A DNA stretch of 64,000 nucleotides from Thuidium tamariscinum (taxonomy: Eukaryota; Streptophyta; Bryopsida; Hypnales; Thuidiaceae): positions 17,375,501-17,439,500 of the forward strand of contig OX344749.2 in assembly GCA_947034885.2 (NCBI GenBank), in the 5' to 3' direction. Position 1 is the stretch's first letter. Every line of letters begins with the position of its first letter. Below are positions 1 through 64,000 of this stretch, piece after piece. The notes below the pieces were generated by a model. The model saw only the letters and a program-made list of their open reading frames with translations, was not told the DNA's origin and did not search any database. Made by a program: the position numbers and the translations under genes.

Positions 1-10
1 GATGTTTTTA

Positions 11-273
11 TTACGTTAGAGCTCCGGCCAGCGTCACGCGCTCATGCTTCGCTTTTCCATGATTCGGAAGATCAGCAATTGGGCTCCACCAACTGATATT
101 TGAAGTCAACCTGTTTTTGGGGTAGAACCTCACTTGAAGCTCCTGGATTTCATGGCCTTTTTTCCATGGTGGGGTCAATTTGAGGGCCTTGAGGACCTTT
201 TTGTGTATTGCATCCAGTGACATTTGCAAGTTCGGCCGATTCCAAACAATAACATTAAATGTGAGACACGTGG
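11..273 (-). CDS. C-terminal exon of an unrecognised gene (partial)
   Basis: A minus-strand reading frame is open from an in-frame TGA at 275-277 down to a TAA at 11-13. An AG at 274-275 could serve as a splice acceptor, which would make 11-273 a last coding exon of about 87 codons. The peptide looks like real protein: it is rich in Trp, Pro and charged residues, with segments such as LKLTPPWKKGHEIQELQ, RFYPKNRL and SNISWWSPIADLPNHGK, and unlike the AT-driven spurious frames elsewhere it uses GC-richer codons. I do not recognise the family. The upstream exons would lie to the right (higher coordinates), but none is convincing between 300 and 1500, so this may be a gene relic rather than an intact terminal exon. 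Confidence 0.4.
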
Positions 274-279
274 CTCACC

Positions 280-1490
280 CACAACTGAACTTTGGAGGAG
301 GAGGGATATGCTGAAAAATACAGGGCTTTGAGAATGGCAATGATAATCATGCAAATACGATACCTCCCATCACCCATGGACTTCATCACCAGCAAATAAA
401 TGTCAAAATGATAATAACCTTCCCTCTGCCAATGAAATTCCCTTTCATTTGTTTAAAAAAAAATGAAAAAAAATTCATTTTTAAGTTGGTGCCTTGTGGT
501 AACCTTGGAAGAGACTAAATTTTGCCAACCCTGGAGGAGACTAAATTATTAATCACTCTCTGCATGTGATCATTGAGCAATGGGATGTTAGACTCCTAAT
601 AAAGCCACAATAATAAAAAGCCCGAGCAGTTCAGAATCAGTTCAGAAACTAATTGTCCATTTGTCCTGGGAGGTTTATATGACATATTCTCGGTACGCAT
701 TGGAAACCCTCCAATCAGTTTGTTTTTTGTTTTTGTTTTTGGGACAAAGAGTTATGTGGCCTTCCTTTTGAGAGGGTTTTAAGTTGTTTGGCTCCTTGAT
801 TTGGGGGCCTGGAATTGAAGGAGGCCCATTTTTTGTTTTTAGGAAATTGGGCATTCAATTGCCTTAAAAAAAACCTGCCTCCAATCACTAAAAAGTGGAA
901 ATCTCTCCATAATACACTGTATTCCAATTGCATACCCGTCAATCCATCATGTCCAATAACCATCTCAAGCCATAACCAAGTGTTCAGTTTTATTATATTC
1001 ATAAGCCCATAAAAAATCATGCGAATACGCAGAAGAGTCTGTAGCTACTGTGGATCGGACTGTTACACAACTTACACGCCCTGGTGATCATACAACTGCA
1101 CTTAACAAATGATGCATGTTAGAAGGAAGTAGTAGTGGCAAATGATTGAACAATATCCATACATAACACCCACACCCAATTCAATTTCTTTATCCCCCAA
1201 AAGAATCAAGTTACCCCAAATTGCAAATCCCCACTTACCCCTTTTTCCACTATAGCCCAACTAGGTTTGAAGATATGCAAACTGCTCAGATTTTCCAGCA
1301 AAAACATGCAAATCTTGCTTATTATCCCCTAAACAACCACAAAGCCATCATATGGCTTTGGCAACACGTTTTTTTTCACCCGGTTGTTCAGGGGTTTCTC
1401 CAATTTTGTTGCCTTATTGCCACCTCAGCTTCTCCCCCCCTTGCAGTTAAGATGCAAATCTGCCACTTCAGCATCGACTTGATTTCCAAC
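280..1490. other. intergenic, no gene recognised
   Basis: AT-rich sequence with A and T runs (for example 460-475 and 720-740). Short open frames occur on both strands but have no recognisable domain and no supporting splice pattern. Confidence 0.5.
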
Positions 1491-1494
1491 CCCC

Positions 1495-3804
1495 GCAATG
1501 AGAACATGCTCCCACGCTCCCCGGGTCCCCTTTTGACCAAACGGGGAACGCCGTGGACCACGAACTCCGGGTATCTGGGCCAGTACCCCCGGTTCTCAAC
1601 CGCCCTTTCGTCAGAAGAAGACGGCGGCTGGGAGGCCCCTTCGTCCTGAGCGCGGTGGTAGGCGCCCCATGCCGAGGAGCTCTTGAAGGCAAAAGGACAA
1701 GCAGAGCTCCAACACTGAAGCAGAGCGGTTCTGGTTCTTCTGGTTCTGCATCAGCAGCAGTTGCAGTAGCAGGCTAGGAGGCTCCCAAGTATCATCTCCC
1801 TCTCTCGCTCTGCCCAAGCCCACGCCATCACTACTTACTTACCAACACACACCTTGTGTATGTTGTAAGTTAGATGTTGCAGTCGTACCTGCAGCAGCAG
1901 CCCTCCAGCAGCGCGGCAGCAGCAGCAACAGCAGTGGCAGCGTTGTCAATCGCAGCAGGAGTAAGAGGAGCAGGAGCTTGCCTGTCTGAAAATCCTCTCT
2001 CCTGCTTTCCCACCCGCCACCAGTCTTACGAGTAGGCCTCTGCCTGCCAGTGCAGCATCTGGGTCCTCTAGATTGTGCATATTGTGGGTGATCATCACGT
2101 CAAGCGCAGGCGCGAGCTATCCGTTTCTCATGGCGTGAGGGGCCGGGATCCAGCTGCGTGCAGTGCTTGCTGCTCGCTTTCCGGACGGAGGCTTGACTGA
2201 CCCAATTAGTTTCGAGCTGCAGGGGCTCGGTCCGTGAGCTCTACAAACACCGCCGTGTTCTGTCCAAGTGTTCGAGTTCGCTTAGTAATCGAGTTAGTGG
2301 TACTGGAGGTTTGCTGCCGACAATTTGTGACGGCTGGTTTGGTTTGGTTTCTAGGGTGAAGGATTGCCTCCCGTCTTGCTTTCGCAAATGGTTTTGGAGC
2401 TCCTACTACTTGGGAGCTGGTCAAAGCCTATGTGGAGCCAGTCTTCTCTACAATAACTTTGATAGTGTCAGCCTGAGCACTCTTGGTTTTGCCCATACAG
2501 TTGACGTGCTGGTGGTTTGTACCTTGAGACAGACCGAGGGGGGGCCGCGGGGGGGACATTGCAAATTGTTAGCCTTGTGTGATATGCAGGCTCCAGTCAT
2601 GCTGTGATTCCTCCGGGTTTTTTTACTGTGATCTCCTCTCTTGAATTACACTCGCAGGCGCTGTTAGAATGCTGAGGCGGCTACACTAGAATTTTTTTCG
2701 TTTAGTTAGTTGCAACGTTGTAGGGGCCGGTGGGTCGCTTGTCTGATTTCGCATTCCTCTCTCTCCGTATTCCGGTCTTCGTTTCCAGGACTCCTTCGCC
2801 AGTTCAGCAGTTTGTGCTCTCCATAGCCACTATTGTTTAGCTTCAACGGTTTCACAAACTGGACTTGGGATTCTCCATGGCTAGCTATTTTCTTCAGTTT
2901 CAGTGATAGTTAGTACCTCTCTGCCACGGAGTAACTGATTTTGATTGTCCACCTTCTCATGACCGGGCTTGCTTAGTAGTAACCCCCAAACGCACAAGCC
3001 TTGGTTTTTTTCTTCATCGACACCGACATAGCTGGCACTACATGATCACTGAAGCGGTCCTGGAGTAGACTGGAAGACCGTGGAGCTGCAGCTTCGCCAT
3101 AGCCATTTTTTTGACAGGAAGCGTGGTGACAGTTTCCGTGGGGATCATCAACTTCATGGGAGATAGAGGAGTCCACGTCCGTTGCCCTAAATTATCCGCC
3201 CTGGGCTGCAGTTAAGAGAGGACGGGAGGCCCAGGAATAAGTACCGCCATCAGCAGGTTGCGGTCCATGTACGCAACGCAAGCGCGCTGAGCGGGGTTGT
3301 TCTTGTGAGCTTGGACGGAGTGAGCTAGCATGAAAATGAAGGACGAAGCCCTCTGTCATTGGACCCCTCTATGCACTTAGAACAAGTACTTATTTTCTCA
3401 CCCTTTGGATTTCACTCTCCTGTTTCGTATGGTAAAGACGAGAAAACAATAATAATATGCTTTATTCCGTGAATATGGCACTTAAGTAGGTAACCTTCGT
3501 AATCATGGCATTCCTTCCGGACATGGCTCGAAGGCTTTCATACCCAGCCAGTACTACTCTTGCGCCGTATGAGTGGCTTCTCTGTGGCCTGCACGTCGGT
3601 ATCCTTGATCAAACTAGTGGTACTGTACTTCGGGCGTGTATACGTTTTGTTTTGAAACAGCGATGTTTCTTACCCCACCCGAAGTAAACTTGGTTATGAA
3701 AGCTCGGATCTAGCTAGACATGTGGCCGATTGTCGAATGTAGGAATATGTATATTTTTGACGAGCTAAATTTGGACTTTTTTTTGGTGTGAAGGCTGTTT
3801 GGTG
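1495..3804 (+). promoter_or_regulatory. GC-richer promoter and probable long 5' leader of the BZR1-type gene
   Basis: Base composition rises sharply from about 1500 and stays high up to the coding start at 3805. A pyrimidine patch lies at about 1795-1815 (CTCCCTCTCTCGCTCTGCC), a common feature near plant transcription starts. It is followed by CAG-rich low-complexity sequence at 1880-1945 and CT-rich stretches around 2750-2790. The simplest reading is a promoter around 1.5-1.8 kb and a leader of up to 2 kb, possibly with an intron. The exact start cannot be read from sequence. Several upstream ATGs are present, including the frame at 3505-3687. Confidence 0.45.
3505..3687 (+). other. candidate upstream ORF in the BZR1-type leader
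   Basis: A 60-codon frame starts at ATG 3505 and ends with TAA at 3685-3687, 117 bases before the main ATG at 3805. If the leader is transcribed unspliced through here, ribosomes would meet this frame first and it could limit translation of the regulator. The peptide matches nothing I know. It may equally be removed as part of a leader intron. Confidence 0.25.
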
Positions 3805-5496
3805 ATGCCGAAGGAGGTTCAGAGTGAGGACTCGAGGTCGTCGGGAACTAGCAGCATGGCCAAGTTAAGCGCAAGCGAGAAAGAGAAGACGAAACTGAGG
3901 GAGAGACAGAGACGAGCCATCACCACCAAAATCTTCGCCGGGCTTCGCAAGTATGGCGGCTATAACCTCCCCCCGCGAGCGGACATCAACGATGTTCTCA
4001 AGGCGTTGGCTTCGGAAGCCGGATGGGTCGTGGAACCGGATGGCAACACGTACCGCTCACAGGTATTGATATGCACTCGTTTGCAACCCTCCAGTAAAGC
4101 CATAGCGTCCTGTAATTCAAAGCATATATAAAATCCCACTCTCATGACGCACTTTTCTACTCACTGTAGGGAAAAGTGTACACCAGTATATGCTCCTTGT
4201 ATCCCTCATTCTTACTTTTTGCGAGTCCTGTTATTGCTTTGCCATTCCTGATCAGCTCCGCACCTTGCTTTACTGAGAGTAGTAGTATCCTCTCCAGTTA
4301 TTATTGCATGGTCTCTGCCCAAATTAGAGAGTGCCAAGTCCCAGTTTTCCAGTAACTGTATCCCTCTCTTGTTGGCTGGTCAAAGGTTATATAATCCATA
4401 TCCCCGTCGAACAATGTCACGAGCCCTTGATCGACCCAAAAGGGTCCATTTACATTATAGTATGATCCCAGGTGGTGACTCCCATGTACCCCACACCCCA
4501 CCCCACACCCCGGAGTGCCACTGCATTACTCATAGAAGATCTTGCTTGCTTCAATTAGCACCACCCAAAAGTATAGAATTCTGGATGTTGGGGATTTAAT
4601 CAAGAGACTTGGAATTGTGATGAATGCTTGAGGAGGTTATGAAGCACTCGATTGCGATGACGAGATCAAACCACGTCACTAACGTTTTGATGGATTGTTG
4701 TGATCAGGGATTCTCGCAGCCCTCCAGCAGCCTGCAGCACTCTCTGCGTCAGACGGTGAACCCCGTGCACAACCGGATGCAACTGATCCCTCCTCCGAGC
4801 ACTCTGAATAGTGGCTTCAACTGCACTCTCGCCAATCTCATGGCAGACACGGGCGACCTTCGCGAGGGCAACTGCTCCACCACCGCCTCCCCGCGTCACC
4901 ACTCCATGGGCGGCGGCGCGGGCGGCGGCGGCCACCATTCCAACTCCTCTTCCATGACGCTCATGGGCTCGGGCTGCATCTCCAACTCGCCCTTCGCGTC
5001 GCCAGCCTCCAGCGAGGGCGGTCCTCCCAGCGGTCGCCTCTCGCAAGGCTCCATGCCGTACCTGGCTGGTCTGTCCACGGGGTTTTTGCCCTCCTGCGGC
5101 CTCTCCGACGGACGCGACGGTGATTCCTCGGGCATCATCAAGGAGGAGAACGCGGCCGCCGCGGCCTACTTCAGCGCGGACACGCTCGACGCGCGTGACT
5201 TCCAGATGCAGCGCGCGACGCTGGACGCGTCCCAGTTCCTGAACTCTCGCGAGTTTCACCCGGGGCGCGTCACGGCGGGGACGAACGCCCTGGGCAACGC
5301 GATGGGGGGGAATACCAGCAACATGAACTCACTCTTCTTCAACGCCGCGCAGCAAGCGCCCAACCGGTTCGGTCAACGCGCGCCGCTGCCCAATCTCATG
5401 ATGCTGTCCACTGGTCACCCGTTTCTCCAAGAGCAGCGGGCGTCCAACCAGAACACTCCTTTGGGCTCGCCGCGACTGCAAGATGGGCCAGGCTGA
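3805..5496 (+). CDS. BES1/BZR1-family transcription factor (2 exons)
   Basis: Nuclear DNA-binding regulator of the plant-specific BZR1 family, whose flowering-plant members carry brassinosteroid output and bind E-box or BRRE sites. Exon 1 is 3805-4062, exon 2 is 4708-5496; the 645-bp intron has a CAG|GTATTG donor and an ATCAG|GGA acceptor, phase 0. The product is 348 residues. Residues about 24-86 form the basic, bHLH-like DNA-binding domain ([20 protein letters not shown], then [20 protein letters not shown], ending at NTYRSQ). A Ser/Pro patch [12 protein letters not shown] at about 180-191 matches the region phosphorylated by GSK3-type kinases in the family. A poly-Gly/His stretch lies at about 154-163. 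No beta-amylase domain follows, so this is not a BAM7/BAM8-type fusion. No clear C-terminal EAR motif is visible. ATG 3805 is the first in-frame ATG. In a lineage without the brassinosteroid receptor its role may be hormone-independent; that is inference. Confidence 0.9.
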
Positions 5497-6700
5497 TCAC
5501 GGAGCGTCAGCTTGCTCAAATTCTCTTGGATCCCTCCTTTTTTTCTCCACTTCAGTAGCAAGTGATTGTTACGTTGGAATCTGAAAACGTTCGTCAACAA
5601 GCAGTCAAGCTGATTGTGCAGTTCAATCGTTCTTCCCTCACCTGCGGTAGCCTCCACGGGTTTAGATTTCAGGTAGCCCCACTTTTTTGATGAAGAATCG
5701 CCCGGGGCGCGTGGAGCGGGCTCACCTTGCAGATCCAGGCCAAGGTTTTTTCCCCCTTTTTTTTCTTTTTTCTTTTTTTTGCCTTCAGTTCCGGCCACTT
5801 CAAGCTGTGGCTCATGCTGTTCATGGTATGCTAAGCTGGTGGCTCTTTCCTGAGAAAGTAAAGACACGTCCATTTTGCACTGAAATGCCTCGAGGTTGTG
5901 TTTTGAGTCTAAGTTATGTCTCTATTTTATGGGGAAGTTTTGTTTGAATGATTGGATATTCTTCGTAAGGTTCACGAGACACGATGCCATTCGATTCTTT
6001 TTAGTTAATTGGATCTTGAACCTGCACATGTGCATTCTTTGGTTGATCATAGGGCTCGCATTGAGAAGTAAAATGGGTTGTACGTATCCTTCTGTGACTA
6101 GGCAATGACGAGTACATGGTTGCCTCGAAATTCAGGGTTTTAGCATGAAGTTGATAATAATCTTGTGCAGTGCTGTGGAAACGAGAGCTCCATTGTTTTC
6201 ACAGCGGATGCGCGATTTAGAATTTCATGGATTTGACGAAATTCTCGAAATTGGTCTGAGAATTCGACCTTCCTGAGGTATTTTGAACCTGAAGAGATCC
6301 GGGTTTTTTCCTAACAAGCAGCCAGTGCGAATGGGTGCTGTGCCAAAAACAAGAGGAAATCGTATTTGATTCTTCAGGTTTTGCGGTTGTCACTGTCCTT
6401 GGTTGCAACGTCAAGCTGAGGGTGATGGCCAAGTGATCACACTAACCGCATTGACTGAGTATCAAATCATACTGTACTTGCAGTCGACCACTAAATTTTA
6501 CAGAGTGATTGCGAACATATCTAGGGAGTCCAGATTTGTGAACAGTGGTTGGGGGGCGAATTTACTAATGAATCACGTGTACTACCCCGGCATGAAGAAA
6601 AATTAAACATGAGCTACTGAAGTTAAGTGTTGAATATTGCTTTTTGTAATTTTGCGAAAATCTCTTTCGTACTGAAGAATAAATGGCAGCAGTGATAAAT
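5497..6700 (+). other. probable 3' UTR and downstream flank of the BZR1-type gene
   Basis: Moderate-GC unique sequence continues past the stop at 5494-5496. It includes T-rich runs at 5755-5785 and an AATAAA at about 6678. Where transcripts end is not determined. Small frames on both strands here have no recognisable content. Confidence 0.35.
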
Positions 6701-6968
6701 TAAGCTCAAGAGCGCATGACCCTGGCTTGCTTCCAAACTCATAAAATCTGACTAAATCTCTCCAAAGTGCATGGAAAAGCCAGACGACAGGATCCTCGTG
6801 CTCTGCTTCCCACTGTAGATCATATTCTCCAAAGCCAAAGTATATCTTGTGACGGGCGGCGGGGGTGCCGTAATCAGAAAAGACGGAAGGGGAACAGTGT
6901 TCGGGAAATTTTTGGAGCTCCGTCGCCGAGTTCATTTCCTCCTTCCAAGGAAATGGACTGGTTTTACC

Positions 6969-7977
6969 TTAAACCCTCAAGGGCCAAGGCTTTTTTGTTT
7001 TGTTTTTGTTTATTTTGACACAAATAAAGAGACCTTTTTGGGTTTAAATCCATCATTGATTTTTGAGCCTTATAAGTCTACATGTTACTATGGTACAAAA
7101 ATCTCAACCGTACAATCTTGTAGTGTGCATGTTGTAGATGACGTGAATCAAATTTGGAGTAATGTGGTCGCATAGATTGCAAGATTATAATGTTTTAGTG
7201 TTGAAAAAAATGTTGAAATTTTCTTGAAAACACATTTGGAGGTGAAATTTGATTTCTAAACCTATTCAAATGAAAAAACTTTAAACTACAATATGCTTCT
7301 TTATTAACATACAAACGCATTGGTGAAAAAATGTCATTCAATTGACTCATTGTGTTTGCAAAATGACTTTGAAATAGCAAAAAAGTGTGCAAAAAAATGC
7401 ATCTATGATTGAACCTCGTTCTTCTAAAAATGCTTCTCAGTCACTTATAACTTCTTGGATTGATATAAAATTTAAGCCGCAAAAACTAGATTAGAATGTG
7501 CAACTTTTTCAATTTTTTTCAATTAGAAATGGACATCATATGAAGAAGAAGCAAGCCACCAATGTTCATTGTAATCCAAGAATGTTTGGTTTTTGAACTT
7601 TAAATTACTCCCAAACATTCAAAACATTTTTTGTTGCTATGAAAACTTGACCACAATAACTAGACTTCTGGGCAAACATATTTTGGCAAATATTATTGAA
7701 AAAAATATTGGATGAAGGAAATACTATCCCCTAAAGTTGCAACCATCAAGTAGAGTTTGGTGGACTCAAATCAAACTTGTGAACTTCAATTGGCTTCCAA
7801 AAAATTTGTACATGTTAGATTGATTTGAAAATTTTACAACACAATTAGACTAGAATGCACAACTTTTTGAATGCGTCTTTTTGAATTTGGACATTGGATG
7901 CAAAATTATAGTACTTTGAATTAGACCTCTAAACTATATGAGGCGACTATTGAGCCCTTCAGACATTGAGGAATTAA
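6969..7977 (+). mobile_element. TTAA-flanked, piggyBac-like non-autonomous element, family A copy 1
   Basis: Starts TTAAACCCTCAAGGGCCAAG and ends ...GGAATTAA; about 1.0 kb. Most of it aligns by eye with 53931-54909 and with about 62905-63875, for example the shared stretch CAATCTTGTAGTGTGCATG near 7115. Both ends carry the TTAA typical of piggyBac-type target sites, although the right inverted repeat is degraded. There is no transposase frame. Confidence 0.6.
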
Positions 7978-8225
7978 TGGTCACTAGTTGCATCCTCTCT
8001 ACCACCAAAATATTTATTGGTTAATTTCTCATAATATCAATTTTGGTAGAATCCTCTACTATAATAACAAACCCAATTTCAAATTGATAATATTAATTAA
8101 TATTGCATCTTTGCTCTATAAGTAGGGTCCTTCATGCAATATATATGTGAGGTTTTGCAGAGTATTTGTCCTAGTTAGGATTCACATTTCAATTTGTCCA
8201 ATTGGTATTAAAGGTTTCTATAAGT
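7978..8225 (+). mobile_element. possible decayed Copia-type LTR and primer-binding site
   Basis: Right after the family A element there is a promoter-like CTCTATAAGTAGGG (about 8113-8126), then a stretch ending in TTTCA. A short spacer follows, then TTGGTATTAAAGG (about 8202-8214), which resembles the initiator-Met tRNA primer site TTGGTATCAGAGC of Copia elements. No gag or pol coding and no matching second LTR was recognised, so this is at best a relic. Confidence 0.22.
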
Positions 8226-9840
8226 TCATATTGAAGTTCCAATGGGGCTTCATTGCTCTTTACAATATTTGACTGTTCAAATTTGAATGTCTTTGCTTTT
8301 CAAAATTTCCATTTTTACATTGACTATAGAAGGCCATTTTTTAATGTTTTGCTCTTCAAGGTCATCAATTTTGAATGAGGAAGGAATTCTGGGCAATGCA
8401 TTAGGTTTTTGATTATCACGTAGAAAGTGTTGTTCTTGTTGAACTGTAATTCTAGACTATCATGTTTTCGAAGATGTTATTATTTAAATATAGCTTTGAA
8501 GTTTTTGTAAGTGTATTTGGCTACATGTTGCGATTTGAGGAGGGATGACATTGGCTAGTTGACTTTGATTTGTTGTCTTAATTATGGTCTTACAAAGAGG
8601 GAGTGAAAGCGTGGGAGGTGACTTCGTCAAAATCCTAACCTAAGTCTAATACTCCAATAGCTAGGCCTTCACTCCCACTAAGATGATAGTCTTTTTTCAA
8701 GTTCACTACCTTGTGTACCTTAGACAAATAAAGATCTTGTTTCGCTTGGATATTAGCCTCCAATTACTATCTCATAGCAATTGAAATCCACCAAGTATTG
8801 AAAGGAGGCAATTAGCTCCTAAAAGACTAAGAGTCCCTAGCTTTAGAAGTTAGGGTGGAGTTTAGGTAGGTTACTATAGTCTAAATTTTTGTCATGATTT
8901 TTTTTGTTCATTTCTTAAAAGAGAGATGAATTCATAAGCTTTTGATAAATATAGTTTCTTTTCAATCATTGCCCCAAGGCAAAAGTTATGCCACCTAAAG
9001 TTGAAAGGGAAGATCAACAAGGAATACAAAAAATTACAAAAATTCAATATAAAATTTTCAATTTTTCTTCCTAAAATATGTTATTTTTGTCTACTCATAG
9101 GGCTTTGATTCTTTCTATTTGGACTAGTGATGAGAATGTGATGGACAATCTTGTTTTGAAGGCAATCTAAGCATCTTTTTGAAAAAAATAACTTGTTTCG
9201 GATTCATTATAGAATGTAACTTTAACAATTTTTTCAAAAAAAATTATTTGAAAAGGTTAAGTTTGCTTGCTAGAACAACATCATTATTGACATTATTGTA
9301 TTTGAATTCCATCTTAGAATAATTAAAGATTTAATTTTTAGCTCAATCTCAAACCTATTTTTACTTAGTAATTTAAAATAAATAATCATCAAGCATGTCT
9401 TTTTGGAATTTTTGATTAGACTTTCAACTCAATTCTTCAACATAAAAAAATTAATTCAAATTTTGTAGTGCAAAAAATTATGCAATTGCAATCAAAGTCA
9501 TTGAAAACTTTAAATTAGTGTTACAAAAAATACTTTTGTTTTCAACTTTGAATGTTAATATCTTCCAATTTATACAAAAAATAATAACATGAAATTCTTT
9601 CTTCAAAAAATTGATACAAATCAAGTACAAGATCTTATTACAATGAGATTCTTAAAAACAATGTTTTATTTATGTAGGTGAATACAATAGAAGTGACAAT
9701 TTTAAGTGTTTTTTACCCCAAAATGGCCTTGATCCTGTAGAGATCAAAATATCTTGCATTTTTTTCCCTTGCACTACAGTAGTTGATATATGTCCCTCCC
9801 AAATTCCTTTGGGTTTTACATCCTTTGTTTCCAAAATGCA
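8226..9840. repeat. AT-rich repeat-derived intergenic DNA
   Basis: No gene is visible. From about 8980 to 9690 the sequence is recognisably related to about 55095-55690: both contain AAAAGTTATG followed by a purine-rich start, a stretch of T-rich sequence and GGACAATCTTG. This indicates another dispersed repeat family in the same orientation. Boundaries are not defined. Confidence 0.4.
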
Positions 9841-9960
9841 ACCAAAGTTTTTCCTCCACCAGCTGGGTTTGAACTAGCCGCCACTTTTTTCCCCGTCACT
9901 GAAGGGGAAACTTCTGTGGTTTCAGAGAGATGGCCATGCAACTAGGTGGCACATTTGCCG
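9750..9960 (-). mobile_element. possible tRNA-derived SINE fragment
   Basis: On the minus strand 9866-9874 reads GTTCAAACC, a match to a Pol III B box, set in GGCTAGTTCAAACCCAGCTG. About 60 bases upstream lies TAGTTGCATGGCC, a loose A-box candidate. GGTTGCATTTTGGAAACAAA follows downstream, giving the layout of a plant tRNA-derived SINE. There is no defined tail or target duplication. It could also be chance. Confidence 0.27.
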
Positions 9961-10199
9961 AGAATTCAAGTATAACAAGAATAGCCACCAAATTAAATCA
10001 AAAGAATGTATTACCATTAATGTCAAAAAGCGAATGATGAATGGAAGGCTGGTATACCATCAATTTTCTTCTCTGAAAGCATTGACCATGGCCCTGGGGA
10101 AAAGTGCTGATAATAAGCGGTGTAGTATGAAACTCCAAACACTGAAGTGGAAGAAAATCAGTTGAAGAGTTCAGTATTAACGAAGAGTCTGATTTAAGA

Positions 10200-10977
10200 T
10201 TTGGGAATTGAAATTGCAGTGGAGTTCTCTGCACTGAAATTCCGGTTCATTTGTTTCAAAAAAAGAAAGAATTGCCGTGGAAAAAACAGGCTATGCTGAC
10301 TCAAGAAACCTAGTTTGCAGAGCAAGGAGACAGAATCAACTAGACCTCGTGTACTTCGCACAAGATACCAGGATACCAGGCGAGTGAAACCCACTAATGT
10401 CGACACGAAGAGGGATCGGCCACAATCTAGTCTTAAGAGTTGGCGAAGGATTCTACATGCACAATACCCAACATAATTAATTTCCCCGGTCTCCCTTCCC
10501 GGTCTCCAAGACTCTGAGTTTGACCTGGATTCAGATGCCATCCCGGACCGTATCACTGAAAATTGATTTGATACCTCAAGAGCAAGCAAGTATACACAAG
10601 AATTCGACCATCAATGAATGCCATGGATTGATCTTTACAACTGTTAAGCAGGAATTGGCTACTCTCAAGCTCTGCTTCGTGTAAAACAAAAAAGTTTTGA
10701 TATCTTGGTTTTTTGACACAAATGAAACGGGATTTGATTGCAAAAGTTAAAATACAAGACCCACCAGCCATAGTTTTGATATCTTTGAGAAAGATGCATC
10801 GTGCATGAAAGTTGGAAGGTTTGATAAACCCTAGAGAAATTAAACCTAAAGAATTTCACCGCTAAAAAGAATTGTACTGCAACAAAAACTGTGAAAAAAG
10901 AATGTCCAAATTGATTGAAATGAAATGAATTCCTAATCTCGCTCACGTTGCAAAAATTGGCAGTGGAAGTCGTGGCT
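10200..10977 (-). other. probable 3' UTR and flank of the SDHAF1-type gene
   Basis: Unique sequence of intermediate composition lies between the stop codon at 10978 and the repeat-derived DNA below about 10.0 kb. Minus-strand open frames here have no recognisable domains and probably reflect transcribed non-coding sequence. Confidence 0.3.
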
Positions 10978-11229
10978 TTACTTGGGCACCATCAAGGAAA
11001 AGCCACTGACACCAGGGCTCCTGAGCATTTCTAGCTGCTTGTGACCCCGCCTCAACAGAAACTCGACACTTTGAAATTCTTTCCTGTCAATTTTGGCGTG
11101 CTTCCTGAACTCGGCGCCAACGAACAATTCGATATCTCGCCGTGATTCGGCTGGCTTGCTTCGAGCTGCACGTAGGAGCGATCGGTAGAGACTGAGCACC
11201 TGCTTCTGCATTCCAGATAACCTCGCCAT
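10978..11229 (-). CDS. SDHAF1: SDHAF1-type LYR protein, succinate dehydrogenase assembly factor 1
   Basis: Intronless 83-residue protein, the usual size for plant members. SDHAF1 is a mitochondrial matrix chaperone that helps insert iron-sulfur clusters into the SDH2/SdhB subunit of complex II. The sequence begins MARLSGMQKQVLSLYRSLLR; the LYR tripeptide is at residues 14-16 with the conserved upstream Gln-Lys-Gln-Val. The centre has the Arg-rich EFRKHAKIDRKEFQSVEFLL, followed by RRGHKQLEMLRSPGVSG, the family's C-terminal signature. The start is the ATG at 11227-11229, matching the family N-terminus. As in other LYR proteins there is no obvious long cleavable presequence. A telo-box lies about 140 bases upstream. 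The gene is a small GC-richer island in AT-rich DNA. Identification is strong; function is taken from the family. Confidence 0.93.
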   Translation of the reverse strand: MARLSGMQKQVLSLYRSLLRAARSKPAESRRDIELFVGAEFRKHAKIDRKEFQSVEFLLRRGHKQLEMLRSPGVSGFSLMVPK

Positions 11230-11366
11230 CTTCCCCTAGTCTGCCCTAATCTTCAAAAACCCACCACTGAAACCTCGTCAAGGCGCACATTCCGACGGCA
11301 AACACAACATCTGACTACAAGCTACTGTGCGAATGGAAATCAAGAAGAAAACCTAGAAAAGTTGAA

Positions 11367-11382
11367 AAACCCTAAACCCTAA
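11367..11382. promoter_or_regulatory. telo-box upstream of the SDHAF1-type gene
   Basis: AAACCCTAAACCCTAA, two overlapping copies of the plant telo-box (AAACCCTA), about 140 bases 5' of the start codon. Telo-boxes are common in promoters of ribosomal, translational and mitochondrial genes in plants. It is too short to be interstitial telomeric DNA. Confidence 0.6.
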
Positions 11383-11959
11383 TTCCAAAGAGTTGAATTG
11401 CGGAAATGACTTGAAAAATTGGAAGGTAGCAAACTGAAAAAGAGAAGATACTTATTGTATGCGAACTTACAGAGCAAGTGACATGCAGAATGTGAACTGG
11501 GATTTCTACGAAGAGTTGACAGAATTTCCAACAAGATGGATACCTCAAGAATGAGGCCTTTCCGATTGAAATGAATCAAGTGACTGCTTGCTCGAAGCAG
11601 AGGAATCTCTGAGGAATTGGAGAAGAAAATGCAGCATATCTGTACCTTGTCAGATCACAACGATGCAAATTAACAGCATGATATCAAACATTCAAGGTAA
11701 TTGCGAAACAGAAAGTAAGAAGAACGGTTCTGAATTACAATCCGATCAGAGTGGCCTGCAAGTGAAGAAGAATATTCTGGATGGTGGGAAATGGTGGGCA
11801 AGCTTTCCACGGAGGGAGGATTTTTTATTCTTCTCAATTTATTTTTTGAATCGTGCACGGGTATATGTGAAATTCTGCCCTCTGTTGTGTGGTTGGTTAA
11901 TTATGTATTTCATGAACACTTGTAGCGATTTTTATGTTTTTTCTTTTTTGATATAATTT

Positions 11960-14900
11960 CAAGTGTCATCACTATGCTAAATATAAGATTCTTGTATTTC
12001 TGTTAGGGTAAAATAAATTTGATGATCTGAAGATTTTATGAAATGGCTAGTATTTTTCACTACTGTACTTTGGTGAATTTTACCCTTGAAGTTCCTTTCC
12101 ATTTTGAGCTCAAAAAATGTCGAAAATGGTCCCTTTGCAAGTCCATGGATACATTGCAAATAAAAAAGTTGAATATTCTACTTTGCAAAGCTAAAAAATT
12201 CTTTGTCATTTATGAGGTCTAAATACTCAAAGTTTGAATACATTGCAAATTAAAAAATTAACAAAAATAAGAGGTTGTGCATCTTTTTGTATGAAGTATA
12301 GCTTCTAGTACACCAAAAAATTAAGAAGTTAAAACCTTCTATTCCAATAGAAGAAGAAAGAACAATTAGAGAAAGAGATGGCCATATATCAAAATAATGA
12401 TCATTTGTAATGATACTATGTTAAAAAAAATTGGTGTAAATTGAGATTTTGTTGTAGAAATGAGAACTACAATAATTCCTATAAGAAGTATTTTGTACCA
12501 TAAAATCTAATTTAACCCAAAGTGCTCAAATGTCAACTTTGGGGACGATGTACAAATTGAAATCCATATTTCTTTCTCATAACAGTTTGGATGAAAGTCA
12601 TCCTAATTTTTAAGCATACTTTATGAATTTATGGTCCTATTCGAGAATTGGATTTGGTAATACTAGAGCACGTATTTTTTTAAGATTATAGATGTGGAAG
12701 TATGTCAAGTAATTGACTTGGGTTGACTCTAGTTCAAACTTGGAATTGCAAAAATGTTGTCATAGAATCAAAGAGTACAAAAATCCCGAAAAAAATCATG
12801 TTAAGAGAACCTCATTTCAGATTCTTTCCAACAAAATTTACTCAAAAAATGACAATATTTTGCTTGTAATTGAATTTAAAAGAAACTTTGAATTTTCCCT
12901 TTCAAAATTTATAGAAAAATATTGGTGATAGCATTGGTGAATCTAACCATATGAATAGAATTTAAAACTCAAACTCTACAACTTTGCTTTGTATCTCAAT
13001 TCCAAAGTTTTCTTCCAAATAGTACTTTTTGATGATTTTCTTTAAATTGTCAACTCTAGAGATGAATCTAGACACTTAGGGATTAAATAAAAGAAATTGG
13101 ATGAATTCAAAATGAAAATGAAACCTAGATGATAATGAATATTTTTTGAGGAAAATTCTAGCTTTCACTCCAGGAGAGCACTTTTATTTTTCTTGTAGTA
13201 TATGTACAATCAAACGTAGGGTTATTATAATTACCTTGGTCTTTGATTTTAGACATGACTTGGAAGTAAATTAACATCATCATAATGGATTAGAGTCTTC
13301 ATAAATAATCAAGGGTAGAAAATAAAAATGAATTTTTATTTAATATTTTTATTTCTACAATAATTGTGTCAAAAAAGAGAAAAAAATCTAAATTGAACAA
13401 ACACCAAATTTATTGACTTATACCTTATCAAGTACTTTTTTTAATGTTGGAATGACTACTTGAGGGCAATTGGTCATACTTTTTCTCTATGGCTAAAGTT
13501 TGTCAAAGTGTAAATGTTATATACTAATGTGTGACTCTTAGTTGATCATCAAAATGAACTTTAAAGTTATGTGGATCTTTCTTGGTTCCTAACATAGCAG
13601 TTTGCTATATTCTAGATTCTTCTACTTTTTTTTTACATATGTGTTGTATACAAACTTCAATTATTAGTATTAAAGGGAAGAATATTCAAGTATGTTGGTG
13701 ATCTAGTGACTATGATAACTTTAGCTTATAAAGCTTTATTTAGGACCCCAAGAATAAAGGCTCTTTAATTAAGTATATCAATTCTAATGCATATAAAGAC
13801 TAAAGTTGAATCTTTGAAATTCATATGTGTTTTTAAAGTGAAATCATGTGTAAGATCAAAATTTAGAATGCACTGATGCCAATAAAAATATGACCCATTT
13901 CTTTGTATTGCTACAAAAAACATGATTTTTTGAAATGTACATTGCATGAGAGAGGTTATTTCAAATAGGAAGAGTGTCATATGAATAAAGCTCAAAATAA
14001 AGTAAGAAATGACTACAATTAATGAATTGATAGTCCTTTTTAGTATTGTATTATACAAACAAGAATCAATGGACATATAGCATACATGGCCCTAACTCTA
14101 TAGATGGCTCATCTTTAGCAAATGAACAACATGATAAAGATAAGAGTCAATTTTAGCTTTTTTTGGCTGGATTTGGTATAATACAATATAATCTCATTTT
14201 CACTTTTTAAAAGTTTGAGTGCTTGTCACTTATTGCACTTGTTTGGCTATTAGTTGCTACTTTATGTATATCACCTAATTTAGGATTAGGAATTGATATT
14301 ACAACATAAAGTTTTATTACTTCAAAGAGGGAGTTTTATTAAGAGTTCTACTTTATTATAATTACTTGGTGGATGTAACAAGTATCATAAGCCATCAAGT
14401 GTGGTCCTATTGACTCATGATGTCTACCACGAATCTAAAACTATTAGATTGTAGTTTAGATTGATATTAGTCTACAATCAAGCCTTGTAATATACTAAGT
14501 GTTATGCATTACTTTGCAAATCACTTAGTGGAATTTTGTACAAGGTGAGGTCATATCTTATTACATTGATGTTGATCAAAGGTGATATTCACCTCATTTA
14601 TGTGTTTGGATGTAACAATGACAATGATGGTGTTTAAGCAATCATAGAGCTAATGTTGTAATGCTACATTATTATTTTTATTTACTCACGCTTATTACAT
14701 GTTGGCATGATATGATTTCGCTACAATCTGATTCTTGCACAATAACTTTTTTATAAATTCCTAAAACTTTGCTAGACTACAAGCCACATTGTACTTTGAA
14801 TATGTAACAAAGACAAATGGTATTAACGATGACAAAGATACCTATGCGTTGTAGGCTATTTTTTTGTCTCATAAATTCATATTCAAAACACATGTCTTAG

Positions 14901-15770
14901 TGTTTGGGTCAATACAAAACTTAGTGTTGTTTTTGTTTCAAAATGGCCTATTTCAATGAGTCCTGTGACTTTTGGAATAATTTTTTTGAAATAAATAAAA
15001 TATAGATAATTTGAAGAGAAATGAGAATATTGTGTCTCTTAAAATTCAGACCTAATAAAATTTAACTCTAAAAGTTATGCACAAAAAAAGCACAAAGGAA
15101 AATACAATGAAAATAGACACTTTGATGTTTGATTTTTTTAAAATTGTAAAAAAATTCAATAAATTCAATAAATTTTTCTAACCTCAAGATGCTTCTCCTC
15201 AACCATTTTCATCTTTGAGAAAAATAAATTGTGTTCTCTATACATGCATAAAAGTAGTACACTTTGAATACATCTGGAAGTTGGAAAATTTAATATTTTT
15301 AGAAAATCTCTTTGCAATCTTATGTAACTTTAATAAAAGTCCTTGTATGCTAATTTTGAGCTTAAAGTTTGTGTTTTTAGGTAAAAATAGGACTAAACAC
15401 CTCCACCTCCCAAATGGCCAAGGTAGACATCCAATTGGGGGTTGTTTAAAAATATTAAAATAATTTCAAAAATTTCAAAAAGTCAAATTATGTCAATAAC
15501 TATTATATGTGCCTTCATTTCAAGTTTCGTGTAAAATGGACAAATGATGCAAAAGTTATGAGTAAAAAACCACCTATCTAAGGCCAAGGGGACAAAAAAA
15601 ATAGGACAAGTGTTTCTTGCAATCACCCATTCCTATTTTTTAATAGACAAATATGTGAAATATCAACATAAAATTAGGATACTTAAACTTCTTTACAATT
15701 ACAATATGAAATACATAATGCAAATATTATATACAAAAATGGCAAGAAAAATTATACTATTACTAACTAT
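11960..15770. other. AT-rich intergenic DNA, no gene recognised
   Basis: About 3.8 kb of AT-rich sequence. Open frames are short and use AT-dominated codons. No domain, splice pattern or complete terminal-repeat element was found, although much of it is probably decayed repeat. Confidence 0.4.
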
Positions 15771-15774
15771 TGTA

Positions 15775-17167
15775 CAGTGGGGTACCAATCAAAATGTCGT
15801 TTTCGCATCTGCAGTGAGAAAAATTTCGGTACTGCCAACTTTGGAAGCCTCCCGCGAGCTCAAAAATTGATATTTTACCACGAAATTTTTACCACAGCAT
15901 AATCTTTAAGTTAACTATATGTATGCCAAATTTCAAGGCCAAAAGATTCACCAAAAAAAAGTTATTCAAAATCTACCAACATGGGTAGTGGTGAGAAACA
16001 TTTCACTACTTTCAACTTTGACACCTTCCTAAGGATTGAGTTTTTTTGTTTTGCCATGAAATTTTTGTCATGAAACAATCTTTATGTTTTTAATATGTAA
16101 ATAAAATTTCAAGGTAAAAGAATTTTTTCTTAAGAAGATATTTGAAATCTCCCAACAAGTGTAGTTTTGAGAAAATTTTCACAATTTCCAACTTTGACAC
16201 CCTCCCAAGGGCTGAAAAATTGGTTTCTTACCATGAATTCTTTTTGTGAAGTCACATCTATATTGATAATATGTTCTCTAAATTTCAAGTTCAAATGAAT
16301 TACCAAAAAAAAGATATACAAAGTCTCCCAACATGTGTGAGTTGTGAGGAGGAGTTTTTGAGCCCTTAGTATAGTGTTATTTTGTGGAGCAAAGTTTGAC
16401 ACGAATGTAAAAACTTAGCCTCACAACTACACATGTTGAGAGATTTTGAATATCTTTTTCTGGGTAAGTGTTTTGAACTTGAAATTTGGAACATATATTA
16501 TCAACATAAAGTTGATCTTATTCAAAAATTTCATGTTAAATAGACAAATTTTCAGCCCTTGGGAGGGTGTCAAAGTCAGCAATAGTGAAAATTTTCTCAC
16601 AACTACACATGTTGGGAGATTTTGTATATCTTTTTTTTGGTAATTCATTTGAACTTGAAATTTAGAGAACATATTATCAACATAGATGTAACTTCACAAA
16701 AAAAAATTCATGGTAAGAAACCAATTTTTCAGCCCTTGGGAGGGTGTCAAAGTTGGAAATTGTGAAAATTTTCTCAAAACTACACTTGTTGGGAGATTTC
16801 AAATATCTTCTTAAAAAAATTCTTTTAACTTGAAATTTTATTTACATATTAAAAACATAAAGATTGTTTCATGACAAAAATTTCATGGCAAAACAAAAAA
16901 ACTCAATCCTTAGGAAGGTGTCAAAGTTGAAAGTAGTGAAATGTTTCTCACCACTACCCATGTTGGTAGATTTTGAATAACTTTTTTTTGGTGAATCTTT
17001 TGGCCTTGAAATTTGGCATACATATATTTAACTTAAAGATTATGCTGTGGTAAAAATTTCGTGGTAAAATACCAATTTTTGAGCTCGCGGGAGGCTTCCA
17101 AAGTTGGCAGTACCAAAAAATTTCTCACTGCGGATGCGAAAACGACATTTTGATTGGTACCCCACTG
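15775..17167. mobile_element. 1.39 kb palindromic (foldback) DNA element, TA target site, ends CAGTGGGGTACC
   Basis: The whole element is an inverted repeat. The left end at 15775 reads CAGTGGGGTACCAATCAAAA and the right end is its complement, ending at 17167. TA lies on each side (15773-15774 and 17168-17169). The arms, about 0.6-0.7 kb each, meet near 16.4 kb. Each arm contains three to four tandem units of about 172-178 bp, marked by CAACTTTGACACC...CCC at about 15836, 16014 and 16192 and by the complement at about 16569, 16747, 16920 and 17097. There is no transposase frame. TA duplication and a CAGT terminus fit a pogo/Tigger-like or other Tc1/mariner-type non-autonomous element; the superfamily is inference. 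Transcripts would fold into a long hairpin. Confidence 0.88.
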
Positions 17168-17174
17168 TACATTT

Positions 17175-17385
17175 TAGCTAGGGCACCATTTTAGAGCCCT
17201 ATGGCCTTTCAACTTCAAAATTTGATAACTAATTCCACAAAGCTCAAAAAAAAAAATGAAATGACTTGGGTTAAATGTCAATTCTACTTTTCTTTCAAAG
17301 AAAATTTATTGAAAAATATTTCTAAAAGTATTACCTCCGTGAAATTCTATTTCAACCCTTAGATGGTCCATTATAGGACCTCTTA
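17175..17385 (+). repeat. dispersed repeat, second copy at about 47860-48065
   Basis: Shares an ordered series of words with 47.86-48.07 kb: TTTCAACTTCAAAA, ATAACTAATTC, a CAATTCTA word, a T-rich segment with AAATTTATTGAAAA, and a final TGGTCC. It lies directly against the palindromic element's right end, so that element probably inserted into or beside this older repeat. Confidence 0.45.
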
Positions 17386-17389
17386 CCTT

Positions 17390-20300
17390 ACATACAAATC
17401 TTTCCATAACTATGCCAACTATGTGACAACATGTAAGAATCTACTCTTCCAAGACAGAAGAATTGAGATGTAAATTTACAATGAGGTTGTACTACGGGGA
17501 TTTGTGTCCACATGAAGTACCTATTAAGAAATTATTGTAGGGTTTAGGTACTGTCACTTTCATGCAACTAGGGTTGTTGAGAACATTAGCCTTGTTGTCT
17601 CGTACCATTGATTTTAAATTCAAATCATTGCAAATGCATATATATAGAGATAAAATATATATGGTCTCTATGTTAAATAATGGTCATATTCAGGTATTAA
17701 TCTACACTGTTTTTAAAGTGTTAATTTTTCATGTCATTGATGTTATATTTCTAGTACTAGTGCTTTTCTTAGTTTTAGCATCATAATTATGTTCAATGTT
17801 TTTATGATGTTGTTTGTTATTCATCATATCAAGTTGTTTAAAATACATGGTATAGAATTTAGAAATATTTAAAATTAATGTTGCATTTCACACTTTTATT
17901 TGTCATTTGAAATTGTACTACAATACAAGTAGTGCATATATATATATTAAAAAAAGAGTGTACATGTACGACACTGGTTTTATAGTGTCTATTGTATATA
18001 GATATGAAAAAATTAGACATGTAAGTTTTGTATATAAGATAGCCCAACTATAAAATTTTTTTTAAAAAAATCATAGGATATTAAAAATATGCCGTTGGTA
18101 ACTTTATATGTAAAAATATGGTCATCATAATTACTATAATGAAGGTAAATAGCCCCATTTTAAATACCCTGTTCATGCACGTGTATACTTAAAATTACAA
18201 GGAGTGATTACTCCCCGGAGTTAAAACATCAAAGTACCAATTTTTTAGAGATTTTTTTCCTTCTTTTCTTGGAGTATAGTCTTTTTAAAGGTGTATACAT
18301 TAGCCATTTTTTTTAGATCTAAAGAAAATCTAATTTTAAAGCAATCTAGACAATTAAGTATGAGTATCATAAAATACAACAAAATCATCAAGTGTTTTTT
18401 GCAATCATATGATAAATTTCATTAAAAGGGCATCATTTTGCAACCCTAGCAATTTTTCTACTTTAGACTATATGATCTTAAATCTATACTAGTTGTAGAT
18501 GTCTGAAGTTTGAAATCTACACATATTCTAGATAGTCAAAAATCTATATTTGTCCTAGATGGTATAGATTGCACAGTTTGAAATCTATACCTATCCTACA
18601 TGCTACTTTTATAGTTTAGACAACACAATTTGAAAATGGCATAGTGATACAATGATACATGCCATTCTAATGAAATTCACCATTCATCCATTTGTATCTA
18701 TCTTCAATACTATATCTACCAATTCTTCACCAAGATATTTTCCTACATCAAGCTAGATAATGATGACATGATACCTTATGTAAGAGCTTTATGGGTGGTT
18801 GATAAGTTCTTTTTTAAATTGCAATAGGTATTTATATGAGACATAGGGATTGATATCCTAATGTGTGAAGATTGATATAGAGCTTGTTGGATCACGTAAT
18901 TGTAGTCAACTCTCAAAAGATGGCTAGGGTGTTGTCAAAACAATGCCTTCATTGGAACCCTATAGACGTAGAATCCTAGTTCTGAGTAAGGAATTTGAGT
19001 AGGTTGTAAATGCCCCATTGTGTGAAGCAAGCCACACTATTTATTTGAAGGAGTTTTGAACAAAATAAGGAATGTTAATTGATGTCAATGCAAGTGGATT
19101 AGTGTTGTTTTTATACAAACTCAATTTTGTATTGATACAAAGGCTTTAGTATTGGTTGGGTGATTGGTCCTAGTTCAATAAAAAAATTGGAAGAACATAT
19201 CATGCATGGACATAGAAGGCCCAAATCCTTGAAGCTTACAAATGATCTTGTGAGGAAATGGAATATTTTTCAAAAAGCTTTATATTTTAAATGTGTGGAA
19301 GATTATTGTTCAACAAGGCCCTTAATTCATTGCATTACAAGGATGCAAATTTTAAAAACTCAACATACAAAAATGACTTTGAAATTGGTGCAACTTCTCT
19401 ACAAGTTCATTCAATTGAATATATCTGAGGCTTTTAAAATGATGAGATTTCAACAAAAGAGTGATCTTAAAATCGTCTTCAACATTCAAAAGTACACAAA
19501 GAAAGGAGCTTTATTTCATTATTTGCATAAACATGGAGGGTATAAAATACTATATTTTTATATTTCCCTTGGTAGGAACAAACTTGCCTATTGTAGGAAT
19601 AGACCATGTGCAATTTTTTAAACTCTTGATCATTAATTTTGGAAACTCTTTAATACTAAGGAATCTTAAACTGCAAAGTATGTCAAGCTTACAAAATTGA
19701 ATTTTAAATATAATTTTAAAATTTCAAGAAAGGAATATTTGATTACAATCAAGTTATCCATTTCTAATAAAAATTTCAAATTTGTAGAGTTCATGCTTCA
19801 TCAATTATAGCAGATGACAACTTTGTCACTCTCAATGAGATCTAAAAAAGAATTGATCCTTCTTGCAATCATCCATTCAAGATGACTAACTTCCTCCATT
19901 ATAATCCTATTGAGTGGAAAATAAACATTTGAGCAAATGTGTTTTTATCATTGAAATATTTTGTATAATAAAAAATTTATACATTAGAAGAAAAGATTTT
20001 CAAGATTTTTTTTGAAATCAAAGACATTTTTGAATGTTGGAATTTATAAGGATGGGAATGGAAATACTTTCTTAGGTGTTGAAGTGAATGGTTATGAAGA
20101 AAACATAGTTTCCTTTGTCTCTAAGGTGAACAATGGGAATTAGGCCATTTTCATCCTTTTCAACCATTAGAGACATAAGGTAAGAGGCTCAAAAAGTGAT
20201 AATTCAAGTGCTGATGTGACTTTTTCATGTATCTCTTGAGATGGAAATATTTTTAGTTTATTTTTCAATCAAAGAAAAATAGATGAGGAATCTAACATAA

Positions 20301-21286
20301 GTTGTTTCATATTTTTTGAAGCATTATTGAATTAGTTATGAATTTTCAAACACAATCTGGTATAGGTCCCTATTTGTGATCATAGGCCTTTGGAAACCCA
20401 TCCATGCATAGTTTGAAAAAAATCCAAGGCTTGTTCAAAAACTAGCATTGCAACATGTATAAAGCAATAGAAATGGTTTCTAAAAGCGTCCCTTTCAAAA
20501 TCTAAAATGAATGCTATAATTAATCATTATTTTAGATTTTTCAATACTTGTACGAAGGTAGTTGAACAACAAATTCTTATTTTGAATTAAATTAGTAAAC
20601 ACCTAGTAGCCATTTAGTTTAAAATGAACCTAGTGTGGCTCTTACACCATCCATTGAAGAAGTAAAAACAAATCTTATCAAGATCCATTGTAATCCATAG
20701 TTCATTTTCCTGCAATTCAAGTGTCCATTTCACAACCCCTACTGGATGGTTGAAAATGCCCGCTCAGTTTTAGAGCCCTCTCCTATATCCTAGAAGCTCC
20801 TTGTATTTGTTGTACACTTCATGGTTGGATTTGAATAGATGGAGCATTTTAAAACCAAATAAATTGTTGATTAAAAAATATTCTACTCTCAATGCATTGC
20901 AAACTAATGTTAAAGATTTTCAAAATTGCCAAAAATATTTTTTTCTATAATTATAGTAATTATAAAAATCAATGCACAAACTTCACAAATTGTATCTACA
21001 ATACAATTGTAGTTTGATAAGATATAATATGAATTTGAAGTCCAACTACACTATCATTTTCTATGATTAGAGATGATTGGCATTCTCTATCAAATAGTTG
21101 ATTAAAGTTTGAAAATGTGATATAATAGATGCCTAAAAATTGAAAGATTTTGTTTTTATTTTATTTATAAATCTATTTTAAAGAACTCCAAATAATCTGG
21201 AATTTATTTAAAAAAATATTTTTTGCTAATTCCAACCAAAGATCATTGTATGTTTTACTAATATACAATGCTAAAAATTGTGACAT
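17390..21286. other. AT-rich intergenic DNA with one unrecognised 153-codon frame
   Basis: No gene is recognised. The longest frame, 19160-19621 plus strand (153 codons), has basic, Leu/Lys-rich composition and no known motif. Sequence around 19.1-20.6 kb reads like a heavily decayed retroelement body, but I could not match any conserved reverse transcriptase, integrase or gag motif. Confidence 0.35.
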
Positions 21287-22223
21287 TTAACCCCTAAAGG
21301 ATTAAAGTGCCTTTTCTAGGAACAAAGAAGTTTTGGGTAGGTACGTGTGACTAGAGATTTTCATATTTTGAGACCAAACTTTAATAGAAGGTGTAGACAA
21401 GGAATATCTTTAGAGACCAACAATCTTTGTGACTTTTGATTGGATGGTGGAAAATTTATCACATGATATGTTGTTTCTTTTTCAACTCGGGCAATTTAGG
21501 CAAATAAAAAAAATCACTTTTTTTGGAAATAAAAATTTGAAATTGGTTTTATAGATTTATATGTAGTAGAAAGCTTTGAATCATTCCATTTGGATTAATG
21601 AGTCAAAAGTTGAAAAGTATTAGTTTGTGGGTAGTTATGGATTTTCTACTCTAAAATAAACTTTGAAGTCCTTTATTTTACTCAATTTTCAATATTTTGG
21701 AAAAATTTTAAAAAAAATTGGATATAGATTTTTTTTCTTACAACATTTGAACCATTGGGATTGGGATTGGCAAGCTTCAATTTCACAAATAAACTCTTAA
21801 CAATTTAGTATTTTGAACCATTCTCTACTTCTTTCTACTTAGTATTTTTTTGGTACATATTGTACAATTCCAAATGATTTGAATTTTTTAATGCATGTAG
21901 CTAACTTGAATTGGAGAATTAATTCAGAAAGTTACAACCATTTTGGACATTTTTTCATGCAAATGTGGCCTTTGGAAGTGCAACTGCCCGGATTTTTGCA
22001 GTGGTAAAAAAAACTTTTTTGTAACTTCAAACACTAGTATCTTGCAATCTATACAACAGAAAATTTTGAAATTTTTTCTACATATTTTCAAACTAGTGCA
22101 CTAAAAGATTCTATGGTTACATTATTCAAAAAAAAAATTCTTCTAAAATTTGGTAGTTGTCCTAGAAATGATAGCGTTGGAGTGATTTTGGTGGAAACAT
22201 AGTTGTGGTCTTCTAGGGGTTAA
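21287..22223 (+). mobile_element. TTAA-flanked, piggyBac-like element, family B reference copy (complete)
   Basis: 937 bp with TTAA at both ends. The left end reads TTAACCCCTAAAGGATTAAA. The right end ...CTTCTAGGGGTTAA gives, on the other strand, TTAACCCCTAGAAG. The two ends match at 11 of the first 14 bases or better. The interior aligns with 36184-37125 and 39364-40291 (both inverted) and with the interrupted copy spanning 50315-53790. There is no coding capacity. A TTAA target with a CCC start is the hallmark of piggyBac-type transposition. Confidence 0.75.
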
Positions 22224-22262
22224 AATTGATACTAGCAAAGACATTGGTAAAATAGACAACGA

Positions 22263-23802
22263 TGCTAAAGTATGAGCAATGAGCAATTCGATTTGAGCGC
22301 TCGTTACAAGGATTTTTATTAAAAATAGATATATTAGAGTAATAAATAATATTGTCAAATACCAAAATAAAAATGTCAAAAAAGATAAAAAGAAAAAAAT
22401 ACCAAAAGAATTTCAAATTTTTAATTTAAATAATCAATGTTGCAAGAAAATATTGCATGAAGGGATATCCATTCATCCACATACAAATGAACTTCATCCA
22501 TGTCATCCATGTCATCATCTTTCTTTGGTTCCTTGAATTTTGAAGAGCCTTCTTTGGGAGGGCCTATTGGCACCAAGAAAGTGCTTCTCGGATCCGAAAA
22601 GCCTTTCTTATGTACCAAGGAGTTTTCCTTCAAAGAACCCTTTGGTACCAAGGAAGGGCTCCTCGAAATCCAAGGAGTCTTCATTGGGTTCTGAGGATCC
22701 TTAAGTTTCGAGGAGCCTTCCTTGGAAGAGCATGTTGGCACCAAAGCCTCCCAAGATCCGAGGAGCCTTCTTTAGATACCAAATTTTTTTTTAAGTAAAT
22801 ACTTTGGCACCAAGGAAAGGTTCCTTGGATCCGAGAAGCCTTTCTTGAATACCAAAGAGTCTTTTTTACATGAAACCTTTGGCACTAAGGAAGAGTTCCT
22901 TGGATCTAAGAAGCCTTCATTGGGTCCCAAGGAGTCTTTTTTAAATGAGTCTTTTGTCATAAGGAAGGGCTCCAAAGAGCCTTTTTTTTTTAATCTGAAG
23001 AGCCTTCTATTGGCTTGGAGAGACTTTCATAAAAAGCAAAGACCTTTCTATGACCTTTTATAAATAGAAGCTAGGTTCATTAGCACCAAAAAGTGACTTC
23101 TTGCATTTGAAGAGCTTTCTATGGTGCCAAAAGTCTATCGACATCAAAAAAATTAAGAGAGGGTCCCTTGGTACTAAGAAATATCTCCTCAGATCCGAAA
23201 AGCCTTCTATAGTAGTAAGAGTCTATTTAATGACATACTAAAAAAATAAAGAGAGAGACCTTGGGCACTAAAAAGTAAAGAAAGGCTTCTCGATACCAAG
23301 GAGCCTTCTTTTGACTCCAAAGAATCCTCCTTTGATGTAGAAAGACCTTCACAAAAAATATAAAGAGAGTTTTTTGACAAGAAGAAATAGCTCTTCAATG
23401 CCATGTCATGAATATTCTTTTTAAGAGTAATTTTTTTGAAAAGAAATTTGAGTTTCTTTTTGTAACCATATTTAAGAAAAACTTAAACTAATAGACCCAA
23501 GATCCTCTAATTAAAAAATTAAAAAATTAAAAAAAATAAAGGAAAGAAAATGAGGCCATTTTTAGTCTTAGGCAACAATCATCCATCATTCAATGCAATT
23601 GACAATATATGTATTTCATCCAACATGGTCAATTAAAAAAAGTTCATGCAAATCCATTTTTCTTCATTCATCCTTTTTAGACTTATTTATAGCCAAATTT
23701 TATTGCTCTAAACCACAGACATAGGCATCTTAAGTTGAAGAGTTTTAAAATTTTCATATGTTCTTCTATAAATGTTTTGTGCTCATTGCTCATACTTTAG
23801 CA
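22263..23802. mobile_element. 1.54 kb element with TGCTA...TGAGC terminal inverted repeats
   Basis: A perfect 23-bp inverted repeat bounds it: TGCTAAAGTATGAGCAATGA followed by GCA at 22263-22285, with its complement at 23780-23802. The ends contain repeated TGAGC words, as in the elements at 37.8, 52.0 and 61.6 kb. The interior from about 22500 to 23400 is a degenerate tandem array. The element sits between a complete piggyBac-like element and a short ATTAGAGG element. No transposase was recognised; the target-site duplication is unclear. Confidence 0.7.
22500..23400. repeat. degenerate tandem array built on GGTACCAAGGAAGGGCTCCT / GGATCCGAGGAGCC units
   Basis: Repeated, partly palindromic words alternate: TTTGGCACCAAGGAAGG, GGATCCGAGGAGCC, CCAAGGAGTCTTC. 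The spacing is roughly 60-90 bp. Because the unit is near-symmetrical and lacks stop codons, frames stay open on both strands (22421-22744 minus; 22500-22694, 22610-22798 and 22845-23063 plus). These give Ser/Pro/Lys-rich repeats that I regard as artefacts, not genes. The array lies inside the TGAGC-ended element. Confidence 0.65.
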
Positions 23803-23832
23803 ACCTTGATTTCCAACGCAATCTCCTAAATC

Positions 23833-24099
23833 ATTAGAGGAGATTTAGGCTTCTAGGAGACTGCAAGTTTCTACAATCCGAAAACACAAAAATTGCCGCG
23901 GGAACGTAGTTTTGCAGGAATCCTACGTGGTCGAAAGAATGCCACGTCATTAAATTGATTTTTGGGGTCTTTTTTCATATTTCAGGACCCCCCCAAATTT
24001 TTTTTGGTAAATGCTAGCCTAACAACAGCTAATAGTTCCCAGACCAGTTTTGAGAACAATCCCGAAACTGCCCTTTGGAGCCTTCAAATCCCCTCTAAT
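23833..24099 (-). mobile_element. 267-bp MITE with ATTAGAGG ends, copy 1
   Basis: The left end ATTAGAGGAGATTTAGGC and right end GCCTTCAAATCCCCTCTAAT are near-perfect inverted repeats of about 20 bp. Interior words (GGACCCCCCCAAATTT, CACGTCAT, GCGGGAACG) recur inverted at 51095-51371, so the two are copies of one family. Confidence 0.7.
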
Positions 24100-26200
24100 G
24101 TCCAATCCTTGAGAATACTAGCAAACAATCCCTTTATGATACCAAGTATGTCACTTAGTAATATCAAGCAAAACTTCCATCTTATTGTGCAAAGTCTTGA
24201 AGTAGCACTATTTATCACAGTTCTAATTGCCATTGAGTGTCACCCCACTCTATACTAACCCATTTTGTATTTTCTACTTTTAAACCATGGCTAATCAATA
24301 CTCACAACTTAAGACACATCGAAAGTGACCTAGAAAGGAGCAGGACTCTATCCAACTAGTGCCATTGGACACACACATACAAGTGTTCTATGATGCCTTG
24401 GGAACAATAGTGAAGTTACATTATAAATCTTGACTCAAGGGGATTTACCAAAGCTTAAGAAAGGAGTGAGAAAGGAGATCAACTCTTTCTAAAGTACTCT
24501 TTGTAGTATTCAATAGACCCCCCCCCTTTAACTCTCCAAATCCACCTGGGTTCTAGAAGACCACCCATTTTTCAACTAAAATCACCAAATTACCTCACTG
24601 TTTAGATTCTTGAATTTTGAAGCAATGTAACTTTGAGGTCATAGCTCTAAACTTGCAAGCCCATTTCAGACATTTGTGCAACAATTAGATGCCAATGGAG
24701 TGCTCACTTGTCTCATTTAAACAAGTTCTTGCAAAGTTACGGCCCTCCAAAGATTTAGGTTCACTTGGAGTAGTGTCATGCCTTCACCACGATCCTTCTC
24801 TGGGCCATAACTTTTGGCTTATTGCTTAGAACCTTGTAATGATTGTCATTCTATCTTCCTTGTGTTTATAGCTTCCTAATAATATGCTATATTCTATATT
24901 TCTTTGAGGGATTCACTGAAAAGCCCTCACTTCTAGCCCTCAAGTGTCCTAGTGCCACCAGAACACAATCAACTTTGAATGCCCATTACATTCCACCCAC
25001 AAGTCCAAATCACACGTTCTTTAGACAATTGAAAGCGTTTTCTGAAGAGCGTTCCAAGCATGTGTAACATATCACCAAATTCTTCAAATCTAAGGCATTG
25101 TTGTACTTTGTTTGCTCAAAAATCTTCCATTTATCCTTTTTTAGACTACAGTAAGGGTTGGAAAGTCAACCCAAGGTCCCCCTTTCTTACTAAGGCATTT
25201 TAGGCACTCCAAAGAGATAGGAATGTAAAAAGATTGAACCAAATTTGGAATATGATCATTAATACTATAACAATGATGAATTGTCTCTTACATCAATTCA
25301 CTCAACATTTCTTTCTCTATGAAAGAGACTTCATTCAAATGACCATTTGGCCAATAGATTTCTCTTTGATGATAGTATAGTAAATTGAAACTTTGGTCTC
25401 TACATTATATCTTCATGTATTCAAACATATATAACCTCAAATTTAAACAAGAGCTTGAAATAGTAAAAATGTCATCAACTATTTGTATATTTAGAATACA
25501 ATGATACTTCATATTGTTCAAAAGTTGCTTAAGATTTTTTACATTTAAAAAATAAGATGATCATGAACATGTTTGATTATGCAAGTGTCAAACCTAAACT
25601 AATAATATGGTTATAAATTCCAAGATAACAATATTGCAAAGTAAATCTTGTATAAATAAATTCAACAATAAATGCAATGAAGTTCTTAGAAATTAAATGA
25701 TAAAGGTTTCATTAAAAGAAAAGATTTTTGCATTGACAATCAATGTGAAAATATGTGGCTATATGTGAGCTTGGAAAAAAAAAACCCTTCAAATCTCAAA
25801 CCACTAATATCCTAAGAAAATATCTAGATCAATTTGTTTGCTCAACTTCATTAATCACAAGGTCACTTTATAAATTAGCTAAGCCTACTTCAAATTCTCC
25901 ACTTCTAATGCATCATGCAAGTGTATCATGTAGTTGAATTCATAGCAAAATAGAAGTTTCCTATAACACTATTACATCCAATTCAACTAAATCTTCCCAC
26001 TTAATAAAATTGATATGTCTAATGATGTAATCTTGCTAGCTTGTAGTGTGCATTGGGATGCTTCTTCAATCTGCAATAATTTTCCTAAGAGTCAGTCTAA
26101 TAAATGTATTAGCTATAACTCAAAGATACACATTTCAATAACAAAATTTGATATTGTAATAATTTCAAAAATAACAACACCCTATACAAAATGTGGTTTA
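24100..26200. other. intergenic DNA downstream of the kinase pseudogene
   Basis: AT-rich, no gene recognised. Around 25.9-26.07 kb the minus strand has a possible remnant of a further kinase exon (a 26-codon frame after a TTGCAG at about 26069), but its phase does not fit the preceding exon, so it is not included in the model. Confidence 0.35.
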
Positions 26201-26205
26201 GGAAA

Positions 26206-28964
26206 TCACCTTTTATTCATTCCATAAGCAAATCCATCGATAGAGCCATTCACCAAATTGGCAATTTCAAATCCAGGCATTACTTTTAATAATGCTTTTG
26301 GATAGTTAGTAACCTCTTGAATTGTTGCTAAATGGTATTGTGAGGGCAACTCATCGTCAATGCCAAACAATCTACAAGACAAGCATGCAAGAATTAATTA
26401 GTAAGGCAAATCATTGCTTTGTACAAGTTCCTAGAAAAATAAGTCACATTCTAATTTAAAATATAATATACAATATGGAGAGAAGCGATCATACAATCAA
26501 CCTTGTAACCAAATCATCACAAAAACCTAGTCAACAACAACAATTAGATTAAATATACTCTAGTTTGAAAATATTTATCAAAATTTATTAGAAAACAAAT
26601 GAAGGAACAAAACAATTTCCTAACAATAATTTTAAAAAGATAAAATCAAATACTTCATAATTAAGAAAAATTGCTACAATCACACTAAAATATAAGAACT
26701 AATAAAAAGTACACAAATCAAAATGATGAATATTTTTTAAAAATCAATATAAATTGACTTATGCTAAGAAACAGTCAATACCTAAATTGGCATAGTTGTG
26801 TGGAAATTGTCTCCACCACATCTACAATTTCAAAGAATGTAGGTCACAATCTTGGATTTGGCTCCCAACATTTGAAAATCAAGTCCTTCACCACACCATC
26901 CAAGTCACTTGGCAACTGTGGTCTTTTCCCCTCAATTACAAGTTGGCGATCAGCTTTGGTATTTCTAAGCTCTCCATCGAATGGAATTCGCCCTGTGACT
27001 ATTTCAAAGCATGTCATACCATAACTATACACATCAGCTTTCTTCCATTGCTCATTTGTAATAGATTCTAGATTTCCTAGTGTTGTCAATATCTTTGGTG
27101 CTCTCCAAAATCCGGTTCCCAAAACTCCTATTGAACATTCAAAATCAGCTACAAGAATCAAATTGTTAATCAAATCACCAATTAGGACATGATGGCAAGT
27201 AGCAAGATCATAAGGAAGAAGTACAGTCAGGTCCAGCTCAATTACGAATTCTTGCATACACAGGGAACAAAACTTCACTGCTCCCAATTTTGATGCCCTC
27301 CCAAGGGCAGAAAAATTATTTTTTTAACATGAAATTTTTTTCACAAGATCCTCTCTATGTTAATAACACATGTGACAAATTTCAAGGTCAAAAAATTTAC
27401 CAAAAAAAAGATATTTAGAATCTACTAACATGTGTAGTTAAGAAAAAAACTTCACTACTATCAACTTTGACACCCTCCCAAAAATTGAAAAAAAAAAATT
27501 TGTCCATGAAATTTTGGTCATGAGATCACCTTTATGTTAATTATATGTGTCGTAAATTTCAGGTTCAAAAAATTTATTCCAAAAAAGATATTCGAAATCT
27601 ACTACCATGTGTCAATATAAGGGACAATTTCACTATTGCCAACTTCGATGTACATATTGGTAGATTTCAAATATATTTTTTGTGTGAATCTTTTGAACTT
27701 GAAATTTATCTTACATGTTATCAACACAAAGATGATCTCATGAAAAAAGTTTCATGGCCAAAACTTTTTTTTTCAATTTTTGGGAGGGTGTCAAAGTTGG
27801 TAGTAGTGAAAGTTTTTTCTTAACTATACATGTTAGTAGATTTTGAATATCTTTTTTTCGGTGAATCTTTTGGCCTTGAAATTTTCCACACATATAATCA
27901 ACATAGAGATGATTTCACTCCAAAAATTTCATGCCAAAAGAAAAAGTTTTCAATCCTTGAGACATTGGCAAAGTTGACAGCAGTGAAAGCTTACAACTAC
28001 ACATGTTGATAGATTTTGCATATCTTTTTTTGGGTGAATCTTTTGGCCTTGAAATTTTCCATATATGTTATCAACTTAGAAATGATCTTGTAAAAAAAAT
28101 TTCATAGTAAAAAACTAATTTTTCAGCCCTTGAGAGGGTGTCAAAGTTGACTGTAGTGAAATTTTCTTTAACTGTGACTGCAAAAATTCGTAATTGAGCT
28201 GGACCTGACTGTACATTAGAAGCTTTGAGGTCCCTATGAGAAACACCCTTCTCATGTAAGTGTAGCATGTGTTCTGCAATCCCTGACATGAAGTCTATAG
28301 GGTGAAGGATCCAATCTCTGTATTGCCTCCACTTGTAGGAAAATGGTGGACCCTGGATACCATTCGCATTCTTCTCCCACATCGCCTGGTCAATCAACTT
28401 CCAGATCACAAACGCAAACCTGCCATCCTCCAACATACCTGCATATGAAATGCATTGGTAAACATTGTCGTTGAGGACTGGAAGAGGCCACGATTGCTTC
28501 AAATCTCGTAGCGATGTTCCTCTCTCAAATACCTTCATCAAAAAGAAAGGGTGGTCATCAACTTCATGAATATCTGCTTGTCCACCCTTCGCAATCTTGC
28601 GACCCAAAACATAACCATCGAGGCCACGCTTAAACAAACAAGGATACTCTTCCCTGAATTGCTTCAACAGTTTCCTGTTTTCTCGATTCAGTTCTAACTC
28701 CTCTGCCGACTGCGGCGCAACCTCAAGGCGGCTCACTTCGCTCCAATGCGACTTCGAAAACTCAATCTCCGACGCAACACCGTCATAGAATTTGCCTCTG
28801 CTCCTTATCATCGCCTCGCAGCGTGCGGAATAGTATTCTGTCCTCCCGAAAGTGGACGCTCCCTCCGCCAGCACCATCTCCAATTCTGCAACTCCGTCAT
28901 TTTCTGTGCACGGACACTCTTCAACCTTGGCGATGCAGAAACAACACGAGGAACTTGCGCCCAT
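26206..28964 (-). pseudogene. protein kinase pseudogene, split by a TA-flanked palindromic element and carrying a nonsense codon
   Basis: The start is taken at ATG 28964 because MGASSSCCFC fits an N-myristoylation site (MGxxxS) with adjacent Cys for palmitoylation, suggesting a membrane-anchored kinase. Residues about 117-251 hold the N-lobe: Gly-rich loop GRKIAKGGQADI (121-132), Lys in FLMKVF (144), catalytic loop HRDLKASN (243-250). At codon 251 (GTA, 28212-28214) the frame is broken by the element at 27224-28211. It resumes at 27221 with the C-lobe: VADFECS (DFE for DFG), GTGFWRAPKIL (Lys where APE has Glu), WKKADVYSYGMTCFE. A TGA at 26844-26846 then replaces the expected Arg in the CWEPNPRL-x-P motif; the following codons still read PTFFEIVDVVETIS. 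A last exon (26371 down to a stop at 26206) joins through an AG|GTATTG donor at 26782/26781. The family resembles moss-expanded Raf/MLK-like kinases. Gene dead or truncated. Confidence 0.8.
27224..28211. mobile_element. 988-bp palindromic DNA element inside the kinase, TA target site, ends CAGTCAGGTCC
   Basis: The left end at 27224 reads CAGTCAGGTCCAGCTCAATT and continues ACGAATT. The right end is the exact complement over at least 27 bp. TA is duplicated at 27222-27223 and 28212-28213. The arms are inverted copies made of units of about 170-180 bp carrying the same CAACTTTGACACCCTC...GGGCTGAAAAATT motif as the element at 15775-17167, so the two belong to one superfamily with different end sequences. 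There is no transposase frame. Removing the element and one TA restores a continuous kinase frame across the GTA codon. Confidence 0.9.
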
Positions 28965-29400
28965 GGTCGCCTTCCGCTCGCTCGTGCAAACCCCAACAAA
29001 CTGGACTCTGTGCCCGGCAGGCAACAAAGACTTCAGCGTGTGCAAGTCACAAACAGATGCAGACGATATCACGCAGAAAAGTCTATCGTACCGACACTTG
29101 AGCGGAGAGGGACTTAAGAGTGCAACAGGACCGTCAAGAAAAAGGTGTGGACGGCAAAGTGTGAACCCACGTTTTATTGGGTTTTTTCCTCTGTCCATTG
29201 CTACAAGCCCTATTTCGTTGTCGGATATGACCTGTGAGAGGTCAGGTTCGCTGGACTTTAGGGCTAGTCTAACACACCAAACGTTTGATCGCGCTAGCAT
29301 AACATTCCTGAACCTAAACTGTTGGTCCACTCAATTGTGATATTGTAGATTGAAAATTCTTCTCTAGTACCACTGTACCTTTGTGGACCATTCAATTCAA
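28965..29400 (-). promoter_or_regulatory. upstream region of the kinase pseudogene
   Basis: GC-richer sequence upstream of ATG 28964. The minus frame stays open up to 29330, adding 122 in-frame residues, but MGASSS makes the downstream ATG the better start. Plus-strand frames at 28746-29340 are shadows of the kinase coding strand. Confidence 0.4.
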
Positions 29401-30360
29401 GTTTCTCTTCTCTCCTCTTCTATGCCCAGGCTTTGCTCTTGTAAACATTCACTTCGTTCTTCACTACATTATGTGGTTGATGGAGTCTGTATCCTTGCTT
29501 AGAGTCGTCCTGTCTGGTGAATCATTCTCCAGCATATTGACAACGTCTAGATTAGATTCTGACGGAGAAATTGAATGTCTTTTAATGTTGAATTGATATT
29601 AAGTTGATGCGCAGTTGGGTCAAGTTTCCCATGTACCGACTGTGTGTTTGCCAATGAAGCTTTTCAATGGAATGTATCGACCTGGATATTTCGAGCAGGA
29701 TATCTTAAGCAGGGTGTGTCTCCCAGTGGAGCTCTAGTTTGTGAACTCTGGCGTGGTGCGCTTGTTCTCTTGGAATTTATTGATTCAGGTAGGGTTTTCG
29801 TCAGGGTGTCGGTTATTGATTGGGATGATAATGAGTGTGGAGTGTTTGACATGGATGTCAGTTAAGGTAGACAAGCCTATTACCATTCAGAATTGCAATG
29901 TGACTATCTTGGAGCCAATTCCAAGAGGGGCATATATTTTTCATAGGTGTGTGCTTGTTTTTTCACGAGTTAAACCCAAGTGAAATTTTATTTTTTCAAT
30001 CAAAATTGTAATTTCTGTGAATTTTTGAAGTGGTTTGCCTTGAAATTACAAAAGCAAACATAAAGTGGGGGCAATTAACATCCTATAAACAACCCGTAGT
30101 CATTCTCCTATATATCCATTGTTCATCAATGAAAGGTTGACACATTACCCCTTCTGACATGAATGCATTGAAATTGTTAGAAAAATGAGTAGATTTGCAT
30201 GATGGGTTGGATAGAATTGAAGCCAAAAAAAGGGTGACATAATTAGGAAGGAGATGGTAATGGACTTGTCCACCTTATACAAAAGAACCTCCCTAATTCA
30301 ATCCTCTCTAATTCACTAATTCAATAAAGTGATGTCAAAAGAACATTGATTGTTGATCTT
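29400..30360. other. intergenic, no gene recognised
   Basis: Mixed-composition sequence with short frames of up to 80 codons. No domain or splice structure was recognised. Confidence 0.4.
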
Positions 30361-30363
30361 GGC

Positions 30364-31226
30364 TTAACCCTTAAGCGCATGCACATCCAAAAAGTGGATG
30401 CGCCTTGGTCAACCTTGAGTTTAATTTTAAATATAACTATTTTTGAAATTTGACTTTGACTAAGAAAATGAAGCTTGACAAGTTTTCTTTCAATTTCAAC
30501 TTGAAATTTTGAAAAAATTGAAAAATTGAAAAAGTTATTGCAATTGCAAGCTCTATGTGTTAAAATCCAAAAAACACAATTTGTTGTGTTTTTCATTCAT
30601 ATTTTTTTCTTTTAAAATAAATTTTCAACTTAAATTACAAAATTAAGCTTACCATTTTTATCTTCATTAATGGTAAAATTTTTAGATTATTCTAATATAT
30701 ATTCTAGTAGATATAATTATTTTCTATCCTGAACTTTAAAAAATAACAATAATTTGTAGTTTTCATCAAAAAATTTGAAAAAATTTGAGTAAATAGGAAG
30801 TTCAATTTTCTATTAAGTAAAAACATCAAATTTTTATACCTCTATTCAATAAAGTATTAAATGTGGTTTAATAGGCAAAAATTACTTCAAAATCTTTGTT
30901 GTGGTTGTTTGGGGTTTTAAAAATAAAATAATCAATTGAAAATTTTGTAGACTAATATTCATTGATACTTGTAACTCTTGAGAAAATTTCAAATAATTTG
31001 GATCATTTCTTCTATTTTTACTTATTTATTTCTAGTTTTTGCAACAAAAATGATAACAATTACAATTTTTTACAAAATCAATTGAAATTTCTCCTAATAT
31101 TACATTCTCCATAGTTTGAAGTAATAAAAATATAAGATCAATATTTGGAGTCCATTTGATATGCTAAATTCACCTTAGACATGATGTTTGACCAGATGGC
31201 AATGGATCTTGTCGTTTAAGGGTTAA
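30364..31226. mobile_element. TTAA-flanked, piggyBac-like element, 863 bp
   Basis: The left end is TTAACCCTTAAGCGCATGCA. The right end ...GTCGTTTAAGGGTTAA reads TTAACCCTTAAACGAC on the other strand, giving a 14-bp terminal repeat with one mismatch. TTAA is at both ends (30364-30367 and 31223-31226). The interior is AT-rich and non-coding. Confidence 0.75.
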
Positions 31227-31229
31227 CGA

Positions 31230-32415
31230 TATCAATCACATTTGAAGATCATGCCCCTTCCTGATGCAATAACCTCTCTCATCCAATGTGTCAGATTGGT
31301 CCCAATCTTATTGAATTAGGAGGTTCTACTGTATGAGGAGCAGGCTATTGTGGTTGCTGTCCATTGTTTGAGAGAGATGGGTCAAGATTTTGTGAGGAAA
31401 AGTTTATGCGAAGTTTAACAAAATGTTGATTTAGGAAAATTTGTTATGACTCATAAACCAACTTCATTTGTTGGTGTGCTGTTGGGTGCATGCTGGGTAG
31501 GTGCATATCGGTACCAGTTATCATCGAGATTTTTCTCTTCATGCATTGTGATTCTACGACATTAATTCTTCCTTGGGTTTATGGTTTCCATATTTCGGTC
31601 TTCGTCGGGGTCTCGATGTAATTTGAAGCACGAACCTTTCGGTTAGTACGCCACCTGTTTGAGCAGTGGTGCAAAATGTGACACATTGACTTCAAAATGC
31701 GGTCCGCGTCCGAGTTCGGTGAGGAGGGTTTAGAAGGTAATTCTATTCTTCTTTTGGTCCTGTAGGTGGACGACGCATTTTCCTGCCTCGATCATAACGA
31801 GAAGCCTGCAACCAGCTGCTATAAGCTGACTTTTCCCATGATGTGAGAAGCTTGAGTTTACCCAATTAAATTTGCCAGTCGTTAGCTGAAGCTCTTACAG
31901 CTTAAGCTTGAGATTTTAAACTAGTGCAGGATTGAAGAAGTCACTTTGTATGCAGTGTTCTCTCAGTTCAGCAGAATCCTGGGCATCGTTGCATGCAGGA
32001 CGTTGAAACTGCGGGGTCAAGCATGGGTCGTCTTTGACGATGTAACTGCCGCCACGAGTGCTCTCAGGTAGATCCAGGGGCTTCTCTTCTGCGACAAACC
32101 TATGTTCATAGAAGTAGATGCGTTGACTCCGAACTCTGTCTCCTTTCTTTGTTCTTGTGATATCTGATTAGTACAAATGTATAATAGAAACGCACTTGCT
32201 GATCCGTTTGGTTTACTTTCTCAGGTTTGCTATGCCAGTAATTCCCTCCCCCAACACCAGTTCTGAAGTCTGAGATCCAAGGAATCTGTTGCATTTGGGT
32301 GTATATACCTTACTCTCTGGTTCACCTTAGTGTACAAAATATCTCTTCCTGGTGTGGAAAGCATGCAAAGAAAAAGCAAGCATGCTATCATGTTTTGCAA
32401 AGAGTAAAAATTCTG
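31230..32415 (-). other. unique flank and probable 3' UTR of DPH2
   Basis: Moderate-GC unique sequence follows the piggyBac-like element up to the DPH2 stop codon at 32416-32418. No separate gene was recognised; transcript end not determined. Confidence 0.35.
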
Positions 32416-35276
32416 CTACCTACTTGCAGCTTCATCGATGTATCCTGCCGCTCGACCGGTTCGGCCCTCCACCACTTCATAACTAGCAGGAACAGAATCA
32501 GTGTCCTTGTCTGCTTCGGAATTGTGTATTTCTAAGCCTTGATAGCTGCGGAGAGCTAAGTACTCTGAGCTTGACGTGACTCCCGTGCTTCTACGGCCAG
32601 AACTAGCCACAGCCAACGAGGATGGAGGACGTAATTGCAGAGCTCGTTCAGATGCTTCTGAAAGAATAATTGCTCTTGAAACGCTTTCGTCACCGTTTTC
32701 ATCTGGCAGGCAAGTAATCCCACACCCTTCAAACATCAGTATCTGGATATCCCAACCTGCTCCCAGGTTATTTTTAGCACTTTTGACTGGGTCATATGGG
32801 GACATTCTGTTGTTCACTTTTATTTATTTTAGGCCAAACCGTGCAATGTTCTTCAGAGATCCTCATGGCATAACTTTAGCACCCATCTGAATTATATTTT
32901 TCAAAATAAAATCAATAGAATAGTTCTTTATCAAACCATGAATACTTGGCACTTTAAGGGTTAAGATAACATGGGAGATCCCACTTCCCAGAGAACACTA
33001 ACGATGAAATTATTTGGAAAAGAGAGGAAATTTGAATAGTATAGAAGTTAAAATCCTTCTAGTACTACAAACTTATATAAAGCTTGCCCTCAAATTGCAC
33101 ATTACTAGATAAAGTGCACGTTGCCCACCTACAATGCAACTCGATTTTTTATGAAAAGCGAACACACTAGGTCACAAGTGGCACACCTGATAGTAAAGTG
33201 CAAGCTTCATCTCCTTCGTGCACTGGTTTTTCCCCTGGCTTTGGCAGCTGATCCAATTCCAGATTAAAGGCTCCAGTCCATTCTCTTCCTTCGACAAAAG
33301 CCAACTCGGCCTCGAAGGGCGTGATCAGAGGAGCGAGATACTCTTTACTATCCAGAAGTACTGTTTGGGAACATGCCACAAGTACAAATACATCACACTC
33401 GGGGAAATTTGCCAGCTTTGCTGGATTGGGTCTGCCCATGAGCATCGTGTATGACTTTTTTCCTGCAATGCATATTACCCATTCAGAAATCAAATCCTAA
33501 ATCCTAATCAGAGTCACTGCCCCGCTAAGTGCTCAAACAGCCAACAGTGATTGCTTCTACATCTACAGGAGTTGAAATAGATCATTCAGGAATATTCAAG
33601 AAAGGTAACAAGATGCACCAACACAGACGAAATCGCAACCTACACTATTGAACGCTAGAAATGCGTAGTCAATGTTACTACGATCGACTATTAGCTTTCA
33701 AAGTGGACTCTCCTTTTAGCACACGCACTTTGCTGCTTACGAGCGTCCAAAGTAACATAAACAAGCCAAAAAAACTCACAAATTCCTTCCATGAAGTTAA
33801 GGTAACTGCAAACAAAAGAATCAATGAATTGTCAAGATAATGCTCACAAACAAGATGCAGTGTAACAAGTATTGCCGACCTGCTGATGCGACTATCTCTC
33901 GAACACGCTGAATTGCCTCATTGTATCCAGCAACACCCAGCGTGCCAACCACAATCCCAACAATGCTTGCCTCTTTCGCACGTTCAACTAGATAAAACCT
34001 ACGCATCAGATCCTTGCTCTTGCTTGGCAGATCCTCCACCAGCACTTCATCCTCTGCATTGTACCTTAAATAATGAATGCACATACATCAGTCTCGCAGG
34101 CACTTAAGTCTTACACTGACTAGAACATGTAAAAAACTGCAACTTTACTAAAATCAAAAAGGTCTTCCAAAAATTTTCAAATAAAAATACCACACCACTT
34201 GGATAGTGCCGACGCAATCAAATACACGGATCTATCCTACTAGTGAGGGCGCAAAATTAGTGTCCCTATGAAGTTCTATTGAATTACCGGTTGTGAAATA
34301 CAGCATAATATTTGAGCGCGCACTAATATAAAAGAGTGTCAATTTGGTAAATTAGTCTCCCACACACTAATGGAATAAATCGGTGCACCCTTCTTCAGCT
34401 CTCAAGTATCTAAACAGACCTGAAACGCTTAGGTTATAGGGTTTAAGACATGGACTACCTGACGATAGTATTCTTGCTATGCGTCAGCAATAAGTTTGTA
34501 AGTGCAGCTCCTTCATCCCCAATCCAAAGAATCGCAACGTCTTCCATGGTCACGTCCTTCGGCAAAGACCATTTGAGTCCCCCTATACTCTCACGGGGTT
34601 GTGAAGTTTCCACCCTTTCTAGCTTCATTTCTTTCCCAGAAGAGATAACCGGATCCTGAATAGTAGCACCCGAACAAGTAGAGCATGCAGATTTCACTTG
34701 ACTCCCATTACAAGCCCCATGGAAACATGAAGTAACCTGCTCCTGGGAGCCAGTACCCGACTGTCTACTTCGAAGAGGCTCCATTTCACATTTGGGAACC
34801 TCAGCAAATATAACAACGCCGGCATCTCTGCACGCTTCCACCTCACCTTTGATGCCCTCAATTGCGTGTGCGTACTCCAATGCAAATAGAACAAGGAGTG
34901 GTTGATTCCGGCAAGAACAGAACCTCAAAATCTCTTTGCTACAATGATAGTTGTTGATTCGGTTTCGGCCAAACACAAAAAACACTGGCAGACGCGAGGT
35001 TTGGCTCAGACATGCGTGACCATAGTGAATAACGCACTGGGCGTCTACGTGAGCTGCCGCTACCTCATCGACACAACAACTACCGTAGGTTGTATCAGCC
35101 ATGACATAGAGATTGATATCGTGTTGTGACAGAGCAGAACGAAGCAACGACGTGACTTCAACACTGGCTCCCAAGAGATCGTCCGAGAATTGGAGCGCAA
35201 CGCGTGTGAATCCACGATCGAGAATGTACGTCGCTGTGGCCAAGATGTCGTATTGCTCCATAGGACTCAAATCCAT
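32416..35276 (-). CDS. DPH2: DPH2, diphthamide biosynthesis subunit (4 exons)
   Basis: DPH2 partners DPH1 in the cytosolic iron-sulfur, radical-SAM-type enzyme that transfers a 3-amino-3-carboxypropyl group to a histidine of elongation factor 2, the first step of diphthamide synthesis. Exons (minus): 34459-35276, 33880-34064, 33187-33462, 32416-32702. Introns are 394, 417 and 484 bp with donors CAG|GTAGTC, CAG|GTCGGC and CAG|GTGTGC. Coding length is 1566 nt, giving 521 residues, near the yeast length. The family core is clear: [20 protein letters not shown] (61-80) and HYGHACLS (84-91); then [32 protein letters not shown] and [19 protein letters not shown]. The C-terminus has [15 protein letters not shown] and [13 protein letters not shown], as in plant DPH2. 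The start is the first ATG of the frame. Residues about 173-245 between the N-terminal core and [10 protein letters not shown] are a long Ser/Cys-rich linker. Confidence 0.94.
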
Positions 35277-35323
35277 TGCGAATACAAGAAGGAAACCTTG
35301 GAAGATGAACCCTGAAATCCTAA

Positions 35324-35340
35324 AACCCTAAACCCTAAAT
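35324..35340. promoter_or_regulatory. telo-box next to the DPH2 start
   Basis: AAACCCTAAACCCTAAA, two telo-box copies about 50 bases upstream of ATG 35276, followed by a degenerate TCCTAAAATT. This is a typical position for a telo-box in promoters or leaders of plant translation-related genes, and it fits the role of DPH2. Confidence 0.65.
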
Positions 35341-35344
35341 CCTA

Positions 35345-35760
35345 AAATTCCCAAACCACGGAAACCCAAAAGCACATTTCTACTTCCATGTCGTTCCAAT
35401 AGTCCTGAACCACTACAAGCAGTCTCATGATTCTTCCCTCCTCGCAATCCACGCGACCATGCCTCCAATTCACACCTCGCAACTAACCCTAACAAAATTC
35501 GGAATGGTCCCATGTGGTGTAGATAGTCGGTCGCCTTTCCCTTAAACCCATAATCAGAAGCCGACGGTCCCAGAAATTTCCACCACTGCAAGCCCTTCGT
35601 AGTTTCCACGGCCCCGCTACTCGGGTCGTGAAAGAGCCCGGGTGCAGAGAGAGCATACCCACCGGCTACCGGACCTCTGTAATATCACCTCTGCAATAAC
35701 ACATCCTCTGTTCCATGGAACAAGTTGGTCACACAATCAGAAAGTAATGTAGTTTGTTGG
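35345..35760 (-). promoter_or_regulatory. DPH2 upstream region
   Basis: A GC-richer stretch of about 400 bp between the telo-box and AT-rich repeat DNA beginning near 35750. It probably holds the DPH2 promoter; no TATA box stands out. Confidence 0.35.
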
Positions 35761-36183
35761 CAAAAAAATGAAACACTTGAAATTCAAATCAAATGAAGAA
35801 GTTTTGAGTTTCATGCTTCGTTTTATTCAAGCTTTTTGTTTCGGTCTCAAAAAGAAAGGCTTCAATATCATCAATGTGTTTTGAAATTGAATGTTAGTTT
35901 CATACAAAGATACATTGCAAAACAATAATTTAGGATCTAAATCAACAAATTTTTACATTTGAGGATTCTGAATAATTTAAATTTTGGTTTCAATTTAGGT
36001 AATTAAATGGAAATATATTGAATTTGAAAAGAAGTATTTAGAAAATTATGAAGTAAAAAGATGAAATTAGTGATCTTTGTGGGAGATAGACTTCTTGCAT
36101 TAAATGAAGAAAATTTCTAATGGAGCTTCAAAATTTCCCAATGTACAATAAAAAAATCATCATTAATCCCCTCACTCTCAATA

Positions 36184-37125
36184 TTAAACCCTAAAGGTTT
36201 TTGACTACGTTTTCACCAAAAATGCTCTAAAACTACCATTTCTAGTACAAGTACCAACTTTATAAAAAAAAAAATTTGGAGATATGTAACTGTAGGATCT
36301 TGTAGTAACTCTAGTTCAAGAAGATGTGGAAAAAGTTTCGAAAATTTCTACTGTGTAGATTGCAAGATATTAGCATTTGAATTGACAAATATATATTTTT
36401 TTAACCTTACAAAAAGTTATACAGTTGTACTTTAAATGGTCACATTTGTATGAAAAAATGTCCAATATGGTAGTTACTCTTTGGATTTGTTCTTCAAAGC
36501 AAGTTTGCTACATGCTTGAAAATTTTCAAATCATTTGAATTATACAACATACAGAAAATAGTAAGTAGTAAGAAACAAAGAATGATTCTAAGTACTAAAT
36601 TTTTTGTAATTTATTTGTGAAATTGAAAAATGCCAATCCCAATAGTTATAACATTGTAATAACCAACATACACCTATTTTTTTAAATTACAAAAATATTA
36701 AAAATAAAATAAAATAAAAATTTCAAAATTTCTTTTTGAATAGAGATTCCATAATTATCGACAAACTACTTACAAACTAAGACTTCTCATAACTCTCATC
36801 TCATTTATCAAAATGGAATGATTCAAAGATTTCTATGTAAATCTAATAAATCAATTTGTAATTTTTATTTTTCAAAAAAGTGATTTTTGAAGAAGTTTAT
36901 TTAGCTGTCAAAGTTGCCTACTAAGTAATGAAAATCACTTATCATACAATAACTTTTTAACAATGAAGTCAAAAGTTATGAAAATTGTTGGAACTAAAAG
37001 TTACTCCTTGGAAGAATGTTTTGTGAAAATTTCAACCAAAAAAATGAATAAACTTCATTTGTAGTGAGTTGCCTAAAATTGCTATTTTACTTTTTTTTTA
37101 AATGCAATTTAGGACTTTGGAGTAA
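36184..37125 (-). mobile_element. piggyBac-like element family B, inverted copy
   Basis: Starts TTAAACCCTAAAGGTTTTTG at 36184 and ends near GGACTTTGGAGTAAACG at 37125, where the TTAA is mutated. It aligns inverted with 21287-22223, for example TTTCAAATCATTTGAATTAT near 36525. Non-coding. Confidence 0.6.
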
Positions 37126-37796
37126 ACGGAAGAATGTATATTCATTTGAATTTCATAACATTCATGGAGTAATGGATGGTACAGTCTACCAATTGATTTT
37201 GTGGATAAAAATTCTTCACAAATTAGAGCACTTTATGCATTCTGCTAAGAAAATTAGCTTTTAAATCTAATTCTTTAATTATAAATATAACATGATCTCA
37301 ATGAAAGTGCAATGCACCATGTATATACAAATTAGTTATATATCAACCATAGAGTCAAATTTCAATTGTGAAAAACGATTTATTTCAATTGATATAGAAT
37401 TTTAAAACTCCCATTTTAATATTGCCTTCAACAAATTCTATCAAAACTTATATAATAAGATTTTTCCCTTTTAAAATTTAGATGAAAAAATTCATTAATT
37501 TTTTCACCTGAAAATTTAAATTTTCATGAGTATGAACTCAAAGTTCCATAAAAATAGTTTTTTAGAATTAAATAAACTTCAAAATTAGAACAATTTGTTA
37601 TGAAACTAAAAAAATATCTATAGGATCTAAATTATTTTAAAGGTATTTCATTATTACATATTTGAAACTTTGAATTCCACATGATTGCTAAAAGTTACAG
37701 CTCAAAATTGCATCAACATACTTATTTTTCATGAAATTTATTGTGCATTGTCAAGCATGCAATGTCTTTAAAGAATCTAATGTATTTGCGCGGGGA

Positions 37797-38635
37797 TGCT
37801 ATTTTGTGAGCCTGCGAGCGTGAGCCTATGAGCTTGTGAGCTTGTGAGCCTAGAATTTTGGTGAAATTTTTAGTGATTTTTAGGGCGTGAACCTATTACC
37901 GTGCTTTAAGAATTTTGGATTTTTATATCTAGTATCCCCCTCGTGGGATTTGAAATTTGTGACTTTCAAAACTTTTTTTTTCAAAAAAAAAATTTTCAAT
38001 TTTTTTCAATTTTTTTTCAATCCTTTTTTTATTTTTCAAATTTTTTTTGCAACTCCATCACCCTCCAAAATCCCTCTTGATGTTAAAAGGTGTTTGGAGG
38101 TAGAAGGCTTTGGAGCTCTCAAAACTTTGTTTTTCATTTTTTTTCAACTTTTTTTCATTTCTTTTCCGACTATGTTACTAGTTCATTTCTTCTGCGACTT
38201 TTAGCCCTTGAAAACCTTCTCTCGTTACCAAGAGATCAATTTCAGGGTGATAAAGTCGGAAAAAAAAAAAAAAATTTTTTTTTTTTTTCACGACTCTATC
38301 ACCCTAGAAAACCCCTTGTTGGATTCTGGATTTTGAACCTCAAAAAAAAATTCAAAAATTCAAATTTTTTTTTGGAAGGTATTGAGAGGCCCTTTGGAGA
38401 TAGTAGGGTCTGAAATTTTAAAATACATTAACCACATTTCCATGGTCATAGGTTCACGGTCATAGGTCCACAGTCATGAAGCTGAAATTTTACTATAAAT
38501 AGATTTTTTTTAAATGACTTCATTTTTTCTTTCTCTTGGCTTAAGAAATTCAAAGTTTTTTTTGGTTAATTCTTTGGGCTCACAAAACCTACGCTCACAG
38601 CTCGCAAGCTCATGCTTTTAGGCTCACAAACTAGT
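37797..38635. mobile_element. 0.84 kb element with GCTA...GTGAGCC ends made of TGAGC subrepeats
   Basis: The left end is TGCTATTTTGTGAGCCTGCG, followed by a run of imperfect 8-10 bp repeats (GTGAGCCTAT, GAGCTTGT, GAGCTTGT, GAGCCTA). The right end is the inverted counterpart, with CTCACAGCTCGCAAGCTCAT and GGCTCACAAACTAG. The interior carries repeats of a CCAAGAGRGG / CACCCTCCAAAA type related to those at 52.0-53.5 kb. The 105- and 107-codon plus-strand frames inside are T-rich low complexity and not genes. Confidence 0.65.
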
Positions 38636-38720
38636 GTCGTTGGTATTTGCATAAACATAATTGCCATCTTACAAATGAAATTGGATATAATGATTTTGGG
38701 CATTAGCATTCCAAAACCAA

Positions 38721-39363
38721 TTAAGCCCCAAAGGTCCAAAGTGCATTTTTTGGCAACATATCAATTTTGGGTAGCTCACTACAAATAGAGTTTATATTTT
38801 TCCTCTTTGAATTTTCACACAACATTTTTCTTGGGTCCACTTTAAGGCCCAACAATTTTCATAACTTTTGACTATATAGTTAACCCCTAAAGAACTGCAA
38901 ACTACGTTTTTTCACAATATAGCAATCTTAGGCAACTCACTACGGCTAGAGTTAGGTGTTTTTTTCTTTGAAATTTTCATATAACATGCACCTAAGGAAT
39001 AGCTTTAAGGCCCAATAATTTTCAAAACTTTTGACTTTGTGTTTAAAAAGTTACTACATGATATGCGATTTTTGTTGTTCAAGTGTCAGCTTGGGTAGCT
39101 CAAAAAATTTCTTTAAAAAACACTTTTAAAAAGAATTAAAATTTGAAATTGATTCTTTAGGTTTTTATAGACACTTGTAGGTTTTTATAGAAAAGTATGA
39201 AGAAAATTCATATCAAATACAAATATATTCAAATAATATGGAATTTTCACCATAGATGAATACTCACTACAAGAAAATGGAGTCTTTGAAAACCATATCT
39301 ACCCACAAACTAAAAATCCTTGTAACTTTCATCTCATTAATCCTATATCCACTTGGTGATTGA
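38721..39363 (+). mobile_element. truncated piggyBac-like family B fragments
   Basis: Two successive left ends occur, TTAAGCCCCAAAGGTCC at 38721 and TTAACCCCTAAAGAACTGC at 38880. Each is followed by the family B word order (TTTTTGGCAACAT or TTCACAATATAGCAA, then ACTCACTAC). Both keep TTTAAGGCCCAA at 38841 and 39004, the undisturbed version of the site occupied by another element at 50441. Confidence 0.5.
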
Positions 39364-40291
39364 TTAGCCCCTAAAGGTTTTTGACTATGTTTTCATCCAA
39401 AACTGTGATTTCTAATACAAGTGCAAAATTTTAGGAAAAAAAATATTTTTTGACATATGTAAGTATAGGCTCTTGTAGAAAGGTGGTTTCGAAAGATGTG
39501 AAAAAAATTTCAGAAATTTTCCCCATATAGATTGCAAGATATTAGCATTTGAATTGACAAAAAAAAATTTATCCATGCAAAACCCACACAACTCCACTTC
39601 ACAAAGTCACATTTGTATGTGAAAATGTTCAAAATTGTGGTTACTCTTTGGATTCATCGTTCAATGAGACTTGGCTATATGCTCAAAAATTTTTAAATCA
39701 TTTTAAATCGTATAACATATAGGAAAAATTCTATCAGTAGAAAGAAGTAGAAAATGATTCAAAATACGGATTACTAAATTATGAACAATTTATTTATGAA
39801 AATGAAAAATTACAATCCTAATGGTTGTAATATTGTAATAAACAATCTTCACCTAATGTATTATTGTTTTTTCAAAAATATTAGAATTGATTTAAAATAA
39901 AGGATTTCAAACTTTTTGTAGAATAGAGATTCTATAACTACCTGCAAATTACTCCAAACTAAAATGGCCTCATAAATTTCATTTCATTAATCACAATGGA
40001 ATGATTCAAACATAGATATAAAATCAATAAAGTAATTTCTATTTTTTATTTTTTTTAAAAGAAATTTTTTGAGTTGCCTATATTGCTCACCGGGTAAAGA
40101 AAATGATATATCATGCCATAATTTTTTAACCATGTAGTCAAAAGTTATTAAACTATTGGGCCTTAAAGCTACTCCTAGAAAAAAATGTTTTTCAGATAAT
40201 TTTTAAGAAAAAAAATAAAAACTCCATTTGTAATGAATTGCCCCAAATTGCTATATTGCTAAAAAACATAGTTTAGGGCTTTAGGAGTTAA
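39364..40291 (-). mobile_element. piggyBac-like element family B, second inverted copy
   Basis: 928 bp from TTAGCCCCTAAAGGTTTTTG (39364) to ...GGGCTTTAGGAGTTAA (40291). On the minus strand the element begins TTAACTCCTAAAGCCC. The interior aligns with 36184-37125. The left TTAA is mutated to TTAG. Confidence 0.62.
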
Positions 40292-40880
40292 TTGACAATT
40301 TATAGGGTGGAAATAATCCTTTGAAATTACTATTTATCTTTAGTTTAGTGAATAATATCCTATATTTTACTTGGTGATTGATTAATTGATAAGTTATGGG
40401 ACACTTTTGGTGAGCATAGATGGGGTTGACAAGGATTTTGAAGGCTCTTCAAAAATAGATGTACTCTTTTAAAAGTGTCCTATTTGGGAGTGTTGTGTCA
40501 CTACTCTTATGCATGCAATAGGATTTGGGTGTATTTAAACTTACAACTATATTAGCCGAATGTGTCCAAGCACCCAAGGTGGCATCTAAAGTGGATATAC
40601 CCGAAAGTGCAATTGACCTTAAAGTACCATTCACAATCTCTTTACATTTCCAACATTTCCAAAATCAATTATAGACACACACTTTATCAATTATCAATTA
40701 TTAGAAACAAACTTAGACCCTTAATAACTTTTGCATTTTGTATTCAAATAATGTATTCTTTGGTGCATTGGAATGTGCTTTCACTTGCAAACAAGACTAT
40801 ATGAAAATGTTATAGTAACTAGGCTCAGTATCAATTTGTGGTGCTTTTGGGTGTACCCATCTTAGTACCTTACTACATCC
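40292..40880. other. short AT-rich intergenic stretch
   Basis: No gene is visible. It holds a near copy, at about 40359-40384, of the 24-bp sequence that lies just left of the preceding element at about 39343-39366. Confidence 0.4.
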
Positions 40881-41871
40881 TACAAGAGTTACGAGTCCAG
40901 AGAAAAGAAAGTTCCAAATCGCAATTCTTGTGAAGTTTCACATCCATCTAGCACAAGCAAGAACTGAAAATCAGAAGACAATCACATGAGCTAAATAATC
41001 AGGAATCCAGACTGAACTGATTACATTGCTAATCCAATTCTGTTAGTGTGAGAGAAAGATAAACTCAAAATTCCAACGAAACAAACTGAATAGAATTTCC
41101 TAAATAATTTTATTGAAAACCAATATCAGTAGCTCACCATTGTGAGAAAGATCTAAGTACAGCAGTGCCTAGAACTGATGCTCTTAGAAAGACGACCGAG
41201 TTGTGCGACCGGTCAAATAAAAGCACCCAATTATTAGTGTTAATAGGGAGTCACTGCAGTATGTGGAATACACACTCTACACACTACAAAAAAAATTCTA
41301 GCAGACTCCCTTCCACTGCGTTGCCATCAACAACAACCCAGCTCTTGGTGAGCATAAGAAAATACCAAAAGCAAGAGGGGCCAAGAACAAGCCTGCGTTC
41401 TCATAACCTAAGTGCTCTTGCAAGCTTGAAAAAAAAAGCACAACTCATCCGCTAGGCGGAGTAGTCCTGACAAAAACATTCCCTGACATTTTACAACGGG
41501 CCTTGCTTTCAGCCACATTCAATAATTACAGCATGTGCTAACTGACTGCCTCCTTTGCCTCCGTCTACACTTCCCCACCGCTGGCTCCATCTGCCACCCT
41601 CCCTCTCATCTAAACTCAAGTTCACGTCTCCACAAAAGGGCAAGACTTGGTGTGCTCGAGTTAAGACGAACAATCAATTAAAACAAGCTTCTCACCCTTG
41701 CTCTACAACAGTACTTCACTAGTGCAACAACTGAAGAGAGGCATAGAGATACATCCAGAATGTGTCATGATTTCCAGACCAACGCGAGGGCTTGAGAAAT
41801 ACTAAGATGAAAAGCAATGAAGTTGGTGCACAGATTGAACCAACGTTGTGTCAGACATCAAATCCTTCAAT
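40881..41871 (-). other. probable 3' UTR and flank of the CCT-domain gene
   Basis: Composition changes from AT-rich repeat to unique moderate-GC sequence at about 40.88 kb and stays so to the CCT stop codon. Short frames have no recognisable content. Confidence 0.35.
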
Positions 41872-44800
41872 TTACATACTGTTGACTGTGCGATGTTCTT
41901 TCTTGATGGATGTAAGCATGTCAGAATACTCTCCCGAAGAATTCTCAAACAGATAGCCATTGGCTCCTTCTCCATGTCCGTTTCCATTTCCATGCGCATC
42001 GCCCTGCTCAACACACAACTACATTTTCAGCATCCAGGACAGGGGTATCACGCGTTGTTCGTTGACTGCTGACTAACCAAGATTTCATGGTTGTGAAATC
42101 GCCATTTTAACCAATCATATTATGAAAATAGGTAGTAGAATTCAGAAGGTGCCAAATCCTATTTAACCAGAATCAGTGAAGAAAATTAGATGTGTTACAA
42201 AACTGGACTAAAGGAAGTGTGTGTCCCCGAAAGTACATATCCCAGAGCAGTACCTCATCATCGTCATCATCTTCGCGCTTGCGGCGAATAACAGCAACTG
42301 GTAGCTCATCATCCATATTCTTCGCAAAACGCCCTCGAACTCGGGGACGGCTATCTGCCAGCGTTTTGCGGCAGGCGTACTGAAGAAAACATTGAAACAA
42401 ATCCAAAAATACTCAGCATTCACTCGGCATGTCGTTACTTAAATGAGAGCTAAAACGCAAGACAAAACCTTCGTAAGAATGAACTTTGTACGAACTAGAA
42501 GAAAACCTACTCGTCCCAGCAGCCAGCCAATCAGCCATCAATTCAACATAGAGGTGATATAGTGTAGAAAGGAAAGGAAATATACCTTTATCTTCTTGTT
42601 GAAATTACGTTGGGTACGCTTCTGCTGGTACCTATGTATCCTTATCTTGCGTTCCTCCATGCTGTATTTCCCAACCCTATAATTGCCATCGTCAAAACTT
42701 GGAGATGCACTTCCCCCCAAACTCCCTTGCATGCCATTTAATGTCTGCAAAAACAAAGTAATTGGTGACTGTCAATACATGGCCTCAGATCCCTTGCATT
42801 AGCAAATCAGCAAACACATGCGTCAATATCTTAAGAACACTGAAAAGACATAATACAAAAGAGTAATACACCCTCAACCATCTAGAATGACACAATCCAT
42901 GATTGCACATTCCCAAAATGTCCTAAGAACGTGTCAGACAATCTCTCATGTTGTGGACACTTGGGATTAGACAACTACCACATGTCAAGTTGTGAACATG
43001 CATGAGAGTGCTAATAGAAGTACACTCGTCACACCAGAGGCAGTGTCATTAGGGTGAATTGAGTACGAAAGAAAGCTTAAATGATACAAGTTGTAGCGGA
43101 ATAAAGAAACAGCATACAATCAAATCACCTGTATATCGCCAGCACTGTAGACACGACGCATGCTCATGGGGCGCATGCCGACGCTCTGAAATTCCGCCAG
43201 ACTGGGCTGCAGGCGAGTTCCTGGACTCGTCAATCCTCCTCCGGGACGGTCAACCAGTGAGTTGCGGGATTTCATGCCGTTTTCAGACGAGCGTGGTGGC
43301 GGACCCGCATGGCGTAGCTGACCCAAGGCATGACTACTGAAACTTCGCTGCATGCTCGATCGAGTCATTTGTGGGAGTGGCTGCAATCCATCCCCATCTC
43401 CATCCACCTAGTGCACAAAAAACAATGCCATAATTAGATAAGAACATTACTACACGCAACAGGTACTTCAAAAGGTCTTCTAGTTTCAGAATCCGATCCG
43501 GCAACAACAGAAGCGTAGAAGCGGCCGCCAAAAGTATAAATACACAAATGTAAAAGAAAACATTAATGGACCAAGGAGCTCATAATGTGTGTGTCTACTT
43601 GTTCTCAATTTTCTTTTGTGCGCTAAACCTGTGAGAGGTTCAACACAAAAATCAAACAAAAAGATGCGACTTACAAGAAAAAAAGTATCAAGTTTGGGCA
43701 AGTTTATATTGTGCTAGTACACAACATAATAATTTTCAAACACCATGAAAAATAGGGTATCCAAAAACGTACAAAGGTCCTGCCAACAATACAAGTTTCC
43801 AGAATTCGACGAATACCTGATCGACAAAGTCATCCGTGCCAACCCCACTCTCTTGCCGCAAGAGGCCTTGCTGCTGCAAACCGTAATACTGCTTCTCTTG
43901 CGACATTTTCATTCCATTTTCGGTGAGACCCTCAAAGTGCTCTTTCCCTTCGGAGGAACTCGGAGACAACACAGGTGACACGCTCTCCATGCCATTGCTC
44001 TCGGCTGCAGCAGCAGCCATCAGGATCTCTTGACTTCCGAACCTTGACATCATTCCATTCGTTGCAGGTGGTGCCTGCGACGTCACCACCTGCGCAACAG
44101 GCGACGTTTGGGGTGCTGACATGAACTGCTTCGTTGTCCCAGAGGAGACTGCTCTGGCAGGCGGGTAAGGCACTAGCCCTGGAGGAAATCCCAAACTCGC
44201 AGAGGTCTTCACATCGAAGCCATAGGGAGGCGCCATCTGCTCCAGTGTTAATCCATTGAGTTTCTCCGAGGCCATCATGGACGGCGACATCAAACCAGTT
44301 TGAGATGGCGCCGAAGGGGATCCTACCCCATTTCCTTGCAAGTAAAGGCCCGAAACTCCATATGCCATGCCCATATTCTCCAGGTCCAATGTTGGCTTGG
44401 TAAACACGTAGTCGCTGTGCAAATTTCCATTGGAGTATCCGGCACCAACGCTCCCTGCTGGGGCTTCCTGCTGAACAATTGAATTAGTGTCACACTTTGC
44501 CTCTACCTCATCTACGAATGAGTCCCCGTTCAGTGCTGTCGACTTGAAAATATCGCGAGTCTCGAACGATGTCAAACTGGGCCCTGTAATGCCGTTAAAC
44601 GTGCCATCCTGACAAAAAGAAAGCAAATGTTCAAGTCAGCAATTAACAGAGACAAACTAGCAAGGGTGTTGGGAATTAACTAAATTTAGGTCCATATTTA
44701 AACTAGATTCGCTTTCTAACACCATTTCCTAACAGCAAGTTTATATAGGCCTTAACCCTCCATATCGTCCGAACTACCCCTCATCATGGGGTTCCTGCAT

Positions 44801-45516
44801 GCTTGACTGTGCTCCAGCGGAAAATGGCTCCAAGTGTCCGGAGATACATCAACTCGAAATTAAGAGAAAACTAGAACGCTCTAAACGAGGGTCAGATACT
44901 TAAAGGCTACACACGATTTATTCGGTCGGAATGCAGACGCATATTCCCGAGACAACAGGAGGCGTGAATGTTACGAACTCCAATGACCAAGCTAAGTCAT
45001 CCCGAACTGTGGAATATTGCAAACTAAAACGAAAAGATACCAATTCATTAGCTACAGATAGCATGAACTTCGGCCTCTACCTCCAAAACTTCTAGATTCG
45101 CCAAAGAAGGTAAAGCGCAGGGATCGAATCTTTTTTCGAAGCGAAACAAGGAAATTAAGCCCTTACAACAACACTGAAAAGACACAGACTGCCTGAAAAT
45201 CTTTCTGTAAACGACCAAGCGCCTCAAGATCTGCCCTCTAGCGTTCGTAGTTTCCGCATTCGGCTGAATACCTGAAGGGCGACAAGGACGAGAAACCTAC
45301 ACCTCGAGGACAGCGCCTTTAAGACACACAATTAGGCCCCAAGGCAGGGGAAACGAGAAAAGACAACATGCAACGGCAAAAGAAACTCACATGAAGTCCA
45401 CTAGTGTCGCCAAATGACCCAAAGTCAAGCTCATCAGCATTGCCAAGGAGCGCATCTGTAAAAAAAAGCGCTTCCGCTTCCGACTGATTGAGATACAGAT
45501 CTTCCTCTCCAGACAT
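41872..45516 (-). CDS. CCT-domain transcriptional regulator (CMF/CONSTANS-like, 6 exons)
   Basis: Nuclear regulator with a CCT (CONSTANS, CO-like, TOC1) domain, which in the family binds DNA together with NF-Y subunits. Exons (minus): 45391-45516, 43817-44608, 43129-43407, 42586-42744, 42254-42379, 41872-42003. All five introns are phase 0 with GT-AG ends; coding length is 1614 nt, giving 537 residues. The CCT domain spans residues about 429-473 and is split by intron 4: MEERKIRIHRYQQKRTQRNF, NKKIK, then YACRKTLADSRPRVRGRFAK. It is followed by an acidic run (DDDDDE) and a Gly/Asn/His-rich tail ending SIKKEHRTVNSM. The N-terminus (MSGEEDLYLNQSEAEALFF) is acidic and could activate transcription. 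No B-box zinc finger and no response-regulator domain is present, so this is a CCT-only protein rather than CO or PRR. ATG 45516 is the first ATG of the exon 1 frame with acidic coding content. Confidence 0.92.
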
Positions 45517-46300
45517 TTAGAGAGACGCGGGATGAAGTGATCTTCCACGAGCAAGCCCGCGAACAAATCCACACCACAACCACAAGCAACACCACAAGAA
45601 ACTCAACCCAACCCAACCCAACCGTCGACGACGACTGTGGAGTCTTACAACTTCACCCAGAAACTCCCATCACTCTAACCTGTTGTCCCCACTCATGGTG
45701 CCCGACTGTATCTCCCCACAATTCACAACGCGCTCAGGTCACAACCAACAATCTTTTCCCAAACTCGTCGTCCCCACGCCTGTCTCCACCCCCTCACTCC
45801 CACCCCCAGGATTGCTTGATCCTCGAAAATCCCCCGCAATTCGTCCTCGCGAGCTTCAAACACGCGCACCCCACTTCCCAAATTCCCCTCAGCTTCCCAA
45901 ATCTCACAAACCCCGTGAGCCCAAGCTTTTCCTGTGGCGCAATTCAAGAGGATCTCTAGCGCCGCCCCCAAGCAGAAGTGACACGGACTTGCGGTGGTCT
46001 GTGGGATGGCGTGTTGCTGCGAAGCGAACCACGAGGACTACTACGTGAGGATTAGCAAACGGGAATCATCGATTGCGGGGCAATCGAAGGGGCGACAACG
46101 GCGATTTGCGAGAGGAGAGGCGAAGGGGAGGAATCATCCCTCGCGACAGGGGAAGCACACCAACAAGTGAGGCGGAGAGTTCTAGCCCTCCTTCCCCTTC
46201 TACCCATTGGCTTCAGGACCGGATCCGGGCAACGCCTCCGCCGGGCATCAACCCACAATTAAGCAGGACATTCCAGGGGAGGGCTACCCATGCCGTATTT
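45517..46300 (-). promoter_or_regulatory. GC-rich leader and promoter of the CCT-domain gene
   Basis: About 700 bp of C-rich and G-rich sequence upstream of the start codon. Long open frames on both strands (for example 45537-45959 plus) follow from base composition. No conserved protein was recognised. Confidence 0.4.
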
Positions 46301-48930
46301 CGGCATCTTCGTTATTACTTTACTATTTTCGCATTCACACAGAAATGGTTGATTACTACGCTTGTCGAGACGCTTGTCTATCATCAATCACTGTTGCCTT
46401 GCCACTGTTGCTCATTCATTTTTTATTACTAATTTTCAAACCCTTCGAGACTTCTTCCCTTGGGAGAAGCTTATTATACCTTCCTGGAGGATGGAATATC
46501 TCTTCATATGCAACTTGGGTTTTAATTAGCAATGTCATTAACTTAACACGTCATTAACTTAGTTAGGGTTAACCACTCACACTCCACAACAAGAATGGCA
46601 CAAATGGAAAAAGCCCAATTGCGCAGTATGTTAGATAGATAGGGCTCCAAACTCTCGATTTAATAATGTTGAAAGTCGGCATAATTGGGACTGATAATTG
46701 AGTGCCTCTTAGGTACCTCATTGTTGTTTTATTATCAATTCCATTTCATGCAGGTATCTTGGGGTAGCCAATTCCGGAAGTTGGAAAAAAAAATAATTCC
46801 ATTCTCTCTGGGTAATGAAAATTTCGTTTTTTACTTCAGTAGTCAGTAGTGAATGATTAGTGCAACCATTGTATCTACAGTAACTTACTGCAATCAATTC
46901 AATGTTCCTTCGTCTCTCATTGACTTTGTGGATCCTGCGACCCCATACTCTTTTCATAGAAAAGGGCTCCCCAAAATCCCAAAGTCCAAGAGTTTTGGGT
47001 TAACTTTCATGGTAAACTTGGTTTTGAAATGGGCTCTTTGCCTTTGAAAAAGAAAAAAGAAAAAAGAAAAATTTTGAGATGTGCATGCTGGGAATACCTA
47101 AGGAGGGATCAATTAATCACATGGAAGTGGCAGAAAAGCCTCTGTAGTTACCTTAGTCAGTACAACAGTTGACAGGCAGGGGAATTAATCCTGAAGCACT
47201 CCGACGTCCATATCCTGGACGATGAACAGAGGGCTTCAAGGCACTATTTCATCCAATTAACTTTTCATTTATCAAATGCAATACTTGAATCTAGAAAAGA
47301 CAACCTTCCTTAATGACCAAATTCATTAAATTCTGGTAAATGATCATATATCTGTCCAAAGCTAGAAGTGAAAATGTGCAAAAATTCAAAAAAGGAGTGA
47401 GACCTTGCAGGGTTAAGAAGCTCATTCGAACACAATGCACACAGTCCATGCTTTTGAGTCATTTTGCAAAGGAGGGCAATTCCCAATTGTCTATTGGAAG
47501 GAGTTCCCCAGAGAATAAGCGACTGCCCCATTTCTTCCTCACTGCAGGGCGCATGGCATTCCGGTCTTCTGCACTTACTTACACAGGGAACGGAAAGAGT
47601 ATTTCCTCACACCCATACTATTAGAAATTATTATTATATTTAAAATCTCTTCATAATCATATATAACTACAGTACCGGTATTACATGATGACAGCTGGAC
47701 AGGTAGATCTTTTATGCACTTCCGGTGACGGATGCCTCCACACTGGGCCAGTTGCTTCGGTAAACAGGTGTTGGTTCAATGGGATTGCACTTGAAAGTAG
47801 GGTATGGGAGTCTATCATAACACTGAAGTACATTTTTCTTTCTTCAATGTAGCAATAGGGTACATTGCAAGAGGTGGTCATTTTTACATCCACTGCATTT
47901 CAACTTCAAAAACTCATAACTAATTCTTCAAGGTTCAAAAAACATAAAAACAACTTGAGTTGGATGCCAATTCTATTTTTCTTCTTTAGAAAACTTAAAT
48001 TTATTGAAAATTATTTCAAGGAGGTTAACTTCCTCCAAAAGGCACTTAGCTCTTGAATGGTCCCTTTAAGAGCAGACTAACTTAGCTAAATAATTTCCAA
48101 CCAAAGAAAGGCTTGCAACTGATCTAAACTCAAGAATCTATACCTTAAAACAAGTGGTTTGTTTGTTTTGTTTATTTGTTTGCTTCATTGAGATCTCCCG
48201 GACCACACATCCTCCAGTTGCATTCTTAGTACCATCGGAATTGGCTCTCAACGAGAAGGGGTGCACAAGCTTGCTTTTGTGGCATTCCAACTTACGGTGA
48301 GAAAAGTTATTGAATTTCAAAATTTTCATGCATTAAAAAATTAGAAAATTATTTTTACTTTTGTTTTGGCCGTGGCAGCAACACAGGGCACACTAGTTCA
48401 AATGAAATTTCACATATGGGAATAAATAGAATACAAAGTACACCTCCATCGCTTGGGGGGTCGGTACAATACGCTTACAAGGGAGATGGGCAAGCTACAC
48501 TGACTTACTAGTTAGTTGGTTAATGTGCAATAAACATTCTTTCTCTGACTGGATCAAAAGGAATCGAAAGGAATCAAATCAGAAGGTTATTCGGGTGTTG
48601 TCGAATTCCTGAAAATATTTCAGCATCTCCATGTGGTTTTAAAATTTTAATAAAACAAAAATAAAAATATGCCAAGAATTTCTATTATTTTCATTTGCTT
48701 CTTATCAGCAAAACTGCCAACTTACAGTTAATTTAGAAAGGTTGGGCTGTGTGCAATTGGTCGAGTATATTATTGGCTTCATTCAGTGATTTTTCTTAGT
48801 ATTTTTCAAATGAGCAAAATTGCAAGAGCCTGTGATTATTGAAACCCAATTTTCACTTCATTTGCCAGCCCTTGCAGCTTGGCAGGCTTATATGGTGACG
48901 TGTTTTTCTTTTTAATGCAATGGTTTGCCC
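46300..48930. other. intergenic DNA, no gene recognised
   Basis: Mixed unique and repeat sequence. The part at about 47860-48065 is the second copy of the repeat at 17175-17385. Short frames carry no recognisable domains. Confidence 0.4.
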
Positions 48931-48935
48931 ATTTG

Positions 48936-49281
48936 TTAACCCCTAAACGACGGGCGGGTCACCGTGGGGGATAGCGGGCTATGAACAGAGACCAGTCAAG
49001 GAAAGACCGTAGGAGAAAGTCACTATTTTTGGACGTAGAATTTAGCCAGCAACTCAAATTTTGAGTTGGGCAATGGAACCTGATGGCATGCTAAGAGAAT
49101 CTAGTCTTTTGTAAAGTAATGAGTACATTAATGCAAGCTAATTTCTGCACTACATCATGGCATGCAATCTTAGGTTTCATACTGAAAAAAATTGGATGAA
49201 AGGCTTTGTTTTTCTGTTTTAGAGTCTGTTCTAAAGACCTTCATCGACCAGAAAACGGTGCCTGCATTGTTTAAGGGTTAA
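48936..49281. mobile_element. 346-bp TTAA-flanked piggyBac-like MITE
   Basis: The left end is TTAACCCCTAAACGACGGGC. The right end ...TGCATTGTTTAAGGGTTAA reads TTAACCCTTAAACAATGCA on the other strand. The inverted repeats agree at 12 of the first 14 bases, with TTAA at 48936-48939 and 49278-49281. Confidence 0.72.
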
Positions 49282-50314
49282 AAAAAATTCAATTTTATGG
49301 ATACTCCACAATTTTAACATTTACATAGCAATTTGCAACATTAGATACTATTTTCATAATTTTGACAATTATTTGTAGTAAGCTAGCCAAATTGCCTTGG
49401 AACTCGATCCTTTACTACCCAAAAGTTTTATTGCCATGTAAACCACATTTATGAATTCAATTTAGCCTTCTAAATCATATTTACGCTACACTATGATGTT
49501 TTTGTTGTATGAGATTGATTATAGTAAACTATCTCATTACGGACAAAATGGGAGCAAATCCATTGTGGGTAAAATGGTCTTAGCAATGTACATTTCAAAA
49601 CTTGCATGTACACCTCCTTTATAATTTTTTCCACAGAAAGTTACCCCCATTTTGTTTGTAAAGGGATAGTTTATCTTTGTATTAACTATCAGTGTGAGAA
49701 ATCTCTATAAGTTTTTTAATAAATTATAATCATTAGGATTATTAAATCAGCAAGTGAAATTAATTGGAATCAAAGTCCTAGATTATTATCTATTACATTT
49801 TCTTTCATTTGTAGAGCTTTTTTAATCTACCTTACTCTCATAAAATAAAAAATTCCATTATCAAAATAAATATAGCAAATACAATATAATTAATTTGAAA
49901 TTTTTTCAAGTGGTGGAAGTAGAATAGTGTGAAATTTAGAATATACCTAAGTGTTGATGAAGTATTCATCAACAAAGGGACTAGTGAGATTTCACTAGAT
50001 TTGTCAAATTTTGACCTCCAAGGTCACTTGCCTCCAAATATCCATATAAACCAAGATGATAAGGAAAGGCATACAATTCTTGCAACAAACATTGATTTTC
50101 AAGAGAATTTTATTGTTCTCTGGGCAAAATCGCCAACATAATGAAATTAATTGATGGTCTTGATGTATAAACTACTTATATTGAATCAGTAATATTGATG
50201 AGGTGGTTATTCTAGTAAATGTTGGTATTCACAAGAAAATTGCTAGACTTTGTTTGGTCAAAAGTATCAATTTGGTAATTGTTGTCAAGAAGCTATGAAA
50301 GTAATTGATGGTAT
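49282..50314. other. AT-rich intergenic DNA
   Basis: No gene is recognised. A 70-codon plus frame at 49929-50141 is the only one with balanced composition, and it matches nothing I know. Confidence 0.35.
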
Positions 50315-50440
50315 TTAACCCATAAATGCCCAAATTGCATTTTTTTGGCAACATGGCAATTTGAGGCAACCCACTACAAATGGAGTCAATGGTTGTTTTT
50401 TCTTTGATACTTTCAAATGACATGTGCATGAGGAATAGTT

Positions 50441-51091
50441 TTAACCCCTAAATTCCCAAGGCCTATTTTGAGCTTCTTGAAATTTGTTCTAAGTTGAACA
50501 AAATGCCAATATTTTGATAAGTTGAATCAATTTTTAAGAAATTGTAACCATACAAATTCAAACTAGACATGTTAGAGATTGCATAGGAAAAGAAAACATA
50601 ACAATATCATTTATGGAATGAAAGATTATAATGTTTGACCATGAGGGTGTTAAAACTACAAAAGTGATGTAAAGTCTTTCTATCCTCTTTTCCCAAGTCA
50701 AATCTAAAAAGTTGGTGACCAAAAAAATATGAGGTTAAGGGCCTAACATTCATAATCCCAATCAATTTATGGCTTTTCAAAATCTATTCTACAATGTTTG
50801 TGAATGAATTTTGAATGTGATTTTTCTCCAAGATCTAGTGTATTCGAGGCCCATTTTCAAGAGCTCTTCAATACTACAGAGAATGAAGGTTGCATTGGGT
50901 ACCCTTGCACAAAATCTTGAATAGAAAAATCACCATCATCTATTTTCCAGATCAGACTTTTGACACTCAAACTAGACTTCTAGAAATTTCCAAAAATATG
51001 AAATGCTAAAAATAGAAACTTGGTTAGGTTTTATTTAACTTCAAAGTTTTGCAAATCCCACATTATAATGCCGTGGGCATTTAGGGGTTAA
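50441..51091. mobile_element. 651-bp TTAA-flanked piggyBac-like element, nested
   Basis: The left end is TTAACCCCTAAATTCCCAAG. The right end ...GTGGGCATTTAGGGGTTAA reads TTAACCCCTAAATGCCCAC on the other strand. The flanks AGGAATAGTT and GGC, joined through a single TTAA, match the empty site AGGAATAGCTTTAAGGCCC at 38995-39013. Confidence 0.82.
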
Positions 51092-51094
51092 GGC

Positions 51095-51371
51095 ATTAGG
51101 GAGGATTTGAGGCCTCCAAAGGGTCATTTTGGGGTTGTTCCTCAAAATTGTTCTCGTAACTACTCGCTGCTATTAGGCTAGTATTTATCCAAAAAAAATT
51201 TAAAAAATTTAAAAAATTGGGGGTCCTGAAATATGAAAAAAGCCCCCAAAAAATATAAAATAATGACGTGGTACTCCCTCGACCACATAGGATTCTTGTT
51301 CACGCGGCGGAAACTGCGTTCCCGCAGTCCGGGAACCCGCAGTCTTCCAATGGCGTCAAAAATCCCCTAAT
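51095..51371 (+). mobile_element. 277-bp MITE with ATTAGGG ends, copy 2, nested
   Basis: The ends ATTAGGGAGGATTTGAGGCC and ...GTCAAAAATCCCCTAAT form an inverted repeat. It is an inverted copy of 23833-24099. The flanks TTAAGGC and GCCCAACGATTTTC correspond to TTAAGGCCCAACAATTTTC at 38842-38860, suggesting a 2-bp GC overlap as target duplication. Confidence 0.7.
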
Positions 51372-51960
51372 GCCCAACGATTTTCATAACTTTTGGCTAT
51401 ATGGGTGAAAAAATTATTGTAAAATATTTCACCTTCATTGTTTGGTGGGTAGCTTGGATAGCTCAAAAATTTCTTTAAAGTCACTTTTTAAAAAAATAAA
51501 AAGTTGAAATTGATTTTCTAGATTTTTATATATGTGGAAAGCTTTGAATCATTTAATTTTGATTAATGAGATGAAAGTTATGAAGAGTTTTAATTTTCAA
51601 GAAGTTATGGATTTTCCACTTGAAAATAAACCTTGAAGTCCTTTCTTAATTCAATTTTCAACATTTTTGAGGAAAAATAAAATAATGGATCTAGATTTTT
51701 TATTTCAATACTATATCCACTAAAATCGACATTTTTTATAAATAAATTATTAACAATTCAATATTTTGAATCATTCTCTCCTTTTTTTACTTACTAGTCT
51801 TTTCCTTATATGTTAATTAACTCCAAATGATTTGAAAATTTTCAAGCATGTAGCTAACTTGCTTTGAAAAATGAATCCAAAGAGTAATTATTATTTCAGA
51901 CATTTTTTCACAGTAATGTGAGCTTGTGAAGTGTAGCTACACAAGTTTTTGTACAATGAT

Positions 51961-52662
51961 CATAGTTTGTGAGCCTAAAAGCATGAGCTTAAGAGCTGCA
52001 AGCGTAAGCCTTATAAGCATAGAGTATTAATTATTAAAAAAAACTTTGAATTCTTTAGGCTAAAAGAAAGAAAAGAAAAATCATTTAACAAAAATATTCT
52101 ATTTATAATAAAATTTCAGCACTATTATTATGGACCTATGAATGTGGAAGTGCAATTAACATATTGGTGGATGACAGTTTTAATCAACCTCCAGCCCTAT
52201 TTTTTTTCTCATAAAAAAATTTGCTCAAATTCAAGCTCTTCAAGGTATTCTAAGGATAAACAAATATTTTGGACAAATAAAAGAGGATACATGCAATAGG
52301 CACCACCCTTGTGCCATGTACAAATATTCAGAATGTTCCAACCTTTAAACCCCCTAAGGGACTTCTCAATACCCAAAAGGGGTTTTAGAGGTGATAAAGT
52401 TGTAGCACACATACACACCAAAAAAAAATTGAAATTAAAAATTGAAAAAAAAAATTGATTATTTTTCTTAAATTTGAGTTTTGTTTTGTTTTAAATTGAG
52501 TTTTAAGAAAATATTCAAACCCAAGTCTTTCAAAAAAAGCCTCTCAATACCTTCCAAGAAAAAAATTTGAAATTTTGAATTTTTCTTTTGAGGTCCAAAA
52601 TCCCAAACTCAAGAAGGGGGCTTTTGATACTGAGAAGGGTTTTCTAGGGTCATAGCATTGAA

Positions 52663-52697
<35 letters not shown>

Positions 52698-53537
52698 AAA
52701 TTTAAGTTTATTTTTACTTTTTGTGATTCTATCACCACCCAATTGTCCTTTCAATACCGAGATAGGTTTATAAAGGTGACAAAGCCGCTAAAAAAATAAA
52801 CCAAACTAAAATTTAAAAAATTTATAATTATTTTTATTAGAGAATTCCAAAACCCAAACCCTCTAACAGTTCCAAGAGGGGTTTTGAAGGATGACACGGT
52901 CACAAAAAAGAAAAAGAAATTTGAAAAAATGAAAACAAAAGTTTTGAAAGCTCTAAGCCATTTACCTCCATAGGGCTCTTTGATATCGAGAGGGGTTTTA
53001 GACGGTGACAAAGTTGCAAGCAAAATTGAAAAATTGAAAAGGAACTGAAAAAAAATTTGAAAAAAATTTGAAATTTTTTGCTTTTCGAAAAAAAAGTTTT
53101 GAAAGTCACAAATTTCAAATCCTACAAGGGGGTGAATTAGTACCAAGAGAGGTTTGTAGAGGTGGTGGAATTTTGGTAAAAAAAAGGTTAAATGATTAAT
53201 TGAATTTTCTTTTGGAGTGTCAAGTCCCAAAATTTCAAAGGGGCTTCTTAGTACCAAGAAGGGGCCATAAATTTTTAGGGGTATTGGAGCTGCAACTAAG
53301 AATGAAAAAAAATTAGACAAGGTGTACGGATAAGGTTTTTAGAAAAAATGTGAAGTGCTCCAACCCTATTTCAAGTCAATTGACATATTTTCATAAATTC
53401 ACTAGCTATTAAAATCCTAAATTTTTAAAGCACAATAATAGGTCTACATCCTAAAAATCACTAAAAATTCCATCAAAAATTAGAGGCTTATAAACTGTCA
53501 TACTCTAAGGTTCATGCTCTAAGGCTCACAAAGTAGC
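51961..53537. mobile_element. 1.58 kb element with GTGAGCC ends and an internal tandem array, nested
   Basis: The left end is TTTGTGAGCCTAAAAGCATG plus further GAGC words. The right end carries the inverse, GGTTCATGCTCTAAGGCTCA, then CAAAG. The interior holds diverged units with CAATACCGAGATAGG, TACCAAGAGAGG and TCCAAGAGGGG words, related to the arrays at 38.0 and 22.5 kb, plus a (AT)n tract. The 189-codon minus frame at 52751-53320 is Phe/Pro-rich repeat sequence, not a recognisable gene. Confidence 0.68.
52664..52693. repeat. (AT)n microsatellite
   Basis: A run of alternating AT of about 30 bases inside the 51961-53537 element. Confidence 0.85.
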
Positions 53538-53930
53538 ACTCCCAATTTTTTGTAGGGCCAAAAACAGGATTTATATCAATTCAAATGCTGATATCTTATG
53601 ATATATATAGTAAAAACTTTTGAAATTTTTTCTGAATCTTATCAAATCAGTGTACTATTACATCCAAGAGTTCCATATTTTTAATTTTTAATTTTTTTTT
53701 TTAATTTCAAAATTTTGGGTATTGCACTAGTCATGGCAATTTTGGAGTATTTTGGTAAAACATAATCAAACACATTTAGGGTCAAAAATGCTATTATATC
53801 TATAATTAGTCAAATATATTGCTCTAATAGTCATTATTTGGAAGCTACTAACTAAGGTGCTTGATTTTGAAAATATTTATACTAATTGAATTTTATCAAA
53901 AGTAAAAATTTAGTTGTTGTCATAAAGTCA

Positions 53931-54909
53931 TTAACCCCTCAAGGTCCAAGGCCTTTTTGGATTTGAAAATATCATTGCTTTTCAACCCTTACAAATCTAC
54001 ATGCCACTAAGGTATAAAAATTTTAATTGTACAATCTTGTAGTGTACATGTTGTAGATGTTGATAATCAAATTTGGAGTAATGTGGTAGCATAGATTGCA
54101 AGATTATAATGTTTTAGTGTTGAAAAAAATGCTCAAATTTTTCAAAAAACACATTTGGAGGTGAAATTTGATTTCTAAACCTACTCAAATGAAAAACTTT
54201 AAACTAAAATGTGCTTCATTATCAACATACAAACACATTTATTGATGAAAAAATGTCATTCAATTGATTCATTGTGCTTGCAAAATGATTTTGAAATGTA
54301 AAAAAATAGCAAAAAAGGTGCAAAAAACACATTTATGATTGAACCTCCTTCTACTAAAATGCTTCTAGTTACTCATAACTTTTGGATTGATATGAAATTT
54401 TAACTACACAAAGTAGACTTGAATGTGCAAGTTTTCACAAAATATTAATAGAAACGGACACTGTATGAAGAAAAAACAAGCCACCAAGGATCACTATAAT
54501 CCAAAAATGTTTGGTTTTTGAACTTCAAATTGGTCCCAAACATTCAAAGCAACTTGAATTACCATGAAAGTTTGACCATAGTAACTAGATTTTTGGAAGA
54601 ACATTGATACTCTATTAAATTTTGATGAAAGCAAGCATTAGATGAAGGAGATATAGGCCCTCAAAGTTGCAACCATCAACTGTGGTTTGGTGAATTCAAT
54701 TTGAACATGTGAACTTTGATTGGCTTCCAAAAAATCTGTACATTTGGATTGATTTGAAAATTTTACTGCACAAACTAGATTAGTATGCTCAATTTTTCAA
54801 ACACATTTTATTGAATTTGGACATTATATGAAAAAGTTATCACATGCTAAATTGGACTACTAGACTATTTGAAGCAACTTTTGAGCCCCCTTGGGCGTTA
54901 AAGGATTAA
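53931..54909 (+). mobile_element. TTAA-flanked, piggyBac-like element, family A copy 2
   Basis: 979 bp. The left end is TTAACCCCTCAAGGTCCAAG. The right end ...CTTGGGCGTTAAAGGATTAA reads TTAATCCTTTAACGCCCAAG on the other strand. It aligns over nearly its whole length with 6969-7977. Non-coding. Confidence 0.72.
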
Positions 54910-55094
54910 TGCAATCATTGTCAATAAATTCTTTCTTCAATATTCTTGAATCAAATTCACAAAGGTCCATTGTTGATTTAAGGGACAAATTGGATTTTAG
55001 GTTGGTACCTATTGGCTCAATTTTTGTCATGAGTTTTTGAAACATTTTGAGTAGATACAAAAACTTGACCAGCTTTGTTGCAATATTATTTTTT

Positions 55095-55690
55095 TCCTGA
55101 TTGGTGCTTAGAAACAAAAGTTATGTCCAAAGGAACAAAATGGGCTCAAATAGGCTCAAAATAGGGGCCCCCAAGGAATTAAAAAAATATTGAAAATCTT
55201 GATTTTTTCCTCTTAAAAATTTTCATAGATTATATTGTTGTCTACGTCAAAAGCTTTGGTTAATTTCATTTCAATAAGTTCTGTGATAGTTATGGACAAT
55301 CTTGATTTTTGGACAATCTATGTATCTTTTTGAAAAAATGACTTTCAAGGTCCATTTCTAAATGCACTTTTATAATTTTTCAAAAATAGAGTTCTTTATG
55401 GTTTCATTTTCTATCTTAAACAATCTCACAAGCAGAATTAGGGTGTTTTAATTTTGTCCTAGAGACTTTACTAATTTAGATTTTCCTTTGGTCTTGTACC
55501 TATTTCTACTTAACAATTTCCTTAAGAATGAAAATTAAATATTTTTGAATTATTTTTTTCTTAGACCTTCAAACTCAATTTACCATAATAAATGTTTAGA
55601 TGATTAGATCTCAAAACTTTGAAGAAAAAAAAATTTTGAGTTAAGAAGGTTCAAATTCAAAATCAAATAATCTAGTTCCACAATAAGCAA
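55095..55690 (+). repeat. dispersed AT-rich repeat related to about 8980-9690
   Basis: Shares AAAAGTTATG and GGACAATCTTG words in the same order and spacing with the 9-kb region. Ends are not defined. Confidence 0.4.
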
Positions 55691-55723
55691 AAAGAACCTT
55701 GTTTTCCTTCATTTTAACCTTCA

Positions 55724-56837
55724 AAGGACAAGGCCATTTTTTTTTAATCAAAAACCTCTCAAAAGTATCATTTCTACTACAATTATCCAAGAAAACAAAA
55801 AAACAAAATTTTTAAGAAATTCACCAAAGAATCTATAATTAATTTGACAAAGATTATATGGTAAAAATTTCATGAAGTTTGACTGTATAGATTGGAAGAT
55901 ATAAGCATTCAAAGTTGAAAAAATACATTTTTATGACTATTGTGGTTTGCAATTTCAAATGAATTTGACTACCATTTGTAAAAAAAAATTGTACTATAGA
56001 ACTTGAATTTATAATTTTTGTATTGAAAATTTGTATTGAGGATGTAGGAAAAAGATTTGCACAAAAAAACACTTCATTCCCATTCTTCAAAAAAAAAACT
56101 AAGTAGAAGGAAGCTCAAGATTGAAAGAAAACTAAATGATCAATAACTCTAAGATGGAATTGAAGTACAATAATTCCAACAGTAAGATTGTTCTAGCAAC
56201 TAAACATAACCTTGTTTGATAGTTCTTAGTGAAAAATTGTGAAAATTGTATTAAAAAAATGAATCATATAAGTTATTTTTTCAAGAAGATGTTTAGATTG
56301 CATAAAAAACAAGATTGTCCATAATTTTTCATTATAAGTCCAAATAGAGTGAGTCAAAGCTTTACATGTAGATACAAATATATTATTTTGGAAAAAAAGT
56401 TTTTAAATTAAAATTTGACTTTCTGCAAAAAAAAAAAAATGTTGCTTGCTGAATGAAAATTTGGGATTTTTGTGGTATAACTTTTACTCTCACTCAATTG
56501 AAATAAAAATGATATTTCCTCAAAGCTTATCAATTTTTCTATATAATGAGAAAGTTTCAAAAGGTTTTACCGAAAATAGAAGTCATAGGAACCTACCTCA
56601 AATCCATTTTGTCCCTTACAAGGACAATGGTCCTTTAAAAGTTAAATGCCAATATCTTGCAATTTGTGCCATCAAAACCTTTGAAATTTATTTCTCACAT
56701 TTTCATGCTAGTTAGGTGTAAAATTCTTAGTTTAGATGTGTAAAATAATAATTTTTAAATTCTTTTACTCTTTGCAATAGAAATGGTAATTTTGAATATT
56801 TTTTGACAAAAAGAATCTTGGTCCTTTTAAGAGTTAA
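55724..56837. mobile_element. TTAA-flanked, piggyBac-like element, 1.1 kb
   Basis: The left end is TTAACCTTCAAAGGACAAGG. The right end ...CTTGGTCCTTTTAAGAGTTAA reads TTAACTCTTAAAAGGACCAA on the other strand. The ends are diverged, so the element is probably old. Non-coding. Confidence 0.5.
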
Positions 56838-56839
56838 GA

Positions 56840-57539
56840 TGTAAAAGAAATTTATTCAAGGGAAAAAATGCTATAAGACTTGAATATTTGAGATCTTAGA
56901 TTTCTCTTTGACTTTGAAAATCATTCCAAAATCTAAAAATACTTCTTGGCTCTAATATCTACTTAAATTTGTACCATTAGTGACAAAACAAAATTATTAT
57001 CTCTTAAAAAGATTAATGTTGCTAAAAATTAGAAATTAGAAATTTTAATATAATGCATTAACTACTTGACCTTGAGCTAATTAAATGTACTACAAAATAC
57101 TATCTAATGAAATAAATCAATAAATTCAAGGAGATTTTTCAGAGATTTTTTCAAAATAAATCTCTATGTAAATATGTACATGTATAAATACACACAAATA
57201 TATAAACATATTTGACAATACAAATTAAAGCATTCTTCAACATTATGATTTGATTTGTTATTAGATTCATTTTTAAATTATATTTTATTAATTTAATACA
57301 TTGTTTTACAATTTGTATCATTTAGTGTTTCTTTTAAAATTATATATATAAAATACTCTATAACATCAAGGGAAATCATTTCAAGATAGATGACAATCCC
57401 TCATTAAATGAAGAGAGGCACATTTCTTTCTCTAAAGTAGAGCTACTTCAGCATTACATTGTACTCTTTTCAAGAGCCTAAATTGATCATGGTTCATGAA
57501 GATTCAAACATTCTACCATTCAAGATAATATAATAGGCT
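56840..57539. other. AT-rich intergenic DNA
   Basis: Nothing recognised besides short AT runs. Confidence 0.4.
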
Positions 57540-59530
57540 TTTATATCAAGCAAGCACTAAGAATTACCTTTACAAATGCTTTCAAATAGTGCAAAAAAAG
57601 TTTTAAAAATGTACAAGTTCTTGTGAGGTGAATAATGTTTTTTATCATGAGATGGTTTCAAGATAGTGAGTTGTCAAATTAGATAGGCATTAAGAATTGT
57701 CCCTAGAGATGCCCTAAAACACTCCAAAAGAGGTTTTAAGAAATTACAAATTCTTGTGAGGTGAATGATGTGATTCCCAAGGCACGGGTTCAGAATAGTG
57801 AGTAGTCAAAATGAGTAGGCATTAAGAATCATCCCTAGAAATGCCTTGAAACAATGCAAAACTAGTTTGAAGAAAATACAAGTTCTTGAGAGGTGAGAAA
57901 ATGTGATTTCAAGGGCATGGTTTCAAACCAATGAGTAGTCAAATCTAGCATCCATCAAAAATCATCCCTTGTGACGCCTTGAATTAGTGCAAAAGTGGTT
58001 TTGAAAAAGTACAAGTTCATGTGAGATAAAAAATTGTGATTTCAAGGGCACAAATTCAAGCCAATCAGTGGTCAAATCCAACAAGCATAAAAAATCATCC
58101 CTAGTGATACCCTGAATTAGTGCAAAAGCGAATTTTAAAAAGTACAAGTTCTTGTGAAGTAAGGAAACGTGATTTCAAGGGCACGGCTTCAAGCCAATGA
58201 GTAGCTAAATCCAGCAAGCATCAAAAATCATCCCTAGTGACGCCTTGAATTAGTGCAAAAGTGAATTGAAAAAAGGACAAGTTCGTGTGAGGTGAGAAAT
58301 TGTAATTTCAAGGGCACAAATTCAAGCCAATCAGTGGTCAAATCCAGCAAGCATCAAAAGTCATCCCTAGTGATGCCCTGAATTAGTGCAAAAGCAAAAT
58401 AAAAAAGCACAAGTTCTTGTGAGGAGAAGAAACGTGATTTCAAGGGCACGGCTTCAAGCCAATGAATAGCTAAATCCAGCAAGCATAAAAAATCATCCCT
58501 TATGACGCCCTCAATTAGTACAAAAGTGAATTAAAAAAAAGGACAAGTTCATGTGAGGTGAGAAATTGTGATTTCAAGGGCATAAATTCAAGCCAATCAG
58601 TGGTTAAATCCAGCAAGCATCAAAAATCACCCCTTATGACGCCCTGAATTAGTACAAAAGTGAATTAAAAAAAAGGACAAGTTCATGTGAGGTGAGAAAT
58701 TGTGATTTCAAGGGCACAAATTCAAGCCAATCAGTGGTCAAATTCAGGAAGCATCAAAAATCATCCCTAGTGACGCTCTGAATTAGTGCAAAAGCGAGTT
58801 AAAAAAGGTACAAGTTCTTGTGAGGTGAGGAAATGTGACTTCAAGGGCACGGCTTCAAGCCAATGAGTAGCTAAATCTAGCAAGTATCAAAAATCATCCC
58901 TTGTAACGCCCTGAATTAGTGCAAAAGTGAATTAAAAAAAAGGACAAGTTCATGTGAGGTGAGAAATTGTGATTTCAAGGGCACAAATTCAAGCCAATCA
59001 GTGGTCAAATTCAGGAAGCATCAAAAATCATCCCTAGTGACGCTCTGAATTAGTGCAAAAGCGAAATAAAAAAGTACAAGTTCTTGTGAGGTGAAGAAAC
59101 GTGATTTCAAGGGCACGGCTTCAAGCCAATGAATAGCTAAATCCAGCAAGCATCAAAAGTCATCCCTAGTGACGCCCTGAATTAGTGCAAAAGCGAATTT
59201 AAAAAGGTACAAGTTCTTATGAGGTGAGGAAACGTGATTTCAAGGGCATGGCTTCAAGCCAATGAGTAGCTAAATCTAGCAAGTATCAAAAATCATCCCT
59301 AGTGACACCTTGAATTAGTGCAAAAGTGGTTTTAAAAAAGTACAAGTTCTTGTGAGGTGAGGAAATGTGATTTCAAGGGCATGGTTTCAAGCCAGTCAGT
59401 GGTTAAATCTAACAAGCATCAAAAATCATCCCCAGTGATGCCCTGAATTAGTGCGAAAGCGAAATAAAAAAAGTATAAGTTCTTGTGAGGTAAGGAAACA
59501 TAATTCGAAGGACAGATTCAAGATAGTGAG
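57540..59530 (+). repeat. 133-bp satellite array with alternating A and B monomers
   Basis: The landmark GAATTAGTGC (or a close variant) recurs at 57981, 58114, 58247, 58380, 58512, 58646, 58780, 58913, 59047, 59179, 59312 and 59445, a spacing of 132-134 bp. More diverged units extend back to about 57540. Two monomer types differ after GATTTCAAGGGCA: A has CGGCTTCAAGCCAATGAGTA, B has CAAATTCAAGCCAATCAGTG. From 57981 the order is B A B A B B A B A A, then a mixed unit, so a 266-bp dimer is the dominant higher-order unit. No coding capacity. Confidence 0.9.
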
Positions 59531-61637
59531 CAATGAATAGGAAGACATACACTGTATAGTTTCCAATTCATTGCTACATGTTTGATTTGGATAGATGGAA
59601 ATATTAGCAAGATTGAAATTTGGTGGTTGGATTGGAGTACTTGTGTATTATTGTGTGGATATGCTTTCAATAATTGGACATTGCTTTTCTTTTTGACATT
59701 CACCTAATGCTTTAATCATTGTTTTAATTACTTTATAAACTATCTTAGTGTATTTAAAGACTTAATTGGTTCGATTATTGTTGTAGTCTATGTGCATCTA
59801 TAGCAACCTATGTTCCTTTTCCTTAAAAAAATCATATATAACTCAATTAGGATCAAAGAATTGCTCAAAACTATATTTCAATTCTTTTCTTGTTCTTTCT
59901 CTTCAAAAACAAATCAAAATGTTCTGATGTACACTATCATTAGATGCCTTGTAATCCTCCTTCAATGATCAATTCTTAACTCTATCATTATATGTCTAAT
60001 ATTGAAAAGACAATGTCTCATCCTGAGAAATAACATCCCTTGCCACTCCCATGACTTTGCACATTATTCTTCATAAGAAGACTTTGTTTTCAATTACCTA
60101 ATGTTTCTTTAAAAATTGTAGTGAACTATCATATGCACTTTACAAATGTCTTTGATGGAAATTAGAATAATCAATTGATAACATTTTATATATGAATTTT
60201 TTCATTTTTTCATTTCAACATATAAAACTGAATTTTGAATTTTGTAATTATATGGGGCAAGTTTGCACTGGTATCACTAACTGTAAGCAAGCCTTCTTGC
60301 TTGTTTTAATTTTACACATACAACATGAAATTGTAGAATTTTACGTAGGTTTTAATTTTTTTGAATGGAATGTATATTTGAATAATATATTTCATATAAT
60401 ATGTACACAACTTAAAATGTATGATGGAAAATCTAATGTTGAGATTTTGAAAACTTATTGTCTTTTGATCCTAAGGATTTTGGTTTTCCATTCTTGATTT
60501 TGAAATTATTTTTCCAATTGAAGAAGAAAAAATATCATGGAATCAACATCATTTTTTGTTTTCTGCACTATTACCAAGTCAATTTTTATATTCCAAAAAC
60601 TTAATTAAAGTGATGCATTTGCCTTGAAATATAGATTTTGAGTTACCATTTTTCCAAAAGACTATAGCATTGGCTTAAGTGGACATTATTTTAAAATACT
60701 ACTTTGACTAATACTTTCAATTGCATTTGAAGGTTCAAGTAATTGGATAGTCTTATTTTTTAATTATAAAAGCTCAATAATAAAACATTGTGTGAAATTT
60801 ATGCTTATATAGTAACATGTATTTGTAAGAATTATTTTGTGGCCTATTGCACTTTCTACATTGAAGTTTCAAATCTAAAGAAAAGTTAGATAATTATGTA
60901 TATAAAGTATGTATCAAAAAATTTAAATCTTCTATGAATTTTACTTGAATGCTTTGAATTTGTGAGAACATATACAAGTTAAACATTAGAAAATATTTGC
61001 AAGAATTTTTTTGTGTCTTTTTTTCTTAGAATTTAATAAATCTATACAATTGACTTTTGAATTTTCATAAAGTTTCACCTCCAACTTCTCAAAGTTTTGT
61101 GTACATACAAGGCAAGAAAAAGTGAAAACTTATGTGTTTTGAATATTCAACTTTTTGTACCCAAATTTGAAGAAATTTAGAAAATGATGTAAGCTACTTT
61201 GGCATAATTTCAAATTCACCTAAGACCTAAAGGATTTTTAGTTAAACCATGAATGTTAACTTATATATAATGATATCTATATCTATATCACTTATTACTC
61301 AAATATAAAACTAAAATCATATTGATTTTAACTCCACGAATGTTGAAGCAAGAAATTTTAATCCTATGAAATTTAATTTTGAGAAGAGGAAGAGCTAAAT
61401 TCAAAACCTAACTCTGTAAATCATTTTTAAAATTCTTACAATATAGTTGTTGCTTTAGGGGACAAAATGGATTTTAGAATAAGCTCTATATACTCAATTT
61501 TTGATAAAATTGTTTGATTTTTTTTTTAATCATGTAGAATTTTTGGAGCTTTGTTGGTATGTAATTTGCATTCATACTAGACCAAAGATTTAGAAGATAC
61601 AGTCATTTTTGGCAGTTCGGAATTTGGAGAACAATGG
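59531..61637. other. AT-rich intergenic DNA
   Basis: No gene recognised. The 101-codon plus frame at 60192-60497 is AT-driven, with no motif. Confidence 0.4.
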
Positions 61638-61859
61638 TGCTAATATGTGAGCCTAAAAGTGTAAAAATGTGAGCCTTGAGCATATATATATCATACTACC
61701 ATTAAAAGCACTTATAACATAAACACCTATAATATTGGTATTTTTAACATGTATATATGTACTATAATCATAGAAGATTACTATAATATAGACACTTATA
61801 TTATAAGTGTATAGTCTTCTAAATTCATGGCCTCACACTTCTAAGCTCATATAATAGCA
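61638..61859. mobile_element. 222-bp element with GCTA...GTGAGCC ends and no internal array
   Basis: The left end is TGCTAATATGTGAGCCTAAA. The right end ...CTAAGCTCATATAATAGCA reads TGCTATTATATGAGCTTAG on the other strand. The ends match the 37.8 and 52.0 kb elements, but the interior is only about 150 bp of AT-rich sequence, a MITE-like deletion form. Confidence 0.62.
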
Positions 61860-62904
61860 ATCTTCATTTGGAGGACATGTTTAGTATAGTGTTGTTTATT
61901 GACTTTACAAAGGAAAAGAAATGGGGCAATGGAAACTTGCAATTGATGAAATCAATAGAAGAATTTGAGGCCTTGATATAATATTGACATACCAAAAAAT
62001 TTTGAATGCTACAAATAAGAATAATTTTGTTTCATTCCAACAAGTAACATACATTTAAAGTCTTCAATTTCTACTTTCAAGAATATAAAAGAAGCCTCCT
62101 AATTCGAGATATTAAAGTACACAAATACACAATACCTCCAAAGTTTGTGGCTATAGATGTTATAAAATTTTTATATGTGTAGAGTGCAAGAACGATTTTG
62201 CTTCAAATTCAACATGTTATATTTCGTTGAAAAGGCTTCAATTTAAGCTTCAAAATATTTGATATATTTCATTTTTGATGCATTAAAATAAATGGATAAA
62301 CAATTGTATTAAGCTTTCAATGATTGGTGTAAAATTTGAACTTGAGAAAATTGTTTTAAGAAGTACATCCAAAAGCACTTAAAGTAGATACAATTATTTT
62401 CTAAATTTAGCATTTAAACAAAAAAAATTTAAAAACAAGCTAAAGGACTAAAATTATAAAAGTTTCTACAAATCATATTTCAGAGTAGAAAATCATGTAA
62501 ATGACAAGATTGGAAAGTTGTTGTACTATTTGAATGTTTTGTTTTCTAACCATCATTAGCCATACCTTCTATTATTTTTGTCTTCTAACCCCTAAAGTCC
62601 AATTGTCCTTACAAGGGACAAAATCAATTTAGTGCATGTCCTCATGATTGCAATTCTTAATGAATTTTTAAAAAATGAATTATAAAAGTACTTATTTTCT
62701 TTGAAGAAATTAATTTTTATCTCAATTGGTGCCCTAGAGCAAAAGCTATACCACAATAACAATAAGCCCAAATTTCAACTTGTTAGAAGCTAAAAAAATC
62801 TACAAAAAATTAAAACTATTATTTTTCTTTATAGATTGTATCTTTGTTGATGTAGAAAGTTTTGATTCATTCCATCTAGATTTGTGATGTGGAAGTTATC
62901 CTTT

Positions 62905-63875
62905 CATTGCCTAAGCTCCAAATGAGTCTAAAAGCATATTTACTTTTCAAGCCTTTTAAGTTTAAATGTCAATGAGATATAAAAATCTCAACCATACAAT
63001 CTTCTAGTGTGCATGTTGTAGATGACATGGATCAAGTTTTTTAGTCATTTGGTTGTATAGATTGCAAGATCATAATGTTTTAGTGTTGAAAAAGATGCTA
63101 AAATTTTCCTAAAAACACACTTGGAGGTGAAATTTGAATCCTAAACCTACTCAAATGAAAAAAATTTAATTTAGGAAGTAATTCAAAACCAACATACAAA
63201 CACATTGGTGAAAAAAATTTCATTCAAATGCTTTGAAGTGTTTGCAAAATGACTTTGAAATGTAAAAAAAATAGCAAAAAAGGGTGCAAAAAATGCATCT
63301 ATGACTACACCTCCTTGTACTAAAATGCTTCTCAGTCACTCATAACTTTTTGGATTGATATGAAATTTTAGACACACAAAATTAGACTAGAATGCACAAC
63401 TTTTTCAACAAAAATGATTAGAAACAAACATTGTATGAGGAAGAAACAAGCCAACAATGTTCATCGTAATCCAAAAATGTCTAGCTTTTGAACTTTGAAT
63501 TGCTCCTTAAAATTCAAAACTACTTGGATTGTAATGAAAATTTGATTACAATAACTAGACTTTTAGAAGAACATAATCTAATAAGTTTTATTGAAAACAA
63601 ACATATGATGAAGGAGATACAATCTCCTAAAGTTGTAGCCATCAACTACAATTTGATGAACTCAAAATGAACTTGTAAACTTTGATTGGTCCCCAAAACA
63701 TTTGTACACCGTGGGTTGATCTAAAATTTTTATCACACAAACTAGTCTAGTATATACAACTTTTCCAACAAGTTTTATTGAATTCGGACATTATATGCAA
63801 AAGTTACAACACTTTGAATTGGATTGGAAGACTATGTGAGGACAGTTTTTGTTCCCTTAGGCAATTTAGGGTTAA
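62905..63875 (+). mobile_element. piggyBac-like element, family A copy 3
   Basis: Aligns with 6969-7977 and 53931-54909, for example GTGTGCATGTTGTAGATGAC near 63010. The right end ...GGCAATTTAGGGTTAA has TTAA at 63872-63875. The left end is degraded. A further element-like left end, CTAACCCCTAAAGTCC, occurs at about 62586 and may belong to this or to another element. Confidence 0.55.
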
Positions 63876-64000
63876 GGAGCATCTTATTTAGTGAAAAATT
63901 ATAGCATCTTCTTTTAAAAAATAGCAAAATTATAGCATTCTTTATTGAGTTCAATTTTTTTATTTTTCAAAACAAAAAGTTGTAAAAGGTAAATACTAAT

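Follow-up and report, generated by a model that had tools for sequence, protein, structure and literature searches.

A recent Tc1/mariner-type foldback insertion in a putative kinase gene of the moss Thuidium tamariscinum

Tc1-like transposons are already described in a moss: PpTc1 and PpTc2 of Physcomitrella carry CAGT ends and a TA duplication, according to the accessible part of the source (PMC4054914). Compared by that description, the Thuidium tamariscinum element reported here shares both the CAGT...ACTG ends and the TA duplication, and both systems show recent bursts, the latest peaks of PpTc1 and PpTc2 lying about 1-1.5% from consensus and the 40 nearest copies of our foldback element a mean of 0.86% (PMC4054914, accessible part). 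The architecture, however, is different: PpTc1 and PpTc2 are coding elements of 1.6-1.7 kb with 33-bp ends, whereas the foldback element is non-coding and built of repeats of about 170-175 bp, and the DD34E transposase of the Physcomitrella elements has its match here in a candidate partner, not in the foldback element itself (PMC4054914, accessible part). The words “foldback,” “palindrom” and “TGTACA” are absent from the accessible text of that source.

Tetris of Drosophila virilis is alike, again by description, in being a foldback element with arms made of tandem repeats; it differs from the element here, however, in its far longer arms and the external flanking domain they have, no transposase was identified for it, and its repeats occur as satellite arrays of kb size as well (PMC4079207, accessible part). 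Galileo, another foldback element of Drosophila with tandem-repeat arms, is comparable by description in its long, internally repetitive inverted repeats. Galileo is a member of the P superfamily, unlike the Tc1-type element here; Stowaway elements do have a TA duplication, as here, but their ends are different, they are shorter, and they lack internal repeat arms. Stowaway and other plant Tc1/mariner MITEs are likewise non-coding, and in potato a Stowaway MITE, dTstu1, occupies the first exon of a gene for a flavonoid hydroxylase (PMC12595863, accessible part). Finding a transposon within an exon is nothing unusual; the architecture and the choice of target described below are less ordinary, and no report of a plant foldback element of Tc1 type, or of a TGTACA preference, turned up in searches of open-licence papers. 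What we describe is a real, recent Tc1/mariner-type foldback insertion, and its architecture and target preference are its interesting parts.

Limits and anatomy of the element

The window (the whole stretch of DNA analyzed, 64,000 nucleotides of contig OX344749.2) carries the features collected in Table 1. An earlier note on this DNA had placed a 988-bp element between two TA dinucleotides at 27222-28213, with exact inverted repeats of 27 bp (TA not counted). These limits are confirmed by a 29-mer, TACAGTCAGGTCCAGCTCAATTACGAATT, which reads at 27222-27250 on the plus strand and at 28185-28213 on the minus strand (shuffle mean 0.00, n = 100), and the 27 exact terminal bp are present in the consensus of 40 copies as well. 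The note's description of the element as palindromic holds for these perfect termini and not for the whole, which is only 73% identical to its own reverse complement.

Table 1. Positions in the window of the element, its parts, the interrupted gene and a related element
Feature	Positions	Strand	Remark
Non-coding foldback element, non-autonomous, Tc1/mariner type	27224..28211	.	988 bp
Left TA target-site duplication	27222..27223	.	
Right TA target-site duplication	28212..28213	.	
Left terminal inverted repeat, perfect 27 bp	27224..27250	+	
Right terminal inverted repeat, perfect 27 bp	28185..28211	-	
Internal unit L1	27264..27438	-	closest mirror partner R1, 81%
Internal unit L2	27442..27612	-	closest mirror partner R3, 82%
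Internal unit R3	27650..27819	+	
Internal unit R2	27823..27992	+	without mirror partner
Internal unit R1	27996..28166	+	
Kinase gene, upstream part, MGASSSCC... to HRDLKASNV	28212..28964	-	
Kinase gene, downstream part, LLPYDL... to CWEPNPRL	26847..27221	-	
Second lesion, in-frame TGA, subdomain XI	26844..26846	-	Arg in paralogues aligned there
Related foldback element, 1,393 bp	15775..17167	.	seven units of same repeat

Between ends of about 40 bp, the element is made up of five units of 170-175 bp; the left arm has two of them and the right arm three, which are inverted. As expected from inverted arms, a strong hairpin is predicted, both as RNA (-475 kcal/mol vs. -200 for 20 shuffles, z -45) and as DNA (-278 vs. 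-95 shuffled, z -33). Perfect 27-bp ends together with mirror units about 18% apart have a probability of 0.004 under a single common divergence; the perfect ends fit a source element with previously diverged arms, in which recognition by the transposase kept the ends intact. The terminal CAGT...ACTG inverted repeats, a Tc1/mariner feature, are present, and yet no frame of at least 150 codons lies inside the element, which encodes no DDE/D transposase of the Tc1/mariner superfamily; because it is non-coding, it is filed as non-autonomous with Tc1-type ends and not as a Tc1 element. Like a MITE, it is non-coding and exists in many near-identical, full-length copies of uniform size; at 988 bp it is long for one. 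A homology between ends and internal units, as reported for Tetris, is weak at best (the observed mean is reached by 6/300 and 6/300 shuffles on the two strands; 32/300 and 85/300 in the relative described next). The degenerate end pattern hit two loci in viral contigs (L001 and L002), one match each and no second inverted end by that same pattern, and the unit pattern search gave no match.

The relative at 15.8 kb lies between TAs at 15773-15774 and 17168-17169, with GTAC on both sides. Its units, three left and four right, form mirror pairs that are 97-99% alike, and its arms are 96-98% complementary. Tandem-repeat inverted arms in which the number of repeats varies, the mark of a Tetris-like foldback element, are therefore found twice in the window: five units (2+3) in one case and seven (3+4) in the other. 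The ends of the relative differ from those of the 988-bp element (TACAGTGGGGTACCAATCAAAATG...). In global alignment of the two, the right ends are matched by 15/5,000 shuffles and the left by 80/5,000; without the first four bases, 219/5,000 shuffles do as well, so that end kinship beyond CAGT rests partly on the intermediate-like ends of other copies' neighbors.

Elsewhere in the window, a 133-bp unit forms a tandem array at 57587-59498 (14.4 copies, 81% matches). A further set of diverged inverted repeats at 36832-39171 and 40195-40274, in which the longest arms measure 213 nt, are 75% complementary and lie 1.9 kb from each other, may represent another mobile element. Repeats of about 50-75 bp in direct and inverted orientation, with GGATCCGAGAAGC-like motifs, occupy 22583-23325, and an exon of a diphthamide synthesis gene lies at 34458-35327 on the minus strand (PF01866, E 1.4e-33).

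The interrupted gene and its paralogues

The element sits in the catalytic loop, as the earlier note had it, and the frame is kept across it: HRDLKASN plus the codon GTA ends at 28212 on the minus strand, and the frame restarts at 27221 (LLPYDLATCHH). Twelve stop codons lie within the element in the host kinase frame, the first of them at 28073-28071. The further claim that the frame rejoins with no other change survives in part: the in-frame restart is there, but 125 codons later the frame meets a TGA at 26844-26846, in the context CWEPNPRL*PTFFEIVDVVE of the conserved subdomain XI. This position is Arg in 18/19 paralogues (L075 is gapped there). The Glu of the APE motif, retained in 19/19 paralogues, is Lys in the window gene, while its DFE in place of DFG is the family's own form (DFE in 18/19 paralogues and DYE in one). 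Judged by the domains of its downstream part (PF07714, E 1.3e-9; PF00069, 3.9e-8), its motifs and its paralogues, the gene is a kinase; the upstream part alone gives a weak PF00069 match under the curated cut-off (19.4 of 31.7 bits), and a PDB search with this part and its 5' extension returned no match at E 0.001.

The kinase protein as read through the site was searched against the genome and yielded 698 candidates, of which 109 were scored, with 117 matches listed; the 19 best of these besides the window gene's own part were aligned, the rest being partly fragments or sequences with stops. All 19 read HRDLKASN(I/V)L or a close variant (HRN in L075, KAAN in L083 and L086) with nothing inserted, which argues that no ancestral intron stood at the site; among these 19, L088 has a stop in the match list. 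The earlier note had taken the presence of the same sequence here in all paralogues as a mark of an intron, and none of the 19 aligned from the 117 listed carries it. Paralogues without the element are thus observed directly, and the element, on this comparison, is an insertion and not an ancestral intron. Related kinase genes, 65-70% identical to the window gene and with DFE (once DYE), are clustered on contig C7 at about 16.9-18.9 Mb (L073, L075-L091); the window kinase is a dispersed member of the family on C1.

The median Nei-Gojobori dN/dS of the window kinase against the 19 paralogues is 0.43, compared with 0.51 for 171 paralogue pairs; such pairwise values are averages over a long branch in which recent decay would not show. 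At 114 sites that are invariant among the paralogues, the window kinase departs at 4 (the stop counted), and the corresponding figure for the individual paralogues, each compared in this way, is 0 to 5 of 109-115. There is, then, no sign of long decay in the pairwise dN/dS, though a short decay would escape these values. Because the second lesion and the APE-motif change are both present, the insertion may not be what ended kinase function.

Copies, target sites and a candidate transposase

The genome searched comprises 363.2 Mb in 19 contigs. All 40 scored matches, the nearest of 1,994 first-look candidates and including the window copy, are full length and 97-100% identical, and these 40 nearest copies probably understate the size and diversity of the family. 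Their alignment is star-like, with a mean of 0.86% from consensus and 228 private vs. 42 shared variants; the window copy has 10 differences from consensus (1.01%), 9 of them private. Such a star-like pattern of low divergence is that of a recent burst, whose age would be of the order of a million years if a rate of 1% per million years, as used in PMC4054914 (accessible part), applies. The suggestion of a fairly recent insertion is borne out by this young, star-like family, by the TA on both sides of 60/60 copies and by the 9 private differences of this copy in 988 bp. Reverse-strand matches of the copies to the window copy are mostly 73-79% identical, and the arms therefore diverged before the burst. 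Genome-wide, the exact 29-mer end occurs 57 times forward and 63 times reverse, the reversed control 0 times in either direction, and the outer end bases show single changes in a few of 39 copies. That element plus TA is 990 bp, a multiple of three, proved meaningless: 56/60 copies span 983-991 bp and the other four 815, 972, 1259 and 3977 bp.

The longest of these, at L052 503-4479 (G000:C2:13937404-13941380), is a 3,977-bp foldback copy with TA on both sides; about 2.3 kb of it contain an F-box reading frame. With its ends 3.98 kb apart it was considered as an autonomous copy and rejected, there being no transposase in its listed frames and the insert consisting of the F-box frame and other repeats. 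The F-box stretch is 89% identical to two loci on C3; the copy also holds a repeat of about 413 bp that recurs widely elsewhere, as well as an insert of 272 bp whose inverted ends measure 18 bp. It may represent a case in which a TA foldback element has captured a gene.

Target sites were compared in 60 copies (the window copy, the 39 other scored matches and 20 from the end-pattern list), and the flanking TA was observed directly in every one. The target hexamer is TGTACA in 46/60, AGTACA in 7 and others in 7; within the window, TGTACA accounts for 29 of 4,558 TA sites (binomial 1e-88). On the left, position -1 (next to the TA) holds G in 56 copies, A in 2 and C in 2, and position -2 holds A in 8/60. 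Since the left -1 base varies and the base before the right TA is the element's own, the duplication is TA and no more. This refines the earlier view that coding logic alone fixed the target: it did fix the joined product, but with GTAC on both sides the duplication could have been 2 to 4 bp until the other copies showed TA. A duplication longer than TA, suggested by the GTAC that flanks both window elements, is ruled out by the left-base variation in the 60 copies.

The wider consensus of the 60 sites resembles ACTG-TA-CAGT, the junction of two element ends at a TA, and 5 of the 39 copies tested adjoin another element of the same units, with the junction end-TA-end (the scan detected the neighbor's two ends in one case, L096). 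Tentatively, and with more doubt than confidence, we suggest that a Tc1-type transposase may choose targets that look like its own element ends and so insert preferentially at the ends of sister foldbacks, building head-to-end, satellite-like rows of the 170-175-bp units.

DDE_3 matches number 48 in the genome, 46 of them over the family cut-off, and three transposase stretches were read (L104+L102, L103 and L101). The open frame of L102, 389 codons long, encodes DDE_3 and HTH_Tnp_Tc3_2 domains and has 34 residues from the second Asp to the Glu (DD34E), and L104+L102 together are one 2,765-bp element with TA on both sides. Its ends, CAATCAGGTCCATTTCATTTACGAATT on the left (starting CAAT) and CAGTCAGGTCCAATTCATTTACGAATT on the right, are 23/27 and 24/27 identical to the end of the 988-bp element; over 35 bp the right end has 28 identical positions, where 30 shuffles reach no more than 22. 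A transposase gene between similar ends is thus observed directly. L103 has a like right end (23/27) and no left end in the stretch read, with a like end farther upstream at C5:20615277; no end of this type was seen in the stretch of L101 that was read. By coordinates, 4 of the 48 DDE_3 matches have such an end 309-313 bp away; for two matches outside the stretches read, C5:9479492 and C9:11015554, the distance is 310-312 bp (coordinates only). A 989-bp copy with variant ends (L106) has one end 29/31 identical to that of the Tc1-like element. The interior of the L104+L102 element has no similarity to the foldback consensus beyond chance-level matches; because just the ends are shared, it may be a relative of the actual partner and not the partner itself.

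From these ends we infer that the foldback family was likely cross-mobilized by a Tc1-like transposase. The window element itself is very probably a copy of a recently amplified, non-coding foldback transposon that a Tc1-like DD34E transposase, acting in trans, moves by cut-and-paste. This enzyme would bind the ends of about 27 bp and join them to a TA, preferably in TGTACA, leaving the TA duplicated. Here the target TA belonged to the codon GTA of the catalytic loop, so that HRDLKASN and the C-lobe are now on opposite sides of the element; translation would meet a stop after about 46 codons of element sequence and, we infer, kinase function would be lost.

Alternative readings and what the insertion means

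A different mover, be it from a superfamily whose duplication is longer (GTAC or TGTACA) or a pogo-like transposase, would account for the GTAC around both the window element and its 15.8-kb relative, and CAGT ends are not unique to Tc1. We consider it improbable, given that the left flank shows A or C at -1 in 4/60 copies and A at -2 in 8/60, that the right-hand bases are those of the element end, and that Tc1-like transposase elements with similar ends exist in this very genome. More improbable still is that the element is, or works as, an intron, spliced out in the manner of transposon-derived introners so that the kinase is still made. The base preceding the TA does create a GT (GTACAG) at the minus-strand start, and GT at 28214 with AG at about 27236, just before the end of the terminal repeat, would give a four-residue in-frame insert; introners that add four residues are described in the accessible part of PMC9860276, which, however, also reports finding none in land plants. 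Beyond the uninterrupted loop of the 19 aligned paralogues, 17 of 48 GT x AG pairs keep the frame open up to NPRL, where one third would be 16, and nothing points to selection for splicing; the downstream stop at 26844 would remain in any case. Nor does the family appear typically exonic, judging by open frames across 60 sites (shorter exons could escape such an annotation-free count): the longest is that of this copy, 258 codons in 798 nt examined, far above the next, 172 codons at L060 with its GC-rich flanks.

A recent Tc1-type insertion is compatible with a kinase that was already dead when the element arrived as a passenger in a pseudogene, a history that we regard as unlikely on balance, although it has a real share of the probability. 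The in-frame stop and the lost APE Glu, both at sites invariant among the paralogues aligned there, would agree with it, as would the position of the gene on C1 when 18/19 retrieved paralogues are on C7. Set against this, there is a single stop, no frameshift is needed, and about 376 codons are open up to that stop; the dN/dS and the departures at invariant sites given above also speak against it; and, on a rough estimate, about half a stop would be expected by chance since the insertion at roughly 1% element divergence.

Here a mobile element, a foldback of Tc1/mariner type, has interrupted a gene in nature; the age of the insertion can be bounded, and the uninterrupted state is visible in the 19 checked paralogues. 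A foldback element that is satellite-like, has Tc1-type ends and strongly prefers TGTACA makes the link between DNA transposons and satellites testable in one genome, and the target choice of Tc1-type transposases is testable there likewise.
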